NCBI RefSeq assembly: GCF_002214185.1
Contig: NZ_CP022161.1
Span: 10,485,486 to 10,549,485 of the forward strand
Direction of reading: 5' to 3'
Source: Streptomyces capitiformicae
GTDB taxonomy: Bacteria; Actinomycetota; Actinomycetes; Streptomycetales; Streptomycetaceae
DNA length: 64,000 nucleotides
The position numbers and the translations under genes are program-made. Below are positions 1 through 64,000 of the stretch, in pieces. The notes under the pieces were generated by a model. The model ran no database searches and was not told the DNA's origin. It saw nothing but the letters and a program-made list of their open reading frames with translations. Numbering within the stretch: position 1 is the first letter of the stretch; each line of letters opens with the position of its first letter.

Positions 1-831
1 GCACCGGTCGCGGAACTGGGCCGTGCCGACCTGGTCGCCGCCATGACCGGCGAGGCGGCGGCCGACCGGCGCGAGGAACGGGCCGCCACCCTCGACCCCG
101 GCGCCACGGCCGCACTGAGCGTCCGCGCGTTGGGGGGCGACGGGTATGACGACGTCAGCTTCCAGGTCGGGGCCGGCGAGATCGTCGGCCTCGCGGGCGC
201 CGCCGGCAGCGGGCGCACCGAGGTCGCCGAGACCGTCGTAGGGCTGCGGGCGGCAACGGCGGGCGACGTGGAGATCGCCGGGTCGCGGCCTCGGCCGGGC
301 AGTGTGCCCGCGGCGCTCGCCGCCGGCGCCGGGTTCGTCCCCCAGGACCGGCACCACCAGGGCTTCGTTCCCGACATGTCGATCGCGGACAACGCCACAC
401 TGTCCATCCCGAAGCGGCTGGGCCCCAAGGGGTTCCTGAACCGCAGCCGCCGGGACCGGCTGGCCGAGGGCCTGATCGACAACCTCGCGATCAAGACTCC
501 CGGTCCCGATCTGCCCGTCTCCGCCCTGTCCGGAGGCAACCAGCAGAAGGTCGTCATGGCCCGTGCCCTCGCCGACGACCCACGGCTGCTGGTCCTGATC
601 AACCCGACCGCGGGCGTGGACGTGCGCTCCAAGGAGTTCCTCCTCGACAAGGTCGAGGAGACCGCGGAAACCGGCACAGGAGTGCTCATCGCCTCCGACG
701 AACTCGACGACCTGCGCATGTGCGACCGGGTCCTGGTGATGTTCCAGGGCCGTGTGACCTCGGAGATCGCCCGCGGCTGGCACGACCACGACCTCGTGGC
801 CGCGATGGAAGGAGTGGACCTGCATGCCTGA
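1..831 (+). CDS. Sugar ABC transporter ATP-binding protein (RbsA/MglA type), 5' end cut by window
   Basis: Energises uptake of a monosaccharide together with the permease that follows. The frame is open from base 1, so the ATG at 43 is internal: the first residues visible match the end of the first nucleotide-binding domain. The rest is the second domain, with a GxAGSGRTE P-loop variant near residue 55, the signature LSGGNQQK near residue 180 and a switch region near residue 210. The Walker B segment reads LLVLINPTAGVDV, so the usual Asp-Glu pair is Ile-Asn; the second domain of such transporters may be degenerate. The stop overlaps the permease start by 8 bases. Family assignment is firm. 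The substrate is inferred from the L-fuconate genes downstream. Confidence 0.9.
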   Translation, partial: APVAELGRADLVAAMTGEAAADRREERAATLDPGATAALSVRALGGDGYDDVSFQVGAGEIVGLAGAAGSGRTEVAETVVGLRAATAGDVEIAGSRPRPGSVPAALAAGAGFVPQDRHHQGFVPDMSIADNATLSIPKRLGPKGFLNRSRRDRLAEGLIDNLAIKTPGPDLPVSALSGGNQQKVVMARALADDPRLLVLINPTAGVDVRSKEFLLDKVEETAETGTGVLIASDELDDLRMCDRVLVMFQGRVTSEIARGWHDHDLVAAMEGVDLHA

Positions 832-1867
832 AACCGTCCTCGCGGACACCGCCGCGGTCAAGGGCACGGAGCCGGAGCGGAGGCGGACCGCACTGCTCGG
901 CGGCCGGATACCCCTGGCCCGGCTGCGCGACCTCGCGCTCGTCCCGGCCATCGTGGTCATCGCGATCGTCGGACAGATCGTCAACCCGGTCTTCCTGCAG
1001 GCCGACAACCTCATCAACGTCCTGCAGACCATGTCCGAGATCGCCCTGCTGGTCCTCGCCCAGACGATGGTCCTGATCGTCAAGAAGATGGACCTGTCGC
1101 TGGAGTCCACCATGGGGCTCGCGCCCGGCGTCGCGGCCTGGCTGGTGGTGCCGGTCGGCGCGGGCCACGGACTCGGACTGCTCTCCGGCGCCTGGGCCAT
1201 CCCCGTCACCCTCGCCGTGGGCGCCCTCGTAGGCGTGATCAACGCCCTGCTGATCATCCGCTTCGGCCTCAACGGCTTCATCGTCACCCTCGGCATGCTG
1301 ATCGTGCTGCGCGGTGTCCTCACGGGCATCTCCGGCGGCCAGACCTTCTTCCAGCTGCCGCCGTCGATGCTCTACCTCGGCACCGCACAGTGGTTCGGTA
1401 TGCCCGCGTCCATCTGGATCTGCCTGGTGCTGTTCGCCGTCGCGATCGTGGTGCTCGGCTGGACCAGCTTCGGCCGCTCGCTGTACGCCATCGGCGGCAA
1501 CGTCGACGCCGCGAAGGCGGCCGGCATCCGCACCGACCGGGTGCTGTGGATCGTCATCGTCACCGGCAGCGTGCTCGCCGCCCTCGCCGGACTGATGCTC
1601 TCCGGACGCCTCGCCTCCGTCGCCTCGGCGCAGGGCAACGGCTACATCTTCACCGTCTTCGCCGCCGCCGTCATCGGAGGGATCAGCCTCAACGGCGGTA
1701 AAGGCACCATGTTCGGGGCGTTCAGCGGCATCCTGCTGCTGTTCATGATCCAGAACGTGCTCACCCTCGCCGGCGTCCCCGCGCAGTGGATCGGCGCCCT
1801 CAACGGCCTGATCATCCTGGTCGCGCTCACCATCTCGCGCATCACGGGCGGCAAGGTCCAGGAGTGA
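824..1867 (+). CDS. Sugar ABC transporter permease (RbsC family)
   Basis: A 347-residue inner-membrane permease, the usual length for the RbsC/XylH/AraH family. It has a soluble N-terminus of about 35 residues and then roughly eight to ten hydrophobic segments. The conserved cytoplasmic loop around [19 protein letters not shown], near residue 225, and the [11 protein letters not shown] motif near residue 285 are diagnostic. The ATG lies inside the last codons of the ATPase gene (8-base overlap), so translation is probably coupled. No periplasmic binding-protein gene is visible; it may lie upstream of the window. The substrate is not readable from the sequence; context suggests L-fucose, L-rhamnose or a related sugar. 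Confidence 0.93.
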
Positions 1868-1968
1868 ACCGGGCGGCCGTCCGGGCCGCCCGACACCCTC
1901 CGCAGCACGCCACATCTCGTCGCAAGGGGTCGTATCGCTCGCCCCTGCACCTCACAGGAGTTGCCGCC

Positions 1969-3303
1969 ATGTCATCCGCCCTGTCCGCTTCCCCGGCCGC
2001 TGCCCGCATCACCGCCCTCGACGTGCTGGACGTGCGTTTCCCGACCTCCGAGCACCTGGACGGGTCGGACGCGATGAACCCAGAACCCGACTACTCCGCC
2101 GCCTACGTCGTCCTGCGCACCGACGCCGGCGACGGTCTGGAGGGCCACGCCCTGGCCTTCACCACCGGCCGCGGCAACGATGTCCAGGCCTCCGCCATCG
2201 CCGCCCTCGCCCCGTACGTGGTGGGCCGCTCGGTCGAAGAAGTCTGCGGTGATCTCGGCGCGTTCTCCCGCTCCCTCGTCCACGACCCCCAACTGCGCTG
2301 GCTGGGACCGGAGAAGGGCGCCATCCACATGGCCACGGGCGCGGTCGTCAACGCCGCCTGGGACCTGGCCGCCAAGCGGGCAGGCAAGCCCGTGTGGCGC
2401 TTCCTCGGCGAGATGTCGCCCGAGGACCTGGTCGCCCAGGTCGACTTCCGCTGGCTGTCCGACGCCCTCACCCCCGAGGAGGCACTGGAGATCCTGCGCC
2501 GTGCCGAACCCGGCCGCGAACAGCGCATCGGCCACCTGCTCGACCGGGGCTACCCCGCCTACACCACCACCCCCGGCTGGCTCGGCTACTCCGACGAGAA
2601 GCTGGCCCGCCTCGCCCGCGAGGCCGTCGCCGACGGCTTCACGCAGATCAAGCTCAAGGTCGGCGCGGACCTGGAGGACGACGTACGGCGCATGCGCACC
2701 GCCCGCGAGACCGTCGGGGACGGCATCCGCATCGCGGTGGACGCCAACCAGAGGTGGGACGTCCAGCCCGCGATCGACTGGATGAGCGCGCTGGCCCCCT
2801 ACCAGCCGTACTGGATCGAGGAGCCCACCTCACCCGACGACATCCTCGGTCACGCCGCCGTGCGCAAGGCCGTCAGCCCCATCAAGGTCGCCACCGGCGA
2901 GCACATCGCCAACCGGGTCGTCTTCAAGCAGCTCCTGCAGGCCGGCGCGGTGGACATCGTGCAGATCGACTCCGCGCGGGTCGGCGGCGTCAACGAGAAC
3001 ATCGCGATCCTGCTGCTCGCCGCGAAGTTCGGCGTGCCGGTCTGCCCGCACGCGGGCGGCGTCGGCCTGTGCGAGATGGTCCAGCACCTGTCGATGTTCG
3101 ACTACGTCGCCGTATCCGGCACGACCGAGGACCGCGTCATCGAGTACGTCGACCACCTGCACGAGCACTTCATCGACCCGGTGCGCATCGCCGACGGCCA
3201 CTACCTGGCGCCGACCGTTCCCGGGCTGAGCGCGCAGATGCACCCCGAGTCCCTCAAGGAGTACGCCTACCCCGACGGCCCCGTCTGGACCGCTCGTGTC
3301 TGA
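1969..3303 (+). CDS. L-fuconate dehydratase-like enolase superfamily enzyme
   Basis: A 444-residue member of the mandelate-racemase/enolase superfamily, most like L-fuconate dehydratase, which converts L-fuconate to 2-keto-3-deoxy-L-fuconate. The KxK catalytic motif (IKLKVG), the metal ligands in VDANQRW, WIEEPT and ATGEH, and the general-base His in PHAGG appear in the expected order. The long insert with DFRWLSDA is typical of the fuconate branch. The start at 1969 has a good AGGAG site 9 bases upstream; an upstream in-frame extension has no such site. The gene is 101 bp after the permease and overlaps the next gene by 8 bases. The fuconate assignment is by family recognition. A galactonate- or rhamnonate-type substrate is less likely. 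Confidence 0.85.
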
Positions 3304-4198
3304 CACGCAGGCCCTCGTCGACGCCCACCACCACGTGTGGGACCTGGACGTCCGGCCGCAGCCCTGGCTGGACGAACCGGGCCACGAGCCGATCCGCCGC
3401 AGTTTCGGCTCGCACGCGCTGCGATCGGAAGCGACCCGGCCGATCGCCGGACGGCGACTGACGAGCACGGTGGTCGTCCAGTGCATCGCCTCCGTGCCCG
3501 AGACCCGGGACCTCCTCGCCCTGGCCGACAGCGACCCGCTGATCGGTGCCGTTGTCGGCTGGGCGGACCTGACGTCCCCCGCGATCGGCGACGAACTCGA
3601 CGACCTGCGGACCGGGCCCGCGGGCCGGTACCTGCGGGCCGTACGGCACGTCGTACAGGGCGAGTCGGACCCGCACTGGCTCGGGCGGCCCGACGTCGAG
3701 CGCGGGTTGCGAGCGGTCGGGGAACGCGGGCTCGGATACGACGTGCTGATCCGCAGCCACCAGCTCCCGCAGGCGATCCGCCTCGCGGACCGGCTCCCCG
3801 AGCTGCCGCTCGTCCTGGACCATGCCGGCAAGCCCCCCATCGCGCGGCGGGAACTGACCGACTGGGCACAGCAGTTGCGGACACTGGCCCGGCATCCCCA
3901 GGTCCGCTGCAAGGTGTCGGGTCTCGTCACAGAGGCCGACCACGAGAAGTGGACCGTCGACGACATCCGCCCGGTATGGGACGTCCTGCTCTCCGCCTTC
4001 GGTCCCGACCGGCTGATGTTCGGCTCCGACTGGCCGGTCTGCGTCCTCGCCGGCGGCTGGAACCGCTGGGCCGCCACCGTCGAGGAACTCCTGGACGGCT
4101 GCTCCGGCACCGAGATCCACGCGGTGCTCGCCGGCACCGCGACCGCCTTCTACCACCTGACCCCTGCCCCGACGAAGGAGGGGACGCCGTGCTCCTGA
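3296..4198 (+). CDS. Amidohydrolase-2 family sugar lactonase (L-fucono-lactonase-like)
   Basis: A 300-residue TIM-barrel metal hydrolase. The N-terminal metal motif is DAHHHVWD, the mid-barrel strand [11 protein letters not shown] supplies a metal-binding His, and the C-terminal FGSDWPV gives the catalytic Asp. This branch includes L-fucono-1,5-lactonase and L-rhamnono-lactonase, which open the lactone made by sugar dehydrogenases. The GTG start overlaps the dehydratase stop by 8 bases, and the next gene begins 10 bases before this gene's stop. Order and overlaps place it in one pathway: lactone opening followed by dehydration. The exact sugar is inferred. Confidence 0.83.
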
Positions 4199-4626
4199 CC
4201 GAACTGCTGCACCCCGGGATCCTCGAATCCCTGGCCGGCGCCGGCCACGGCGCCCGTGTGCTGCTGGCCGACGGCCACTACCCCGCGAGCACCGCCACCG
4301 GCGAGCGTGCCCGGACCGTCCACCTCAACCTGGCCCCCGGCCTGCTGGACGTCACCACCGTGCTCGACGTCCTGCTGCGCGCCCTGCCCGTCGAGGCGGC
4401 CCATGTGATGGTGCCGCCCGAGGGCGAACCGGAGCCGCCCGCCATCGCCGAGTACCGCTCGATGCTGGCGCCCGTCCCGGTCGACACGCTCGGCCGCTTC
4501 GAGTTCTACGACGCCGCCCGCTCGCCCGACCTGGCACTGGCCATTGTCACCGCCGACACCCGGACCTACGCCAACCTGCTGCTGACCATCGGCGTCCGCG
4601 CTGAAGGGACCCTGACAACACGATGA
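4189..4626 (+). CDS. RbsD/FucU family sugar mutarotase
   Basis: A 145-residue protein of the RbsD/FucU mutarotase family, which interconverts alpha and beta anomers of pyranoses such as L-fucose or D-ribose. Recognisable features are LLHPGILESLAGAGHG at the N-terminus, LLADGHYP with the catalytic His, and the C-terminal RTYANLLLTIGV segment. The GTG at 4189 has an AAGGAGGGG site just upstream and overlaps the lactonase stop. A longer in-frame reading upstream is only antisense-like filler. In an L-fucose operon it would act as fucose mutarotase. The stop overlaps the next start as ATGA. Confidence 0.86.
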   Translation: MLLTELLHPGILESLAGAGHGARVLLADGHYPASTATGERARTVHLNLAPGLLDVTTVLDVLLRALPVEAAHVMVPPEGEPEPPAIAEYRSMLAPVPVDTLGRFEFYDAARSPDLALAIVTADTRTYANLLLTIGVRAEGTLTTR

Positions 4627-4724
4627 CACTCGCCGTCCGTTACACAGCCGCTCGTACCTTGGACACGGCTGCCGTACTCAGTGCGCGGCCCGGTCCGGGT
4701 CCCGGCCCAACACCGAATGGCTGA
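4623..4724 (+). pseudogene. N-terminal stub of a medium-chain alcohol dehydrogenase-like gene
   Basis: An ATGA-coupled start immediately after the mutarotase opens a frame of only 33 residues (MTLAVRYTAARTLDT...PGPGPG, then a stop). The opening and the PGPG turn resemble the first strand and loop of zinc-dependent alcohol or sorbitol dehydrogenases, which fits a sugar operon. The frame runs into the body of an unrelated oxidoreductase and terminates, so only the first 25 or so residues are original. Assignment from so short a piece is tentative. Confidence 0.45.
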
Positions 4725-5191
4725 CCGGCAGCGGCCTCACCCTCGAAGACGGGCTGGTCTGCGACGAGTTCTGCGCCGCCGCGCCCGGTGTCTACGGCGC
4801 AGGTGACGTGGCCCGCTGGCACAACCCGCTCTTCGACACGTCGATGCGCATCGAGCACCGCACGAACGCCGCCGAGCAGGGCATGGCCGCCGCCCGCAAC
4901 CTCCTGGGCGCCCAACGGCCGTTCGCACCCGTCCCCTACTTCTGGTCCGACCAGTACGACCTGAAGATCCGCGCCTACGGCTACCTGCGCGGCCACGACG
5001 AGATGCGGATCGCCGAAGGAAGCCTTAAAGAACGCAAGTTCACCGCCATCTACCGCACCGGCGACCGCCTCACCGGCGTCCTGTCCATCGGCATGCCACC
5101 CAAGAGCACCCTGGCCTGGCGGCAATCCATCGCCCTGCGCGCCCGCTGGCAGGACGCCGTACCCACATCGTCCACAGGAGTGGCAGCATGA
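4690..5191 (+). pseudogene. C-terminal fragment of a FAD/NAD ferredoxin-reductase-type oxidoreductase
   Basis: Reads in the frame beginning near 4682: RPNTEWLTGSGLTLEDGLVC, then the FAD-binding YGAGDVARW motif, then the dimerisation domain with YFWSDQYDLKIRAYGYLRG. This is the last 165 residues or so of a roughly 400-residue Rieske/ferredoxin reductase. The Rossmann N-terminal half is missing and replaced by the dehydrogenase stub, so the reading is a deletion scar. The TGA at 5189 overlaps the SDR start at 5188, which suggests the intact gene was once coupled to the SDR. Confidence 0.8.
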
Positions 5192-5949
5192 ACAGCGAAT
5201 TCGAGGAACGAGGCGTCGTCGTCACCGGCGCCGGGTCCGGCATCGGACGCGCCGCCGCGCTGCGGTTCGCGAGCCTGGGAGCCGGGGTTCTCATCGCGGA
5301 CATCAACCCGGTCGGCGCCGCGGCCGTCGCCAAGCAGATCGAGGCGAGCGGCGGCAGCGCCCGCACGGTCATCGGCGACCTGAGCGACCAGCGCACGGTC
5401 GACGAGGTGATCACCACCGCGGTCGAGTCCTTCGGCCACCTCAGCGTGCTCGTCAACAACGCCGGGATCATGGACAGCATGACCGCCACCGCCGAGGTGA
5501 GCGACGCCGAATGGGAACGGGTCATACGAATCAACCTCACCGCTCCGTTCCTGCTCACCCGCGCCGCCCTGCCCCACCTGCTGGCCCGCGGCAACGGCGC
5601 CATCGTCAACACGGCCTCGGAGGCAGCCCTGCGCGGCAGCGCCGCCGGCACCGCGTACACCGTCTCCAAACACGGCATCATCGGCCTGACGAAGTCGACC
5701 GCGGTCATGTACCGGGAACGCGGCATCCGCGTCAACGCCGTCGCCCCCGGCGACACCCAAACCTCCATCACCGACACGGTCACCTTCGACGGCGACGGCG
5801 CCTCGATCATGGGCCGCTACCGGGAGAACGTGGGCCGCGTGGCCGCGGCGGAGGAAGTCGCCGCGGCCATCGTGTTCCTCGCCTCCGACGCGGCGAGCAA
5901 CATCAGCGGCGCCGTGCTCCCCGTCGACAACGGCTGGTCGGCCGTCTGA
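5188..5949 (+). CDS. SDR family NAD(P)-dependent oxidoreductase
   Basis: A 253-residue classical short-chain dehydrogenase. The cofactor loop TGAGSGIG is at residues 12-19, NNAG is near 90, and the catalytic Ser with YTVSK lies near 140-158. The C-terminus is PVDNGWSAV. An ACAGGAG site precedes the ATG, which overlaps the stop of the broken reductase. In this setting it could oxidise L-fucose or 2-keto-3-deoxy-L-fuconate, or serve the lost reductase's pathway. SDR substrates cannot be told from sequence alone. Confidence 0.88.
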   Translation: MNSEFEERGVVVTGAGSGIGRAAALRFASLGAGVLIADINPVGAAAVAKQIEASGGSARTVIGDLSDQRTVDEVITTAVESFGHLSVLVNNAGIMDSMTATAEVSDAEWERVIRINLTAPFLLTRAALPHLLARGNGAIVNTASEAALRGSAAGTAYTVSKHGIIGLTKSTAVMYRERGIRVNAVAPGDTQTSITDTVTFDGDGASIMGRYRENVGRVAAAEEVAAAIVFLASDAASNISGAVLPVDNGWSAV

Positions 5950-5965
5950 CCCAGCCACCCATGCG

Positions 5966-6277
5966 GTGCCCGGCCCACACATCGGGGCCGGACACATCTG
6001 CCACTTCGACATCCACCTGCTCAACCCCACCACCGTGATCTACTTCGCCGCGCTGGTGCTCGGCAGCCGGGCCTCGGACGCCGTGTCCCCCCGGGAACAG
6101 GGGGTGCTCGTGCTCGCAGCCTTCATCGCCTCGGCCAGCCGGCAGGTACTGATCGCCTCCGGCGGCGCGTTGCTCGGCCGGCCGCTGACAGGCCGGCGCG
6201 GACGGCTGGTGACGGCCCTCGCGTCCAGCGCGGTGATCATGGCGCTGGCGGTACGGATGGTGATGTCCCCGACCTGA
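5966..6277 (+). pseudogene. C-terminal remnant of a LysE/RhtB-type exporter
   Basis: From about base 6019 the frame encodes LLNPTTVIYFAALVLG, then two further hydrophobic helices, matching the second half of LysE-family amino-acid exporters (about 200 residues when intact). Only about 85 residues remain. The first helices, including the DxPG-type motif region, are absent. The GTG at 5966 is merely the first start in the open frame. Nothing suggests a functional exporter. Confidence 0.6.
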
Positions 6278-6361
6278 CGAGGACACAGGGAACCGGGCCG
6301 CCGGCGTGGTGGACCTTTCTACACAGCAGTCATACGCGACAAAGACGATGGGACGAATTCC

Positions 6362-6811
6362 ATGCCTCTTGAGGGCGAGTACGAAGCCAGTCCGACCCAA
6401 TTCGTGCGTGATCAGGTTGAGTTGTACGAGAAGTCCGGCGGCACCGAGGGAACGACCTTGCTCGACACCGGCAGGCCGGTTGTCCTGCTCACCACCCGGG
6501 GCGCCCGGAGCGGCAAGCTCCGCAGGACTCCCCTCATGCGGGTGGAGCACGACGGCCTGTACGCGGTGGTCGCCTCGCTGGGCGGCGCGCCCAAGCATCC
6601 GGCCTGGTACTTCAACATCCTCGCCGATCCGCGCGTCGACATCCAGGACGGACCGGTGCGCCAGGACATGGTCGCCCGTGAGGTGACGGGCGAGGAGAAG
6701 GCCCTGTGGTGGAAGCGGGCGGTCGCCACGGCTCCCGAGTACGCCGAGTACCAGAAGAAGACCGACCGCGAGATCCCCGTGTTCGTCCTCGAACCGCCCG
6801 CCGGAAACTGA
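6362..6811 (+). CDS. Nitroreductase/deazaflavin (F420)-dependent oxidoreductase family protein
   Basis: A 149-residue split-beta-barrel protein of the Ddn family, which in actinobacteria uses F420H2 to reduce quinones or nitro compounds. Typical are [20 protein letters not shown] (residues 40-59, cofactor phosphate binding), [17 protein letters not shown], and a Tyr-rich C-terminal helix before PVFVLEP. Length is standard. The gene stands alone on the plus strand with no obvious partner. The family is confident, the substrate unknown. Confidence 0.87.
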
Positions 6812-7146
6812 TCCGCATCGGACGGAGAAACAATCCGGCGCCCGGTGGAATGAACTCCTCCCCTCCGAGCACCCGCTGATCGGCCCACCAGACCTCGAAT
6901 TCGGCCTCGGTTCCTTGGCCTGGCCGGCGTTCCGCGACCGTCGGCAGAAGCAGAACACCGACGAACCCTCCGACCGGAAGACCGATGTCGACGAAGATCC
7001 CGATCGCACCCGGTCTCGGGACTGCCGTCACCGTCCCGCGGAACCTTTGCCCGAACCGCAGGCCGCGACGGATTCGAGTCCACTCTCCGCTTCACCTACT
7101 GATCTCACGAACGGCCCTTCCAGGCCCCGTGGAAAGGCAGAACCTC
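6812..7146 (+). other. Intergenic stretch before the NADP-dependent reductase
   Basis: No gene is supported here. An in-frame upstream extension of the next gene starts at 6985 but reads as basic, Pro/Arg-rich filler and lacks family similarity. A purine-rich GGAAAGG about 10 bases before 7147 is the only ribosome-binding candidate. Confidence 0.5.
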
Positions 7147-8052
7147 ATGCGCGCAGTCCGCTATCACGAGTACGGCGGAGTGCAGACCCTCGTGGTCGAG
7201 CAGGTGCCGGAGCCCCGTCCCGGGCCCGGCGAGATCCGTATCCGTGTCGCAGCGGCCGGCGTCAATCCCATCGACTGGAAGTTGCGTTCCGGTGCCGGGC
7301 GCAAAACGCTCCCCATCGACCTGCCCGCGATTCCCGGGCGTGAGGCCGTCGGTGTCGTTGACCAGATGGGTGAGGGCGTGCAGGGGGTGAGCATCGGTGA
7401 CCGTGTCTTCGGGCTGGGCGGCCTCACCGGCGCGACGGCGGAGTCGGCCGTGCTCTCGGCCTGGGCCCACGCGCCCGCCACGTGGACCGACGAGGAGGCC
7501 GCCGGCGCCGCTCTGGCATCCGTGACCGCGATGAGCGGACTGAAGGCACTCGGTCCCCTGCGGGGCCGCACTCTTCTCATCGAGGGCGCCGCCGGAGGCG
7601 TCGGCAGTGCCGCTGTCGAGATAGCGGTGGCTCACGGCGCCACCGTGATCGGGACGGCCAGTGAGCGCAACCACGCCTTCCTCACCTCGCTCGGAGCCGT
7701 TCCCACCACCTACGGCACCGGCCTCGCGCAGCGCCTCACCGCCCTGGCTCCGGACGGAGCCGACGCCGCGCTCGACACCGCGGCTTCCGGTTCCCTGGCC
7801 GACCTCGTCGCGATCGTGGGCGACCCCGCCCGCGTGTCGACGATCGCCGACCACGCCAACGCACATCGCCTGGGCGTGCACCTACCCAACGTGGAGAACG
7901 ACCCCACACTCCTCGCCCAAGCGGGCGAACTCGGCCGACAGGGCCATTACACCCCGCGCATCGAGCGGACATACCCGCTCGAACAGATCGCGGAAGCGCA
8001 CGCATACGCCGAGCGCGGACACACGCAGGGAAAGATCGTGGTCAGCGTGTGA
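7147..8052 (+). CDS. NADP-dependent medium-chain oxidoreductase (zeta-crystallin/quinone reductase type)
   Basis: A 301-residue medium-chain reductase without zinc ligands. The N-terminal GroES-like fold includes PEPRPGPGEIRIRV and AGVNPIDWKLRSG. The nucleotide-binding fold carries EGAAGGVGSAAVEIA near residue 143. The C-terminus is TQGKIVVSV. Such enzymes reduce quinones or enones with NADPH. The ATG at 7147 is chosen because the conserved MRAVRYHEYGG strand starts there. It is monocistronic and not clearly linked to its neighbours. Confidence 0.88.
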   Translation: MRAVRYHEYGGVQTLVVEQVPEPRPGPGEIRIRVAAAGVNPIDWKLRSGAGRKTLPIDLPAIPGREAVGVVDQMGEGVQGVSIGDRVFGLGGLTGATAESAVLSAWAHAPATWTDEEAAGAALASVTAMSGLKALGPLRGRTLLIEGAAGGVGSAAVEIAVAHGATVIGTASERNHAFLTSLGAVPTTYGTGLAQRLTALAPDGADAALDTAASGSLADLVAIVGDPARVSTIADHANAHRLGVHLPNVENDPTLLAQAGELGRQGHYTPRIERTYPLEQIAEAHAYAERGHTQGKIVVSV

Positions 8053-8460
8053 GCAGCTGAGCCTGCCCCACCCCTCGGGGCCCCACCGCTCGGGGCCCTG
8101 CGGCTCGGGATCCTTTGAGGATCTTGGCGGCCCTTGCCGATCCATGATGTTTTTGCAGGTCAAACGGCGCGAGCCATGTCGGCCCCTCTCGACCTTGCCT
8201 GTCTGTTCCTGTCCTTGCGTCCCGAAAGCCTGCAAGAGGGACCAGCTCTGCCGATCCGAAGCCGATCGCGTCAGTTCGGGGAATGGCCTCGCACCCGCCC
8301 CCAGCGGCTTCCCCTTCCGACGCCGAAGAAGCGATGCCCTGCACTCGCAGAGCATCGCCGCCCTGACCGTTTCCCTCCCCCGCGCAGACCCACCCCGGCG
8401 GACGAAGCCGCCCCGGAGGTCGGCCCTGAACGGCTCATGCCGCGCGCCCGAGCACACATT
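8053..8460. other. About 400 bp without a recognisable gene
   Basis: Contains short repeats of CTCGGGGCCC type just after the reductase stop (8073-8112), which could fold into a transcription-stopping structure. Frames across the rest are Pro/Arg/Ser-rich on both strands and match nothing I recognise. Confidence 0.4.
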
Positions 8461-8492
8461 CCTGGTCCCGCAGCAGGAGCTGCGGGACCAGG
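8461..8492 (-). terminator. Perfect hairpin downstream of the LivM remnant
   Basis: A perfect 14-bp inverted repeat (8461-8474 with 8479-8492) around an AGGA loop. No T-tract follows, as is common in streptomycetes. It lies about 60 bp beyond the stop of the minus-strand permease fragment. Confidence 0.7.
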
Positions 8493-8554
8493 CACCGAAT
8501 CCGCGGTCGCCGGGCGAGAACGGGCGGCCGTACGCGAAACTCAGCGGTGAGGTA

Positions 8555-9088
8555 TCACGAGGACGCTCGCCCCGCGACGCGGCGCTGCCACGCGTCGCGC
8601 AGTGCGGGGACGATGCCGCGCGGCAGGAACAGCACGACGAGGATGAGAAGGGCGGCGTACACGGCGTAGTTGAGGATGCTGGGGGCGCTGGCGGGCATGC
8701 CCGGCCTGGAGTCCAGGTCGTTGAGGAACTGCACGATCAGCGTGATCGCGGTGGCGCCCAGGAGCGCGCCCCAAATGGTGCCGAGCCCGCCGACGACGGC
8801 CATCACCAGGAACTGGATGGACAGCAGGACCGGGAACGACCCCGGATTGATGTAGCCGATGAAGAAGGCGTAGATCCCTCCGGCGAGCCCGGCGAACGCG
8901 GCGGCCAGGGTGAACACGGCGAGTTTGTAGCGGGCCACCGGCACTCCGCTGGCGCTCGCCGCAGTCTCGCTGGTGGCCAGCGCGCGCAGGCCGCGGCCGG
9001 CCCGTGAGGCGACGACATTGCGGGCGACCAGGACGGTGAGGGCCACGGCGGCCCACGCCAGGTAGGCGTAGTGGATGTCCTCGCCGAG
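8555..9088 (-). pseudogene. Branched-chain amino-acid-type ABC permease LivM, C-terminal part
   Basis: About 178 residues of a LivM-type permease: GRGLRALATSETAASASGVP (cytoplasmic coupling loop), then AFAGLAGGIYAFFIGYINP and VVGGLGTIWGALLGA. A complete LivM has about 300 or more residues. Here the frame meets a stop at 9089-9091, exactly where ISL3-family transposase sequence begins on the other strand. The gene was therefore cut by the mobile element or a later deletion. It may have belonged to the same minus-strand operon as the RraA genes beyond the element. Confidence 0.78.
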
Positions 9089-9089
9089 T

Positions 9090-10355
9090 TACGTACCTCC
9101 GGCGGAGAATCGTGGGAAGAACGTCACGCTCTCGCGGTGCACCGTCTTGTCGCAGCTGATGCGGAGCCGCTGCCGCCCCTGATCACTCCGCGGGTGCTGG
9201 GCGTGGACGACTTCGCCCTCTACCGCAACACCTACGCAACCCTCCTGGTCGATGCCACGACCCGTCTGCCCCTCACGCTCTGGGAGGGACGGGACGCCGA
9301 ACAGCTCAGCCGCTGGCTTCGTGAGCATCCCGGCGTCGAGATCGTCTGCCGCGACGGTGCGCTGACCTACCGGCAGGGCATCGCCGCCGGCGCCCCCGAT
9401 GCCGTGCAGGTCAGCGACCGCTTCCACCTGTGGCAGGGGCTGTCACGTCGTGTTCAGGACATCGCTGCCGCCCACCGGGGCTGCCTGCCCGCAGCCCTCC
9501 CACCGGCCGAAGAAGCCGCTCCAGCACCGGCCGAGGCAACCACCGAGGATGCCGCAGCGGACACACGAGCCGGGCAGCACGCCAGGAGACTGTTCCAGGC
9601 TGTCCACGCCCTGACCGGATCCGGCCAGAGCTACAGCGCCGTGGCCCGGCAGCTCGCCCTGGACCGCCGCACCGTGCGCAAGTATGCTCGCGCCCGCACC
9701 TGGCAGGAGGTCGTGCGCCGCCCGCCCCGCAAGCCCTGCACCCTGGATCCCTACCGAGACTACCTGCAACAACGCTGGGACGAGGGCGAGCACAATGCGA
9801 TGGTCCCCCATCAGGAACTCCGCACCAAGGGCTACCTCGGGCACTACCAGCGCGTGAAGATGGCCATCGCGCCCCTGCGACGCGGGCTGCCGCTGGACCA
9901 GCCCCGCGAGCGCCCGCCGTCCCCACGCGAGACCGCACGCTGGATCGCCACCCACCCGGACCGCCGCGGCCTTGACGTCACCCACCGCCTGCACCGGCTC
10001 CTCGAGCACTGCCCGGAACTCAAGCACGCTCACGACCTGGTCCGCCGGTTCGCCGCCATGCTCGACAACCGTGACGCCGCACCCCTGCCGTCCTGGCTCG
10101 ACGAGCTCTCCCGCAGCGGACTGGCACCCTTTGCCGGTATCGCCGGAGCCCTGCGCGAAGACCAGCACGCCGTCGCCCAGGGGATCTCCACGACCTACAG
10201 CTCCGGCGTCAACGAAGGCCGCATCACCGACGTCAAACTCCAGAAACGCCTGATGGCAAGGACGTGCTGGCGTTCCGCTCCTGCGCCACCGCATCGTCCT
10301 GTTTGCTCACCTCCGCCGCCGTTACGCGGACCGGCCGACCACGGCACCCAGATGA
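9090..10355 (+). mobile_element. ISL3-family transposase remnant, truncated and frameshifted
   Basis: The frame encodes the DDE catalytic core: LGVDDFALYRNTYATLLVD, then DRFHLWQGL, a HTH-like segment (SYSAVARQLALDRRTVRKYA), and YSSGVNEGRITDVKLQKRLM near the end. The N-terminal zinc-finger region is missing. One extra A at 10257-10259 shifts the frame just after LQKRLMA. Removing it restores GRAGVPLLRHRIVLFAHLRRR and a stop at 10353-10355. It is therefore a dead copy. Terminal repeats could not be fixed by eye; the right side reaches at most about 10436. Confidence 0.85.
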
Positions 10356-10436
10356 TCTCCGCCTACGAAAATCTTGCCAGAGCCACTTCAACTCGTACGC
10401 CGACAATACCCATCGAACCCTCGAGTTTTCCGGTCA

Positions 10437-10545
10437 GCGAGGCACCCTGGAAGACCAGCGCGACGCACTCCGGCGCGAGGAGGGCGTGCCGGTCGATCTG
10501 CGCGATCCAGTTCTGTCCGTTGCCGGGCAGCTGTAGGGGTGTCAT
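10437..10545 (-). pseudogene. N-terminal stub of an acyl-CoA ligase (AMP-forming)
   Basis: An AGGAG site and ATG at 10545 open MTPLQLPGNGQNWIAQIDRH followed by ALLAPECVALVFQGASLT, the typical first 40 residues of AMP-dependent acyl-CoA synthetases. Similarity stops near 10437 where IS-derived sequence begins. It is the last visible gene of the minus-strand operon, 21 bp after the third RraA gene. The substrate would be a carboxylic acid of the same catabolic route. Confidence 0.6.
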
Positions 10546-10566
10546 CGTTCTCCTGGGCGGGGCGGC

Positions 10567-11169
10567 TCAGGGCAGCCGGTAGATGTCCAGGGTGGACTCG
10601 CCGGAGCGGATACGGCGCAGGTAGTCCGCCTCGGCGGCTTCTCGTTCCGCGGAGAGCCGCTGGACCTCGGCGACCCGCTCGGCGGGGACCACGACCACTC
10701 CGTCGGCGTCGGCGACGATCAGGTCGCCGAGCCGCACGGCCTGCTCGCCGATCAGCACGGGCTCGCCGAGCTCGCCGTAGCCGTGGGGGTCCTTGCCGGT
10801 GCCGCGGATGCAGACGCGCTCTGCGAACACCGGCCAGCCCATTTCGACCAACCGTGCGGAGTCCCGGACGCCGCCGTGGATGATCAGCCCGGCCAGCCCG
10901 CGAGCGATCGCGGCCTCAGCCAGGATCTCGCCCCAGTAGCCGAACTCGAGGCCCCCGCCGGTGTCGACGACGAGGGCATCGCCGGGGCAAGCGGCATAGA
11001 CGGCACGGTGGAGCCAGAGGTTGTCCCCGGGTGGGGCCTTCACAGGGAAGGCGGGGGCCTCCAGGTGCATCGACGGATGCAGTGGCTTGATCGCGGATGG
11101 CAGCGCGCCGGTGCGGCCCGCCGCCTCGTGCACGGTGGCCGAGCTCAGCACGGTCGTCGTCGCGCTCAC
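10567..11169 (-). CDS. RraA-family protein (aldolase-like), copy 1
   Basis: A 200-residue RraA/HMG-CHA-aldolase fold protein. Landmarks are GDALVVDTGGG, GLAGLIIHGGVRDSARL with the Arg-Asp pair used for substrate and metal binding, and GDLIVADADGVVVVPAERV. Relatives split 4-carboxy-4-hydroxy-2-oxoadipate or act on other oxaloacetate-like acids; some are non-enzymatic RNase E regulators. The start overlaps the stop of copy 2 as ATGA. Its N-terminus (SSATVHEAAGRTGALPSAIK) is typical of the CHA-aldolase subgroup, so this copy is the best enzyme candidate. Confidence 0.85.
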   Translation of the reverse strand: MSATTTVLSSATVHEAAGRTGALPSAIKPLHPSMHLEAPAFPVKAPPGDNLWLHRAVYAACPGDALVVDTGGGLEFGYWGEILAEAAIARGLAGLIIHGGVRDSARLVEMGWPVFAERVCIRGTGKDPHGYGELGEPVLIGEQAVRLGDLIVADADGVVVVPAERVAEVQRLSAEREAAEADYLRRIRSGESTLDIYRLP

Positions 11170-11831
11170 GATCCGGCTCCGTGCTGCAGGTCGTGGTATC
11201 GGTGCGCGACGCGGGCCTCCCGCAGGGACGAGCCGGCCTCGACGGCGTCGCGGATGGCCTGCTCGGCTCGCTCGATCTCCTCGGCGGCGGCGAGCACCTC
11301 CTCGGCCCGCGCGGCGGGGACCACAACGATCCCGTCGCCGTCGCCGAGCAGCAGGTCACCGGGCTCGACGCGGATCCCGCCGATGGACACCGGTACCCCG
11401 GTGGCCTCGACGCGGACCCGGTCCTTGCCGGTGCGCATCCAGTTGCCGCGGGAGAAAACCGGGTAGCCGAGCTCGAGCGAGCGGTCCACGTCCCGGCAGA
11501 CGCCGTCGATCACCGTGCCCGCCACCTCGCGGCGGTGGGCGACGGTGGTGAGGAGGTCGCCCCAGACGGTGGCGTCGACCCGGCTCTGGTTGTCCAGCAC
11601 GACGACGTCGTCCGGGCCGAGGTCGTCGATGTAGTCGCCGACGGTGCCGCGGTCCTGGCCGACGGGGCCGTAGCGCAGCGTCCAGGCTCTCCCGGCCAGC
11701 CGGAAGCTGCGGTCCAGCGGCGCGATGCCCAGCGCCTGGCCTGGGATGCCGAGCTTGTCCAGGGCGTCGGAGACCCCGGAGGTGGACAGCGCGCGCAGCC
11801 GCGTCAGCGTGTCGGATTCAGTGGTGACCAT
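11166..11831 (-). CDS. RraA-family protein, copy 2
   Basis: A 221-residue RraA-fold protein, clearly distinct from copies 1 and 3. It shows STSGVSDALDKLGIPGQ at the N-terminus, VAGTVIDGVCRDVDRSLELG holding the Arg-Asp pair, and PGDLLLGDGDGIVVVPAARA. It overlaps copy 3 by 14 bases upstream and copy 1 by 4 bases downstream, so all three are translationally coupled. Function within the operon is unknown. An aldolase, decarboxylase or dehydratase role on a dicarboxylic keto acid is possible. Confidence 0.84.
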   Translation of the reverse strand: MVTTESDTLTRLRALSTSGVSDALDKLGIPGQALGIAPLDRSFRLAGRAWTLRYGPVGQDRGTVGDYIDDLGPDDVVVLDNQSRVDATVWGDLLTTVAHRREVAGTVIDGVCRDVDRSLELGYPVFSRGNWMRTGKDRVRVEATGVPVSIGGIRVEPGDLLLGDGDGIVVVPAARAEEVLAAAEEIERAEQAIRDAVEAGSSLREARVAHRYHDLQHGAGS

Positions 11832-12477
11832 CGGTCAGCTCCTCGTAGGACTTGCCCATCACGTCGGACACCCGGGCGCCGCCCTCGATGGCCTGGGCCA
11901 TCGCGGCCTCGGTGGCGGCGATCCGCTCGGCGGTGGCGAGGACCTCCTTGGCGCGGGCGGCGGGCACGACGACCACGCCTCCGCCGTCGGCCAGGACGAG
12001 GTCGCCGGGGTGCACGGTGACGTCGTCGAGCTGCACCGGCTCGTCCCAGCTGTGCTCGACCGCGCGGGTGCGGGCGGTGACGGGCGTGGGTGTGACGGCG
12101 TAGACCGGCAGGCCCGCCTCGGCGGCCTCGGCGAGGTCGCGGGCGGCGCCGTGCACGATCACGCCCTCGATCCCGCGGGCCGCGGCGGCGCGGGAGAGCA
12201 GACCGCCCCAGCCGGCGCAGTCGGTCCGGCCCTGATGGGCGACGACGACGACCTGACCTGGCCCCGATGCGTCGACCGCGGCGGTGCCGAGGTGGCGGGT
12301 GGCGGTGGCGGCGCCCTCGGCGGGCGGGCCGAGCAGCACCGTCACCGCACGGCCCGCCACGGTTCCGGGGGCTGCCCAGGGTCGCAGCCCGCGCACGACG
12401 CCGTGGATCCCATGTCGGTCCAGAGCGTCTGACACCGCACAGGTGTCCAACGCCCGGAGCCGGTCCACCTCGCTCAT
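11818..12477 (-). CDS. RraA-family protein, copy 3
   Basis: A 219-residue RraA-fold protein with TCAVSDALDRHGIHGVV, GIEGVIVHGAARDLAEAAEAG (Arg-Asp pair present) and PGDLVLADGGGVVVVPAARA. The start overlaps the stop of the upstream amidohydrolase remnant as ATGA, so this was a tight operon of an ACMSD-like amidohydrolase plus RraA proteins. That pairing occurs in the 4,5-cleavage pathway for protocatechuate or gallate (oxalomesaconate hydratase plus CHA aldolase), but here it is an inference from family and order only. Confidence 0.83.
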   Translation of the reverse strand: MSEVDRLRALDTCAVSDALDRHGIHGVVRGLRPWAAPGTVAGRAVTVLLGPPAEGAATATRHLGTAAVDASGPGQVVVVAHQGRTDCAGWGGLLSRAAAARGIEGVIVHGAARDLAEAAEAGLPVYAVTPTPVTARTRAVEHSWDEPVQLDDVTVHPGDLVLADGGGVVVVPAARAKEVLATAERIAATEAAMAQAIEGGARVSDVMGKSYEELTDGHH

Positions 12478-12985
12478 GCGAGGTGGTTCTTCAGGCCGGG
12501 GAAGAAGGCTCGCGCATTGTCCTCGAACACGGCCTTCCGGTCGGCGTCGGTGAGGAAGTCGAAGCCCTCGATGACCGGCTTGATGTCGTCGAAGTCGAGG
12601 CCGGTCTCCGGGTTCGGGGCACTGCCGGAGCCGGGCTTCTCGGTGCCGAACAGCACTCGGTCGGGGCCTACGAGCTTGAGCAGCAGTTCCAGCGACGGCG
12701 GGTAGTGCAGGACGGTGTCGAACCAGAAGCGCCGCAGTGAGGTCTCGAAGCGCTCGGAGTCCGGGTTGCCGCCCAGGCCGGGGTGCAGCACCTCGGCCTG
12801 CCAGCGTCCGACCTGGTAGGGCACGGAACCACCGCCGTGGGAGATCATCACCCGCAGCGATGGGAAGTCGGTGAAGACCTCGCTGCGCAGCATGGCGAGG
12901 ATCGCGATGGACTCCTCGGTGACGAAGTGCTCGGAGTAGGTCTCGCGGTCGGAGTAGCAGCCGGCGGAGTGGATGTGGATGCTCT
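12474..12985 (-). pseudogene. Amidohydrolase (ACMSD/oxalomesaconate-hydratase-like), C-terminal half
   Basis: About 170 residues of an amidohydrolase-2 protein: LHIHSAG-like strand, ETYSEHFVTEESIAILAML, RVMISHGGGSVPYQVGRW with the metal His, and LFGTEKPGSG where the catalytic acid is normally an Asp. Families of this kind are about 330 residues long; the first half is gone. The break lies near 12985, where aldehyde dehydrogenase sequence begins on the opposite strand. Confidence 0.78.
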
Positions 12986-12987
12986 CA

Positions 12988-13458
12988 GAGGCCGCCTGGT
13001 GGGCCGGCCTCGGCTTCACGGTGCGCAAGCGGCACCTGACGGCGTGGAAAGCCGCGATGGTCCAGCGACTGCCCGAGCTCATCGAAACGGTGCACCGCGA
13101 AACCGGCAAACCGGTCGGCGACGCGACGCTCAAGGCAGGGCTCGCGATCGAACACATCGGGTGGGCCGCCGGACACGCGAGGAGAGTGCTCGGCCGGCGC
13201 AAGGTGTCCCCCGGCTTGCTTATGGCACACCAGTCCGCGTCGGTGGCCTACAAACCGCTGGGGGTGATCGGCGTGATCGGGCCGTGGAACTACCCGGTCT
13301 TCACACCGCTGGGGTCGATCGCCTACGCGCTGGCAGCCGGCAACGCCGTGGTCTTCAAGCCCAGCGAGTACACCCCGGGTGTGGGCGTGTGGCTCGCCGA
13401 GCGATTCGAGGAGGCCGTGGGCCGTCCGGTCCTCCAGGTCGTCACCGGCCTCGGCTGA
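12988..13458 (+). pseudogene. Aldehyde dehydrogenase fragment, broken at both ends
   Basis: Encodes the N-terminal third of an ALDH: WWAGLGFTVRKRHLTAWKAA, ETGKPVGDATL, VAYKPLGVIGVIGPWNYPVF and AAGNAVVFKPSEYTP (cofactor-binding Asn and Lys). It stops after VVTGLG, before the catalytic Glu and Cys. The first 30 or so residues are also replaced. Both breaks coincide with unrelated sequence on the other strand. Confidence 0.85.
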
Positions 13459-13595
13459 TTCCGCTGCCGTTTCTTGTCCTCGGCGCGAGCCGCTGCTTCC
13501 ACGCTGCCGATCAGTGCGTTCTTGGAATCCGCAGCGACCACAACCGAATCCAAGAGGCGTTCCAGTATCTGCGCAGCACTCAGAGCGTCTTTCAC
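13458..13595 (-). pseudogene. N-terminal piece of an unrecognised gene
   Basis: A GGGGAGGG site 7 bases before a GTG at 13595 starts a plausible helical protein (MKDALSAAQILERLLDSVVV, then AADSKNALIGSVEAAARAED). After about 46 residues it runs into the ALDH fragment. I do not recognise the family. The good ribosome-binding site suggests a real 5' end whose body was lost. Confidence 0.4.
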
Positions 13596-14285
13596 GGCAG
13601 TCCCTCCCCCTGAACACGCGGACGTACCTCTTCAGACATAAGAGTGACGTCGGCCATTCGGCAACGCCAGACGGCATTCAGAGAATGGCTAGAATCATCC
13701 GGCCGTTGCGGTAGAAAATCGGCCGTGCTCCTCCCCCTGGGACCCTCACGTCACATCTCGGCGGCCTCCGCCCATGGGCCATCGCCTGCGGTGCTTCTGA
13801 CGTACGGGACAGAGGCCTTGTCATGGGGCTGAGGGCCGAGAGGCACCACGGCAACCCGGGGAGCGTCCTCCCGGCAGGCCCCGCCGCGCGGCATGCCATA
13901 CGGCGTCAGCTCGCCACGCTGAATGCGCCACTGAAAACGTTGACCCTCAGCTCTGCGGCAGTCCACTGGAGTTGCGCATACGTGTCCCAGGTTTCAGAGA
14001 ATCTGGCGTGGCGGGACAGCAGCCGCACAGTCTTGGAGTCGTGCTCTCCTGACATGGCGAGCGTGGAAGTGTAAAAGCGCTTCAGTTTATGGAAGCGTGT
14101 TCGCGGAAGGAGACCTGCCCTTTCCAGAGCCTGATGCCAGCGACGGTAAAAGTGAGACGGCTAAGTTCCTGAAGGCCGCGCTGACACAGGGCCACGACGG
14201 CGGCGAAGTCGGTCTCGGGGGTGTGTCGGTCTAGAACTGACGATCATCGTTGACACCTGGGTCTCCGATCGCTATGGAGATCCGC
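13596..14285. other. About 690 bp of non-coding or degraded sequence
   Basis: AT content is higher than in the neighbours, with several short frames on both strands. None has family similarity or a convincing start. It probably holds worn-out mobile-element DNA, because transposase sequence follows at 14286. Confidence 0.4.
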
Positions 14286-14420
14286 ATGCCGAAGTCCACT
14301 CCCACCACTCCGCCGCTTGACCGTGAGGCCAAGCGGCGCCTGACGATGATACGCCACGTCGAAGAGGTCACCGGGAACGTCTCGCTATGTCCTGCCGGTA
14401 CTTCGGGATCAGCCGGCAGG
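14286..14420 (+). mobile_element. Transposase N-terminal HTH fragment
   Basis: ATG at 14286 begins MPKSTPTTPPLDREAKRRLT and MIRHVEEVTGNVS. After a small frame jump near 14384-14388 the sequence continues CRYFGISRQA. RHVEEVTGNV plus CRYFGISRQ is the usual N-terminal helix-turn-helix of IS3/IS481-like transposases. The catalytic domain is absent. Confidence 0.65.
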
Positions 14421-14563
14421 CGGAGTGCACCGTGGCGGAGTTCGGGCCCGAGTACGCCGACCTGCACGCCGACTGCCGCCAGCCCAAGGACGTGCCGTTG
14501 ATCCACAGCGGCCGCATCCTGCTCGTGCACCGGTGCAGATGCGCGTGTCACCGAGGCAAGTAG
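14387..14563 (+). CDS. Small Cys/His-containing protein (58 aa), chimeric N-terminus
   Basis: ATG at 14387 runs 58 codons to TAG at 14561. The first 12 residues (MSCRYFGISRQA) belong to the transposase HTH; the rest (ECTVAEFGPEYADLHADCRQ, then PKDVPLIHSGRILLVHRCRC and ACHRGK) looks like a small metal-binding protein with five Cys and several His. Similar short Cys-rich proteins occur near integrated elements in streptomycetes, but I cannot name the family. The original start was probably lost when the transposase sequence arrived, so expression is doubtful. Confidence 0.45.
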   Translation: MSCRYFGISRQAECTVAEFGPEYADLHADCRQPKDVPLIHSGRILLVHRCRCACHRGK

Positions 14564-14603
14564 TCCCCCGCATAGCACTGCGCCCCCGTCACGCGACGGC
14601 CGC

Positions 14604-16121
14604 TCAGCGGCTCAACGGGGTCACGTCGCGCCCGTCGGCGTCCACCCACCTGAGCCGGTCGGTGACGTTCGGCGAGGCGCTGGCGGACACCTGCTTGACC
14701 CGCACCTGTCCGAGGACGTCAGGCGCCAGCAGCATGCGGGCGATGGAGCGCTGCGCCTCCACAGGCGTGGCATCCCAGCGCTTCTCCACGTCGAGCCCGT
14801 AGCCGAACAGGGCGGCCAGCGGCGACGGGCCGGGCGTCAGCTCCGTCTCGCCTTTCTCCAGCTCACGGATCTCGCCGGTCAGCCTCTCGATCTTGCGGCC
14901 GATGAGCCGCGCCTCGGCCGGGGTCTCCGGGTCCTCGGCCTCGAACGCCTCCAACTGGCTCCGCTTCAGGATCAGTTCAGCCTGCACGGTAACCAGCTCC
15001 GCGCCGAGGTACGCGAGCATCACCGTGCGGAGCAGGCAGTCCGTCTTCTCCTTGTTGATGCGGGTGCAGCCCTTGCCGTGGCACTGGTAGGCCGGGGGCT
15101 GGGGCCTACCGGCCGCCTTGCGGTAGGTGACAGTCATGGGGGCGTCGCAGACGTCGCACACGTGCGCGCCACTGAAGGCGTGCCGGGCACCGCCCGAGAA
15201 GTTGGTGCGCCGGTCGCCGTCCTTGAGGATGCCCTGCACCTCGTGGAACACCTTGACGAACTCCGCCACGCTGACGGGCTTGCCGTCGTACGAGGCGCCT
15301 TCAAAGTCAGCGACGCAGGGCCACGAGGCAGGCAGTTCCTTGCCCTTGTGGGTGCGCTTGCCGATGTAGGCGACCCGCCGCGCCATGCCGCGCATGGTCC
15401 GCGTACTCAGGGGCTTGCCCTGTCGGCCGACGAGGCCGCGCGCCTTGAAGTCCCGCTCGATGGCGGCCATGGAGTGCCCGGCCCGGATGCGGAAGAACAG
15501 CTCGATGACGGCCTGCGCCTCGTCGCGCTTGGGCCTCTGCTCAGTGGGGCGCATGACCCGGCGGCCACTGGCGTCCCGAACACGCTCGTAGTCGCGCTCG
15601 TAGCCGAAGGGGCATACGCCGTGGCCCCTGGCTCCGCCGGGATGGTTGAGGTTGGTCTTCACGCCGCGCGTCACCCTCTTGTGGGTCTTGTAGCTCTCGT
15701 ACTCAGAGTCGACCCCGTCCAGCAGCAGCGTCCGCCGGTCGTTGCCGTTGCGAGGGTCGAGGATGCGCTCGTGGGTCTGCACGTAGAAGCGCACGCCCTT
15801 CTCCTCGCACAGGTCGAGCAGCGTCACCCACTCGCCGGTCTTCCGGCTGCCGCGCGAGGACTCCCACAGCCACAGCAGGTCGGCGCCGAACCGGTTGTTG
15901 CGCAGGTCGGCGAGCAGCCGCTCGAAGTCGTCGCGGGCCTTCTTGGCGTAGCGGCTGGCGGAGCCGATGTCCTTGTAGGGCTTGCCGAGGGTGATGCCGA
16001 GTTCGGCAGCCGTCTCCGCGTGCTCGGAGTGTTGCTGCTCGGGGCTGCGCTCGGTGCCCGACTTGTCGACGCTGACGCGCAGGTACTCGCGGGCGGTGAG
16101 CGCTGCCGTGGCGGTGGTCAT
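14604..16121 (-). CDS. Large serine recombinase (integrase)
   Basis: A 505-residue large serine recombinase that could catalyse site-specific integration or excision. The N-terminal resolvase domain starts REYLRVSVDKSGTERSPEQQ with the catalytic Ser in the LRVS motif (about residue 17), and has a second conserved block at DLLWLWESSRGSR. The recombinase domain includes GHGVCPFGYERDYERV. A zinc ribbon CDVCDAPM...CHGKGC lies near 325-360, followed by a coiled-coil (about 385-425). Length is normal for phiC31-like relatives. It sits between IS remnants with no phage or plasmid genes, so it may be the last gene of a decayed element. Confidence 0.93.
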   Translation of the reverse strand: MTTATAALTAREYLRVSVDKSGTERSPEQQHSEHAETAAELGITLGKPYKDIGSASRYAKKARDDFERLLADLRNNRFGADLLWLWESSRGSRKTGEWVTLLDLCEEKGVRFYVQTHERILDPRNGNDRRTLLLDGVDSEYESYKTHKRVTRGVKTNLNHPGGARGHGVCPFGYERDYERVRDASGRRVMRPTEQRPKRDEAQAVIELFFRIRAGHSMAAIERDFKARGLVGRQGKPLSTRTMRGMARRVAYIGKRTHKGKELPASWPCVADFEGASYDGKPVSVAEFVKVFHEVQGILKDGDRRTNFSGGARHAFSGAHVCDVCDAPMTVTYRKAAGRPQPPAYQCHGKGCTRINKEKTDCLLRTVMLAYLGAELVTVQAELILKRSQLEAFEAEDPETPAEARLIGRKIERLTGEIRELEKGETELTPGPSPLAALFGYGLDVEKRWDATPVEAQRSIARMLLAPDVLGQVRVKQVSASASPNVTDRLRWVDADGRDVTPLSR

Positions 16122-16149
16122 CGGTCCTCCCCGGGGCGCTGAGCCCTCT

Positions 16150-16270
16150 CAGCATGGCCCCTGATCTGTGGTGCGGCGGGAGCTTGCATCGGCGGTCACC
16201 CTCCCGGGTGACGATGAGCAGGGTGGCCCACTCGACCAAGGCATGCGGCAGGTCGAGTGCGGCAGGATAG
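16150..16270 (-). mobile_element. IS5-family transposase N-terminal segment, inverted relative to its body
   Basis: On the minus strand this encodes YPAALDLPHALVEWATLLIV then TREGDRRCKLPPHH, the conserved N-terminus of a widespread streptomycete IS5-family transposase. The continuation of the same protein, VYLRRHDTLAQLA, lies on the plus strand immediately to the right. The piece ends about 30 bp before the recombinase start codon. Confidence 0.75.
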
Positions 16271-16905
16271 GGAAGCAAGCGTGCGGGGTGTACCTCCGCC
16301 GACACGACACCCTCGCCCAGCTCGCAGTCGGCTTCGGATTTTCCGTCGGCACCGCCCACGCCTACGTAGCAGCCGTCGTCGACCTGCTGGCCAACCGCGC
16401 GCCCGGCCTGCTGCAGCGCCCTGCGCGAAGCCGACCCTGGCTACGTCCTGCTCGACGGCACCCTCGCGGAGTGCGACCGGGTCGGCGCCAGCCGGGCTGA
16501 CTTCTGGCACAAGCACCGCCGCCAGGGGGTAAACGTGCAGGTGGTGACCGACCCGGCCGGACGGTTGCTGTGGATCTCGCCGACGCTGCCCGGCCGCGCG
16601 CACGATCTCACTGCGGCCCGCGCCCACCGGATCGTCCGGATCTCCGAACGCCAGGGTTCCTATCCTCGCCGACCGCGCCTACATGGAAGCCGGCCCTGGG
16701 TGACCACGCCCCTCAGACGCCGCCGGGCCGCGACCTCACACCGACTCAACAAACCGTCAACCGGGCGCTATCGGCGGCACGGGCACCGGTTGAACGCGGC
16801 GTCGCACGGCTGAAGTCCTGGCGGATCTTCCGCGGAGCTCGGTGCAGCCTGAATCGAATGACGTCAATCGCCGCCGACGTCCTCACCCTGGAGCGGCAAC
16901 GCTGA
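16270..16905 (+). mobile_element. IS5-family transposase body, frameshifted
   Basis: Plus-strand frames together give YLRRHDTLAQLAVGFGFSVG, YVLLDGTLAECDRVGASRAD, VNVQVVTDPAGRLLWISPTL, PGRAHDLTAAR and the C-terminal VERGVARLKSWRIFRGARCS ending TLERQR at 16905. At least three frame changes (near 16425, 16650 and 16720) make it non-functional. With the inverted N-terminal segment it accounts for one whole transposase broken in two. Confidence 0.85.
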
Positions 16906-17048
16906 AAAGGCCCACTCCCTGAACGCTTCCAGGGTAGCGCCAAGAACGGGGTTTTAGCGTGTACGGGGCGATGTGGGCGGCGGCGCTGATCTCGGCGGCG
17001 TTCACGGCGCCCACCGTGCGAGAGGCGGTGGACCAGGCGTTGACGGTC

Positions 17049-17612
17049 GTCCCCCTCCAGGACCAGCTCGGTGTCGATGCCGGCCGGGATCTTGATCTGG
17101 GCGTGGTGCCGCCAGGTGGCCACCGGGTCGCCCCAGCCCTCCACGGCATACGTCCAGAGGCCCTCGCTGGGTGCGGAGACGGTGGCGCCCCAGCGGTCGG
17201 TGCCGGGGGCGAGTTCGCGCATCGGGGTCCAGGGGCCCGGGCGGCCCTCGCGGTCCCTGAGGACGACGTTCGCGGCGACGGCGTCGTGGCCCTCGCGGAA
17301 GACGACGGCCGAGATCTCGAAGGCCTCGCCCACGACGGCCTTCGCCGGACGGCGGCCGTGGTGGACGGTCGGCCGTACGTCGATGACCGGTATGCGCCCG
17401 AGAGTTGGGGTGTACGACGACGGGGCGTACGACGACGGGGCGTGCGCCGGCGTGTTGTGCAGCGCGTCCGACGACGGGTTCTCGGGGGGCGGCGCGGTCG
17501 GCGCGGGCGGGCCGTCGTGCGCCCGGCTCGCGGAGCTTGCGTCGGTGCTCTGGGTCGGGGCGGGGGGCGTACTGGTCGTCGGGAGGGCTGACGAGTGGTG
17601 CGTGGCGGGCAT
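17049..17612 (-). pseudogene. glgE: glgE N-terminal part (maltosyltransferase), truncated
   Basis: Starts MPATHHSSALPTTSTP and, after a Ser/Pro/Ala-rich linker, encodes LGRIPVIDVRPTVHHGRRPA, AVVGEAFEISAVVFREGHDA, RELAPGTDRWGATV and IKIPAGIDTELVLE. This is the N-terminal domain of GlgE, which extends alpha-1,4-glucan from maltose-1-phosphate. About 185 of some 670 residues remain, and the catalytic barrel is lost. Beyond 17049 the frame continues as junk towards the IS5 copy. The start is set at 17612 by the MPATHHSS opening. The linker seems longer than in relatives I know. Confidence 0.82.
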
Positions 17613-17758
17613 GACCGCTCCTGTCCGCGTCAACGTGGGTGGGCGGATGAGGGTGTGGGGAGGTGGGGCCAGCGGGACGTACCGGTGGAGCCTTCCCACA
17701 GAGTGCGGGTGGGCATTCCGGCACTTTGTTAACTACTCACGCGTATGTCTACACACAA

Positions 17759-17791
17759 GACCGGCCTCGTCCAAGGAAGACGAGACCGGTC
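17759..17791 (-). terminator. Hairpin downstream of the subtilisin gene
   Basis: Inverted repeat GACCGGCCTCGTC / GACGAGACCGGTC with one mismatch and a 7-base loop, 52 bp beyond the protease stop on the minus strand. Likely a factor-independent stop for that gene. Confidence 0.7.
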
Positions 17792-17842
17792 ACTGTAGTC
17801 GCTCTGGGTAAAGGGACGTTCACCTGTGGTGTTACAGGGGCC

Positions 17843-19054
17843 CTACGGGTTGTTGACCTGAAGGAGTTTGTTCGGTGAGCCCGGATAGGTGTTCTTGAGG
17901 TTGCCCGAAACCGCGCGTTTCGCCAGTGCCTTGCTCACGTCGGCCGGTGACGCCCCTGGATGGTCGGCCAGGTAGAGCGCGGCGGCCCCGGCGGCGTGCG
18001 GGCTCGCCATCGACGTACCGGAGAAGGTCACCTTGCCCGTGTTGCTCTTGTGTGAGGCGGAGGTGATGGAGACGCCGGGCGCGAACAGGTCAAGGCTCGG
18101 GCCCCAGTTCGAGAATTCCGCGCGGACATCCTTCTTGTCGGTGGCGCCGACGGTGATCGCCTGCTTGACGCGGGCGGGTGAGTAGAGGCCCGCGGCGAGC
18201 GCGTCGTTGCCCGCGGCGACCGTGTAGGTGACGCCGGAGGCTATGGAGTTGCGTACGGCGGTGTCGAGTTGGACGTTGGCGAAGCCGCCCAGGCTCAGGT
18301 TGGCGACGGCCGGCTTCTCGGCGTGCTTGGTGACCCAGTCGATGCCGGCGATGACCTGGGCGGTCGTGCCCTCCCCCGCGTTGTCGAGGACGCGTACGGC
18401 GATCACCTTGGCCTGCTTGGCGACGCCGTACTTGGTGCCGACGGCGGTCGCCGCGACATGGGTGCCGTGACCGTTGCCGTCCTGCGCGGTCTTGTCGTTC
18501 TGGACGAAGTCGAAGCCGTTGCTCGCCCGCCCGCCGAAGTCCTTGTGCGTGATCCGTATGCCGGTGTCGATCACGTACACGGTCGTGCCCTTGCCCGCCG
18601 ACTCCGGCCACGTATAGCTCTTGTCGAGCGGCAGCTTCGGCTGGTCTATTCGATCCAGGCCCCACGAGGGCGGATTCTGCTGGTTGTGGTCATACGTGAC
18701 CGTCGTGTCCTGGACGACCGAGGCCACGCGGGAGTCCGCCGCGAGCCGCCTGGCCTGTTTCGCGTCGACCTTCACGGAATATCCGTTCAGGGCCGAGCTG
18801 TACGTGTGGCCTATTTTCGCCCCGTACTTGGACGCTACATCCTTTCCGGCCTTCGACGGGGCTTTCGTTCCCCCCTTGAGGGTCACGATGTAACTGCCGC
18901 CGACGGAACCGGGACCACCGGCTCCGAGGACGTACCCCTCCGGAGCGGCGTGCGCGGGCAGGGTGATGGCCGAAAGTGCCGCGGCCGTGATGACCGCCGT
19001 CAGGCCTCCCGCCCGGCGCAGACGCCTGTTTCTCGCCTCTGTCGGGTGTCGCAT
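17843..19054 (-). CDS. Secreted subtilisin-like serine protease (S8 family)
   Basis: A preproprotease of 403 residues. A Sec signal peptide (RRLRRAGGLTAVITAAALSA, ending PAHA) is followed by an I9-type inhibitor prodomain (about 50-110) and the S8 catalytic domain. The catalytic Asp is in VIDTGI, the His in GHGTHVA and the Ser in GTSMASPHA; the oxyanion Asn is in AAGNDAL. The start is ATG at 19054 because the GAGGAGGGG site is 9 bases before it; a TTG seven codons upstream overlaps that site. It lies between glgE and glgP remnants. It is probably monocistronic and ends at a hairpin. Confidence 0.95.
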   Translation of the reverse strand: MRHPTEARNRRLRRAGGLTAVITAAALSAITLPAHAAPEGYVLGAGGPGSVGGSYIVTLKGGTKAPSKAGKDVASKYGAKIGHTYSSALNGYSVKVDAKQARRLAADSRVASVVQDTTVTYDHNQQNPPSWGLDRIDQPKLPLDKSYTWPESAGKGTTVYVIDTGIRITHKDFGGRASNGFDFVQNDKTAQDGNGHGTHVAATAVGTKYGVAKQAKVIAVRVLDNAGEGTTAQVIAGIDWVTKHAEKPAVANLSLGGFANVQLDTAVRNSIASGVTYTVAAGNDALAAGLYSPARVKQAITVGATDKKDVRAEFSNWGPSLDLFAPGVSITSASHKSNTGKVTFSGTSMASPHAAGAAALYLADHPGASPADVSKALAKRAVSGNLKNTYPGSPNKLLQVNNP

Positions 19055-19291
19055 GTGTGAGAACCCCCTCCTCAACTCGGCGCACCGTCACCGGAGTCGG
19101 GAGGTACGCCACTGGGCAGCGTCTCGTGTGGTGTGAAGTGCCACAAGGTCGCACAGAGGGGCGGAATCGGCCATATCGCCCGTGGTGTACATGTGAAGGT
19201 CGCGGCGAAATCAGGCCTGAACATGTGGGGGTGGACTGCGCGGCGGGGCGGTCGGGGTACGGATGCGCCGTAATTGCATACCGAGGGACGC

Positions 19292-19432
19292 GCAGGAGCA
19301 GGTGCCGTAGGACGTGCCGTAGGACGTGCGGTCGTGCGTGCCGTACGACGTGCCACAGGAACGTGCCGTGGTAAGCGCCGTAGGTACGTGCCGTGGTAAG
19401 TGCCGTGGGTACGTGCCGTGGTTGCCGGGCCC
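19292..19432 (+). repeat. Iterated ACGTGCCGT/GTGCCGTGG motifs upstream of glgP
   Basis: About ten imperfect copies of a 9-15 bp unit built on CGTGCCGT (GTGCCGTAGGAC, CGTGCCGTGGTAAG, GTGCCGTGGGTA and so on) in tandem, 130-270 bp before the glgP start. It could be a regulatory array or simple slippage. No known operator was recognised. Confidence 0.6.
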
Positions 19433-19565
19433 CCGTGCCGCTACCGTCGAGGGTGTCGTGGGTGATGACGGGCGCACGGCTCCAGTGGCCGGTGACCGCC
19501 GGCTGTCGGCCACTGGCTTCGGTGCGCCCCGGCCCGTACGTCCAGGTGTGAAGGTGGAATCCTCT

Positions 19566-22208
19566 GTGAAGGCCATCCGCAGATTCACCGTCCGACCCGT
19601 CCTCCCCGAAGCCCTTCACCCGCTCAGCGAGCTGGCGCGCAATCTGCGCTGGTCCTGGCACGCGGAGACCCGTGATCTCTTCCAGTCGGTCGACCCCGAG
19701 CGCTGGGTCTCCTCCGGCGGCGACCCCGTACGACTCCTCGGCTCCGTCTCCCCCCGGCGTCTCGCCGAACTCGCCGAGGACCGGCGCTTCCTGCGCCGCC
19801 TGACCGCCGTAGCCGACGACCTGCGTGACTACGTCACCGGGGACCGCTGGTACCAGGGGCAGGCGCAGACCGGCGAACTCCCGGCCGCCATCGCCTACTT
19901 CTCGCCCGAGTTCGGCATCACGGCCGCGCTGCCGCAGTACTCCGGTGGCCTCGGCATCCTCGCCGGCGACCATCTGAAGGCGGCCAGCGACCTGGGCGTA
20001 CCGCTGATCGGCGTCGGCCTGCTCTACCGGCACGGCTACTTCCGGCAGACCCTGTCGAGGGAGGGCTGGCAGCAGGAGCACTACCCGGTGCTCGACCCCA
20101 ACGAGCTGCCCCTCGTGCCGCTCCAGGAGGCCGACGGCTCGGCCGCCCGGGTCGACCTGGCCCTGCCCGGCGGCCGCCGGCTGCACGCCCGCGTCTGGCA
20201 GGCCCAGGTCGGCCGCGTACCGCTGCTTCTGCTGGACTCGGACGTCGAGGAGAACGACCTCGGCGAACGGGCCGTGACCGACCGCCTCTACGGCGGCGGC
20301 AGCGAACACCGCCTGCTCCAGGAGATGCTGCTCGGCATAGGAGGAGTCCGGGCCGTACGTACGTACTGCCGCCTCACCGGCCACCCCGGCCCCGAGGTCT
20401 TCCACACCAACGAGGGCCACGCCGGCTTCCTCGGCCTGGAGCGGATCGCCGAACTCTGCGACCAGGGGCTCGACTTCGACGCCGGCCTGGAGGCGGTCCG
20501 CTCCGGCACGGTCTTCACCACGCACACCCCCGTCCCGGCCGGCATCGACCGCTTCGACCGGGAACTGGTGGCCCAGCACTTCGGCCCCGACGCCGAGCTC
20601 CCGCGCATCGACGTCGAACGCGTTCTGGGCCTGGGCATGGAAACGTACTCGGGCGGCGACCCGAACGTGTTCAACATGGCGGTGATGGGCCTGCGGCTGG
20701 CACAACGGGCGAACGGCGTGTCGCTTCTGCACGGCCAGGTCAGCCGGGAGATGTTCTCGGGCCTGTGGCCGGGCTTCGACCCGGACGAGGTCCCGATCAC
20801 GTCGGTCACGAACGGCGTGCACGCCTCGACGTGGGTGGCCCCCGAGGTCTTCCGCCTCGGCGCCCGCCAGATCGGCGCCGAACGGACCGAGGACGCGATG
20901 TCGGTCGGCGGGTCGGACCGCTGGGACGCGGTCGGGGACATCCCCGACCAGGACATCTGGGAGCTGCGGAGGAGCCTGCGCGAGCAGTTGGTGACGGAAG
21001 TACGGGAACGCCTGTACGCCTCCTGGCGCCAGCGCGGCGCGGGCACCGCCGAACTGGGCTGGATCGAGGGCGTACTGGACCCGGACGTGCTGACGATCGG
21101 CTTCGCGCGCCGCGTCCCGTCGTACAAGCGTCTGACGCTGATGCTGCGCGACCAGGACCGCCTGATGGACCTGTTGCTGCATGCCGACCGTCCGATCCAG
21201 ATCGTGGTCGCGGGCAAGGCACACCCGGCGGACGACGGCGGAAAGCGCCTCATCCAGGAGCTGGTGCGCTTTGCGGACGACCCGCGCGTACGCCACCGGA
21301 TCGTGTTCCTCCCCGACTACGGCATGGCGATGGCCCAGAAGCTGTATCCGGGGTGCGATGTGTGGCTGAACAACCCGCTGCGGCCGCTGGAGGCATGCGG
21401 GACGTCGGGGATGAAGGCGGCCCTGAACGGTTGTTTGAATCTTTCCGTGTTGGACGGCTGGTGGGACGAATGGTTCCAGCCGGACTTCGGCTGGGCGATC
21501 CCGACGGCCGACGGGGCGGCGATGGACGAGGACCGCCGGGACGACGTGGAAGCGGCCGCGCTGTACGACCTGCTGGAACAGCGCGTGGCCCCGCGCTTCT
21601 ACGAACGCGGCCAGGGCGGCCTGCCCGACCGCTGGATCGAGATGGTCCGCCAGACGCTCACGCATCTGGGCCCGAAGGTGCTGGCGGGGCGGATGGTCCG
21701 CGAGTACGTGGAGCGCCTGTACGCGCCGGCGGCTCGGGCACACCGGTCCATGGCTCCGGATACGGCTTCTGATGTGGCAGGGGAGCTGGCGGAGTGGAAG
21801 GCGCGGGTGCGGGGCGCCTGGCACCGGGTGGCGGTCGACCACGTGGAGACCTCCGCCGCCCCGACCGGCAGGGCGGCGGAACTCGGGGCGTCGCTCGTGC
21901 TGCGCGTGCGCGTGCGGCTGGGGGAGCTGGCCCCGGACGACGTCGAGGTCCAGGCCGTCTCGGGCCGCGTCGACTCCGAGGACCGCATCACGGACGCGTC
22001 AGCGGTCCCGTTGAAACCGGCGAACGGCCCGGACGAGGAGGGCCGCTGGACCTACGAGGGCCCTCTGTCCCTGGACCGCACGGGCCCCTTCGGCTACACG
22101 GTCCGCATCCTCCCGGCCCACCGACTGCTGGCCTCCGCCGCCGAGCTGGGGCTGGTGGTGGTGCCTTCGGAGGAGATGGGGGAGGGGGCGGGGGTGTTGA
22201 TGCGGTGA
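19566..22208 (+). CDS. glgP: Alpha-glucan (maltodextrin/glycogen) phosphorylase
   Basis: An 880-residue GT35 phosphorylase that releases glucose-1-phosphate from alpha-1,4-glucans using pyridoxal phosphate. It belongs to the actinobacterial short-N-terminus type. Seen are NLRWSWHAETRDLFQSVDPE at the N-terminus, AYFSPEFGITAALPQYSGGL, GHAGFLGLERIAEL, VTNGVHASTWVAPE, and the PLP-lysine region LEACGTSGMKAALNG near 600. The C-terminus has an extra beta-rich domain. The GTG at 19566 is chosen because an AAGGTGGA site precedes it and the conserved VKAIRRFTVRPVLPEAL begins there. GlgP is normally beside the GlgE pathway; here glgE is broken, so flux through that branch must rely on genes elsewhere. 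Confidence 0.95.
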   Translation: MKAIRRFTVRPVLPEALHPLSELARNLRWSWHAETRDLFQSVDPERWVSSGGDPVRLLGSVSPRRLAELAEDRRFLRRLTAVADDLRDYVTGDRWYQGQAQTGELPAAIAYFSPEFGITAALPQYSGGLGILAGDHLKAASDLGVPLIGVGLLYRHGYFRQTLSREGWQQEHYPVLDPNELPLVPLQEADGSAARVDLALPGGRRLHARVWQAQVGRVPLLLLDSDVEENDLGERAVTDRLYGGGSEHRLLQEMLLGIGGVRAVRTYCRLTGHPGPEVFHTNEGHAGFLGLERIAELCDQGLDFDAGLEAVRSGTVFTTHTPVPAGIDRFDRELVAQHFGPDAELPRIDVERVLGLGMETYSGGDPNVFNMAVMGLRLAQRANGVSLLHGQVSREMFSGLWPGFDPDEVPITSVTNGVHASTWVAPEVFRLGARQIGAERTEDAMSVGGSDRWDAVGDIPDQDIWELRRSLREQLVTEVRERLYASWRQRGAGTAELGWIEGVLDPDVLTIGFARRVPSYKRLTLMLRDQDRLMDLLLHADRPIQIVVAGKAHPADDGGKRLIQELVRFADDPRVRHRIVFLPDYGMAMAQKLYPGCDVWLNNPLRPLEACGTSGMKAALNGCLNLSVLDGWWDEWFQPDFGWAIPTADGAAMDEDRRDDVEAAALYDLLEQRVAPRFYERGQGGLPDRWIEMVRQTLTHLGPKVLAGRMVREYVERLYAPAARAHRSMAPDTASDVAGELAEWKARVRGAWHRVAVDHVETSAAPTGRAAELGASLVLRVRVRLGELAPDDVEVQAVSGRVDSEDRITDASAVPLKPANGPDEEGRWTYEGPLSLDRTGPFGYTVRILPAHRLLASAAELGLVVVPSEEMGEGAGVLMR

Positions 22209-22247
22209 GGTGACCTCGGGCGACACGGCGTCGGCCGTCGGCCCCGG

Positions 22248-22283
22248 TGCCCTGGGCGTGGCCTCGTCGCCGCGCCCAGGGCA
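22248..22283 (+). terminator. Hairpin after glgP
   Basis: TGCCCTGGGCG (22248-22258) pairs perfectly with CGCCCAGGGCA (22273-22283), 40 bp after the glgP stop. Probable terminator without a T-run. Confidence 0.65.
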
Positions 22284-22525
22284 ACCGCGATCACCCGTGT
22301 CGCAGTCTGATGGGCTGCCCCCGCGCAGGCAATGCCGTCCCCGCGCCTCTTGGCGACTCGGCGCCGCACCAGTGGGCACCGGGATGCCGCCGAACGACGC
22401 AGGTGAACGGTCGCGCGGGGCACGCTTTGGAAGAACCTACGCGCCGCTGTCGATCCAGCCATGTCCCGTTCGACATCCTCATGCAGGACGCATCGCATCG
22501 CCATACGAGGAGGCGACAGGACCTG

Positions 22526-23185
22526 ATGAGGCAACACATGGATCAGCTGCTGCGAGTGCAGAACTTCACCATCTCGAGCGACGGCGTCGCCGCCGGCGAG
22601 GACCAGAGTCTGGAGCGGCCTTTCGGCCACAACATCGATCCGGGAAAGCTCTTCGCCTGGGCCGGCGCCACGGCGAGCTGGCCCATCCGCACCGAGCCCG
22701 GGGGAAGCCGGGGCCTCGACGACTACTTCACCCGGGACTTCAGCCACAACATCGGCGCCGAGATCATGGGCCGCAACAAGTTCGGACCCCAGCGCGGCCC
22801 GTGGGGCGACCACGAGTGGCGCGGCTGGTGGGGTGACGAGCCGCCCTTCCACACGCCGGTGTTCGTCCTGACCCACCACAAGCGTCCATCGTTCACGCTC
22901 TCCGACACCACGTTCCATTTCGTGGGCGGCGACCCCGCCACCGTTCTCGCGCAGGCGCGGGAGGCCGCGCAGGGCAAGGACGTCCGGCTCGGCGGCGGCG
23001 TGACCACCATCCGGGAGTTCCTCGACGCCGACCTCGTCGACACCATGCATGTGGCCGTCTCACCGGTGAAGCTCGGGTCCGGGCTACGCCTCTGGGACTC
23101 GCCCGAACAGCTGCTGGACCGGTTCCACATGGAGGTCGTGCCCAGCCCGAGCGGCGTGACGCACCACCTTTTCTGGCGCAAATGA
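22526..23185 (+). CDS. Dihydrofolate reductase-fold family protein (RibD C-terminal-like)
   Basis: A 219-residue member of the RibD_C/DHFR superfamily of NADPH reductases. It starts near RVQNFTISSDGVAAGEDQSL, then has IGAEIMGRNKFG (cofactor region), VFVLTHHKRPSF, and VRLGGGVTTIREFLDADLVD, the usual NADP-binding Gly motif. The C-terminus is VTHHLFWRK. The ATG at 22526 is preferred because GAGGAGG lies 13 bases upstream; an ATG four codons later is possible. Real substrates of this family are mostly unknown. Confidence 0.87.
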   Translation: MRQHMDQLLRVQNFTISSDGVAAGEDQSLERPFGHNIDPGKLFAWAGATASWPIRTEPGGSRGLDDYFTRDFSHNIGAEIMGRNKFGPQRGPWGDHEWRGWWGDEPPFHTPVFVLTHHKRPSFTLSDTTFHFVGGDPATVLAQAREAAQGKDVRLGGGVTTIREFLDADLVDTMHVAVSPVKLGSGLRLWDSPEQLLDRFHMEVVPSPSGVTHHLFWRK

Positions 23186-23205
23186 CCAAGAGAGACAACG
23201 TGGTG

Positions 23206-23223
23206 TGATCAACAGGTGGCAGA
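23206..23223. repeat. Direct repeat, left copy (GATCAACAGG-TGGCAG)
   Basis: GTGATCAACAGGTGGCAG here and GTGATCAACAGGCTGGCAGG at 23529-23547 differ by one inserted base. The two copies bracket the small membrane-protein gene, and the right copy touches IS5 debris. They may mark an old element end or a duplication. Confidence 0.5.
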
Positions 23224-23242
23224 TCGTGGGCGTCATCGGTCT

Positions 23243-23470
23243 TCAGCTGTTCCGGTTCCGCCCAGTGAGCCGCTGATACCTGCGGCCGGTCCAACCGACA
23301 GCCACCCATGCGGCGAAGAGGACGGTCGCGGCGAGGGTGCCCGCGACGGTGTCGGTGAAGAGGAGCGCGAGCAGGACCGCGATCAGCGTGATCGTCCCGG
23401 CCGAGGACGTGGTGAAGGAGTCGGCACGCAGGACGATGCGCAGGAACCGCGAGGGTGAGGCGTCGGTCAT
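23243..23470 (-). CDS. Small two-helix membrane protein
   Basis: A 75-residue protein starting MTDASPSRFLRIVLRADSFT, with two hydrophobic segments (about 20-40 and 43-62) and a basic C-terminus (GRRYQRLTGRNRNS). The ATG at 23470 has a GGAG motif just upstream. Such small hypothetical inner-membrane proteins are common in actinobacteria; I cannot assign a function. It sits between two direct repeats. Confidence 0.6.
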   Translation of the reverse strand: MTDASPSRFLRIVLRADSFTTSSAGTITLIAVLLALLFTDTVAGTLAATVLFAAWVAVGWTGRRYQRLTGRNRNS

Positions 23471-23528
23471 GGCATCTCCACGCTGCGGTAGGGGAAGGGG
23501 CGACCCGAGGATGACGCCAGGGCCTGTC

Positions 23529-23547
23529 GTGATCAACAGGCTGGCAG
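23529..23547. repeat. Direct repeat, right copy (GATCAACAGG-CTGGCAG)
   Basis: Second copy of the repeat described at 23206. It lies at the edge of the IS5-type transposase fragment. Confidence 0.5.
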
Positions 23548-23599
23548 GAGGCTGCCGATCCAGATGATCGCTGCGCGGAAATGGAGTCCACACTGACCA

Positions 23600-23790
23600 G
23601 GGGCATCGAACGGCCGACTAGCTTTCGCTCGTGGATGTCGTCGCGCATCTCCCAGCAGATCGGCAGGCGGTGGAACCAGTGCAGATGGGCGAACACGCGC
23701 TCCACGCCCCCGGGTTGGCTGCCCAAGCCGGAGCCATGCTCGGTGCCCCGCCGGGCGATCAGCGGCTTCACTCCGAGAGCCCAGACCAGG
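23600..23790 (-). mobile_element. IS5-family transposase C-terminal fragment
   Basis: Minus-strand frame encodes LIARRGTEHGSGLGSQPGGV then ERVFAHLHWFHRLPICWEMR and DDIHE. This is the C-terminal end of an IS5/IS112-like transposase, normally ERxFAWLHWFRRLRIRWEIRDDIHE, including the catalytic Glu region. The remaining residues are altered and the catalytic Asp domains are missing. Confidence 0.8.
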
Positions 23791-23989
23791 CGGCGGTGTG
23801 GGAGAACGTGGTGGCCGCGTCGTAGCGGATGCGGCCGTGGAGGAGGCCTGGCTGTTCACCATCGCCCGGCGCAGCGTGGTCAACCAGGGTCTCGACCACC
23901 TGTACGTCAGACAGTCGTCACTCCGCAGCCGTCACTGCAAAGGCTTCCGACCCGGACACCATGATCAGCGTGCCCGGGTCGATGTGCCC

Positions 23990-24466
23990 TCAGCAGATAT
24001 CGAGGCGATTGAAGTCGTACGTCGCCTGGTCCGGGAAGTTGTAGATGTTGCCGTCCGCGAGGGCGTAGTACGGGTTGGTGTTGGGACCCCAGAAACGGAC
24101 CTGGGCTCCGCCAGTCTGGTTGTTGCGAACAGAGAGCGCGTCGATGAAGTTCGAGAGCGACCGCGTATCGCACTTGAACAGGTGGAAGATGCTGTGCTTG
24201 CCGTCGCCCTGACCAATCGCCACGCAGGCGATTCCAGATGCCCGGGAGCACCAGATCAGCTCACTGTCCCGCTGGGCACTCGACACATCCCGCTTTACCC
24301 ACTCGCCTGAGAACAGCGGGTAGATCTCGGGTGTCCACCCGGTCGTTCCGGCCGCAACGTTCTGTGCTGCCTGTGCTGGTGCCGACACCGCCAGCGGAAC
24401 AAGGACCGCGGCGATCATCGTCACGACCATTGCAGCCGCCCGTTTTCCGATTCTTCTCAAGCTCAT
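23990..24466 (-). CDS. Secreted protein of unknown function (158 aa)
   Basis: A clear Sec signal peptide (MSLRRIGKRAAAMVVTMIAA...APAQA) is followed by a mature domain of about 125 residues with four cysteines, two of them in WCSRASGIACVAIG and one at the very C-terminus (RLDIC). The sequence FWGPNTNPYYALADGNIYNF is striking and aromatic-rich. GAGGAG precedes the ATG at 24466. It resembles small secreted streptomycete proteins without assigned role; two disulfides are likely. Both flanks are IS debris. Confidence 0.8.
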   Translation of the reverse strand: MSLRRIGKRAAAMVVTMIAAVLVPLAVSAPAQAAQNVAAGTTGWTPEIYPLFSGEWVKRDVSSAQRDSELIWCSRASGIACVAIGQGDGKHSIFHLFKCDTRSLSNFIDALSVRNNQTGGAQVRFWGPNTNPYYALADGNIYNFPDQATYDFNRLDIC

Positions 24467-24866
24467 TTGATCTCCTCTGCAGTCGCAACCGATGCAGCCG
24501 TTCCAACGGCGAGATGTCGTCACCACGGCTGCTGCTGTTACCCGACCGGATCGCTCACATCCCCTGCTCAAGATGCCGTAGCGGCCAAGAGCTCCCCCGA
24601 GTCAGCGCCTCGAACTGTAGGCCGCGTCAGGGACGTCGCGACCCTGACAGATGTCAGGGTGTGGCATTCGGGGCTGGCCGACGTCACTGCCTGGCGAGCA
24701 GGCCCGGACAAGGCCGTACCCGCAGGCACGTGCCCGGCGAGCGGGCGCACCAATACCGCATCGGCGGCTCTGCCGGGTAGCTGAGCCAGCCAATGTGCAG
24801 GTGAAGGTCGAGCGAGCCCCGGGGCCAGGGACGTGGAAGCCGCGAGACCTCCAGCCGACGCGCAAC
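24467..24866. other. About 400 bp upstream region of the secreted-protein gene
   Basis: No supported gene. The left part must hold the promoter of the minus-strand secreted protein. The right part (after about 24786) grades into the IS256 remnant. Confidence 0.45.
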
Positions 24867-25412
24867 CGGCCGAGCGGATGCTCCAGGAGTTGATCGAGGC
24901 CGAGGCCGAGGCCACGGCCCGGATCGGCGCGGAGTGGAACGAGCACACCGACACGCGCACCGCGCTGCGCAACGGCCACCGCGACAAGACGCTCAGCAGC
25001 CAGGCCGGCGACCTGGACCTGGCGATTCCCAAGCTGCGGTCGGGGAGCTTCTTTCCCGCGCTGCTGGAGCGGCGCCGCCGCATCGACCAGGCCCTGTATG
25101 CGGTCATCATGGAGGCCTACATCCACGGCGTGTCCACGCGGCCAAGGCGCGGGTCGAGCACCAGATCGTGTCCCGGGCCGTGGTGTTCGCCACGGGGATC
25201 ACCGAGGACGGCGGCCGGGAGGTGCTGGGCGTGAGGGTCGGTGACAGCCAGACCGAGTTGTTCTCTGGACCGAGTTCCTGCGTCACCTGCGCGAACGCGG
25301 TCTGACCGGGGTCCGGCTCGTCATCGGCGACCACCACTCAGGGCTTGTCAAGGCCATCCGCAAGGTCATGCTCGGGGCCGCCTAGCAGCGCTGCAGGGTG
25401 ACTTCCTGCGCA
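24867..25412 (+). mobile_element. IS256-family transposase remnant with internal deletion
   Basis: Encodes MLQELIEAEAEATARIGAEW, GHRDKTLSSQAGDLDLAIPK and LLERRRRIDQALYAVIMEAY. After a deletion near 25140 (some 60 residues lost) it continues AKARVEHQIVSRAVVFATGI, and past a frame slip near 25262 LRERGLTGVRLVIGDHHSGL. The next codon expected to be Trp is TAG (25383-25385), and one base is missing shortly after. Several independent lesions show an old dead copy. Confidence 0.88.
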
Positions 25413-25569
25413 AGACCGGCAGAGCTACCGCCGACGCAACCTCGTCGAACGCTGCTTCATCCGCCTCAAAGGCTTCCGCGGAATCGCCACCAGATACGAC
25501 AGGACCGCCACCTCCTACGAAGCAGCGGTCAGTCTTGCGTCATTCCTGCTCTGGGCAAGATCCGTTTGA
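25413..25569 (+). mobile_element. IS5-family transposase C-terminal fragment
   Basis: Reads QSYRRRNLVERCFIRLKGFR then GIATRYDRTATSYEAAVSLA and a stop at 25567. This is the usual C-terminus of IS5/IS427-type transposases (NxVERxFxxLKxxRxIATRYD). It abuts the IS256 remnant without a gap, so one element once sat in, or recombined with, the other. Confidence 0.85.
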
Positions 25570-25578
25570 AGACGGGCC

Positions 25579-26667
25579 TTAGTTGCCACCGCCACCGCCA
25601 CCGCCGCCGTCCCCACCGCCACCGCCGCCGTCCCCACCCCAGCCCCCGCCGTCCCCGCTGCCGCCGGAGTCCCCGCCGTCCGAGCCCCAGCCGTCGCTGC
25701 CGCCGGGCTCGTTGTCGTCGCTGCTGTTGCCGAGGTTGCTGAACCACGTGCGGTCCCACCATTCATCGAGGGCGATCGGTTCGCTCTCGTGTGAGGGGCG
25801 CTTGCGGTTGGACGGGAAGCGGGCCAGGCCTGTCGTGTCGCCGATGCCGAAGGCGACGGAGAATACATGGGCCATGACGGCGTCCAGGGGGTCGGGGCTC
25901 TCGTGGTGGACGGGCGCCAGCGGGAGGAGCACCGAGCCCGGGTCGAGCACCTGGTGGCGAAATGGACGGGTCAGAAGGGCGACGCGGCGTTCGTCGCGCA
26001 GCAGCCACGAACTCTTCGCGCTCTCCCGGCGCAGCACCCAGTGGCTCCCGGGCAGGCGCACCTCCACAGAGCTCTTTGACTTGCGCAGCCGCTTCGTGAG
26101 GGCGAGGTGGGCCGTGACGTCGCCGACGGTCAGGGTCAGGCCCTTGGACGGTTCCGGGGCGTCCCTGTGGAAGCCGTGCGGTGCCCGGATCCGTACGACG
26201 GGAGCGTGTGGCCCCCACACGTCCACGCGAACCAGACGCCGGTCCACGGCGACGGTCACCGGCCCGGCGGGGCCCGGCGCGTACCGGCGCGCGATCCACA
26301 GCGGTACGCCCTCGGCCCGGGCACGCTCCGCCAGGGCGGCCACCTGCGCCGGCCCACCGCACCGCTGTACCGCCAACTCCCCCAGCCTGTGGGCGAACTC
26401 GGCGGCCTGCCGCACCTTCACGGGCGTGGAGGTACCGGTGACGCGGGTCACGGGGACGACCCCGGGGCCGTTCGGCAGCCGCGTCAGCGGGCGTTCCGTC
26501 CCGCCGCCCCCGACCCAGTACCCGCGCTGGAACGCCTCGGCCATGGCACCGAGGTTCAGCTCGCTCAACGGCGTGATCCTGCCGCCCTTGCGCAGATGCT
26601 CCTCGGTCAACTCCACGGTCCGCGCCAGCGGATTCCTCGACCGCTCGCCATACCGCACCTGACTCAC
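25579..26667 (-). CDS. Hypothetical protein with Gly/Asp-rich C-terminal tail
   Basis: A 362-residue protein I cannot assign. The N-terminal 300 residues look folded, with segments such as AAEFAHRLGELAVQRCGGPA and GSVLLPLAPVHHESPDPLDA. The last 45 residues are almost only Gly, Asp, Ser and Trp, ending in a run of Gly and Asn. Such tails occur in streptomycete proteins that follow a small folded domain. The start is set at the GTG 26667 because a GGGGG motif precedes it. The DUF1990 gene lies upstream, 76 bp away on the same strand. Confidence 0.65.
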   Translation of the reverse strand: MSQVRYGERSRNPLARTVELTEEHLRKGGRITPLSELNLGAMAEAFQRGYWVGGGGTERPLTRLPNGPGVVPVTRVTGTSTPVKVRQAAEFAHRLGELAVQRCGGPAQVAALAERARAEGVPLWIARRYAPGPAGPVTVAVDRRLVRVDVWGPHAPVVRIRAPHGFHRDAPEPSKGLTLTVGDVTAHLALTKRLRKSKSSVEVRLPGSHWVLRRESAKSSWLLRDERRVALLTRPFRHQVLDPGSVLLPLAPVHHESPDPLDAVMAHVFSVAFGIGDTTGLARFPSNRKRPSHESEPIALDEWWDRTWFSNLGNSSDDNEPGGSDGWGSDGGDSGGSGDGGGWGGDGGGGGGDGGGGGGGGN

Positions 26668-26743
26668 GACACCCCCGTATACGTACGCCACTCAGCAGAG
26701 TCCAGGGTCACACAGCCGCGCCCCGGTGTCGGAGACGCCCGTC

Positions 26744-27286
26744 TCAGTCCTTGGGGTTCCCGGCCAGCCGCCGCAGCACCACCCCGCACCGGCGTGCGTA
26801 CGCGTGCTGCAAGCCCCTGGTCGCCGGGCCGCCCGCGCGGGCGTACCACTTGGCGCCGCGGCTGAAGGCCGTGACCGTCAGCCAGACCGTGCCGTCGCCC
26901 GTGCGGTCGACGACGAAGGCCTCCTCGCCGCACTCCGGGTGGCCGGGGAGTGTGCCGTAGGCCCAGCCCTTGCGGCGGGGTTCGTCCACGGTCCACACGA
27001 CACGGCAGGGGGCCTTGATGACGCCGCCCAGGGTGACGGTGACGTCGACGCCCGGGGCCGCCTCCGCCGCGTCCGTCCTGATGCCCACGCCCATCGCGCG
27101 GTGCATCTCCCAGGTGAGGACCGCCTCGGCGGCCCTGGTGAACACGTCCGTGCCCTCGCCTATACGGGTTCTGACCTGCAACGGGTTGAAACCGGGCGGG
27201 CAGCGGCCCTCTCGGGTCGCGCCGACGTCGGCGTAGGTGAAGGGGCCCTCGGGGAGGTCGGGGCGGGCGGCGTCGCTGTGGGGCAT
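26744..27286 (-). CDS. DUF1990 family protein
   Basis: A 180-residue protein of the DUF1990 family. It carries the typical GFNPLQVRTRIGEGTDVFTR near residue 32, the WEMHRAMGVGI motif near 60, WAYGTLPGHPECGEEAFVV near 107 and a basic C-terminal helix. Family members are cytoplasmic and of unknown function. The ATG at 27286 is 14 bp inside the hairpin that terminates the upstream protease gene. Confidence 0.88.
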   Translation of the reverse strand: MPHSDAARPDLPEGPFTYADVGATREGRCPPGFNPLQVRTRIGEGTDVFTRAAEAVLTWEMHRAMGVGIRTDAAEAAPGVDVTVTLGGVIKAPCRVVWTVDEPRRKGWAYGTLPGHPECGEEAFVVDRTGDGTVWLTVTAFSRGAKWYARAGGPATRGLQHAYARRCGVVLRRLAGNPKD

Positions 27287-27299
27287 GAGGCCAAAGCCT

Positions 27300-27340
27300 A
27301 GGGCGGCACCCGGAGTCGCCTTCTCTCCGGGTACCGCCCT
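27300..27340 (-). terminator. Hairpin downstream of the M4 protease gene
   Basis: AGGGCGG-C-ACCCGGAG pairs with CTCCGGGT-A-CCGCCCT (one mismatch, 9-base loop). It lies 47 bp beyond the protease stop and just before the DUF1990 start. Confidence 0.75.
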
Positions 27341-27384
27341 GACTCAGATGTGCGTCGACTCAGATGTGCGTCGACTCAGATGTA
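27341..27384. repeat. Tandem 16-bp repeat, 2.75 copies
   Basis: GACTCAGATGTGCGTC at 27341-27356 and 27357-27372, then a partial copy to 27384. It fills the space between the protease stop and its terminator. Confidence 0.85.
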
Positions 27385-27386
27385 CC

Positions 27387-29048
27387 TCACGCCGTGACGT
27401 TGACCGCCGCCCACGCCGCGTTCACCGCCGCGTACTCCGCGCTGCTGGCGCCGTAGAGGGAGGACGCCGCGTTCAGGGTCGCCGTACGGGCGCCCTTGTA
27501 GTTCGTGGTCGACGTCATGTACGTCGTCAGCGCCTTGTACCAGATCTGCACCGCCTTGTCGCGGCCGATGCCGGTGATCGTGGCGCCGTTGGAGGTCGGG
27601 GAGTTGTACGTCACCCCGTTGATCGTCTTCGAGCCGCTGCCCTCGGAGAGGAGGTAGAAGAAGTGGTTCGCGGGACCCGAGGAGTAGTGGACGTCCATGC
27701 TTCCCAGGGACGACGACCAGTAGTTGGCCGAGTTGCCGTCCTTGCTCGGCTGGTCCATGTAGCGCAGCGGGGTGCCGTTGCCGCGGATGTCGACCTTCTC
27801 GCCGATGAGGTAGTCGCCCGGGTCCTTGGAGTTGGCGGCGTAGAACTCGACCGCCGTGCCGAGGATGTCGGAGGTGGCCTCGTTCAGGCCGCCGGACTCG
27901 CCGGAGTAGTTCAGGCCGGCCGTGTTGGAGGTCAGGCCGTGGGTCATCTCGTGGCCGGCCACGTCCAGAGAGGTCAGCGGCTTGACGTTGCCCGAGCCGT
28001 CGCCGTACGTCATGCAGAAGCAGCTGTCGGACCAGAAGGCGTTGACGTACGCGTTGCCGTAGTGGACGCGGGAATGCGCCGCGACGCCGTTGTTCTTGAT
28101 GCCGTTGCGACCGAGGACGTTCTTGTAGAAGTCCCAGGTGACCTGGGCGCCGTAGTGGGCGTCCACCGCGGCGTTCTGGTCGGTGGAGGAGCTCGTCGCC
28201 GTACCCGTGCCCCAGATGTCGTCGGAGTCGGTGAAGAGCGTGCCGGCCGAGGAGGACGTGGCGCGGGCCTTGTTGTACGTCTTGTGGCCGCCGCGTGTGG
28301 CGTCGCTGAGCTGGTACGTCGAGCCCGACAGCGTCGTGCCGATGGTGACCGAGCCGTTGTACTGGCTGTTGCCGCTGCCGGTCTGGATGGCCTCCCACTC
28401 GTACAGCTTCTTACCGGTCTCCGCGTCGGTGATGACGTGGAGCTCCTGCGGGGTGCCGTCGTGCTGGAAGCCGCCGACGACCGTCTCGTAGGCGAGGGCG
28501 GGCTTGCCGCTCGCGGCCCAGACGACCTTGCGCGGGGCCTTGTCGGCCGCGGTCTTGGTGGAGCCCTCGGCCCGGGCGGCCTTCAGGGCCTGCTTCTCGG
28601 CGGTGGCCTTGGTGACCTCGGCGGTGAGGTCGGTGACCTCGACGGCGGCCTTCGTCGCCTTGGTGACGCTCTTGATGTCGCCGGCCTTGGACTCGTGGAC
28701 GACCAGGTCGCCACCGAGGACCGGCAGTCCGCCGTACGTGCGCTCGTAGCGCGTGTGGACCGTGCCGTCCGCGTCCTTCAGGACATCGCGGACGACCAGT
28801 TCCTCCTTGGCACCCAGGCCTATCTCGTCGGCGGTCTCGGCCGTGGCCGCGTCCGCCTCCTTGATCAGGGCGGTGCGCGCGGCGGGGGTCAGCAGGACCG
28901 GGGCGCCGGCCGGCTGGGCCTTGTCCGCGACGGGGGCGGGCTGGGCGGTGGCACCGGAGGTCAGCCCGGTGGTCAGCAGCGCTCCGGCGGCGACGGCGGT
29001 CGCGATGGCCAGCGTGGTGCGCTTGTGACGCGCGTAGAGGGGAGTCAC
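27387..29048 (-). CDS. Secreted M4 metalloprotease (thermolysin type)
   Basis: A 553-residue preproenzyme. The signal peptide (RTTLAIATAVAAGALLTTGL...TAQA) is followed by an FTP/PepSY propeptide (about 50-210) and the M4 catalytic domain. The zinc site is HEMTHG with the third ligand Glu in GGLNEATSD; the proton-donor His lies in MDVHYSSGPANHFFYLL. A two-Cys loop SCFCMTYGDG is present. GTG start at 29048 with AAGGAG. It is exported to digest protein and probably monocistronic with its own terminator. Confidence 0.95.
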   Translation of the reverse strand: MTPLYARHKRTTLAIATAVAAGALLTTGLTSGATAQPAPVADKAQPAGAPVLLTPAARTALIKEADAATAETADEIGLGAKEELVVRDVLKDADGTVHTRYERTYGGLPVLGGDLVVHESKAGDIKSVTKATKAAVEVTDLTAEVTKATAEKQALKAARAEGSTKTAADKAPRKVVWAASGKPALAYETVVGGFQHDGTPQELHVITDAETGKKLYEWEAIQTGSGNSQYNGSVTIGTTLSGSTYQLSDATRGGHKTYNKARATSSSAGTLFTDSDDIWGTGTATSSSTDQNAAVDAHYGAQVTWDFYKNVLGRNGIKNNGVAAHSRVHYGNAYVNAFWSDSCFCMTYGDGSGNVKPLTSLDVAGHEMTHGLTSNTAGLNYSGESGGLNEATSDILGTAVEFYAANSKDPGDYLIGEKVDIRGNGTPLRYMDQPSKDGNSANYWSSSLGSMDVHYSSGPANHFFYLLSEGSGSKTINGVTYNSPTSNGATITGIGRDKAVQIWYKALTTYMTSTTNYKGARTATLNAASSLYGASSAEYAAVNAAWAAVNVTA

Positions 29049-29210
29049 ACAAGCTCCTTATGTGGGGGAGGTGCTCTGGTGCTGGTGCGGCGGGTGGAGG
29101 AAGAGTGACACTTGAGGCGTGTTCATGTCAGGAGTTCGCGATGATGTTGACCGAAAGTCGACTGTCCGGTGAACGTTTCAGAAATGTAAACGGGCGTGGA
29201 GGCGTGAACG

Positions 29211-29250
29211 GGCGTCGCCCCGGCGGGAGTTGACCCGCCGGGGCGACGCC
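29211..29250. terminator. Perfect 17-bp hairpin
   Basis: GGCGTCGCCCCGGCGGG (29211-29227) pairs exactly with 29234-29250 around a 6-base loop. It lies between the divergent M4 protease gene and the Tn3 remnant. It probably terminated a plus-strand gene or Tn3-side transcript that is no longer intact. Confidence 0.7.
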
Positions 29251-29374
29251 TGCTGTTCGGCCGTCATGTGAACTACGGGACGGTCCGCCGGCTCCAACGG
29301 CGCCACATTCCACAACGGCTACCTCGTCGAGCGTCCCGAGGTGAGCGCAGCATGACCAGGCACGGGAACCGCCC

Positions 29375-30982
29375 ACTCTGCGCTCGGGGGATGTGTTCGT
29401 GCCTGGCTCGCGTCGCTACGACAACCCGGCCGCCTACCTGTTCAAGCCCGCCCAGTGGGAGACGCACCGTACGGAGTTCTGCCACCTGGTCGGCAAGAGC
29501 CCCGACGCCTCGGAGGCCCTGCCGCTGGTGATGGACGAACTGGATGAGGCCCTCACCGACCTGGAGGAGGTACTCAAGCGCGGCGACGGGCCGGTCCGGC
29601 TGAACGACGACGGGGAGCTGGTCATCTCCCCGCTGACCGCGGAGGACATCCCTACCGAGGCCGAGGACCTGCACGCCGAGCTGGAGCGGATGCTGCCGAA
29701 CGTGCCGATCGCCTCGCTGCTGGTGGAGATGGACCGGCACACCGGTTTCCTGGACTGCTTCGTCCACGCCGGCGGCAAGCAGGCCCGTTCCCCGCAGCTC
29801 AAAAGGAATCTGATCGCCTGCCTCATCGGGCTCTCCACGAATCTGGGTCTGCACGGGATGGCCGCGTCCTGCGGCATCCCGTACGACGTGCTGGCGTGGA
29901 CGGCGGAGTGGTATATCCGTGAGGAGACGCTGCGCGAGGCGAACATCTGCCTGGTCAACTACCACCACCAGCTGCCGGTGACGGCGATGTTCGGCTCGGG
30001 CACGCTGTCCTCCTCGGACGGGCAGCGGTTCCCCACCCGGGGCAAGTCGATCACCGCCCGGCACCTGAACAAGTACTTCGTGTCCGAGGGCATCTCCACC
30101 TACACCCACGTCTCCGACCAGCACTCCACGTTCGGCACGAAGGTCATCGTGGCCACGCACCGTGAGGCCCACTATGTGCTGGACGAGATCCTGGGCAACG
30201 CCACGGACCTGCCGATCACCGAGCACGCCACCGACACGCATGGCGTCACCCTGGTCAACTTCGGCCTGTTCGACCTGGTCGGCAAGCAGCTCTCCCCGCG
30301 CATCCGCGACCTGGGCAAGATCACGCTGTACCGGATGGGCGCCAAGGCCGACTACGAGGGGCGGTTCCCGAAGGCAGGACCGCTGCTGACGAAGAAGGCC
30401 AATCTCGACCTGGTCGCCGACCACTGGGACGACCTGCTCCGTCTCTCAGGGTCGCTGAAGTATGGGCACGCCACCGCTTCCCTGATCGTCGGCAAGCTCT
30501 CCGCGTCCTCCCGGCAGAACGCGCTGGCCGCCGCGCTCAAGGAGTACGGGGCGATCAGGAGGACGATCTACGCGGCGAAGTACCTGTCGGACGAGGGTTA
30601 CCGGCGCAAGATCGCCCGGCAGCTGAACAAGGGCGAGTCCCTCCACGCCCTGCGCCGCCAGCTCCACTACGCACGCGAGGGCAAGGTCACCCGCCGTCAG
30701 CCCGAGCAGCAGAGCGAGCAGGCATGGTGCCTGACCGTGGTGACGAACGCGGTCGTTTGTTGGCACACCGAGTACATGGGCCTGGCCGTCGGCGAACTGC
30801 GGGGCGCCGGCCGCGAGGTGGACGCCGAGGTCCTGGCGCACATCTCTCCGGCCCGCAGCTCGGTGGTCAACTACTACGGCTCCATCACCGTCGACTACGA
30901 ACACGAACTGGCCCAGCTTGACGAACAGGGCCACCGGCCGCTGCGAACCGCAGCCGTGGACGAGCCCGGAGCCGGGCTGTAA
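29375..30982 (+). pseudogene. Tn3-family transposase, C-terminal half
   Basis: About 535 residues of a Tn3 transposase that would normally be close to 1,000. It starts within LRSGDVFVPGSRRYDNPAAY. The catalytic core includes LLVEMDRHTGFLDCFVHAGG with its acidic residues, HGMAASCGIPYDVLAW, VSDQHSTFGTKVIVATHREA with a core Asp, and LNKGESLHALRRQLHYAREG. The N-terminal DNA-binding half and left terminus are missing, so transposition would need help in trans. The stop is at 30980. Confidence 0.92.
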
Positions 30983-31098
30983 CAGCAGGCGTCGGTCAAG
31001 CTGTTGCGCTTGTGAAACTTGTGGGAACCACCTACTGGACGCCAGCGTGATCGGTGATGCTGAGGTTCTCGGCGTGGACAGGTCACTGGAGGTGGCAG

Positions 31099-32763
31099 GT
31101 GGAACGGGGCGCCCTGATCGCGGGCAGGTACGAGCTGACCGAACTGCTGGGCCGAGGAGGCATGGGTGAGGTCTGGGCCGGCCGTGACCGTGAGCTCCAC
31201 CGCAGCGTCGCCGTCAAACTCCTGCACCGGGACGACAACGCTCAACCCGAGCTGGTCCAGCGCTTCGAGCGCGAGGCAGTGGCCGCGGCCCAGATCAATC
31301 ACCCCAACATCGTTGCCCTCTACGACCGCGGCACGCACGGCCACCTGCAGTTCCTGGTCATGGAGCACGTTGAGGGCACCAGCCTGGCCCAGTACCTTCA
31401 CCGTCAGGGCCCCCTGGACCTGGACAGGGCCCTGGAGATCGCCCAGGAGATCTGTGCCGCCCTCGTCGCCGCACACGCGGCGAATGTCGTCCACTACGAC
31501 ATCAAGCCCTCCAACGTCATGCTCACCGCCACCGGCTCCATCAAGGTTGTGGACTTCGGCATCGCGGGCTTCACCCACACCCACACCTTCACCGTCGCGC
31601 CCACCACCGGGCTCTCCCCGGTCGGAACCGCCCAGTACGGAGCGCCGGAACAGTTCCTGGACCAACGCGGCGACGAGCGCTCTGACCTCTACGCCCTGGG
31701 CAGCGTCCTCTTCGCCATGCTCACCGGGGAGCCCCCGTTCGCCGACGGAACCCCCTTGTCGGTGATCCGCCGCAAACTCGATGAAGAACCCCGTCCGGTG
31801 GCCGCACTGCGCCCTGATGTCCCCGCACCGGTTGCCCAGTTACTGACAGACCTCCTGCGGCGTGACCCCGAGGACCGCCCCAGAACGGCCGTATCAGTCC
31901 GGCAGCGCCTCACCCGTCTGCGCACGGTTTCGGCCGGCCGGGACATTGGCGAGGCCGAGACCGAGTCCGTTGCGCCGCCCGCGGCGACTCTGAAGCTCAG
32001 CACCGGCCGGCCGGAGGCTGAAGACGCGGCCCGGAGCACGGACGCCGAGCCGCCGAAGACTCCAGTCTCCGCGCGCCGATGGACCGCAAGCAGACGCATC
32101 CGACTCCTGGCGGCGGCCCTGCCCGTATCCCTTGTGCTGGCGGTGACCGCCGTCACCTACTACTCCTCTGCGGCCCGCCACCGCGACACCACCGGCACCT
32201 CGCCCAGCGAGAGCGCCACTGCGGCGGCCCAGTACCTGAGGATGCCGGACTTCTGCGGGTACCTCCAGCGCAACCAGTTCCGGGGGCGACAGGAAATGAC
32301 GGCATCGGAACTGGGATCGGACACCGAAAACACCAGCAAAAAGGCGAACTGCGGATGGAAAAGCCCCGACTCCAGCACGAGTGGGTTCGAAATGACACTC
32401 AGCGCGACGCTGCTCAGCAAGGAGGGAGCGGCCGAGGAGATGGCCTCGATCAAGCTCGGCCGCGCTACGCAAGACATCGGCAGAACGGTGAGCCAGTTGG
32501 AGGGGATAGCGGACGAGGCGAAGCAGTGGGTCACCGACGAGTCCATCGCGAAGGAGGGGAAGCCGGGCAGACTCAACTCGACCACGATCTGGTTCCGGCA
32601 CGAAGGACTCTTCATTGATGTGTCATACAGAGAGTTCGGGGTCCCGCTGAACGAGACGGACAACAAAACTGTGGTCACAGAGCGCGCGAAAGGGTTCGCC
32701 AGGTCCCTGGAGATCTTCCTCAACGATGAGCCAGAGAACCACGAGAAACCGATCTGGGGCTGA
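31099..32763 (+). CDS. Membrane-anchored Ser/Thr protein kinase (Hanks type)
   Basis: A 554-residue kinase. The catalytic domain runs from about 8 to 270: GRGGMGEVW P-loop, VAVKLL with the ATP-binding Lys, catalytic loop HYDIKPSN, DFGIAG, and GTAQYGAPEQF activation segment. The loop has Tyr where most have Arg (HYD for HRD), so activation may not need loop phosphorylation. A Pro/Ala-rich linker, one membrane helix (LLAAALPVSLVLAVTAVTYY) and a 190-residue outside domain with two Cys follow. The GTG at 31099 has GGAGG six bases upstream. It lies between the transposase and the resolvase of a Tn3-type element, an unusual cargo. Confidence 0.92.
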   Translation: MERGALIAGRYELTELLGRGGMGEVWAGRDRELHRSVAVKLLHRDDNAQPELVQRFEREAVAAAQINHPNIVALYDRGTHGHLQFLVMEHVEGTSLAQYLHRQGPLDLDRALEIAQEICAALVAAHAANVVHYDIKPSNVMLTATGSIKVVDFGIAGFTHTHTFTVAPTTGLSPVGTAQYGAPEQFLDQRGDERSDLYALGSVLFAMLTGEPPFADGTPLSVIRRKLDEEPRPVAALRPDVPAPVAQLLTDLLRRDPEDRPRTAVSVRQRLTRLRTVSAGRDIGEAETESVAPPAATLKLSTGRPEAEDAARSTDAEPPKTPVSARRWTASRRIRLLAAALPVSLVLAVTAVTYYSSAARHRDTTGTSPSESATAAAQYLRMPDFCGYLQRNQFRGRQEMTASELGSDTENTSKKANCGWKSPDSSTSGFEMTLSATLLSKEGAAEEMASIKLGRATQDIGRTVSQLEGIADEAKQWVTDESIAKEGKPGRLNSTTIWFRHEGLFIDVSYREFGVPLNETDNKTVVTERAKGFARSLEIFLNDEPENHEKPIWG

Positions 32764-32810
32764 ACCGCCCCGTCGGCCCACGGTGCGGCGCACGGGATCC
32801 GGGCAGAGCG

Positions 32811-32922
32811 TTTCATAGGTGTTTCGCCTGTGAAACACCGTCACCCGGTGGACGCGTCCAGGGCGAACCGTGTTTCATGAGTTGTTGCAAACGGCTCGAC
32901 AGTTTGAAACCACTCATGAAAC
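32811..32922 (+). promoter_or_regulatory. Probable Tn3-type res site with three resolvase subsites
   Basis: Three inverted repeats with TTTC/GAAA-type arms lie just upstream of the resolvase: TTTCATAGG...CCTGTGAAA (32811-32835), GTTTCATGAG...TGCAAAC (32872-32892) and GTTTGAAACC...TCATGAAAC (32902-32922). Number, size and place match the three-subsite res of Tn3 elements, where resolvase recombines cointegrates and represses its own gene. Confidence 0.7.
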
Positions 32923-32933
32923 AGTCGGGGCTC

Positions 32934-33806
32934 GTGAGCGACGACTTCAAGCGGGTGGAATCGCACGCCTGCCCGATGTCCACCTGCGCCGCCCCCGCGG
33001 GCTCGCCGTGCCGGACCGGCAAGAGCAAGGTGGCCATCCAGTACCACACCGCCCGCTTCCGACTCGTGCCCCAACTCGCCAAGGCCCTCAACGTGCCGAC
33101 CCCCACCGTGCGCAAGCCCGGCTCCGCCTGGGCCGAGCTGCCCCGGCCGAGGAACGCCGGCGCAGAACCCGTCGGGCACGCCCGCCTGGGGTACGCACGT
33201 GCATCCACCGCCCGGCAGTCCCTCGACTCCCAACTCGACTCGCTCGTCGAAGCCGGGGTTACCCGCATCTTCTCCGAGAAGATCTCCACCCGCGCCACCC
33301 AGCGCCCCGAACTGGACAAGGCCGTCGCCCTCGCCGGCGAACTGCGCGCCTCCGGCGTCCGCGTCACCCTCGTCGTCCACGAGCACAAACGGCTCGGCCG
33401 CGGCATCGAACTGGCGACGCTCGCCGAGGAACTCAAGGCGGGCGACGTCGGCCTGGAGTTCCTCACGGGAGAACTCCAGGGCTCGCACGACCCCTCCGGA
33501 GTCGTGTTCACCGTGCTGGCCGCCCTGTCTGGCATGGAGCGCGAGTACATCCGCGACCGCACCCTCGAAGGCCACGAGTCCGCCCGCAAGCGTGGCAAGA
33601 CCATCGGCGGAGCGGGCGTCACCGACGACCACATGCTCTCCATGGCCCTCCACCTGCGAGAGCATGAGATGAGCCTGCGCGACATCGCCGCCCGGCTCGT
33701 CATCACCACGGGCAAGAAGAAGGGACAGCACCCCTCGCCCGCGACCGTCATGCGGATGCTGCGCGAACACGACGAGCACACAACCGCGATGGAACCCACA
33801 TCCTGA
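32934..33806 (+). CDS. Tn3-type serine resolvase with N-terminal Cys-containing extension
   Basis: A 290-residue resolvase. The core starts at LGYARASTARQSLDSQLDSL, with the catalytic Ser in YARAS. It contains FLTGELQGSHDPSGVVFTVL and the E helix MEREYIRDRTLEGHESARKR, and ends in a HTH-like segment (LRDIAARLVITTGKKKGQHP). An extra 80-residue N-terminus has the motif CPMSTCAAPAGSPC and resembles small zinc-binding modules found fused to actinobacterial resolvases. The start is uncertain: an ATG at 32916 lies inside res, so the GTG at 32934 is given. Confidence 0.88.
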   Translation: MSDDFKRVESHACPMSTCAAPAGSPCRTGKSKVAIQYHTARFRLVPQLAKALNVPTPTVRKPGSAWAELPRPRNAGAEPVGHARLGYARASTARQSLDSQLDSLVEAGVTRIFSEKISTRATQRPELDKAVALAGELRASGVRVTLVVHEHKRLGRGIELATLAEELKAGDVGLEFLTGELQGSHDPSGVVFTVLAALSGMEREYIRDRTLEGHESARKRGKTIGGAGVTDDHMLSMALHLREHEMSLRDIAARLVITTGKKKGQHPSPATVMRMLREHDEHTTAMEPTS

Positions 33807-33863
33807 CCTGCGGCGCAGCCCTTAGCGTTGTTTTTTCGGCGAGTACTACAACTGCCGCCAATT

Positions 33864-34073
33864 GCATCGGATGCGAACTCGCGACACTTTGCGATTCGCC
33901 GTCGACGGGCGGCAGTTCCTTGCCTGTGACCAGGGCCGTTGGGCTCGGAAGGCGGAAGCGACCGTAGCGACTCGCGGTGCGTGATCGCCAGTCGGTGTCA
34001 CTCGTACGACTGACTGACCAGCGGATCGCCCGCCGACTCGCATCAGATGCGGTTTTCTCGCATCCCATGCGAG
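33864..34073 (+). promoter_or_regulatory. Three GCAT-centred palindromes before the recombinase operon
   Basis: GCATC-G-GATGC (33864-33874), CGCATC-A-GATGCG (34039-34051) and CTCGCAT-CCC-ATGCGAG (34057-34073) lie within 230 bp upstream of the operon. The last one covers an ATG at 34067. They look like operators for a dimeric HTH protein, perhaps the one encoded as the second gene, or recombinase binding sites. Confidence 0.55.
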
Positions 34074-34093
34074 TGACGGAAGGTGGTGGACCG

Positions 34094-35221
34094 GTGCGGA
34101 TCGATGTCGTGGCTCCGGGGGCGGCGAGGCTTGAACTGGTGGGCGGGGTTGCCCTGCTGAGGCCGGAGGAGCAGGTCTTCAACGCGATGATGCAGGGCTT
34201 CGCCAACCAGCAGTTGGCCCGGAATCTGGCCCGCTCCACGGTCGAGGGCCGGGAGAATGCGGTGAAGGCGTTCGCCGCGTACGTCAACGCCTTCCCATGG
34301 CAGTGGACGCCGGCGATGGTGGACGAGTGGCTCGGCGACCTGCGCTCGCTGCGCGATCTGGCGCGGTCGACGATCCGCTCGTACTCCGAGGCCGTCCGGG
34401 CCTTCTGCTACTTCGCGACCGACCCGTTGTATGAGTGGGCGGACACCTGCCAGGAACGCTTTGGCACCCACCCGGTGCAGGTCGTGCACGAGTGGAACAC
34501 CGCCGTTCACGTTCAGGACAACGAGTCCGACCCGGCCAAGCGGGCCTTCACCCGAGCCGAACTGCAGGCGCTCTTCGACCACGCCGACGAGCAGGTGGAG
34601 CGCATCCGGGCCCGCGGCCGCAAGGGATGGCTGCCCGCCTTCCGGGACGCGGTGCTGTTCAAGACCGCGTACGCCTACGGGCTGCGGCGCAACGAGACGC
34701 GGATGCTGGACGCCGTCGACTTCGGCCGTAACCCGCACGGCCCGGAGTTCGGCGAGTTCGGTCTGTGCCGGGTCCGCTTCGGCAAGGCGAAGAAGGGCTC
34801 ACCGCCCAAGCGCCGTAGCGTGCTGACCGTGTGGGACTGGAGCCCCGACATCCTGGACGAGTGGTTCACCGAGATCAGGCCCCTGTTCGGCACCGACGGG
34901 AACCCCGCGGCCTGGCCCTCGGAGCGGGGCCTGCGGGTCGGCTGCCAGCGGCTCAACTCCCGCTTCGGCGCCTACCGCAAGGAACTCGGCCTGGACGAGA
35001 AAGGTCTGGATTTCCACTCGCTGCGAAGGTCGTACGTGACGCACTTGATCGAGGACGGCTGGGACCCCCGGTTCGTGCAGGAACAAGTCGGACACGAGCA
35101 TGCCTCCACGACCGCCCTTTATACGTGTGTCGGCTCGGACTTCCGCACCCGCACCCTGCGCCGACACCTGGACGACACCGTCGCCGCCGCTCTGGAGGCC
35201 CAGAACCGGAGGCCGGCGTGA
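34094..35221 (+). CDS. Tyrosine recombinase (first of a recombinase-HTH-recombinase operon)
   Basis: A 375-residue phage-integrase-family recombinase. The core-binding domain (about 30-140) has ARSTVEGRENAVKAFAAYVN. The catalytic domain carries the first Arg in AYAYGLRRNE, HSLRRSYVTHLIEDG (HxLR box), VGHEHASTTALYTCVGSDFR with the second His and the nucleophile Tyr. GTG at 34094 is chosen: GGAAGGTGG is upstream, whereas the ATG at 34067 is inside a palindrome. The stop overlaps the HTH gene by 4 bases. It probably works with the third gene. Confidence 0.9.
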   Translation: MRIDVVAPGAARLELVGGVALLRPEEQVFNAMMQGFANQQLARNLARSTVEGRENAVKAFAAYVNAFPWQWTPAMVDEWLGDLRSLRDLARSTIRSYSEAVRAFCYFATDPLYEWADTCQERFGTHPVQVVHEWNTAVHVQDNESDPAKRAFTRAELQALFDHADEQVERIRARGRKGWLPAFRDAVLFKTAYAYGLRRNETRMLDAVDFGRNPHGPEFGEFGLCRVRFGKAKKGSPPKRRSVLTVWDWSPDILDEWFTEIRPLFGTDGNPAAWPSERGLRVGCQRLNSRFGAYRKELGLDEKGLDFHSLRRSYVTHLIEDGWDPRFVQEQVGHEHASTTALYTCVGSDFRTRTLRRHLDDTVAAALEAQNRRPA

Positions 35222-35550
35222 AACGCCGGGTGGGCTACACCTGGAAGCTGCGCGAAGTGATGGCCTCCCACGGCATGTTCACCACCACCGAGTTGATTCC
35301 GCAGCTGCACGATCGCGGCGTCACCTTGTCCGCATCCCAGGTCCACCGCCTGGTCTCCGGGACTCCCGAACGTCTCTCGCTCCAGGTGTTGGCCGCGCTC
35401 TGCGACATCTTCGAGTGCACCCCGGCCGACCTCGTGACCACCGCCGCCGAGAACGCCGGGGTCCGCAAGACCGCCACCGGCGACCTTCCGACCACGTTGG
35501 CCGCCACCCCGCTGCGGCCCCGCCGAGCGCGGATCCTGCCCGACTCATGA
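35218..35550 (+). CDS. XRE-family helix-turn-helix protein
   Basis: A 110-residue protein with a Cro/CI-type HTH: YTWKLREVMASHGMFTTTEL, then GVTLSASQVHRLVSGTPERL and LQVLAALCDIFECTPADL. GTG start at 35218 overlaps the first recombinase stop; the stop overlaps the next start as ATGA. Such small DNA-binding proteins between two recombinases could act as excisionase, regulator or architectural factor. It could bind the palindromes upstream. Confidence 0.88.
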   Translation: MKRRVGYTWKLREVMASHGMFTTTELIPQLHDRGVTLSASQVHRLVSGTPERLSLQVLAALCDIFECTPADLVTTAAENAGVRKTATGDLPTTLAATPLRPRRARILPDS

Positions 35551-37085
35551 GCCCCGCCTACAAGACGCCTGAGCAGGTCGAACGCTGGCACAAGCGGCAC
35601 TGCGCCCGCTGCGGACGCCACGGATGGTTCGCCGCCCGCTGGCCCGACGGCTATGTCTGCCGCACCTGCCATGACAAGGCCCTGCGCGTCCGTGGATGCT
35701 GCCCCGACTGCGGCGGAGAGCGTGTACTTCCGGGCATCCGACCTGGTGATGGGGCCCTGATCTGCCCGGACTGCGCGGACTTCATGACGTCCTACCGCTG
35801 TTCACGCTGTGGGCATGAGGGCAAACTCCACGGCGGGCGGCTCTGCACCCGCTGCACTCTCGCCGACAAGCTCGCCGAGCTCCTCGACGACGGCACCGGC
35901 CGCATCCGTCCCGAACTCGTCCCCCTGGGCGAGTTGCTGCTGACCGCGGACAGCCCGCTGTCCATCCTGACCTGGCTCTACATGCGCACAGGCAAGACCG
36001 GCTCCGCCGAGGACCTGCTGCGGCGCCTGGGCCGGGGCGAGATCGGTCTGAAGCACGAGGCGTTCCACACCCTCCAGCCCTGGCGGGCCGCTTCCCACCT
36101 GCGTGAACTCCTGATGGCCTGCGGCATCCTGCCCGCCATTGACAAACAGATCTGCCTCTTCGAGGGCTGGCTCACCGGCCGTCTCGCCTCCGTCTCCGAC
36201 CCTGAACACCGTCAGATCGTCCGTCGGTTCGCTACATGGGAGGTCCTGCCGAAACTCCGGGCCCGCGCCGACCGCCGCCCGCTTACCCCCGGCAGCCGCA
36301 AGTACGCCGCAGACCAGGTCAAGCGGGCAGCGTCCTTCCTTGAGTGGCTCGCCGACCACGACCGGACGTTCGCCACTTGCGGCCAGGTCGATATCGACCT
36401 CTGGCATGTCGAGCACAAGGAGCACGAGCGGAACACCATCCGGCCCTTCCTGCTGTGGTGCCAGAACGTCAAGCTCACCCGACGTTTTCGGCTGCCGTCA
36501 CCGCCAACTCGCCGGGCGGCCCCGCTTTCCCAGAACGAGCGCCTGGACCTGCTCGGTCAGCTCCTCACCGACGACAGCTTGCCGTTGCGCAGCCGTGTCG
36601 CCGGGATCATCGTCCTTCTCTATGCCCAACCCTGCACCAGGGTCGTCCGTCTTACCGTCGACGACGTCGTCCACGAGAACGGCCAGGTCCGGCTGCGGCT
36701 CGGCGAGCCGCCCTCCCCGGTGCCCGCGCCGTTCGCCGAGCTCCTCCTGGCCTGGATCGACAACCGCGACAACATGAACACCGGGACGAACCATGGCTCC
36801 CGCTGGATCTTCCCCGGCCGACGGGCAGGTCAGCCGCTGCATCCCTTCGCTCTCTCCGAGCTGATCAACGACATCGGTGTCCCTACGACCGCCAGCCGCA
36901 CGGCGGCGATCCGGCAACAAGTGCTGGAGATGCCCGCTCCCGTCGTCGCTGACGCCCTCGGCTACCACCAGGTCACCACGACCAAGCTCGCAGCGGAAGC
37001 CGGAGGAACCTGGAGCCGTTACGCCCCCGGGGACCCCACACGGTCACCAGCAGGCTGGACTCCTCGGGGGACTGGCGACAGCTGA
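35547..37085 (+). CDS. Second tyrosine-recombinase-like protein with N-terminal zinc ribbons
   Basis: A 512-residue protein. Four CxxC pairs in the first 110 residues (CARCGRHG, CPDCGGER, CPDCADFM, CSRCGHEG, CTRC) suggest two zinc ribbons that bind DNA. A helical core-binding domain follows (about 240-330) and then a catalytic-like domain with LLYAQPCTRVVRLTVDDV (first Arg), LGYHQVTTTKLAAEAGGTWS and a terminal RYAPGD whose Tyr may be the nucleophile. The HxxR box is not clear, so it may be a partly degenerate partner. The last 70 bp are duplicated near 37850. Confidence 0.85.
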   Translation: MSPAYKTPEQVERWHKRHCARCGRHGWFAARWPDGYVCRTCHDKALRVRGCCPDCGGERVLPGIRPGDGALICPDCADFMTSYRCSRCGHEGKLHGGRLCTRCTLADKLAELLDDGTGRIRPELVPLGELLLTADSPLSILTWLYMRTGKTGSAEDLLRRLGRGEIGLKHEAFHTLQPWRAASHLRELLMACGILPAIDKQICLFEGWLTGRLASVSDPEHRQIVRRFATWEVLPKLRARADRRPLTPGSRKYAADQVKRAASFLEWLADHDRTFATCGQVDIDLWHVEHKEHERNTIRPFLLWCQNVKLTRRFRLPSPPTRRAAPLSQNERLDLLGQLLTDDSLPLRSRVAGIIVLLYAQPCTRVVRLTVDDVVHENGQVRLRLGEPPSPVPAPFAELLLAWIDNRDNMNTGTNHGSRWIFPGRRAGQPLHPFALSELINDIGVPTTASRTAAIRQQVLEMPAPVVADALGYHQVTTTKLAAEAGGTWSRYAPGDPTRSPAGWTPRGTGDS

Positions 37086-37104
37086 ATAGGCGAGCCCACC
37101 AGTA
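37019..37104 (+). repeat. Repeat copy A: 3' end of the second recombinase gene
   Basis: About 85 bp covering the last 20 codons (YAPGDPTRSPAGWTPRGTGD) and 20 bp beyond. In the best part (37042-37104) I count 55 identities in 63 bases with copy B. It may be the element's recombination site. Confidence 0.75.
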
Positions 37105-37113
37105 GAGCGTCGG

Positions 37114-37755
37114 CTACAGATCCGCAATCCAAGGGTGTCCCGGGTGTACGCGGGCGAGTAGCTCGGCCAGGGTCTCGCGCTGAGCCGAGGTCATGTGCGG
37201 GACGGTCGCTTCGAAGTCTGTTTGATCCTTTCGGCGGGCGTGCTTGGCCTTGAACAGCAGGACCAGTTCCGGCGCCAGATACGGGATGCCGTCCTGTGTG
37301 TGATGGACGATGTCGCTGTAGGGAAGCCGGATCCTCTCATCGCGTCGGCAGATCCAGGTGTCGCCGTCGTGCGGTTCGCGGAACACGTCGAGCAGGTAGT
37401 TTCCGGTGGCCGGATCTCGAAGCCATGTCTGATGCACGGCGGCCAGCACCTCCGGTGTGGCGTCCTCCCAGATCCGGCCGCTGCCTACCGCGTCGAAGAC
37501 GTAGCCGGGGAAGCGGTGGCGGGCCTCTGGAAAGCTCCCGGCCGGAATCGCGATCTCGATGTCTCCATGAGTGCGCGTCTGCTTGCCGCGGAACAAGTCC
37601 AGCGCCCAGCCCGCGGCCACGTACCAAGGCGTGCTGATCCCGGCGAGCTGCTGCGCGACCTCTTTCGGGGTCCAGCATGATGACCACCTGGCGGGGAGGA
37701 CTTCGATCTCGTCGGGTGACAGCTCGATGCCGCCGCTGGGTAGTTGCTCGCTCAC
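37114..37755 (-). CDS. Aminoglycoside nucleotidyltransferase-like protein
   Basis: A 213-residue protein of the nucleotidyltransferase fold, similar to ANT(2'')-type adenylyltransferases. WYVAAGWALDLFRGKQTRTH is close to the usual WxVAGGWALDLxxGxxTRxHxD; the metal Asp is in GDIEIAI. YLAPELVLLFKAKHARRKDQ near 160 is a further family hallmark. Homologues modify aminoglycosides or are uncharacterised; resistance is not proven here. GTG start. It points towards the recombinase operon and is bracketed by repeats A and B, like a captured cassette. Confidence 0.8.
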   Translation of the reverse strand: MSEQLPSGGIELSPDEIEVLPARWSSCWTPKEVAQQLAGISTPWYVAAGWALDLFRGKQTRTHGDIEIAIPAGSFPEARHRFPGYVFDAVGSGRIWEDATPEVLAAVHQTWLRDPATGNYLLDVFREPHDGDTWICRRDERIRLPYSDIVHHTQDGIPYLAPELVLLFKAKHARRKDQTDFEATVPHMTSAQRETLAELLARVHPGHPWIADL

Positions 37756-37827
37756 CGAAGGAATCTATCAGCGGACTCGAACGTCCCTGGCCGTAGTCGA
37801 TGAAGGCGATGAACGAGTCCTGGAGTT

Positions 37828-37913
37828 GTACGCCGCTGGCGATCACAGCCGGTCACCAGCGGGCTGCGTTCCTCGGGGAACCGGCGACAGTTGAATACGC
37901 GAGCCCACCAGTA
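37828..37913 (+). repeat. Repeat copy B: second recombinase-3'-end sequence
   Basis: Encodes YAAGDHSRSPAGCVPRGTGD and a stop, the same tail as the recombinase in copy A, but without a recombinase gene in front. It must come from a related element or from a duplication made on integration. Confidence 0.75.
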
Positions 37914-37993
37914 TGGGACCCCGTAACGCTCCTGCTGTCACAGCTCTTTTCGGCTTCTGTTCCTGGTCTCCTGTCCTGGCGCCCCTGACGGGG

Positions 37994-38551
37994 TTACAGC
38001 TCAAACTGCAGGTCGACGATGTCCTTGAGTTCCACTTCGAGGCCGTGGGCACGGCGGCCGCCGTCACGGAAGTACACCTCACCCAACGCCTCGGCAGCGA
38101 GATCGCGGAGGTCGTCCTCGTCGACGCCTGCTTCCTGGGCTTGAAGGAGGCGGGCGGCGTGCCGGGGCGGCAGGGCCAGGGTGAGGTGACGCACGCGGGC
38201 CTGGTCGGTGCTGCCGGCGGCGGCGGTGTAGCCGAACCTCGCCTGCACATCGATCATGATGCCGCTCGTGGTGGCCGCAGCCTCCTTCGCCTTCGCCCTG
38301 ATCTGCGGCTGCCAGCGCACGCGGACCTCACGCTCCAGCCGGTCGGCGAGCTCCGGCCGGGGCCTTTTGATCTGGTTCTTCACATACCGCTCCACCGTGC
38401 GCTGGCTGATGCCGAGCAGCTCGGCCACCGGCATCGTCCGGCCGCCGTGCTTCTTGAGGAGGTAACGCATCTGCGCCCCGGCGGACTTGGGGATGGGCCG
38501 CGTGAACGCGCCCTGCACCGCCCTGTCGAGTTCTTCCCCGACCGTGACCAT
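37994..38551 (-). CDS. tpg: Telomere-capping terminal protein Tpg
   Basis: A 185-residue protein, the usual length of Tpg, which becomes covalently joined to the 5' ends of Streptomyces linear replicons and primes end patching. Sequence blocks are FTRPIPKSAGAQMRYLLKKH, the HTH VAELLGISQRTVERYVKNQI, RPRPELADRLEREVRVRWQP, ARFGYTAAAGSTDQARVR and EVYFRDGGRRAHGLEVE. The priming residue reported for TpgL is Thr114; residues 114-115 here are Ser-Thr. The ATG at 38551 matches the family start. It follows tap by 13 bp, the classical order. Confidence 0.95.
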   Translation of the reverse strand: MVTVGEELDRAVQGAFTRPIPKSAGAQMRYLLKKHGGRTMPVAELLGISQRTVERYVKNQIKRPRPELADRLEREVRVRWQPQIRAKAKEAAATTSGIMIDVQARFGYTAAAGSTDQARVRHLTLALPPRHAARLLQAQEAGVDEDDLRDLAAEALGEVYFRDGGRRAHGLEVELKDIVDLQFEL

Positions 38552-38564
38552 CGGCGTAACTCTC

Positions 38565-40436
38565 CTACTCTCCGGTGTCCTTGGCGGTGACCTCGCCGGT
38601 CTTGATGTAGCGGGCGAGGTTGGCGACATGGCCGTCGGCGCCGAGCTGTTCGAGGACGTCAGCCCCCCACAGCACGCTCTGGGTGCCCTCGTGCTTGACC
38701 ATCCCGGGCGAGACGCCGAGCCGGAACGAGCCCGGCACGGTCTTGCCGTCGGCGCCGTACGGCAGCACGTCCAGGGGGCTGGGCCCGTCGGCCGCGTACA
38801 CGGCGCAGTCGGAGAGGACCGCGACCGGGTAACGGCCGGTGGCCGCCGCCAGGGCGAGCATCTTGCGGTGCATGTTGACCCGGGCCCGGGAGATGACGGT
38901 CGCGCGGATGTCCGGGCGCCAGGTCGGGCGGGCGAGGGCGGTCCAGGCCTGCCCCGGCTTCCAGCCGCCCCCGCGTGCCTTCTCCTGCAGCTTGCCGATG
39001 CCGCCCTTCACGGTCATCTTGACCGCGTCCACCACGATCCCCAGCTCCGGATCACGGCTCTTGTAGCCGTTCATCGCCTCCAAAAACTCCTGCGGGGACA
39101 GCTTCTCCGCGACGCCGAGGTCCGCCATGGTGGCGACGTAGGCATCGCGCAGCCGCTTGTACCAGCCGTCCAGGAACCGGCCGCTCTCACGGCGCACCCA
39201 TGCCTCCAGCGGTGTGATGTCGTAGCCGAGCTCGACGGCATACGCCACGGTGGGCGTGGCGTACCAGGCCGGACCGGTCGGGCGTTCGCCGGTCGGCGTG
39301 AACGGGCTGGGCAGCAGCGCGCCGTCGAGGTCACGCCACTGCTTGCCGACCTTCACCCGGGACAGGTCGACGTGGGAGAGGTCGACCAGCCAGGAGCCGG
39401 GCACCGCCGCATCGAAGACCGGGCGGGTGACGTGCACGGGCGGCGTGGCCAGACCGACGACCGCCCCGTTGGCGGCCGCGCCGAAGGCGAGGTTCACATC
39501 CAGGCCGACCAGGTACCGCTGCATGCACTCGGCATCGGTCAGATCCCGCGCCCAGTCGTAGGCCTCCTCGAACAGCCTCTCGCCGGGCCCGCGCACGTGG
39601 AAGCGGGGCAGCTGGTCCAGGACGGGGTGCCCGTCGATCGCCTCGCACGGCGCGGGGTCCACCGGCTCGCTGCCCAGCGAGCCGGGCCGGTGCTCGCGGT
39701 GCCGCCTGCCGCTCTCGTCCGGCTCGCTCGCGCGGGTCGGCGGGCTGAGCGCGGTCATCAGCTGCAGCCCCGTCACGGCGGTGGAGCCGACCGGCGTCAT
39801 CACCCGGGCCGCGTACACCCCCAGCACCCGGGCCAGCTCCGGCGGCGGAAGCTGCGCGGCATGGCCCCAGGCGCGGCCGTCCAGGGCACGCCAGGAGGGG
39901 ATGCACAACTGCACGCACTGCCTGCGGCTGCCCTGGGCGGGGCGGTAGATCCGCGCCCACGGCCCCAGCCCGCGCTTGGTCAGCTGCCAGTCGGCACGCT
40001 CCAGCTGCCTGATGACCTTGTGTCCCTCCGGCAGCCGTCCGGCGAGCCGCTCGGAATCCGACAGGGCGGCGGGCAGCCCGTAGCGTTCACACGCGGCCTC
40101 GGTGAGCACCAGCAGCGGGTCGGCGTCCTTGCCCGAACCGTGCAGCCTCTCCGCCCCGAGCTGCGCCTCGGTGAGCGTCCACTCCACCAGCGCGGGCAGC
40201 GACTTGGCGGGCACGTCCAGGATCAGACCGCCGACGCCGTAGCCGGTCACCTGCCGCTCGGTGTCGGCGTCGAGTGTCACGACCAGCCAGAGGTGAGGCC
40301 TGCGTCGACGACTTGAGAGCCTCTGGCCTGCGGGATCTCGACTAGGGCCGGACGACTCTCTGAAACGTCTGACCTGCTGCTTCTCTGATTCGAGGTCCTC
40401 TGACCTGGCACGCCGCAACTTGATCCGGACACACAT
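38565..40436 (-). CDS. tap: Telomere-associated protein Tap
   Basis: Tap binds the 3' overhang at linear telomeres and brings in Tpg. The clear family part begins at HLWLVVTLDADTERQVTGYG and goes through ILDVPAKSLPALVEWTLTEA, GLGPWARIYRP, LQLMTALSPPTRAS, AFGAAANGAVVGLATPPVHV and PGMVKHEGTQSVLWGADVLE to the stop at 38565. That is about 580 residues; Tap proteins are longer (above 700), with a HTH domain first. Here the N-terminal 45 residues (MCVRIKLRRARSEDLESEKQ...) do not look like it. The 5' end is probably truncated or frame-broken. The start at 40436 is the best ATG, not a secure one. Confidence 0.85.
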   Translation of the reverse strand: MCVRIKLRRARSEDLESEKQQVRRFRESSGPSRDPAGQRLSSRRRRPHLWLVVTLDADTERQVTGYGVGGLILDVPAKSLPALVEWTLTEAQLGAERLHGSGKDADPLLVLTEAACERYGLPAALSDSERLAGRLPEGHKVIRQLERADWQLTKRGLGPWARIYRPAQGSRRQCVQLCIPSWRALDGRAWGHAAQLPPPELARVLGVYAARVMTPVGSTAVTGLQLMTALSPPTRASEPDESGRRHREHRPGSLGSEPVDPAPCEAIDGHPVLDQLPRFHVRGPGERLFEEAYDWARDLTDAECMQRYLVGLDVNLAFGAAANGAVVGLATPPVHVTRPVFDAAVPGSWLVDLSHVDLSRVKVGKQWRDLDGALLPSPFTPTGERPTGPAWYATPTVAYAVELGYDITPLEAWVRRESGRFLDGWYKRLRDAYVATMADLGVAEKLSPQEFLEAMNGYKSRDPELGIVVDAVKMTVKGGIGKLQEKARGGGWKPGQAWTALARPTWRPDIRATVISRARVNMHRKMLALAAATGRYPVAVLSDCAVYAADGPSPLDVLPYGADGKTVPGSFRLGVSPGMVKHEGTQSVLWGADVLEQLGADGHVANLARYIKTGEVTAKDTGE

Positions 40437-40642
40437 CAACTGCTCTCGGACGCGGTATGAAGCAGCGACCGAGAAGGCTTTCGGGGTCCTGGGCGGTATG
40501 CCGGTGGGCGGGCGAGAGCCTGTGGCCCCGCCCGACTGCCGGTGGGTGCGAGGCTTCCCACTTGGCCTTGCTTGCGGCGATGATCGGCTGAGCATGCCGA
40601 TGGCCGTAAGCGCGGCGGCCCGACGCCTGGGAGATCGTTTCA

Positions 40643-41014
40643 GTGCGAGACCTGCCTGCCCCGAGCTCGACGGGTGTCCGTATTGCTGGTGACCGCTATC
40701 AGTGGCTGGCTGCGTGGCAGGGGTGTGTCGCCGCTGTCCGGGATGCGGCGCTGCGTGCGTCCAACCCGGTGGTGGCGGTGGGCGCCGAGGTCGACGACGC
40801 GGGGAACTTGGACGATGTCGTCTTGTACCGGCAGGTGCCGCCGCACACCTACATGCAGGTCAAGTACGCCGCGGACAGCTCTACCCCGGTCAACGGTGAC
40901 TACCTGCTCAAGCTCAGCGATCGCGGCGGCCCGTCGATCCTGCGGAAGATGGCGCAAGCCTGGGAGAAGCTCACCGAGGGCGGCACTCCGGTCGATCTTG
41001 AAGCTTCCCCTTGA
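40643..41014 (+). pseudogene. N-terminal fragment of a PD-(D/E)XK-like nuclease-domain protein
   Basis: A 123-residue piece starting with GVRIAGDRYQWLAAWQGCVA, then VVAVGAEVDDAGNLDDVVLY and YMQVKYAADSSTPVNGDYLL, and KMAQAWEKLTEGGTPVDL. Asp-Asp on one strand followed by QVK on the next is the arrangement of restriction-endonuclease-like folds, as in Cap4-type dsDNA nuclease domains. Similar N-termini occur on much longer streptomycete proteins. Here the frame ends where the fucosidase gene's 3' end overlaps. Likely a truncated defence-type protein; function inferred. Confidence 0.5.
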
Positions 41015-42533
41015 TCGTGGACACCTGGAGACTGGGATCTAGAGGTTCCAGAGGAAGTAGCACCAGGTGGGAAGCAAGTAAGCCGCCGGTGGCCGCTTTC
41101 GCCTGGAGCCGCACGAAGCCGACGTTCCGGGCGGGCCATTCGACCACCTTGAGGGTCTGGTTGCCGGCCCAGGTGCCGGAGGCGACCTGGGTGAAGTTCG
41201 TGCCGTCGGTGCTGGTGGAGATGGTGTACGAGGTGATGTCCCCGTCGGTCGAGTTGGTGCGGCCCCACTGCTTGGGCAGGTACTCCAGGGTGGAGACGTT
41301 GCTCCACACCCCGCCCAGGTCGATCGTGATCGAGTGAGGCAGGGGCGAGGCCAGCCCCCACGTCGACCAGCAGAATTCGTAGCCCTTGTCGCTGAGTCCT
41401 TCGATGGCGTTGAGCGGTCCCTCACCCGCACGGTACGCGGTCGCGTAGGCGCTGACGGGCGTCACGGGGTACTGGGGGCGCGGCAGCTGGGCCGGCAGGG
41501 GCGGCCTGGAGGTGTCGGGGCTCCATGCCGCCCCGACTTCGGCGAGCCGGTTGACGATGTTGGTGTCCAGCTTGCCGTTGCGGTTGGGCGGGCAGTTGAG
41601 GATGAAGGAGGTGTACTTCGGTTCCAGGTCCGCCAGGTGGGCCAGGATCGTCTCCTTGCTCATCGGGTCCTCGGTCGCCGTGTGCGGATGCCAGAACCAG
41701 CCTCTGCTGATCGTCTGCCCCTGCGTGGCGGCGTAGGTGTTCCCGGCCGGCGCGCTGATGCCCATCGGCGCCTCGAAGTAGATCGCGTCGCCGAGCCACG
41801 GCTGCGACAGCGCACCGTGGTCGATCATGACGATGTTCGGCTGGAGCGACTTCACGAGCTCACGGACCCGCTGGTAGGAGACGGCCTGCTGGCCCATCTG
41901 CCACGCCCAACCGTCGGTGACGAACATGTCGATGGTGCCGTAGTTGGTGAGCAGCTCGGTGATCTGGCCGAGGATGAAGGTCATGTCGCTGGGCTGGATG
42001 GCATCGGTGGGTTCGAGCCCGACGTTCTTGTGCCGGCTCTCCCACGCCTCGACGCCGTAGGTGCGGTCCCATATCGAGTAGTAGAACCCGACCTTCAGCC
42101 CCTCCGCCCGGAAGGCGTCGCAGTACGCCTTCACCACGTCGTGCTTGTAGGAGCTGTTCGCGACGTTCTGGGTGCCGTAGGCGCTCGGCCACAGGGCGAA
42201 GCCGTCATGGTGCTTGGTCGTCAGGAGGCCGTAGCTCATCTTCGCCGCCGCGGCGGCGGCCGCCCACTGGGCACAGTCCACGGTCGGGGGGGCGAACTTG
42301 GCGGGGTCCTGGTTGGGGGCCGCCCACTCCTCGTTGGTGAATGTGCCCAGGCTGAAGTGGTTGAACATGCCGAACCGCATGTTCACCAGGTTTTCCAGGT
42401 TGGTCTGGGGGTCCGCGGCAGCCGCCTGCGCCAACAGGGGCGACAACGCGGGGATCACGGGAAGCGCGGTCGTGGCCACAGCGGCGCCCGCGGCACCCAG
42501 CAGCGTGCGACGGGACAGTCTTCCTGACGACAT
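40971..42533 (-). CDS. Exported alpha-L-fucosidase (GH29)
   Basis: A 520-residue protein with a Tat signal (LSRRTLLGAAGAAVATTALP), a GH29 barrel (about 45-375) and a C-terminal F5/8-type carbohydrate-binding domain. Barrel landmarks are MRFGMFNHFSLGTF, YGLLTTKHHDGFALWPS, GFYYSIWDRTYG, and TIDMFVTDGWAWQMGQ whose Asp should be the nucleophile. TSFILNCPPNRNGKLD closes the catalytic domain. It hydrolyses terminal alpha-L-fucosides outside the cell. The last 20 residues (beyond LVLLPLEPL) overlap the nuclease fragment and are probably replaced by a rearrangement. ATG at 42533 has TAGGAG upstream. Confidence 0.9.
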   Translation of the reverse strand: MSSGRLSRRTLLGAAGAAVATTALPVIPALSPLLAQAAAADPQTNLENLVNMRFGMFNHFSLGTFTNEEWAAPNQDPAKFAPPTVDCAQWAAAAAAAKMSYGLLTTKHHDGFALWPSAYGTQNVANSSYKHDVVKAYCDAFRAEGLKVGFYYSIWDRTYGVEAWESRHKNVGLEPTDAIQPSDMTFILGQITELLTNYGTIDMFVTDGWAWQMGQQAVSYQRVRELVKSLQPNIVMIDHGALSQPWLGDAIYFEAPMGISAPAGNTYAATQGQTISRGWFWHPHTATEDPMSKETILAHLADLEPKYTSFILNCPPNRNGKLDTNIVNRLAEVGAAWSPDTSRPPLPAQLPRPQYPVTPVSAYATAYRAGEGPLNAIEGLSDKGYEFCWSTWGLASPLPHSITIDLGGVWSNVSTLEYLPKQWGRTNSTDGDITSYTISTSTDGTNFTQVASGTWAGNQTLKVVEWPARNVGFVRLQAKAATGGLLASHLVLLPLEPLDPSLQVSTIKGKLQDRPECRPR

Positions 42534-42816
42534 GGGGCTTACTCCTACGTTCAGGGGATTCGGCGCCTGCATCCACGGGAAACCGCTTCGTCCGTTCGCG
42601 GGAGGGAAGCCGCACACCCCGACGACTTGGGCACGTGGGGGTCCCTTGACGGGGAGAACACACGAGTGGCGCGGTACTCCTGGGTGTCGGGTACCGGATG
42701 TTACGCATGAAGTTCGTCCATGTGACCCGTCTGTGTCAACGGGCGTGCAGGGATGAACTGCCATTCACGGGAAGTCGTTTTGCCCGTTAAAGGCAGTGAT
42801 ATTGCGATTCACCCGT

Positions 42817-42839
42817 CGCTAGACATCGCATGTCTAGCG
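42817..42839 (-). promoter_or_regulatory. 23-bp palindrome upstream of the fucosidase
   Basis: CGCTAGACAT-CGC-ATGTCTAGCG: perfect 10-bp arms, 3-bp spacer, about 285 bp before the fucosidase start. Form and size suit a dimeric repressor operator. I do not know the factor. Confidence 0.6.
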
Positions 42840-42888
42840 CCTCCATCCACCTGGGTCACCCGGAATGGACTACTGCTGTCGAAAGGTA

Positions 42889-42944
42889 TTGACGCATCCC
42901 GCTTCCCGTACTTAACGTCTGCCCGACAGTACGAACGGCGTTCG
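42889..42944 (+). promoter_or_regulatory. Promoter-operator P1 (TTGACG-N17-TTAACG, then CGAAC-N3-GTTCG)
   Basis: On the plus strand, TTGACG (42889-42894), 17 bases, TTAACG (42912-42917), and the palindrome CGAACGGCGTTCG at 42932-42944, right where a transcript would start. The same block (about 130 bp, reverse orientation) lies at 49505-49637. No gene now follows P1 on the plus strand, so its original target seems lost. Confidence 0.65.
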
Positions 42945-43351
42945 ATTTACCGGACAACTCGCCTCGGTGGACAGGGAGTCGGCCACGGAGGCTTCCTCCG
43001 GCAGAGAAACAGGAGTCGCACGAGAACAGGACGCCGAAGCGGCACAGGAGAAGAGCCACCTCACAGGCGCCGGAAGAAGCGCCAGGCCGTCTCGCCGCAC
43101 CGCGCCCACGCGCGCTCTGCCATCACCCCACAAGCCGTCACCACGAAACGCGCCGGCATCGTGTGTCAAGTCCCGCCGTCACCATGGCGAAGTGCACCGC
43201 ACGCGGGAGAGCCACCGTTACCCGGATCCAGTCGGCCCCTTTCGCGTCGTGCGACAGCCGGTCCTGTCTCTCAAACACCGAGACCGTTCAAAGGCCAGAG
43301 CGTCCCAGGCGACCCCCAGTCGCGGCTATTCGGCTCCGGCTACGCTGTTGT

Positions 43352-43431
43352 CGGCACGGCACGGCACGGCACGGCACGGCACGGCACGGCACGGCACGGC
43401 ACGGCACGGCACGGCACGGCACGGCACGGCA
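43352..43431 (+). repeat. Pentanucleotide tract (CGGCA)16
   Basis: Sixteen perfect tandem copies of CGGCA, in a 700-bp stretch (42945-43656) with no supported gene. Slippage would be expected. Not a CRISPR: no spacers. Confidence 0.95.
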
Positions 43432-43656
43432 CGGGCCGCGCCGACAGACCCTTCCCCCCGCGCATGCTGACGAGGCGCGCGCGCACGACGGCCGCTGTGG
43501 GCAGGCCCTCGTGATGTGCGCGATTCGCCCGTTGACCAGCCAGAGTTGGAGTGCGCATGCGGGCCGTCCGGGCCGGAGCGAGGGAGGGTGGAGGTCCGAC
43601 CCGCGCCGCATACGCCGACATGGGTCAGACCTCCGGCCGCTCATTGCCCGTGCGGG

Positions 43657-45081
43657 TCACATCGCGGTTCTGGTCCACTGCTGGTTCGTCGAGCCCTTGC
43701 AGGTCCACTGGATGATCGCGGCGCCGTCGGCGGTGCTCGCGGACCTGACCTCGAGACACTTCCCGCTGTGTCGTGCCACCAGTTGCACGTAGTTGTCGAC
43801 GGTGACCACTGACCACTGCTGGTTCGCAGTGCCCTTGCACGGCCACTGGATGACGTTCCCGCCGTCCGCGGTGCTGGCGCGCGAGACATCGAGGCATTTT
43901 CCGGTGTTGCGGCTGACCAGGCTGTAGTAGCCGTCGCCCGTGCTGCGGAAGAACCAGTGCTGGTTCGCGGCGAGGGGCTTGGGCGACCACTGGATGATGG
44001 GTGCGCCGTCGGCAGTGCTGCCGCTCTGGACGTCGATGGCCTTGCCGCTCTGCCGACCGGTGATCATCTCGTACGGGCCATAGGGCCCTTCGGTTCCGAT
44101 GGCCGTCTGGACCACCGTCTTGATGGAGCCGTCGGCGTTGTAGTGCAGGTAGTCCGCGACGATCGACCGGCGGTGGTTGCTCCCGCCCTCAAGAGCCTTC
44201 TTGTGGTAGACCGCGTACCACTTGTTGTTGAACTCCAGGAGGGACGCGTGGTTCGTGTTCACGTTCACATAGTCGATCGCGACGCCGCGATACGTGAACG
44301 GACCGAGCGGGTTGGTCGCGGTCGCGTACTGGATCTGTCCCGGCCAGCCGGTCGAGAACGAGAAGTAGTAGAGACCGTTGCGCTTGTGCATCCAGGGGGC
44401 TTCGGCGAAGCCCTGGCCGGGAGCACCGTTGACCGTGACGTTCATGATGGGGCCGCTGGTCGACATCATGTCCGAGTTGAGCCGGACGACCTTGGGCTGG
44501 CGGCTGCTGCCGAAGTACAGGTACGCCTGTCCGTCGTCGTCGATGAAGGTCATCGGGTCGATGGGCTCCACCCCGGTGTTCGCGTCGCGTGCGGTATCGA
44601 TCAAGGGCGTCCCGCGAACGTCGCTGAAACCTGATGTGGGTGAGGTACTGCGGGCAACACCGATCTTGGTGCGGTCCACTGGCAGGTAGAGGTAGTAGTA
44701 GCCGTTGCGCTGCGCGGCAGCCGGCGCCCATGCCAGGCGCGTGGCCCAACTGAACCCGCTGAGCGAGAAGACCTGTCCGTGGTCGGTCCAGTTCACCCCG
44801 TCGGCCGTGGAGTACGCGCGCCAGTCCTTGGAGTCCCAGTACGTACCGCTGTTGTCGGAGTCATGGGTGGCGTAGACGTACATCCGCCCGTTGAAGACAT
44901 GTGCCGACGGGTCGGCCACGAACCGATCGGTGACTATGGGGTTGGCTGCTTGCGCCGGAGCGCCGGTGAAGAGAACCGCTGTCATCGCCATGACCATGGC
45001 GATCATCGCGGAGACCGCGGTGGTGATCCATCTTCGCGGCGGGACATGGCCCCCCGGGGTGATGTGAGCGTTGAGAATCAT
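43657..45081 (-). CDS. Secreted GH43 glycosidase with C-terminal CBM13 (ricin-type) domain
   Basis: A 474-residue exported enzyme. A long signal region (RRWITTAVSAMIAMVMAMTA...APAQA) is followed by a five-bladed GH43 propeller (about 50-335) and a beta-trefoil CBM13 (about 345-474) with three QHW/QQW repeats. Catalytic acids: base Asp in VADPSAHVF, pKa-modulating Asp in PIDPMTFIDDDG, acid Glu in GFAEAPW. GH43 enzymes with this domain cut arabinofuranosyl or xylosyl linkages. The exact substrate is not visible. No CGAAC operator was found directly upstream. Confidence 0.9.
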   Translation of the reverse strand: MILNAHITPGGHVPPRRWITTAVSAMIAMVMAMTAVLFTGAPAQAANPIVTDRFVADPSAHVFNGRMYVYATHDSDNSGTYWDSKDWRAYSTADGVNWTDHGQVFSLSGFSWATRLAWAPAAAQRNGYYYLYLPVDRTKIGVARSTSPTSGFSDVRGTPLIDTARDANTGVEPIDPMTFIDDDGQAYLYFGSSRQPKVVRLNSDMMSTSGPIMNVTVNGAPGQGFAEAPWMHKRNGLYYFSFSTGWPGQIQYATATNPLGPFTYRGVAIDYVNVNTNHASLLEFNNKWYAVYHKKALEGGSNHRRSIVADYLHYNADGSIKTVVQTAIGTEGPYGPYEMITGRQSGKAIDVQSGSTADGAPIIQWSPKPLAANQHWFFRSTGDGYYSLVSRNTGKCLDVSRASTADGGNVIQWPCKGTANQQWSVVTVDNYVQLVARHSGKCLEVRSASTADGAAIIQWTCKGSTNQQWTRTAM

Positions 45082-45787
45082 GGTTGCTGTTCCTGACTTC
45101 CGTGGGTGGACTGGTGCTGCGGCGGCACGCTGTGGCGACGGCCGGGCGGCCCGGCCGTCGTTGTGGCCGTGAGGGCCATGGGTGGGGATCTCGCTGATGC
45201 CGGGGTGCGGGCCGGCGAGCCGGACACTCCGCCGAGCGGTTGGGGTGCCGGTTCTTCAAAACCAGACCGCGACTCCGTCATGGCTCCGCCGCGGAACACC
45301 CACGTGCAGTCACCGAGGTAGGAGGAGAACCTGAAGCCAATCACCTTTCCGAACCTTCGGAGAGGGGGAGAGGACACGGTGCAGCTCCTGAAGCCGAGGG
45401 CGGAGGGCTTGAGGTGGCGGGGCGTCAGATGTCCAGCCCTGGGTGCGGAAGGCTGGTCCGTGCAGCGCGGCTCCGCACGGAAGACATCGGCCTCGTCGCC
45501 CTCGGCCGGCTGCGGTTCGCAGCAGGCGCTGCCGCCCTCGGTGACCTTCACGGCCGCCGCGGCGTAGCGCTGCCGCGCGGGCCGAGACGACGAGGGAGCA
45601 GATCCGGCAGCCGGCCGCACGGCTGGACGAGCCGGCCGGGCCGCCGAGGAGGTAAGGATCACCCGCAAGACCCTGCTGGTGCTGCCCGATTCGTCACTCA
45701 GCCTCGGCCGTGACCGCCCGACGCCGCCGCGGCCGGCCCGCTTACCCCTTGGCGAGCAGGCTTCGCGGGCTTCCGTGGCGTGTTGCG
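45082..45787. other. 700-bp intergenic region between two GH43 genes
   Basis: Holds the upstream region of the 43657-45081 gene and the 3' side of the next. A perfect palindrome, CGACGGCCGGG-CGG-CCCGGCCGTCG (45136-45160), lies 55 bp upstream of the first gene. No gene supported. Confidence 0.5.
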
Positions 45788-47164
45788 TCAGTACCAGATG
45801 GAGAACGTGGCGTCGGCCCTGCCGACGGCGCTGGAGATCGGGTCGATGCGCAGCACGTAGTTGTAGTGCCGGATGTAGCGGTCCGGGTAGTTGTGCGAGC
45901 GGAACGACGACCAGGACGGGTCGGCGAGTCCGGCGGTCTTGTGGAAGGTGGCGTCCGCCGCGAACTTCGTGGTGCCGTCGTTGACGTCCAGTCGCAGCTG
46001 GTAGTAGGCGTGCCGCAGGTAGCGGGTCGGGTTGTTGACGGACTGGAAGGAGACGCCGGAGGGGTCGGCCAGTCCCGGCACCAGCTTCCATTGCGAGTCG
46101 GTGTACGGGTCGAAGGGGTACGGGTCGATGCGGCCGATGTAGTCGGCGTGCCGCCAGTATCTGTCCGGGAAGTTGTAGGACTTCAGTCGGTTCCAGGCGG
46201 GCTTGCCCCACTTGGCGACCATGTTGTCGTACACCGTCTGCGGGATCGGCTTGATGTCGGCGTGCTTGGAGTTCAGCGGCTGGGTGTAGACGCGTCGGTC
46301 GGTGGCGGTCCAGGTGCCGGTGGAGAGGTCGTTGGTCTGCCAGGTGTAGAACAGCGCGTTGGCGTCGCCCCACAGGTACCAGGTGCCGTTGGCCTGGGCG
46401 AGGATCGGGCCCTCGATGCCTCCTTGCGGCGCCAGGCCCGAGGTGTAGACGGTGAAGCTGCCGGGACTGAGTGAGGTGGACCTCGCACCCACGAGGCTGT
46501 TGCGGGCCTTGAAGTACAGGTAGTTGACGCCGTTCACGTTCATGGCCAGGGAGCCGTCGATCACGTCGTAGCCCGGGTCGAAGAAGACCTGCGGCGACGT
46601 CACCGTCTGGAAGTCCGTGGTGTAGTTGACCATGATCACGTTGTGCCCGCTGCTGTTGACTGCCGAGTAGATGATGCCGTATTGGCCGCGGGAGGCGTCC
46701 CAGAAGGCTTCGGGCGCCCAGCTGTGGGTGGCCATCGAGTGCAGTTTCAGCAGGCGGTAGTTGTCGAAGGAGCGCAGGTCCGCGGAGTCCCAGACGTGGA
46801 TGACCTGGCTCTGCTTGGTCCAGTCGGTTCCCTTCAGGTTGGTCGCCAGGACGACGAAGGTGCCGTCCTGCTTGGGCAGGATGAAGGGGTCGCGCAGACC
46901 ACCGTCACCCCCGGTCGGGGTCACGACGGGGTTGTTCTGGTTCAGCGGCATCCACTGCAGCGAGTCGGTGCTGACCGCGAGGTGCAGGCCGTAGTCCGTG
47001 CCGAGGCCTCTGGGCGACTGGGTGAAGTAGGCCATGACGAACGGGGAGGCCGTCGCGGCGCTCGCGGACTGGCTACCGATGGTCAGCGCGCCGGTCATGG
47101 ACAGCGGCACGGCCGAGGCCATGCCGAGGAACAGCCGGCGCGACGGGAGGGGGGTTGCGCTCAT
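45788..47164 (-). CDS. Exported GH43-type arabinanase/arabinofuranosidase with AbfB domain
   Basis: A 458-residue Tat-exported protein (SRRLFLGMASAVPLSMTGAL). The propeller domain shows FVMAYFTQSPRGLGTDYGLH, GGLRDPFILPKQDGTFVVLA (catalytic Asp in RDPF), HSWAPEAFWDASRGQYGIIY and GGIEGPILAQANGTWYLWGD (likely acid Glu). The last 140 residues form an AbfB/CBM42 trefoil (SYNFPDRYWRHADYIGRIDP and two similar repeats), which binds arabinofuranose side chains. The ATG at 47164 has TTGGAGG upstream. An operator-type palindrome is 70 bp further upstream. Confidence 0.9.
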   Translation of the reverse strand: MSATPLPSRRLFLGMASAVPLSMTGALTIGSQSASAATASPFVMAYFTQSPRGLGTDYGLHLAVSTDSLQWMPLNQNNPVVTPTGGDGGLRDPFILPKQDGTFVVLATNLKGTDWTKQSQVIHVWDSADLRSFDNYRLLKLHSMATHSWAPEAFWDASRGQYGIIYSAVNSSGHNVIMVNYTTDFQTVTSPQVFFDPGYDVIDGSLAMNVNGVNYLYFKARNSLVGARSTSLSPGSFTVYTSGLAPQGGIEGPILAQANGTWYLWGDANALFYTWQTNDLSTGTWTATDRRVYTQPLNSKHADIKPIPQTVYDNMVAKWGKPAWNRLKSYNFPDRYWRHADYIGRIDPYPFDPYTDSQWKLVPGLADPSGVSFQSVNNPTRYLRHAYYQLRLDVNDGTTKFAADATFHKTAGLADPSWSSFRSHNYPDRYIRHYNYVLRIDPISSAVGRADATFSIWY

Positions 47165-47204
47165 CTGGTGCCTCCAAGGTGTGTGGAAAGCCGGGGAAGT
47201 GGTC

Positions 47205-47246
47205 GTATCGAAAGACCACCTTGGTCAACATGTCGAACGTCGTTCG
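47205..47246 (-). promoter_or_regulatory. Promoter with CGAAC-GTC-GTTCG operator (Op2)
   Basis: The palindrome CGAACGACGTTCG (47234-47246, minus strand) is followed on the minus strand by TTGACC and, about 16 bases on, a TACGAC-like -10. It lies 70-82 bp upstream of the AbfB glycosidase start. The palindrome is the same form as those at 42932 and 49561. Confidence 0.6.
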
Positions 47247-47359
47247 GTGAAGTGATCGGACGCCAATGCCGCACGGAAAGGGCTTCGCAGGATCGGTCGC
47301 CGACCGTCTGCGGGACCGCATGGTCCACTGCTGGCGCATTACCGCCAGAGGATGCGGCG

Positions 47360-47720
47360 CTTCTGAAGCGAAGCCGTTCGTGCTCGTGTGTGGTGTGGTG
47401 GGCCCGGTGGGCGTCGAGTGTGGTGTCGTGGGGCGGCTGGTCGAGGTGGCCGGTGAGGTAGCGGTGGCATGCGATGACGGCCTCGTGGTGAGAACGGGGC
47501 GGGTGTTCGTGGGCGGCCTGCGCGAGCATGTTGTGGGCGGCTCGGTCGGCCGGGCCTGCGAGGATCGTGGTCAGGCGGGGCGCGGCCCAGTCTCGGCTTC
47601 CTGGCTGCCAGGTGCGAGGCAGACGTGGGCAGCGGTACAGGTGTATTCGGCGATGTGGGCGAAGTCGAGCAGGACGGCGTTGGGCGGCGGATGCCGGGAG
47701 ATGCCGGCGCTCTCCCCGGA
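47360..47720 (-). mobile_element. Degenerate transposase-like remnant (ISKra4-like)
   Basis: Minus-strand frames give AVLLDFAHIAEYTCTAAHVC, then, after a frame change, LTTILAGPADRAAHNMLAQA and EAVIACHRYLTGHLDQ. LxDFxHxxEYxxxAAH and AxxYLTxHxDQ resemble the central region of ISKra4 transposases. It is badly worn, and the assignment rests on these short matches. Confidence 0.4.
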
Positions 47721-47747
47721 GGCGCCGGCGTCCCTGTGGGTGTCGGG

Positions 47748-49175
47748 TCAGTTCGTCACACGGAAGGTGGCGTCGGCGCGGCCTGTCGCGGTGGTGATCG
47801 GGTCGAGGCGCAGCTGGTAGGCGTAGTGGCGGATGTAGCGGTCGGGGTAGTTGTACGACTGGAACGACGACCAGGTCGAGTCGGCGAGGCCGGCGACCTT
47901 GCGGAAGGTGGCGTCCGCGGCGAACCGGGTGGTGCCGTCGTTGTAGGCGAGCTGGAAGTCGTAGTTGGCGTGCCGCAGGAAGTAGCCGGGGTAGTTCACC
48001 GACTCGAAGGAGACGGTGCCGGTGCCCGCCAGGCCGGGCCGCAGCCGGAACTGGGCGTCGTCGGCGGGGATGACGTCGGGGTCGATGCGTACGTCCATGT
48101 TGGTGTGGCGTACGTAGCGGTCCTGGAAGTTGTACGACTGCAGCCGCTGGGCCGGGGTGTTGGGCCAGCGGGCGAGCACGCGGCTCTCCTCGGCGGCCGT
48201 GAGGGTCATGATCGCGCCGTGGCGCTTCGGGGTGCCGCCCATGTCGTAGCCGGTCGAATCCTGAAGCCGGTAGGTGCTGACGCTGGACGGGTTGGTCGTC
48301 AGGATCGGCCTGTATTCGCGTACGCCTTGTGGGCTGTTGTAGTCGATGTAGAGGGCCCACTCGTTGCGGTCTCGGAACTTCATCCAGACCGGGCCTTCGA
48401 CCACGTTACCGGTGAGGCCGAGGCTGGAGAGGTTGCCGAGGTTGGTCCACGTTCCCAGGATCGAGTTGCTGCCCTCGACCGTGTTCTGACCGTCGCCGGA
48501 GACCCGCACGTAGCGGTAGTTGCCGACACCGGCGGGCACCTCGGTCATCTGGGTGTCGACGACGTGCGTGGTGCCGGGGGGGTCGATCCAGATCTGCGGG
48601 GTGGTGATGGTGCGGAAGTCCGTGGTGCGGGCGTAGTAGATGCGGTACTTGAACACGCCGTTCACCGTGGCGTTCGTCGCCCAGTACAGGACGTAGTCGT
48701 TGGTCTCGGGGTTCCAGATCGCCTCCGGCGCCCACGCGTTGCGTCCGCCGGGGATCAGTCCGGCGGCACTGAGCAGCCAGGGCTTCGACCAGGTCACCAG
48801 GTCCGTCGACTCCCACACCACGAAGTTGGGGCTGCCGTTGGTGTACGTCGAGCCGCAGCGGATGCACAGGTCGGTCGCGATGATCCAGTACTTGCTGCCG
48901 TCGGGAGAGCGCACCAGTGCGGGGTCACGCACCCCCTTCGTGCCGATCGGGGAGTGCAGGACCGGCGCTCCGCCGTTGAGGTCGTTCCAGTGCAGGCCGT
49001 CCGTGCTGTGCCCGAGGTACAGCCTCTGTCCGGTCGCGGAATCGCCGGTGAAGTGCACCATCAGGTAGCCGGGGTCGGCTGCGGCGGCCCGCTCGGGTGT
49101 GGCGAGGGTTTGGGAGGTGAAGAGCAGGCCGACGGCGACAATTATCGCCGCCAGCCGGGAGAGAACCACGGACAT
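47748..49175 (-). CDS. Secreted GH43-type glycosidase with AbfB domain
   Basis: A 475-residue protein with Sec signal (SRLAAIIVAVGLLFTSQTLA), propeller and AbfB/CBM42 domain. Propeller blocks: TKGVRDPALVRSPDGSKYWI with the base Asp, GRNAWAPEAIWNPETNDYVL, VVDTQMTEVPAG, and GNVVEGPVWMKFRDRNEWAL with the likely acid Glu. AbfB repeats are SYNFQDRYVRHTNMDVRIDP, SVNYPGYFLRHANYDFQLAY and SYNYPDRYIRHYAYQLRLDP. ATG at 49175 is chosen because AGGAG is six bases before it; starts further upstream overlap the site. Probably made from promoter P2. Confidence 0.9.
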   Translation of the reverse strand: MSVVLSRLAAIIVAVGLLFTSQTLATPERAAAADPGYLMVHFTGDSATGQRLYLGHSTDGLHWNDLNGGAPVLHSPIGTKGVRDPALVRSPDGSKYWIIATDLCIRCGSTYTNGSPNFVVWESTDLVTWSKPWLLSAAGLIPGGRNAWAPEAIWNPETNDYVLYWATNATVNGVFKYRIYYARTTDFRTITTPQIWIDPPGTTHVVDTQMTEVPAGVGNYRYVRVSGDGQNTVEGSNSILGTWTNLGNLSSLGLTGNVVEGPVWMKFRDRNEWALYIDYNSPQGVREYRPILTTNPSSVSTYRLQDSTGYDMGGTPKRHGAIMTLTAAEESRVLARWPNTPAQRLQSYNFQDRYVRHTNMDVRIDPDVIPADDAQFRLRPGLAGTGTVSFESVNYPGYFLRHANYDFQLAYNDGTTRFAADATFRKVAGLADSTWSSFQSYNYPDRYIRHYAYQLRLDPITTATGRADATFRVTN

Positions 49176-49560
49176 GAGCATCTCCTGTCGTTCTGCAAGT
49201 GCCACCTCGAGCGGAGGGGGAAAGCGGGTGGCGGGGGAAGATCGGCTTCTCGGTGTGGGCGGGACAGGGCCGGTTGCCGCGCGATCCGGAAGGGGGGATG
49301 CGGGCGACGGTGTGTCTCCCGTGTGTGGTGGGCGTCGCTGTGGTGACGGCGGGGCTGGGCATGTGAGCCGGTGCGTCGGTGGTGGTACGGCTTGTGGGGC
49401 TAAGTCATGGCTGTCGACCGGGCGGGGCGGTCGTGGTGATCAGGAGGGCTCCTCCTCTTGGTGCTGACCGCTGTTGCGGCGGCGTTCCCTCCCCGTGCTC
49501 GTGGTCGGGGGAAGCGCCGTAGCCAACTCGGTTTCCGGCCAGCCGAATTGTTTGATATAT

Positions 49561-49615
49561 CGAACAGCGTTCGTAAGGTCGGCAGACGTTAAGTGAGGGA
49601 AACAGGGTGCGTCAA
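49561..49615 (-). promoter_or_regulatory. Promoter-operator P2 (TTGACG-N17-TTAACG, CGAAC-N3-GTTCG)
   Basis: On the minus strand: TTGACG (49615-49610), 17 bases, TTAACG (49592-49587), then palindrome CGAACGCTGTTCG (49573-49561). It would transcribe the GH43-AbfB gene whose start is 385 bp away. Almost the same block occurs in P1. A repressor at the palindrome would block early elongation. Confidence 0.65.
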
Positions 49616-49877
49616 TACATTCGACATCAGTGGTCCCTTATCGAACGGGCCTGTCCGGTCAAACGGCTCCGTCCCGTACCCCCGTCTGCCCACGGAAGAG
49701 GCGGGCGCCCGCTTTGCCCACCAACTCTTCGACCACATTGCAGAGTTGGCCCGCCAGTCGGGTCACACGGCACTGGTGCCGGCAGCCGAGTGCACCCAGT
49801 CGACGCCAGACATCCCATAAAAAGCCGGGCTGTAAGCCGTGACCGCCGGGTAACTCCGGGATCTGGGGACGTATCCC

Positions 49878-49906
49878 TTGACAGTGATGGGATGTAAGGG
49901 CAATCT
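49878..49906 (+). promoter_or_regulatory. Possible promoter of the GH97 gene
   Basis: TTGACA (49878-49883), 17 bases and CAATCT, 66 bp before the GH97 start. CCCTT...AAGGG arms (49875-49900) around it may be a further binding site. The -10 match is weak. Confidence 0.4.
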
Positions 49907-49971
49907 CCGTCCGACTCCCGGCGCGAGCGACACGCGGCGGACCACCTCACCCACCTCACCCGGAGGGCCGC

Positions 49972-52239
49972 ATGAAACTCCTACAACGAAGCGGGATTCG
50001 AGTCGCCGGTACGGCGGCTGCCCTCCTCGCCGGCATGGGTTCGGTCACCGCGGTGCCCGCATCCGCCGCCACGCCGGGGAGTTGGACGTCGGTCCAGCCC
50101 GGTGCTGCGCAGACCGGCTGTGACGGTGTGCGCGCCACCGTGGCGCTGGATGTGAACGGCGCCCTCTCGCTCGGCGCGACCTGGAACTGCCGCCAAGCCC
50201 TGATACCCGCTCCGATCGGGCTGGTGACCAGTCAGGTCGACTTCACCACCGGACTGGAGTTCGTCAGACGCACGGATACCCCCGTCTCGTACAACTACGA
50301 GGTCAAAGCGGGGAAGTCCCGCGACCGGACGCGGTCCGCGACCGAGACGAGACTGGTGTTCGCGAAGGGCTCCGCGCAGATGACCGTACACGTCCGCACC
50401 TCCGCGGATGGTATGGCGCTGCGCTACGAGCTGCCGTCGGGTGCGACGGTGCTGAGAGAGGCGACGTCGTTCGAACTGCCGACTGACGCCCAGCTGTCCC
50501 GGCAGGTGTTCAGTCCCGATCACGAGAGGGGCTATGCGACCTCTACGGTCGCCGACGTCCCGACCGGCTCCTACGACATGGGCATGTTCGCCCAGCAGGC
50601 CAACGGCGCGAGGGTGCTGCTCGCCGAGTCCGGTGTGGACGGCAACTATTCGGGTGGCTGGTTCACCCACACCCAGGGCACCGGCCGGTTCACCGTCGCG
50701 CTGGCCGACGCGCAGATCGTGCGATCCGGCGCGTTCACCACAGCGTGGCGCACCGCCATCATCGGCAGCACGGCGACGGTCGTGGAGTCCACGCTGGTCG
50801 ACGACGTCGCGCCCGCGTCGAAGATCTCCGACACCTCGTGGATCAAGCCGGGTATCGCCGCGTGGCCGTGGCTGGACGGCATGTGGGCCACCCAGCGCGA
50901 CCTGACCAAGCTCAAGCAGTGGGCCGACTACGCCTCCTCACAGGGCTGGCCCTACCTTCTGGTGGACGACGGGTGGAAGGCCAACGAGGCGATCATTCCC
51001 GAGCTCGTGACCTACGCACGGGAGCGGGGCGTGCGGATCATGCTCTGGTACCACTGGCAGGACCTGGACACCGCCGCCGAGCGGGACGCCCAGTTCACCA
51101 AGATCACCGGGTGGGGAGCCGTCGGCGTCAAGATGGACTTCATGGGTTCCGAGACCCGGGCCCGTCAGCAGTGGTACGACGCGGCCCTGGCCGACACCGC
51201 CCGCTACAAGCTGATGGTCGACCTGCACGGCTCGCGCCTGTCCGTCGGTGTCCACCGCACCTGGCCGCACGTGCTGACCAATGAGGCCGTCCGCGGCGAG
51301 GAATACCCCGGCGGCCGGGACATCGGGCACGTGGCCGCGCTCCCGTTCACTCGCGGCGTACTGGGCCCGGCCGACTACTCGCCGATGAGCTTCCAGCAGG
51401 GCAACCCGAACAGCGACGCCGCCGAACTCGCCCTCGGTGTACTCCTGGACAGTGGCATCATGCTGCCCGGCAGCCGCATCTCGGACTACCAGGCCCGGCC
51501 CGAGGCACAGCGGTGGATGCGCATGCTGCCGACCGTGTGGGACGAGACGAAGTACGTCTCGGGCGACCCGCTCACCGGAGGGGTCATCGCGCGCCGCGAC
51601 GGCGACCGGTGGTTCGTCGGGGCTTTCAGGCGCGGCGGCGCCACCACCATCAGCTACCCGACCACGTTCCTCGGCTCCGGTACCTGGCACGCGGAGATCA
51701 CCACCGACGGCTCCAATGGCCTGACCCGCACCAGCAAGGTCATCCAGGCCGGTGACACACTCAGCGTCCCGGCGGTCGCGGGCGGCGGCCACGTGGTCAG
51801 GCTGACCAAGGTTCCGGTCATCCCGACCGGGAACCGCACGGTGACCATCGCCGGCAGCAGCCACGTATTCGACGTGCAGAGCAGAAGCCTCGTGAACGAC
51901 GCCCCGATCATCCGCTGGACCAGCACCGGCGGCACCAACCAGCGCTTCGCGTTCGTCCCCCTCGGCGACGGATACACGCGGATCGTCAACCAGGAGAGTG
52001 GCAAGGACGTCGTCATCCGGTGGGCCTCCCGCGACGCGGGCGCGAAGGCCGTCCAGTACACGTACGAAGCGAACGCGAACACCAACGACGAATGGCTGGC
52101 GGAAGACGCGGGCAACGGCCGTATCCGGCTCCTCAACCGCCACAGCGGTCTCTACCTCACCGCGGGCAGCGCCCAGGGCGACCAGTTGGAGCAGCGCCCG
52201 TTCGACGGCGCCGACCACCAGGAGTTCACCGTCTCCTGA
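49972..52239 (+). CDS. Secreted GH97 glycosidase (alpha-galactosidase type) with CBM13
   Basis: A 755-residue enzyme. Sec signal (RVAGTAAALLAGMGSVTAVP...ASA), N-terminal beta-domain to about 290, (beta/alpha)8 barrel about 290-560, C-terminal beta-sheet and a ricin-type CBM13 (about 620-755). In the barrel WPYLLVDDGW and AVGVKMDFMGSE stand out; the Asp after KM suggests a retaining mechanism, as in alpha-galactosidase members, rather than the inverting glucoamylase-like ones. TNEAVRGEEYPGG supplies another active-site Glu. Start ATG with GGAGGG. Divergent from the GH43 gene. Confidence 0.9.
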   Translation: MKLLQRSGIRVAGTAAALLAGMGSVTAVPASAATPGSWTSVQPGAAQTGCDGVRATVALDVNGALSLGATWNCRQALIPAPIGLVTSQVDFTTGLEFVRRTDTPVSYNYEVKAGKSRDRTRSATETRLVFAKGSAQMTVHVRTSADGMALRYELPSGATVLREATSFELPTDAQLSRQVFSPDHERGYATSTVADVPTGSYDMGMFAQQANGARVLLAESGVDGNYSGGWFTHTQGTGRFTVALADAQIVRSGAFTTAWRTAIIGSTATVVESTLVDDVAPASKISDTSWIKPGIAAWPWLDGMWATQRDLTKLKQWADYASSQGWPYLLVDDGWKANEAIIPELVTYARERGVRIMLWYHWQDLDTAAERDAQFTKITGWGAVGVKMDFMGSETRARQQWYDAALADTARYKLMVDLHGSRLSVGVHRTWPHVLTNEAVRGEEYPGGRDIGHVAALPFTRGVLGPADYSPMSFQQGNPNSDAAELALGVLLDSGIMLPGSRISDYQARPEAQRWMRMLPTVWDETKYVSGDPLTGGVIARRDGDRWFVGAFRRGGATTISYPTTFLGSGTWHAEITTDGSNGLTRTSKVIQAGDTLSVPAVAGGGHVVRLTKVPVIPTGNRTVTIAGSSHVFDVQSRSLVNDAPIIRWTSTGGTNQRFAFVPLGDGYTRIVNQESGKDVVIRWASRDAGAKAVQYTYEANANTNDEWLAEDAGNGRIRLLNRHSGLYLTAGSAQGDQLEQRPFDGADHQEFTVS

Positions 52240-52431
52240 TGCAGCTGACATGCGAGCGGACGTAACCGGTGCCCAGGGCACTCTCTTGCCCGCCGTAAGC
52301 ACTGAGCAGCCGGTCGTACTCCGCCTGCGGTCGACGGGGGTCCACTTCCCGGCCTGAACATTTTCTCAAGGGCCCGGACAGGTGCATCAGCGTGGGGCAT
52401 GGCCACGGTGGCCGGTACCGTGTGCGGCGGT

Positions 52432-52473
52432 GCCTGGGGCGGCTCGGGCGGTCTGACGCCCGCCGCCCCAGGC
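52432..52473 (+). terminator. Hairpin between the GH97 and PKS genes
   Basis: GCCTGGGGCGG-CT-CGGGCG pairs with CGCCCG-CCGCCCCAGGC, a strong 17-bp stem with a 2-base bulge. It is 190 bp past the GH97 stop and beyond the PKS 3' end. Confidence 0.65.
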
Positions 52474-52717
52474 GTCGACAGCTCGCCTGGCCTTCGCGGG
52501 GCGAGCGAGGTGGCCGTGCCGGCCGCGCTGCCGTGGCTGAGGACCGCCCCGCTTCCGACGCGAGCGTGACCGCGGTCAGAAACGTAGAACCCCCGCCTTC
52601 TTGGCCGGAGTCCGCCCAGGACTACTGACCTCAGCCACGGCGGGCGCCGCACCCGGCGGTGCCCGCCACCGATGTTCTCCCAGGACCTGAGCTGGGCTCA
52701 GGCCCCGGGAGCGGGCG

Positions 52718-52800
52718 TCATCCGGCGGTCAGAGTGGTCCACTTCTGGTTGGAGCCGCCGTGGCAGTCCCACAGATGGAGCTGCGTGACACCGGCCACAC
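52718..52800 (-). pseudogene. C-terminal tail of a CBM13 (ricin-type) protein
   Basis: Minus-strand frame [20 protein letters not shown] then TTLTAG and a stop. QLxLWDCxGGxNQKW is the last repeat of a CBM13. It is in a different frame from, and overlaps the end of, the broken PKS gene. Its host gene was lost. Confidence 0.7.
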
Positions 52801-54222
52801 CACAACACCGGCACCGGCACCGGCACCGGCACCGACGCTCGGCTCCTCCGCGTCCCCCTCACCGGCCTCTTCCAGAACCACATGCGCGTTCGTGCCGGAG
52901 ATCCCGAAGGACGACACCCCCGCCCTGCGCGGACGGTCCTCGGTACGCGCCCATTCCCGGGGTTCGGTGAGCAGGCGCACCTCTCCCGCGGACCAGTCGA
53001 CATGGGTGGAGGGGGTGTCGACGTGCAGGGTGCGGGGCAGCACGCCGTGCCGCATGGCCAGCACCATCTTCATCACACCGGCGACACCGGCGGCGGCCTG
53101 CGTGTGCCCGATGTTCGACTTCACCGACCCCAGCCACAACGGCCGCTCGTCCGGCCGGTCCTGCCCATACGTCGCCAGCAGCGCCTGCGCCTCGATCGGA
53201 TCGCCCAACGAGGTCCCCGTACCGTGCGCCTCCACCACGTCGACATCCGCCGCGGACAGCCCCGCACCGGCCAGCGCGGCGCGGATCACCCGCTGCTGGG
53301 AGGGACCGTTCGGCGCCGTAAGACCGTTGGAGGCGCCGTCCTGATTGACCGCGCTGCCCCGCACCACGGCCAGCACCCGGTGGCCGTTCCTGCGTGCGTC
53401 GGACAGCCGCTCCACGAGCAGCACGCCCACGCCCTCGCCCCAGCCGGTACCGTCCGCGGCGTCCGCGAAGGCCTTGCAGCGGCCGTCCCCCGCGAGCCCC
53501 CGCTGCCGCGCGAACTCCACGAACACCGCAGGGCTCGACATGACGGTCACGCCACCGGCCAGCGCCAGGTCGCACTCCCCCGCCCGCAGCGCCTGCACGG
53601 CGAGGTGCAGGGCGACCAGCGACGACGAGCACGCCGTGTCCACCGTCACCGCCGGACCCTCCAGGCCCAGCGTGTACGCGACTCGGCCGGAGACCACGGA
53701 GGCGGTGTTGCCGGTGAGGATGTGGCCCTCGACCCCTTCGGGGATCTCGCGCAGTCCGGCGCCGTACTCCTGGTTACTGGCACCGACGAAGACACCGGTG
53801 CGGCTGCCGCGCAGGGAGGCGGGGGCGAGGCCCGCCCGTTCGACGGCCTCCCAGGAGACCTCCAGCAGAAGCCGCTGCTGCGGGTCCATGGCGAGGGCCT
53901 CGCGGGGCGAGATGCCGAAGAAGTCGGCGTCGAAGCGGTCGGCACCGCGTACGAAACCGCCGTGGGCGCTGTGCGGAGGTTCCAGAACACCCCCCAGGTC
54001 CCAGCCGCGGTCGGTGGGGAAGTCCGTCATGGCGTCCGTGCCGTCGGCGAGGAGCCGCCAGAAGTCCTCCGGGGTCTCGGTGCCACCCGGCCATCGGCAG
54101 GCCATGGCGACGATGGCGACCGGCTCGGTCATCGCGTCCCGCAGTTGCTGGTTGTGCTTGCGCAGCCGTTCGTTCTCCCGGACCGAGGCACGGAGGGCTT
54201 CGACGACTTTTTCGGAGGACAT
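52729..54222 (-). pseudogene. Type I PKS gene broken after its KS domain
   Basis: Encodes 497 residues. An N-terminal docking coiled-coil ([20 protein letters not shown]) is followed by a full ketosynthase: [12 protein letters not shown] with the Cys nucleophile, [13 protein letters not shown] and [12 protein letters not shown] with both His. After the KS, the linker reaches VVVWPVS, where an AT domain should follow, and then 19 residues of foreign frame ([17 protein letters not shown]) and a stop. AT, reductive and ACP domains are missing, so this module cannot elongate. ATG at 54222; 91 bp after the preceding PKS gene. Confidence 0.93.
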
Positions 54223-54313
54223 GCTCAGCTCCACACTTCGTGCTCCGGGAGACCCCGAAGCACCGGACGGGCAGGAAGGAAGGAGGGAAGGAACGGCCGG
54301 ATCGGGCGGGCGC

Positions 54314-64000
<9,687 letters not shown>

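Follow-up and report, generated by a model that had tools for sequence, protein, structure and literature searches.

Tn554 of Staphylococcus and Enterococcus encodes two tyrosine recombinases and a small protein, inserts site-specifically and leaves a 6-bp footprint, the left flank of the donor being found at the right junction, according to the account drawn on here (PMC10214605). Related transposons on actinobacterial plasmids and chromosomes combine a typical and a longer tyrosine recombinase encoded by adjacent genes, as given in the portions used of Van Houdt et al. (2012, PMC3414803). For SE and GInt elements target-specific integration is reported, while for RIT elements it had not been tested, in the same part of the former source (PMC10214605). 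As for integrons, the IntegronFinder 2.0 survey, in the part relied on, records no complete ones in Actinobacteria (PMC9024848).

Here we describe a small Streptomyces element with two recombinase genes and a single-gene cassette beside its own end. It occupies 33850-37913 (4064 bp) of the window, the whole 64-kb stretch of Streptomyces capitiformicae DNA that was analysed, to which all positions refer. Comparison with relatives makes it likely that this is a Tn554-related element targeting the terminal inverted repeats (TIRs) of Tn3-family transposons, whose right end serves as an exchange point for single-gene cassettes. Searches of the open-licence PubMed Central literature brought up no description of such a system.

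Extent of the element and its recombinase operon

The element starts with a left end, LE (33850..33886, plus strand), reading AACT-GCCGCCAATTGCATCGGATGCGAACTCGCGACA, which recurs 5' of gene A in relatives; a strict form of its pattern matches in 17 of 45 oriented loci. Since LE precedes gene A, the left limit moves out to 33850 from 34094, where an earlier note made from the sequence alone had placed it. LE and the right end (RE) have GAACTSGCGACA in common, as a direct and not an inverted motif.

Three plus-strand genes follow, with the stop-to-start overlaps that the note had reported (A/B at 35218-35221, B/C at 35547-35550). Gene A (34094..35221) encodes a tyrosine recombinase of 375 aa (PF00589, E 2e-15 in Pfam) with the R..HxxR..H..Y residues, of which H308, R311, H334 and Y343 are invariant in eight aligned sequences; its profile matches the structures of XerD and IntI4. 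Gene B (35218..35550) encodes a Cro/C1-type HTH protein of 110 aa, the HTH member claimed for the trio being recognized by Pfam as PF13443 (HTH_26, E 6.9e-17). Gene C (35547..37085) encodes a divergent recombinase of 512 aa without a Pfam match at 1e-3; PF00589 is detected in two of 11 members of its family, the window's own C not among them. Its N-terminal part carries six CxxC pairs (C19-C103) and its C-terminal part R456, H474 and Y492, all invariant in 11 sequences. The catalytic set is atypical in having no H before R456 and the tyrosine 18 residues past H474, and a profile comparison of gene C with gene A gave no match. The top Foldseek matches are XerA and XerH, from a predicted model of low confidence (pLDDT 64) that suggests a recombinase-like fold in the C-terminal half and supports nothing beyond that. 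C is predicted to be a zinc-ribbon-like recombinase.

Three palindromes, GCATCGGATGC (33864), GCATCAGATGC (34040) and GCATCCCATGC (34060), lie in 33864..34070, an interval that holds three of the four palindromes of this type in the 64-kb window. Many relatives whose upstream regions were compared have similar ones 5' of their gene A, and these palindromes are candidate operators for the HTH protein B.

The right end and its cassettes

The 3' end of gene C lies in an 85-nt tail (37020..37104, plus strand) that recurs 809 bp further on as the outer right end of the element (37829..37913, plus strand). The copies are identical at 70 of 85 positions (82%), and a script count returned the same 55 of 63 core bases that the note had given, along with a spacing of about 0.8 kb. 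BLASTN with the two tail queries in the test set gave E values of 1.4e-17 and 1.8e-18, and the repeat is therefore not due to chance. Its best conserved portion is the 29-nt RE, CGACAGTTGAATACGCGAGCCCACCAGTA, which overlaps the stop codon of C and lies mostly past it; the cores are at 37076-37104 and, with 0 mismatches to the pattern, at 37885-37913. At up to three mismatches RE is present in 79 of 392 genomes, the reversed pattern in none of the 392. Between the copies, in opposite orientation as first described, is the cassette gene (37114..37755, minus strand) for a PF10706-like nucleotidyltransferase of 213 aa (aminoglycoside-2''-adenylyltransferase, 26.4 bits against a curated cut-off of 21).

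Comparison across related genomes, the check suggested by the note, recovered the same tail repeat around different cargo. It used 19 hand-picked, closely related elements with B, C and at least part of A, the window's included and several degraded (e.g. L045, L050, L052, L061, L072, L078); a distant group, mostly without a recognizable RE, was left out (L053-L058, L060, L066, L068, L069). RE is present again 0.5-4 kb 3' of C in 17 of the 19, with differing cargo in between, and one locus (L070) has three REs. The outcome named in advance as refuting the idea, a single tail without cargo variation, is confined to the other two (L041, L049). The gene after C varies between loci, so there is no fourth conserved gene. 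Pfam scans covered 19 of 36 cargo ORFs prepared and one further ORF, of which 11 lie behind C and nine at solo REs; matches were obtained for six of the 11 and for seven of the nine (the solo ORFs being assumed to be part of their cassettes), and the kinds include methyltransferases, nucleotidyl- and phosphotransferases and hydrolases. An apparent strand bias of the cargo (26 of 28 ORFs behind C scored as minus) was set aside, since in L040 and L045 the ORF chooser had overlooked a methyltransferase gene on the plus strand.

That cargo would move apart from the recombinases is suggested by several comparisons. The methyltransferase cassettes of L040 and L045 are 96-99% identical (about 98%) behind C genes only 47-78% identical (about 65%), with the change in identity inside RE, before TTGAAAACG, and flanks unrelated past CCAGTA. 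The window cassette recurs in L172 at 94.5% nucleotide identity over 877 bp behind a different cassette, in a locus where A, B and C have no match save the last 21 residues of C in the tail; truncated versions occur in L216 and L146. Arrays of different cassettes are found in L070, L140, L171 and L172, and L140 and L171 share their last cassette behind different preceding ones. The breakpoints fall within RE or just past CCAGTA at no constant base, that of L141 coming after CCAGCA. Among 118 RE sites, taken from loci fetched for C, RE or TIR sequence, so that their proportions are not genome-wide, 75 have no C within 1.5 kb. The proposal that the element uses the 3' end of its own recombinase gene as attachment site is supported by the recurrence of the tail repeat around different cargo, by cargo common to divergent operons and by the identity shift in the repeat. 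Of the further proposal of cassette pick-up, cargo variation and exchange at RE, next to a recombinase gene, are found by comparison; the pick-up itself is proposed from these comparisons, which place the crossover point only imprecisely. The idea of attC-like hairpins in the tails was rejected, because they fold no more than controls: 103 tails have a mean z of -0.26 with 3.9% below -2, and 118 control stretches have a mean z of -0.24 with 5.1% below -2.

Insertion in Tn3-family inverted repeats

A comparison of split and unbroken TIRs places the element about 9 bp inside a Tn3-family TIR, a target that the earlier note had missed. In the window, the inner part of the TIR (33821..33849, minus strand; sole match in the genome at up to three mismatches) directly precedes LE, and the tip, TGGGACCCC (37914..37922, minus strand), directly follows the outer RE. 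The unbroken TIR of this type in L221 reads ..GAACTAC|TGGGACCCC, that of the window ..GTACTAC|element|TGGGACCCC. To the left lie a plus-strand 529-aa C-terminal fragment of a Tn3-family transposase from the host transposon (29393..30982; PF01526 DDE_Tnp_Tn3, E 1.8e-131, residues 109-496), which a search of the whole genome also returned, and a plus-strand serine recombinase/resolvase (32877..33806; PF00239, E 1e-23) that probably belongs to the Tn3-family transposon.

In two other genomes the element occupies just one of the two TIRs of a Tn3 transposon. The G165 genome has two matches to the TIR pattern: an unbroken one at 40006, its tip reading CCGGGTGTGA(G), and a half at 46402, after which comes the element, with TCACACCCGG behind its RE; a Tn3 transposase lies between the two. 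G245 is arranged in the same way, although its tip match, CCTCGG, is shorter. A Tn3 DDE domain lies within 6 kb of six of 20 ABC elements (15 genomes), on the LE side in all six; the other 14 have none within that distance, several being on short contigs. Of eight TIR-pair loci fetched, five have a Tn3 match between the repeats, one of only 55 residues, and three have none (L160, L162, L163). Unbroken TIRs supplied the tip CCGAGGCCG, which is present behind 52 of the 118 REs at seven or more of nine positions, against 3.7 at control offsets; the pooled figure for three tips (69 of 118 against 5.3) is given no weight because the two further tips were read off RE flanks, which is partly circular. 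Insertion is in this sense site-specific, inside Tn3 TIRs near the tip, and the empty site, judged from these comparisons, is the unbroken TIR. An LE-RE junction was rejected as empty site, with no LE motif within 60 bp before any RE inspected in L079-L108, as was an RE that mimics a Tn3 TIR and restores the transposon end, its scores against six TIR types being at shuffle level (z -0.8 to 1.5).

The cassettes could be non-autonomous derivatives that have an RE but only a variable pseudo-left end and are mobilised in trans straight into Tn3 TIRs, through one-ended or relaxed use of the left end; they would then come to lie behind C or another cassette because those also adjoin a TIR tip. A 588-bp cassette stands directly against the TIR inner half in L142, L147, L148 and L176 (three of the four also recovered by the TIR scan) and after another RE in L141; by eye, its left end matches the window cassette around the start codon of the nucleotidyltransferase, which would be the case if a CGATG inside the cassette had served as left end. 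A variable 4-nt stretch at the left junction, in the left flanks of LE, is likewise compatible with coupling-type insertion. Nevertheless, a TIR half stands in the 2.6 kb upstream of only four of the 75 solo sites (a threshold-dependent count), so that the left end of most solo cassettes is undefined, and we regard this origin as unlikely, if worth serious attention.

Alternatively, a tandem insertion may have decayed, the downstream copy or a 3' remnant of it losing LE, A, B and most of C to leave a stray gene and a tail, with cargo shared through Tn3 transposition or homologous recombination across the conserved tails. Outer tails do hold C remnants of varied length (34 nt in L040, 45 residues in L064, 92 in L046), L143 has a whole element in tandem with a 190-residue C fragment, and in seven loci (L039, L044, L047, L052, L064, L070, L143; by eye, L047 doubtful) TIR-tip-like sequence stands behind an inner RE, as would suit a second insertion better than the entry of a cassette. 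However, decay leaves unexplained how one cassette comes to stand behind divergent C genes, behind other cassettes or directly against a TIR half, the identity shifting within or at RE, and how the four arrays of different cassettes formed; moreover, past the element's own LE the window contains no further match to the strict LE pattern, so the window cassette keeps no recognizable second LE. We hold this course of events to be rather improbable. An ordinary coding duplication or chance similarity unrelated to element ends, to which the window tail lends itself by also encoding the last ~20 residues of C, has a negligible probability and is refuted by the relatives, in which conservation peaks in an RE largely past the stop codon, the pattern recurs in 79 of 392 genomes but its reversed form in none, and flanks switch at the end of RE in the compared pairs.

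In the favoured reading, the element inserts in fixed orientation, with RE next to the TIR tip, and RE is where single-gene cassettes are joined, exchanged and stacked, a copy of RE closing each of them (in the window with a nucleotidyltransferase as cargo); the insertion, the cassette boundaries and the exchange are seen by comparison. A and C are the presumed catalysts and would recombine REs with one another or an RE with a TIR-tip junction; a circular cassette would enter between the last RE and the tip, and B would control the operon and LE through GCATCNGATGC-type palindromes. More tentatively, with somewhat less than an even chance in our estimate, this could be a cassette-exchange system unrelated to integrons, in which two tyrosine recombinases work with an HTH partner, the operon provides the recombination site with its own 3' end, and cassettes spread behind the operon or alone, the whole riding in Tn3 inverted repeats in a phylum reportedly without complete integrons. 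If cassettes move as proposed, this would be a second, independently built cassette system whose sites need not fold, a natural route for single genes into Tn3 transposons and plasmids, and a test case of a recombinase gene doubling as its own attachment site, with a 29-nt marker for detecting such cassettes.

Comparison with known systems

SE, GInt and RIT elements likewise have two or three tyrosine recombinase genes per operon; Tfp/GinC is one of four conserved genes in SE and GInt, RITs encode three recombinases, the terminal repeats of SE and RIT are (imperfect) inverted ones in contrast to the direct LE/RE motif seen here, and no cassette units are described for any of them in the relevant part of the source (PMC10214605). 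The SE/GInt set IntA-Tfp-IntB-SRAP is absent from the element, in which the middle gene is an HTH gene and no fourth gene is conserved.

With integrons and CALIN arrays the element has in common a tyrosine recombinase with an adjacent site, exchangeable, mostly single-gene cassettes and recombinase-less cassettes elsewhere, as far as the material used from that survey goes (PMC9024848). It differs in having two recombinases, a site overlapping a recombinase stop codon, short arrays, and sites that are direct repeats without the excess folding of attC-type single-strand sites. Tn3-family transposons are carriers of class 1 integrons as well. Against the NCBIfam integron-integrase models gene A scores 40.5 bits where the cut-off is 265 and 23.7 bits where it is 435, and gene C has no match at 1e-3. 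Because its tails fold no more than controls and an integron integrase is absent, the element is integron-like, not an integron.

With Tn554 it probably has in common two tyrosine recombinases and a small protein, along with site-specific insertion, and it differs in its target, apparently in having an HTH_26 protein where Tn554 has TnpC, and in the exchange of cargo at RE, in so far as the source covers these features (PMC10214605). Actinobacterial Tn554-related transposons pair one typical and one longer tyrosine recombinase in adjacent genes, as A and C may do; their long protein has 611-828 aa against the 512 aa with CxxC pairs of C, their third protein, where present, is TnpC-like against the HTH middle gene here, and the portions used of that study describe no cassettes, tail repeats or Tn3 TIR target for them (PMC3414803). 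Absence of TnpC would not exclude membership, because members without it are listed there (PMC3414803). Distant gene C relatives, at about 30-35% identity and many in longer frames, may belong to the long recombinases of these transposons. In Tn554 as in the element, cargo follows the last gene of the operon and precedes the right end. The element is probably best regarded as of the Tn554-related kind, with cassette exchange at RE and a Tn3 TIR target that both emerge from comparison.

Recombinase operon and its right end

Inspection of the sequence bears out what the earlier note describes, three genes that overlap and a tail that is present twice: gene A (34094-35221) encodes a tyrosine recombinase, gene B (35218-35550) an HTH_26 protein and gene C (35547-37085) a divergent recombinase, and with the cassette behind C they form an element at 33850-37913. 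The window's C has no Pfam match at 1e-3, and PF00589 is matched by two of 11 aligned C proteins, the window's own not being one of them. Six CxxC pairs, R456, H474 and Y492 are invariant in all 11, and a low-confidence structural model of C tentatively points to XerA and XerH, its top Foldseek matches. Counting distant ones, 163 of 295 genomes from the genus (Streptomyces) contain matches to C. Of 7996 candidates scored in a protein search, 648 are relatives at E<=0.001, and the 120 listed are mostly unnamed or hypothetical, with a few labeled integrase or XerD. Two genomes (contigs G158:C1 and G090:C1) each carry three distant relatives of C (32-33% identity) with equal or nearly equal scores, which suggests that related elements may have been active recently.

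The best-conserved part of the 85-nt tail is the 29-nt CGACAGTTGAATACGCGAGCCCACCAGTA, here the right end (RE), which starts inside C and includes its stop codon. With up to three mismatches allowed, 79 of 392 genomes contain it (reversed control pattern: none); in a second, partially overlapping draw it occurs in 33 of 245, every one in the genus, and in none of the 18 genomes from outside it. Nineteen elements, that of the window and several degraded ones among them, have B, C and a whole or partial A; in 17 of these an RE lies 497 to 4042 bp past the C stop, and in two it is at +19 only. Fetched loci yielded 118 distinct REs (<=4 mismatches), of which a simple rule placed 15 directly at the end of C, 28 behind C with intervening DNA and 75 without C within 1.5 kb (solo cassettes).

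Left end and the Tn3 terminal inverted repeat

Many relatives have GCCGCCAATTGCATCGGATGCGAACTSGCGACA, the left end (LE), in common upstream of A, and 17 of 45 oriented loci match a strict LE pattern. Just before LE comes a variable 4-nt stretch and, before that, one of several recurring ~38-nt sequences. One of these gave 59 matches in 36 of the 199 genomes searched; of 12 pairs lying <=15 kb apart, 10 are inverted (minus then plus) and two are on the same strand. Among the 33 matches listed, three run into LE and most others into CCGAGGCCG-like sequence. In the eight inverted pairs fetched (L160-L167), Tn3 transposase matches lie between the repeats in five, two of them also with a resolvase, and none in the other three. 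We read the repeats as terminal inverted repeats (TIRs) of Tn3-family transposons.

The window element is flanked by the inner part of a TIR (33821-33849) and its outermost tip (37914-37922), and an unbroken TIR of this type is present at another locus (L221). Tn3 TIRs begin with GGGG, and the 9-bp insertion distance inside the TIR presumes that start. Two genomes (G165 and G245) display an unbroken TIR, a Tn3 transposase, a second TIR split by the element and, after RE, a tip matching the unbroken TIR over 10 and 6 nt, respectively. The tip CCGAGGCCG, as defined from unbroken TIRs, follows 52 of the 118 REs at >=7/9 positions (3.7 at control offsets). A Tn3 DDE domain lies within 6 kb of six of 20 elements from 15 genomes, always on the LE side; the other 14 have none within that distance, some being on short contigs.

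In the window, a Tn3 transposase fragment and a resolvase are both upstream of the element; the genome search did not find the second TIR of this transposon. Between the transposase fragment and the resolvase lies a serine/threonine protein kinase gene (31054-32763, plus strand; PF00069), as if it were a transposon passenger. The element is located ~0.47 Mb from one end of the 10.99-Mb chromosome, neighboring genes that match the telomere proteins Tpg and Tap (37994-40595, minus strand; NCBIfam equivalogs far over cut-off), which begin directly behind the TIR tip. These two genes, along with named relatives, are the grounds for assigning the window to Streptomyces.

Cassettes and their probable exchange

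The earlier note's expectation that the same tail would flank different cargo holds in relatives: the tail often recurs downstream of C in oriented loci, and the cargo varies between them. The window carries a PF10706 nucleotidyltransferase. Pfam matched 13 of 20 cargo proteins scanned: two methyltransferases, NUDIX, APH, metallo-beta-lactamase fold, AHSA1, Usp, glyoxalase, OmdA/YdeI, CN-hydrolase, DLH, NmrA and DUF6228. Six of the 13 are behind C.

The methyltransferase cassettes of loci L040 and L045 are 96-99% identical (sliding windows), while the C genes ahead of them are 47-78% identical; identity rises at GACAGYTGAAAACG and the sequences are unrelated directly past CCAGTA. Over 877 bp, the window cassette matches one in L172 at 94.5% identity. 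There it stands behind another cassette with its own tail and an ORF that is methyltransferase-like by eye; apart from C's last 21 residues, within the tail, this 14-kb locus has no match to A, B or C. Truncated copies occur in L216 and L146. Other cassettes stand behind C at some loci and alone at others (L050/L067/L072 with L150; L048/L062/L145 with L209), L140 and L171 have the same last cassette preceded by different ones, and L070 has three REs. At the level of sequence, comparison of loci shows cassettes moving separately from the recombinases; it likewise shows the target, the element ends and cassette exchange with breakpoints inside RE or at its end, which differ from one locus pair to another.

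Three further arrangements were observed. At 6.0-10.7 kb in L145 (G331:C43:5000-18312), the element lies between two inverted copies of the end of a cassette, tail and RE included (562 bp, 99% identical). In L142, L147, L148 and L176, a 588-bp cassette abuts one half of a Tn3 TIR. The left end of this cassette matches the window nucleotidyltransferase around the start codon, as though a left end had been made of an internal site. In L076 (G197:C1:8832000-8848000), the methyltransferase cassette of the L040/L045 type is split by ~1.4 kb with a transposase-like ORF.

The element is a real, well-bounded mobile element, and cassette exchange is probably how its cargo varies. In such a mechanism A and C would catalyze the exchange with circles as intermediates, and B may act on GCATCNGATGC-type palindromes, three of the window's four being at LE and before A. 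Tandem insertion of the element followed by decay retains real weight as an alternative, because most solo cassettes have no clear left boundary (four of the 75 adjoin a TIR half) and because, by eye, TIR-tip-like sequence follows the inner RE in seven loci.

Relation to known systems

We found no description of such a system in the open-licence literature searched. Cassette exchange at RE would work much like an integron platform, yet two integron tests were negative: the element has no IntI-type integrase, and its tails do not fold above controls (mean z -0.26 for 103 tails, -0.24 for 118 controls). A survey with IntegronFinder 2.0 reported no complete integron from Actinobacteria (PMC9024848). 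By gene set and habit, the nearest class is that of the actinobacterial Tn554-related elements (PMC3414803), from which this element differs in its third gene, the size of C and its target.
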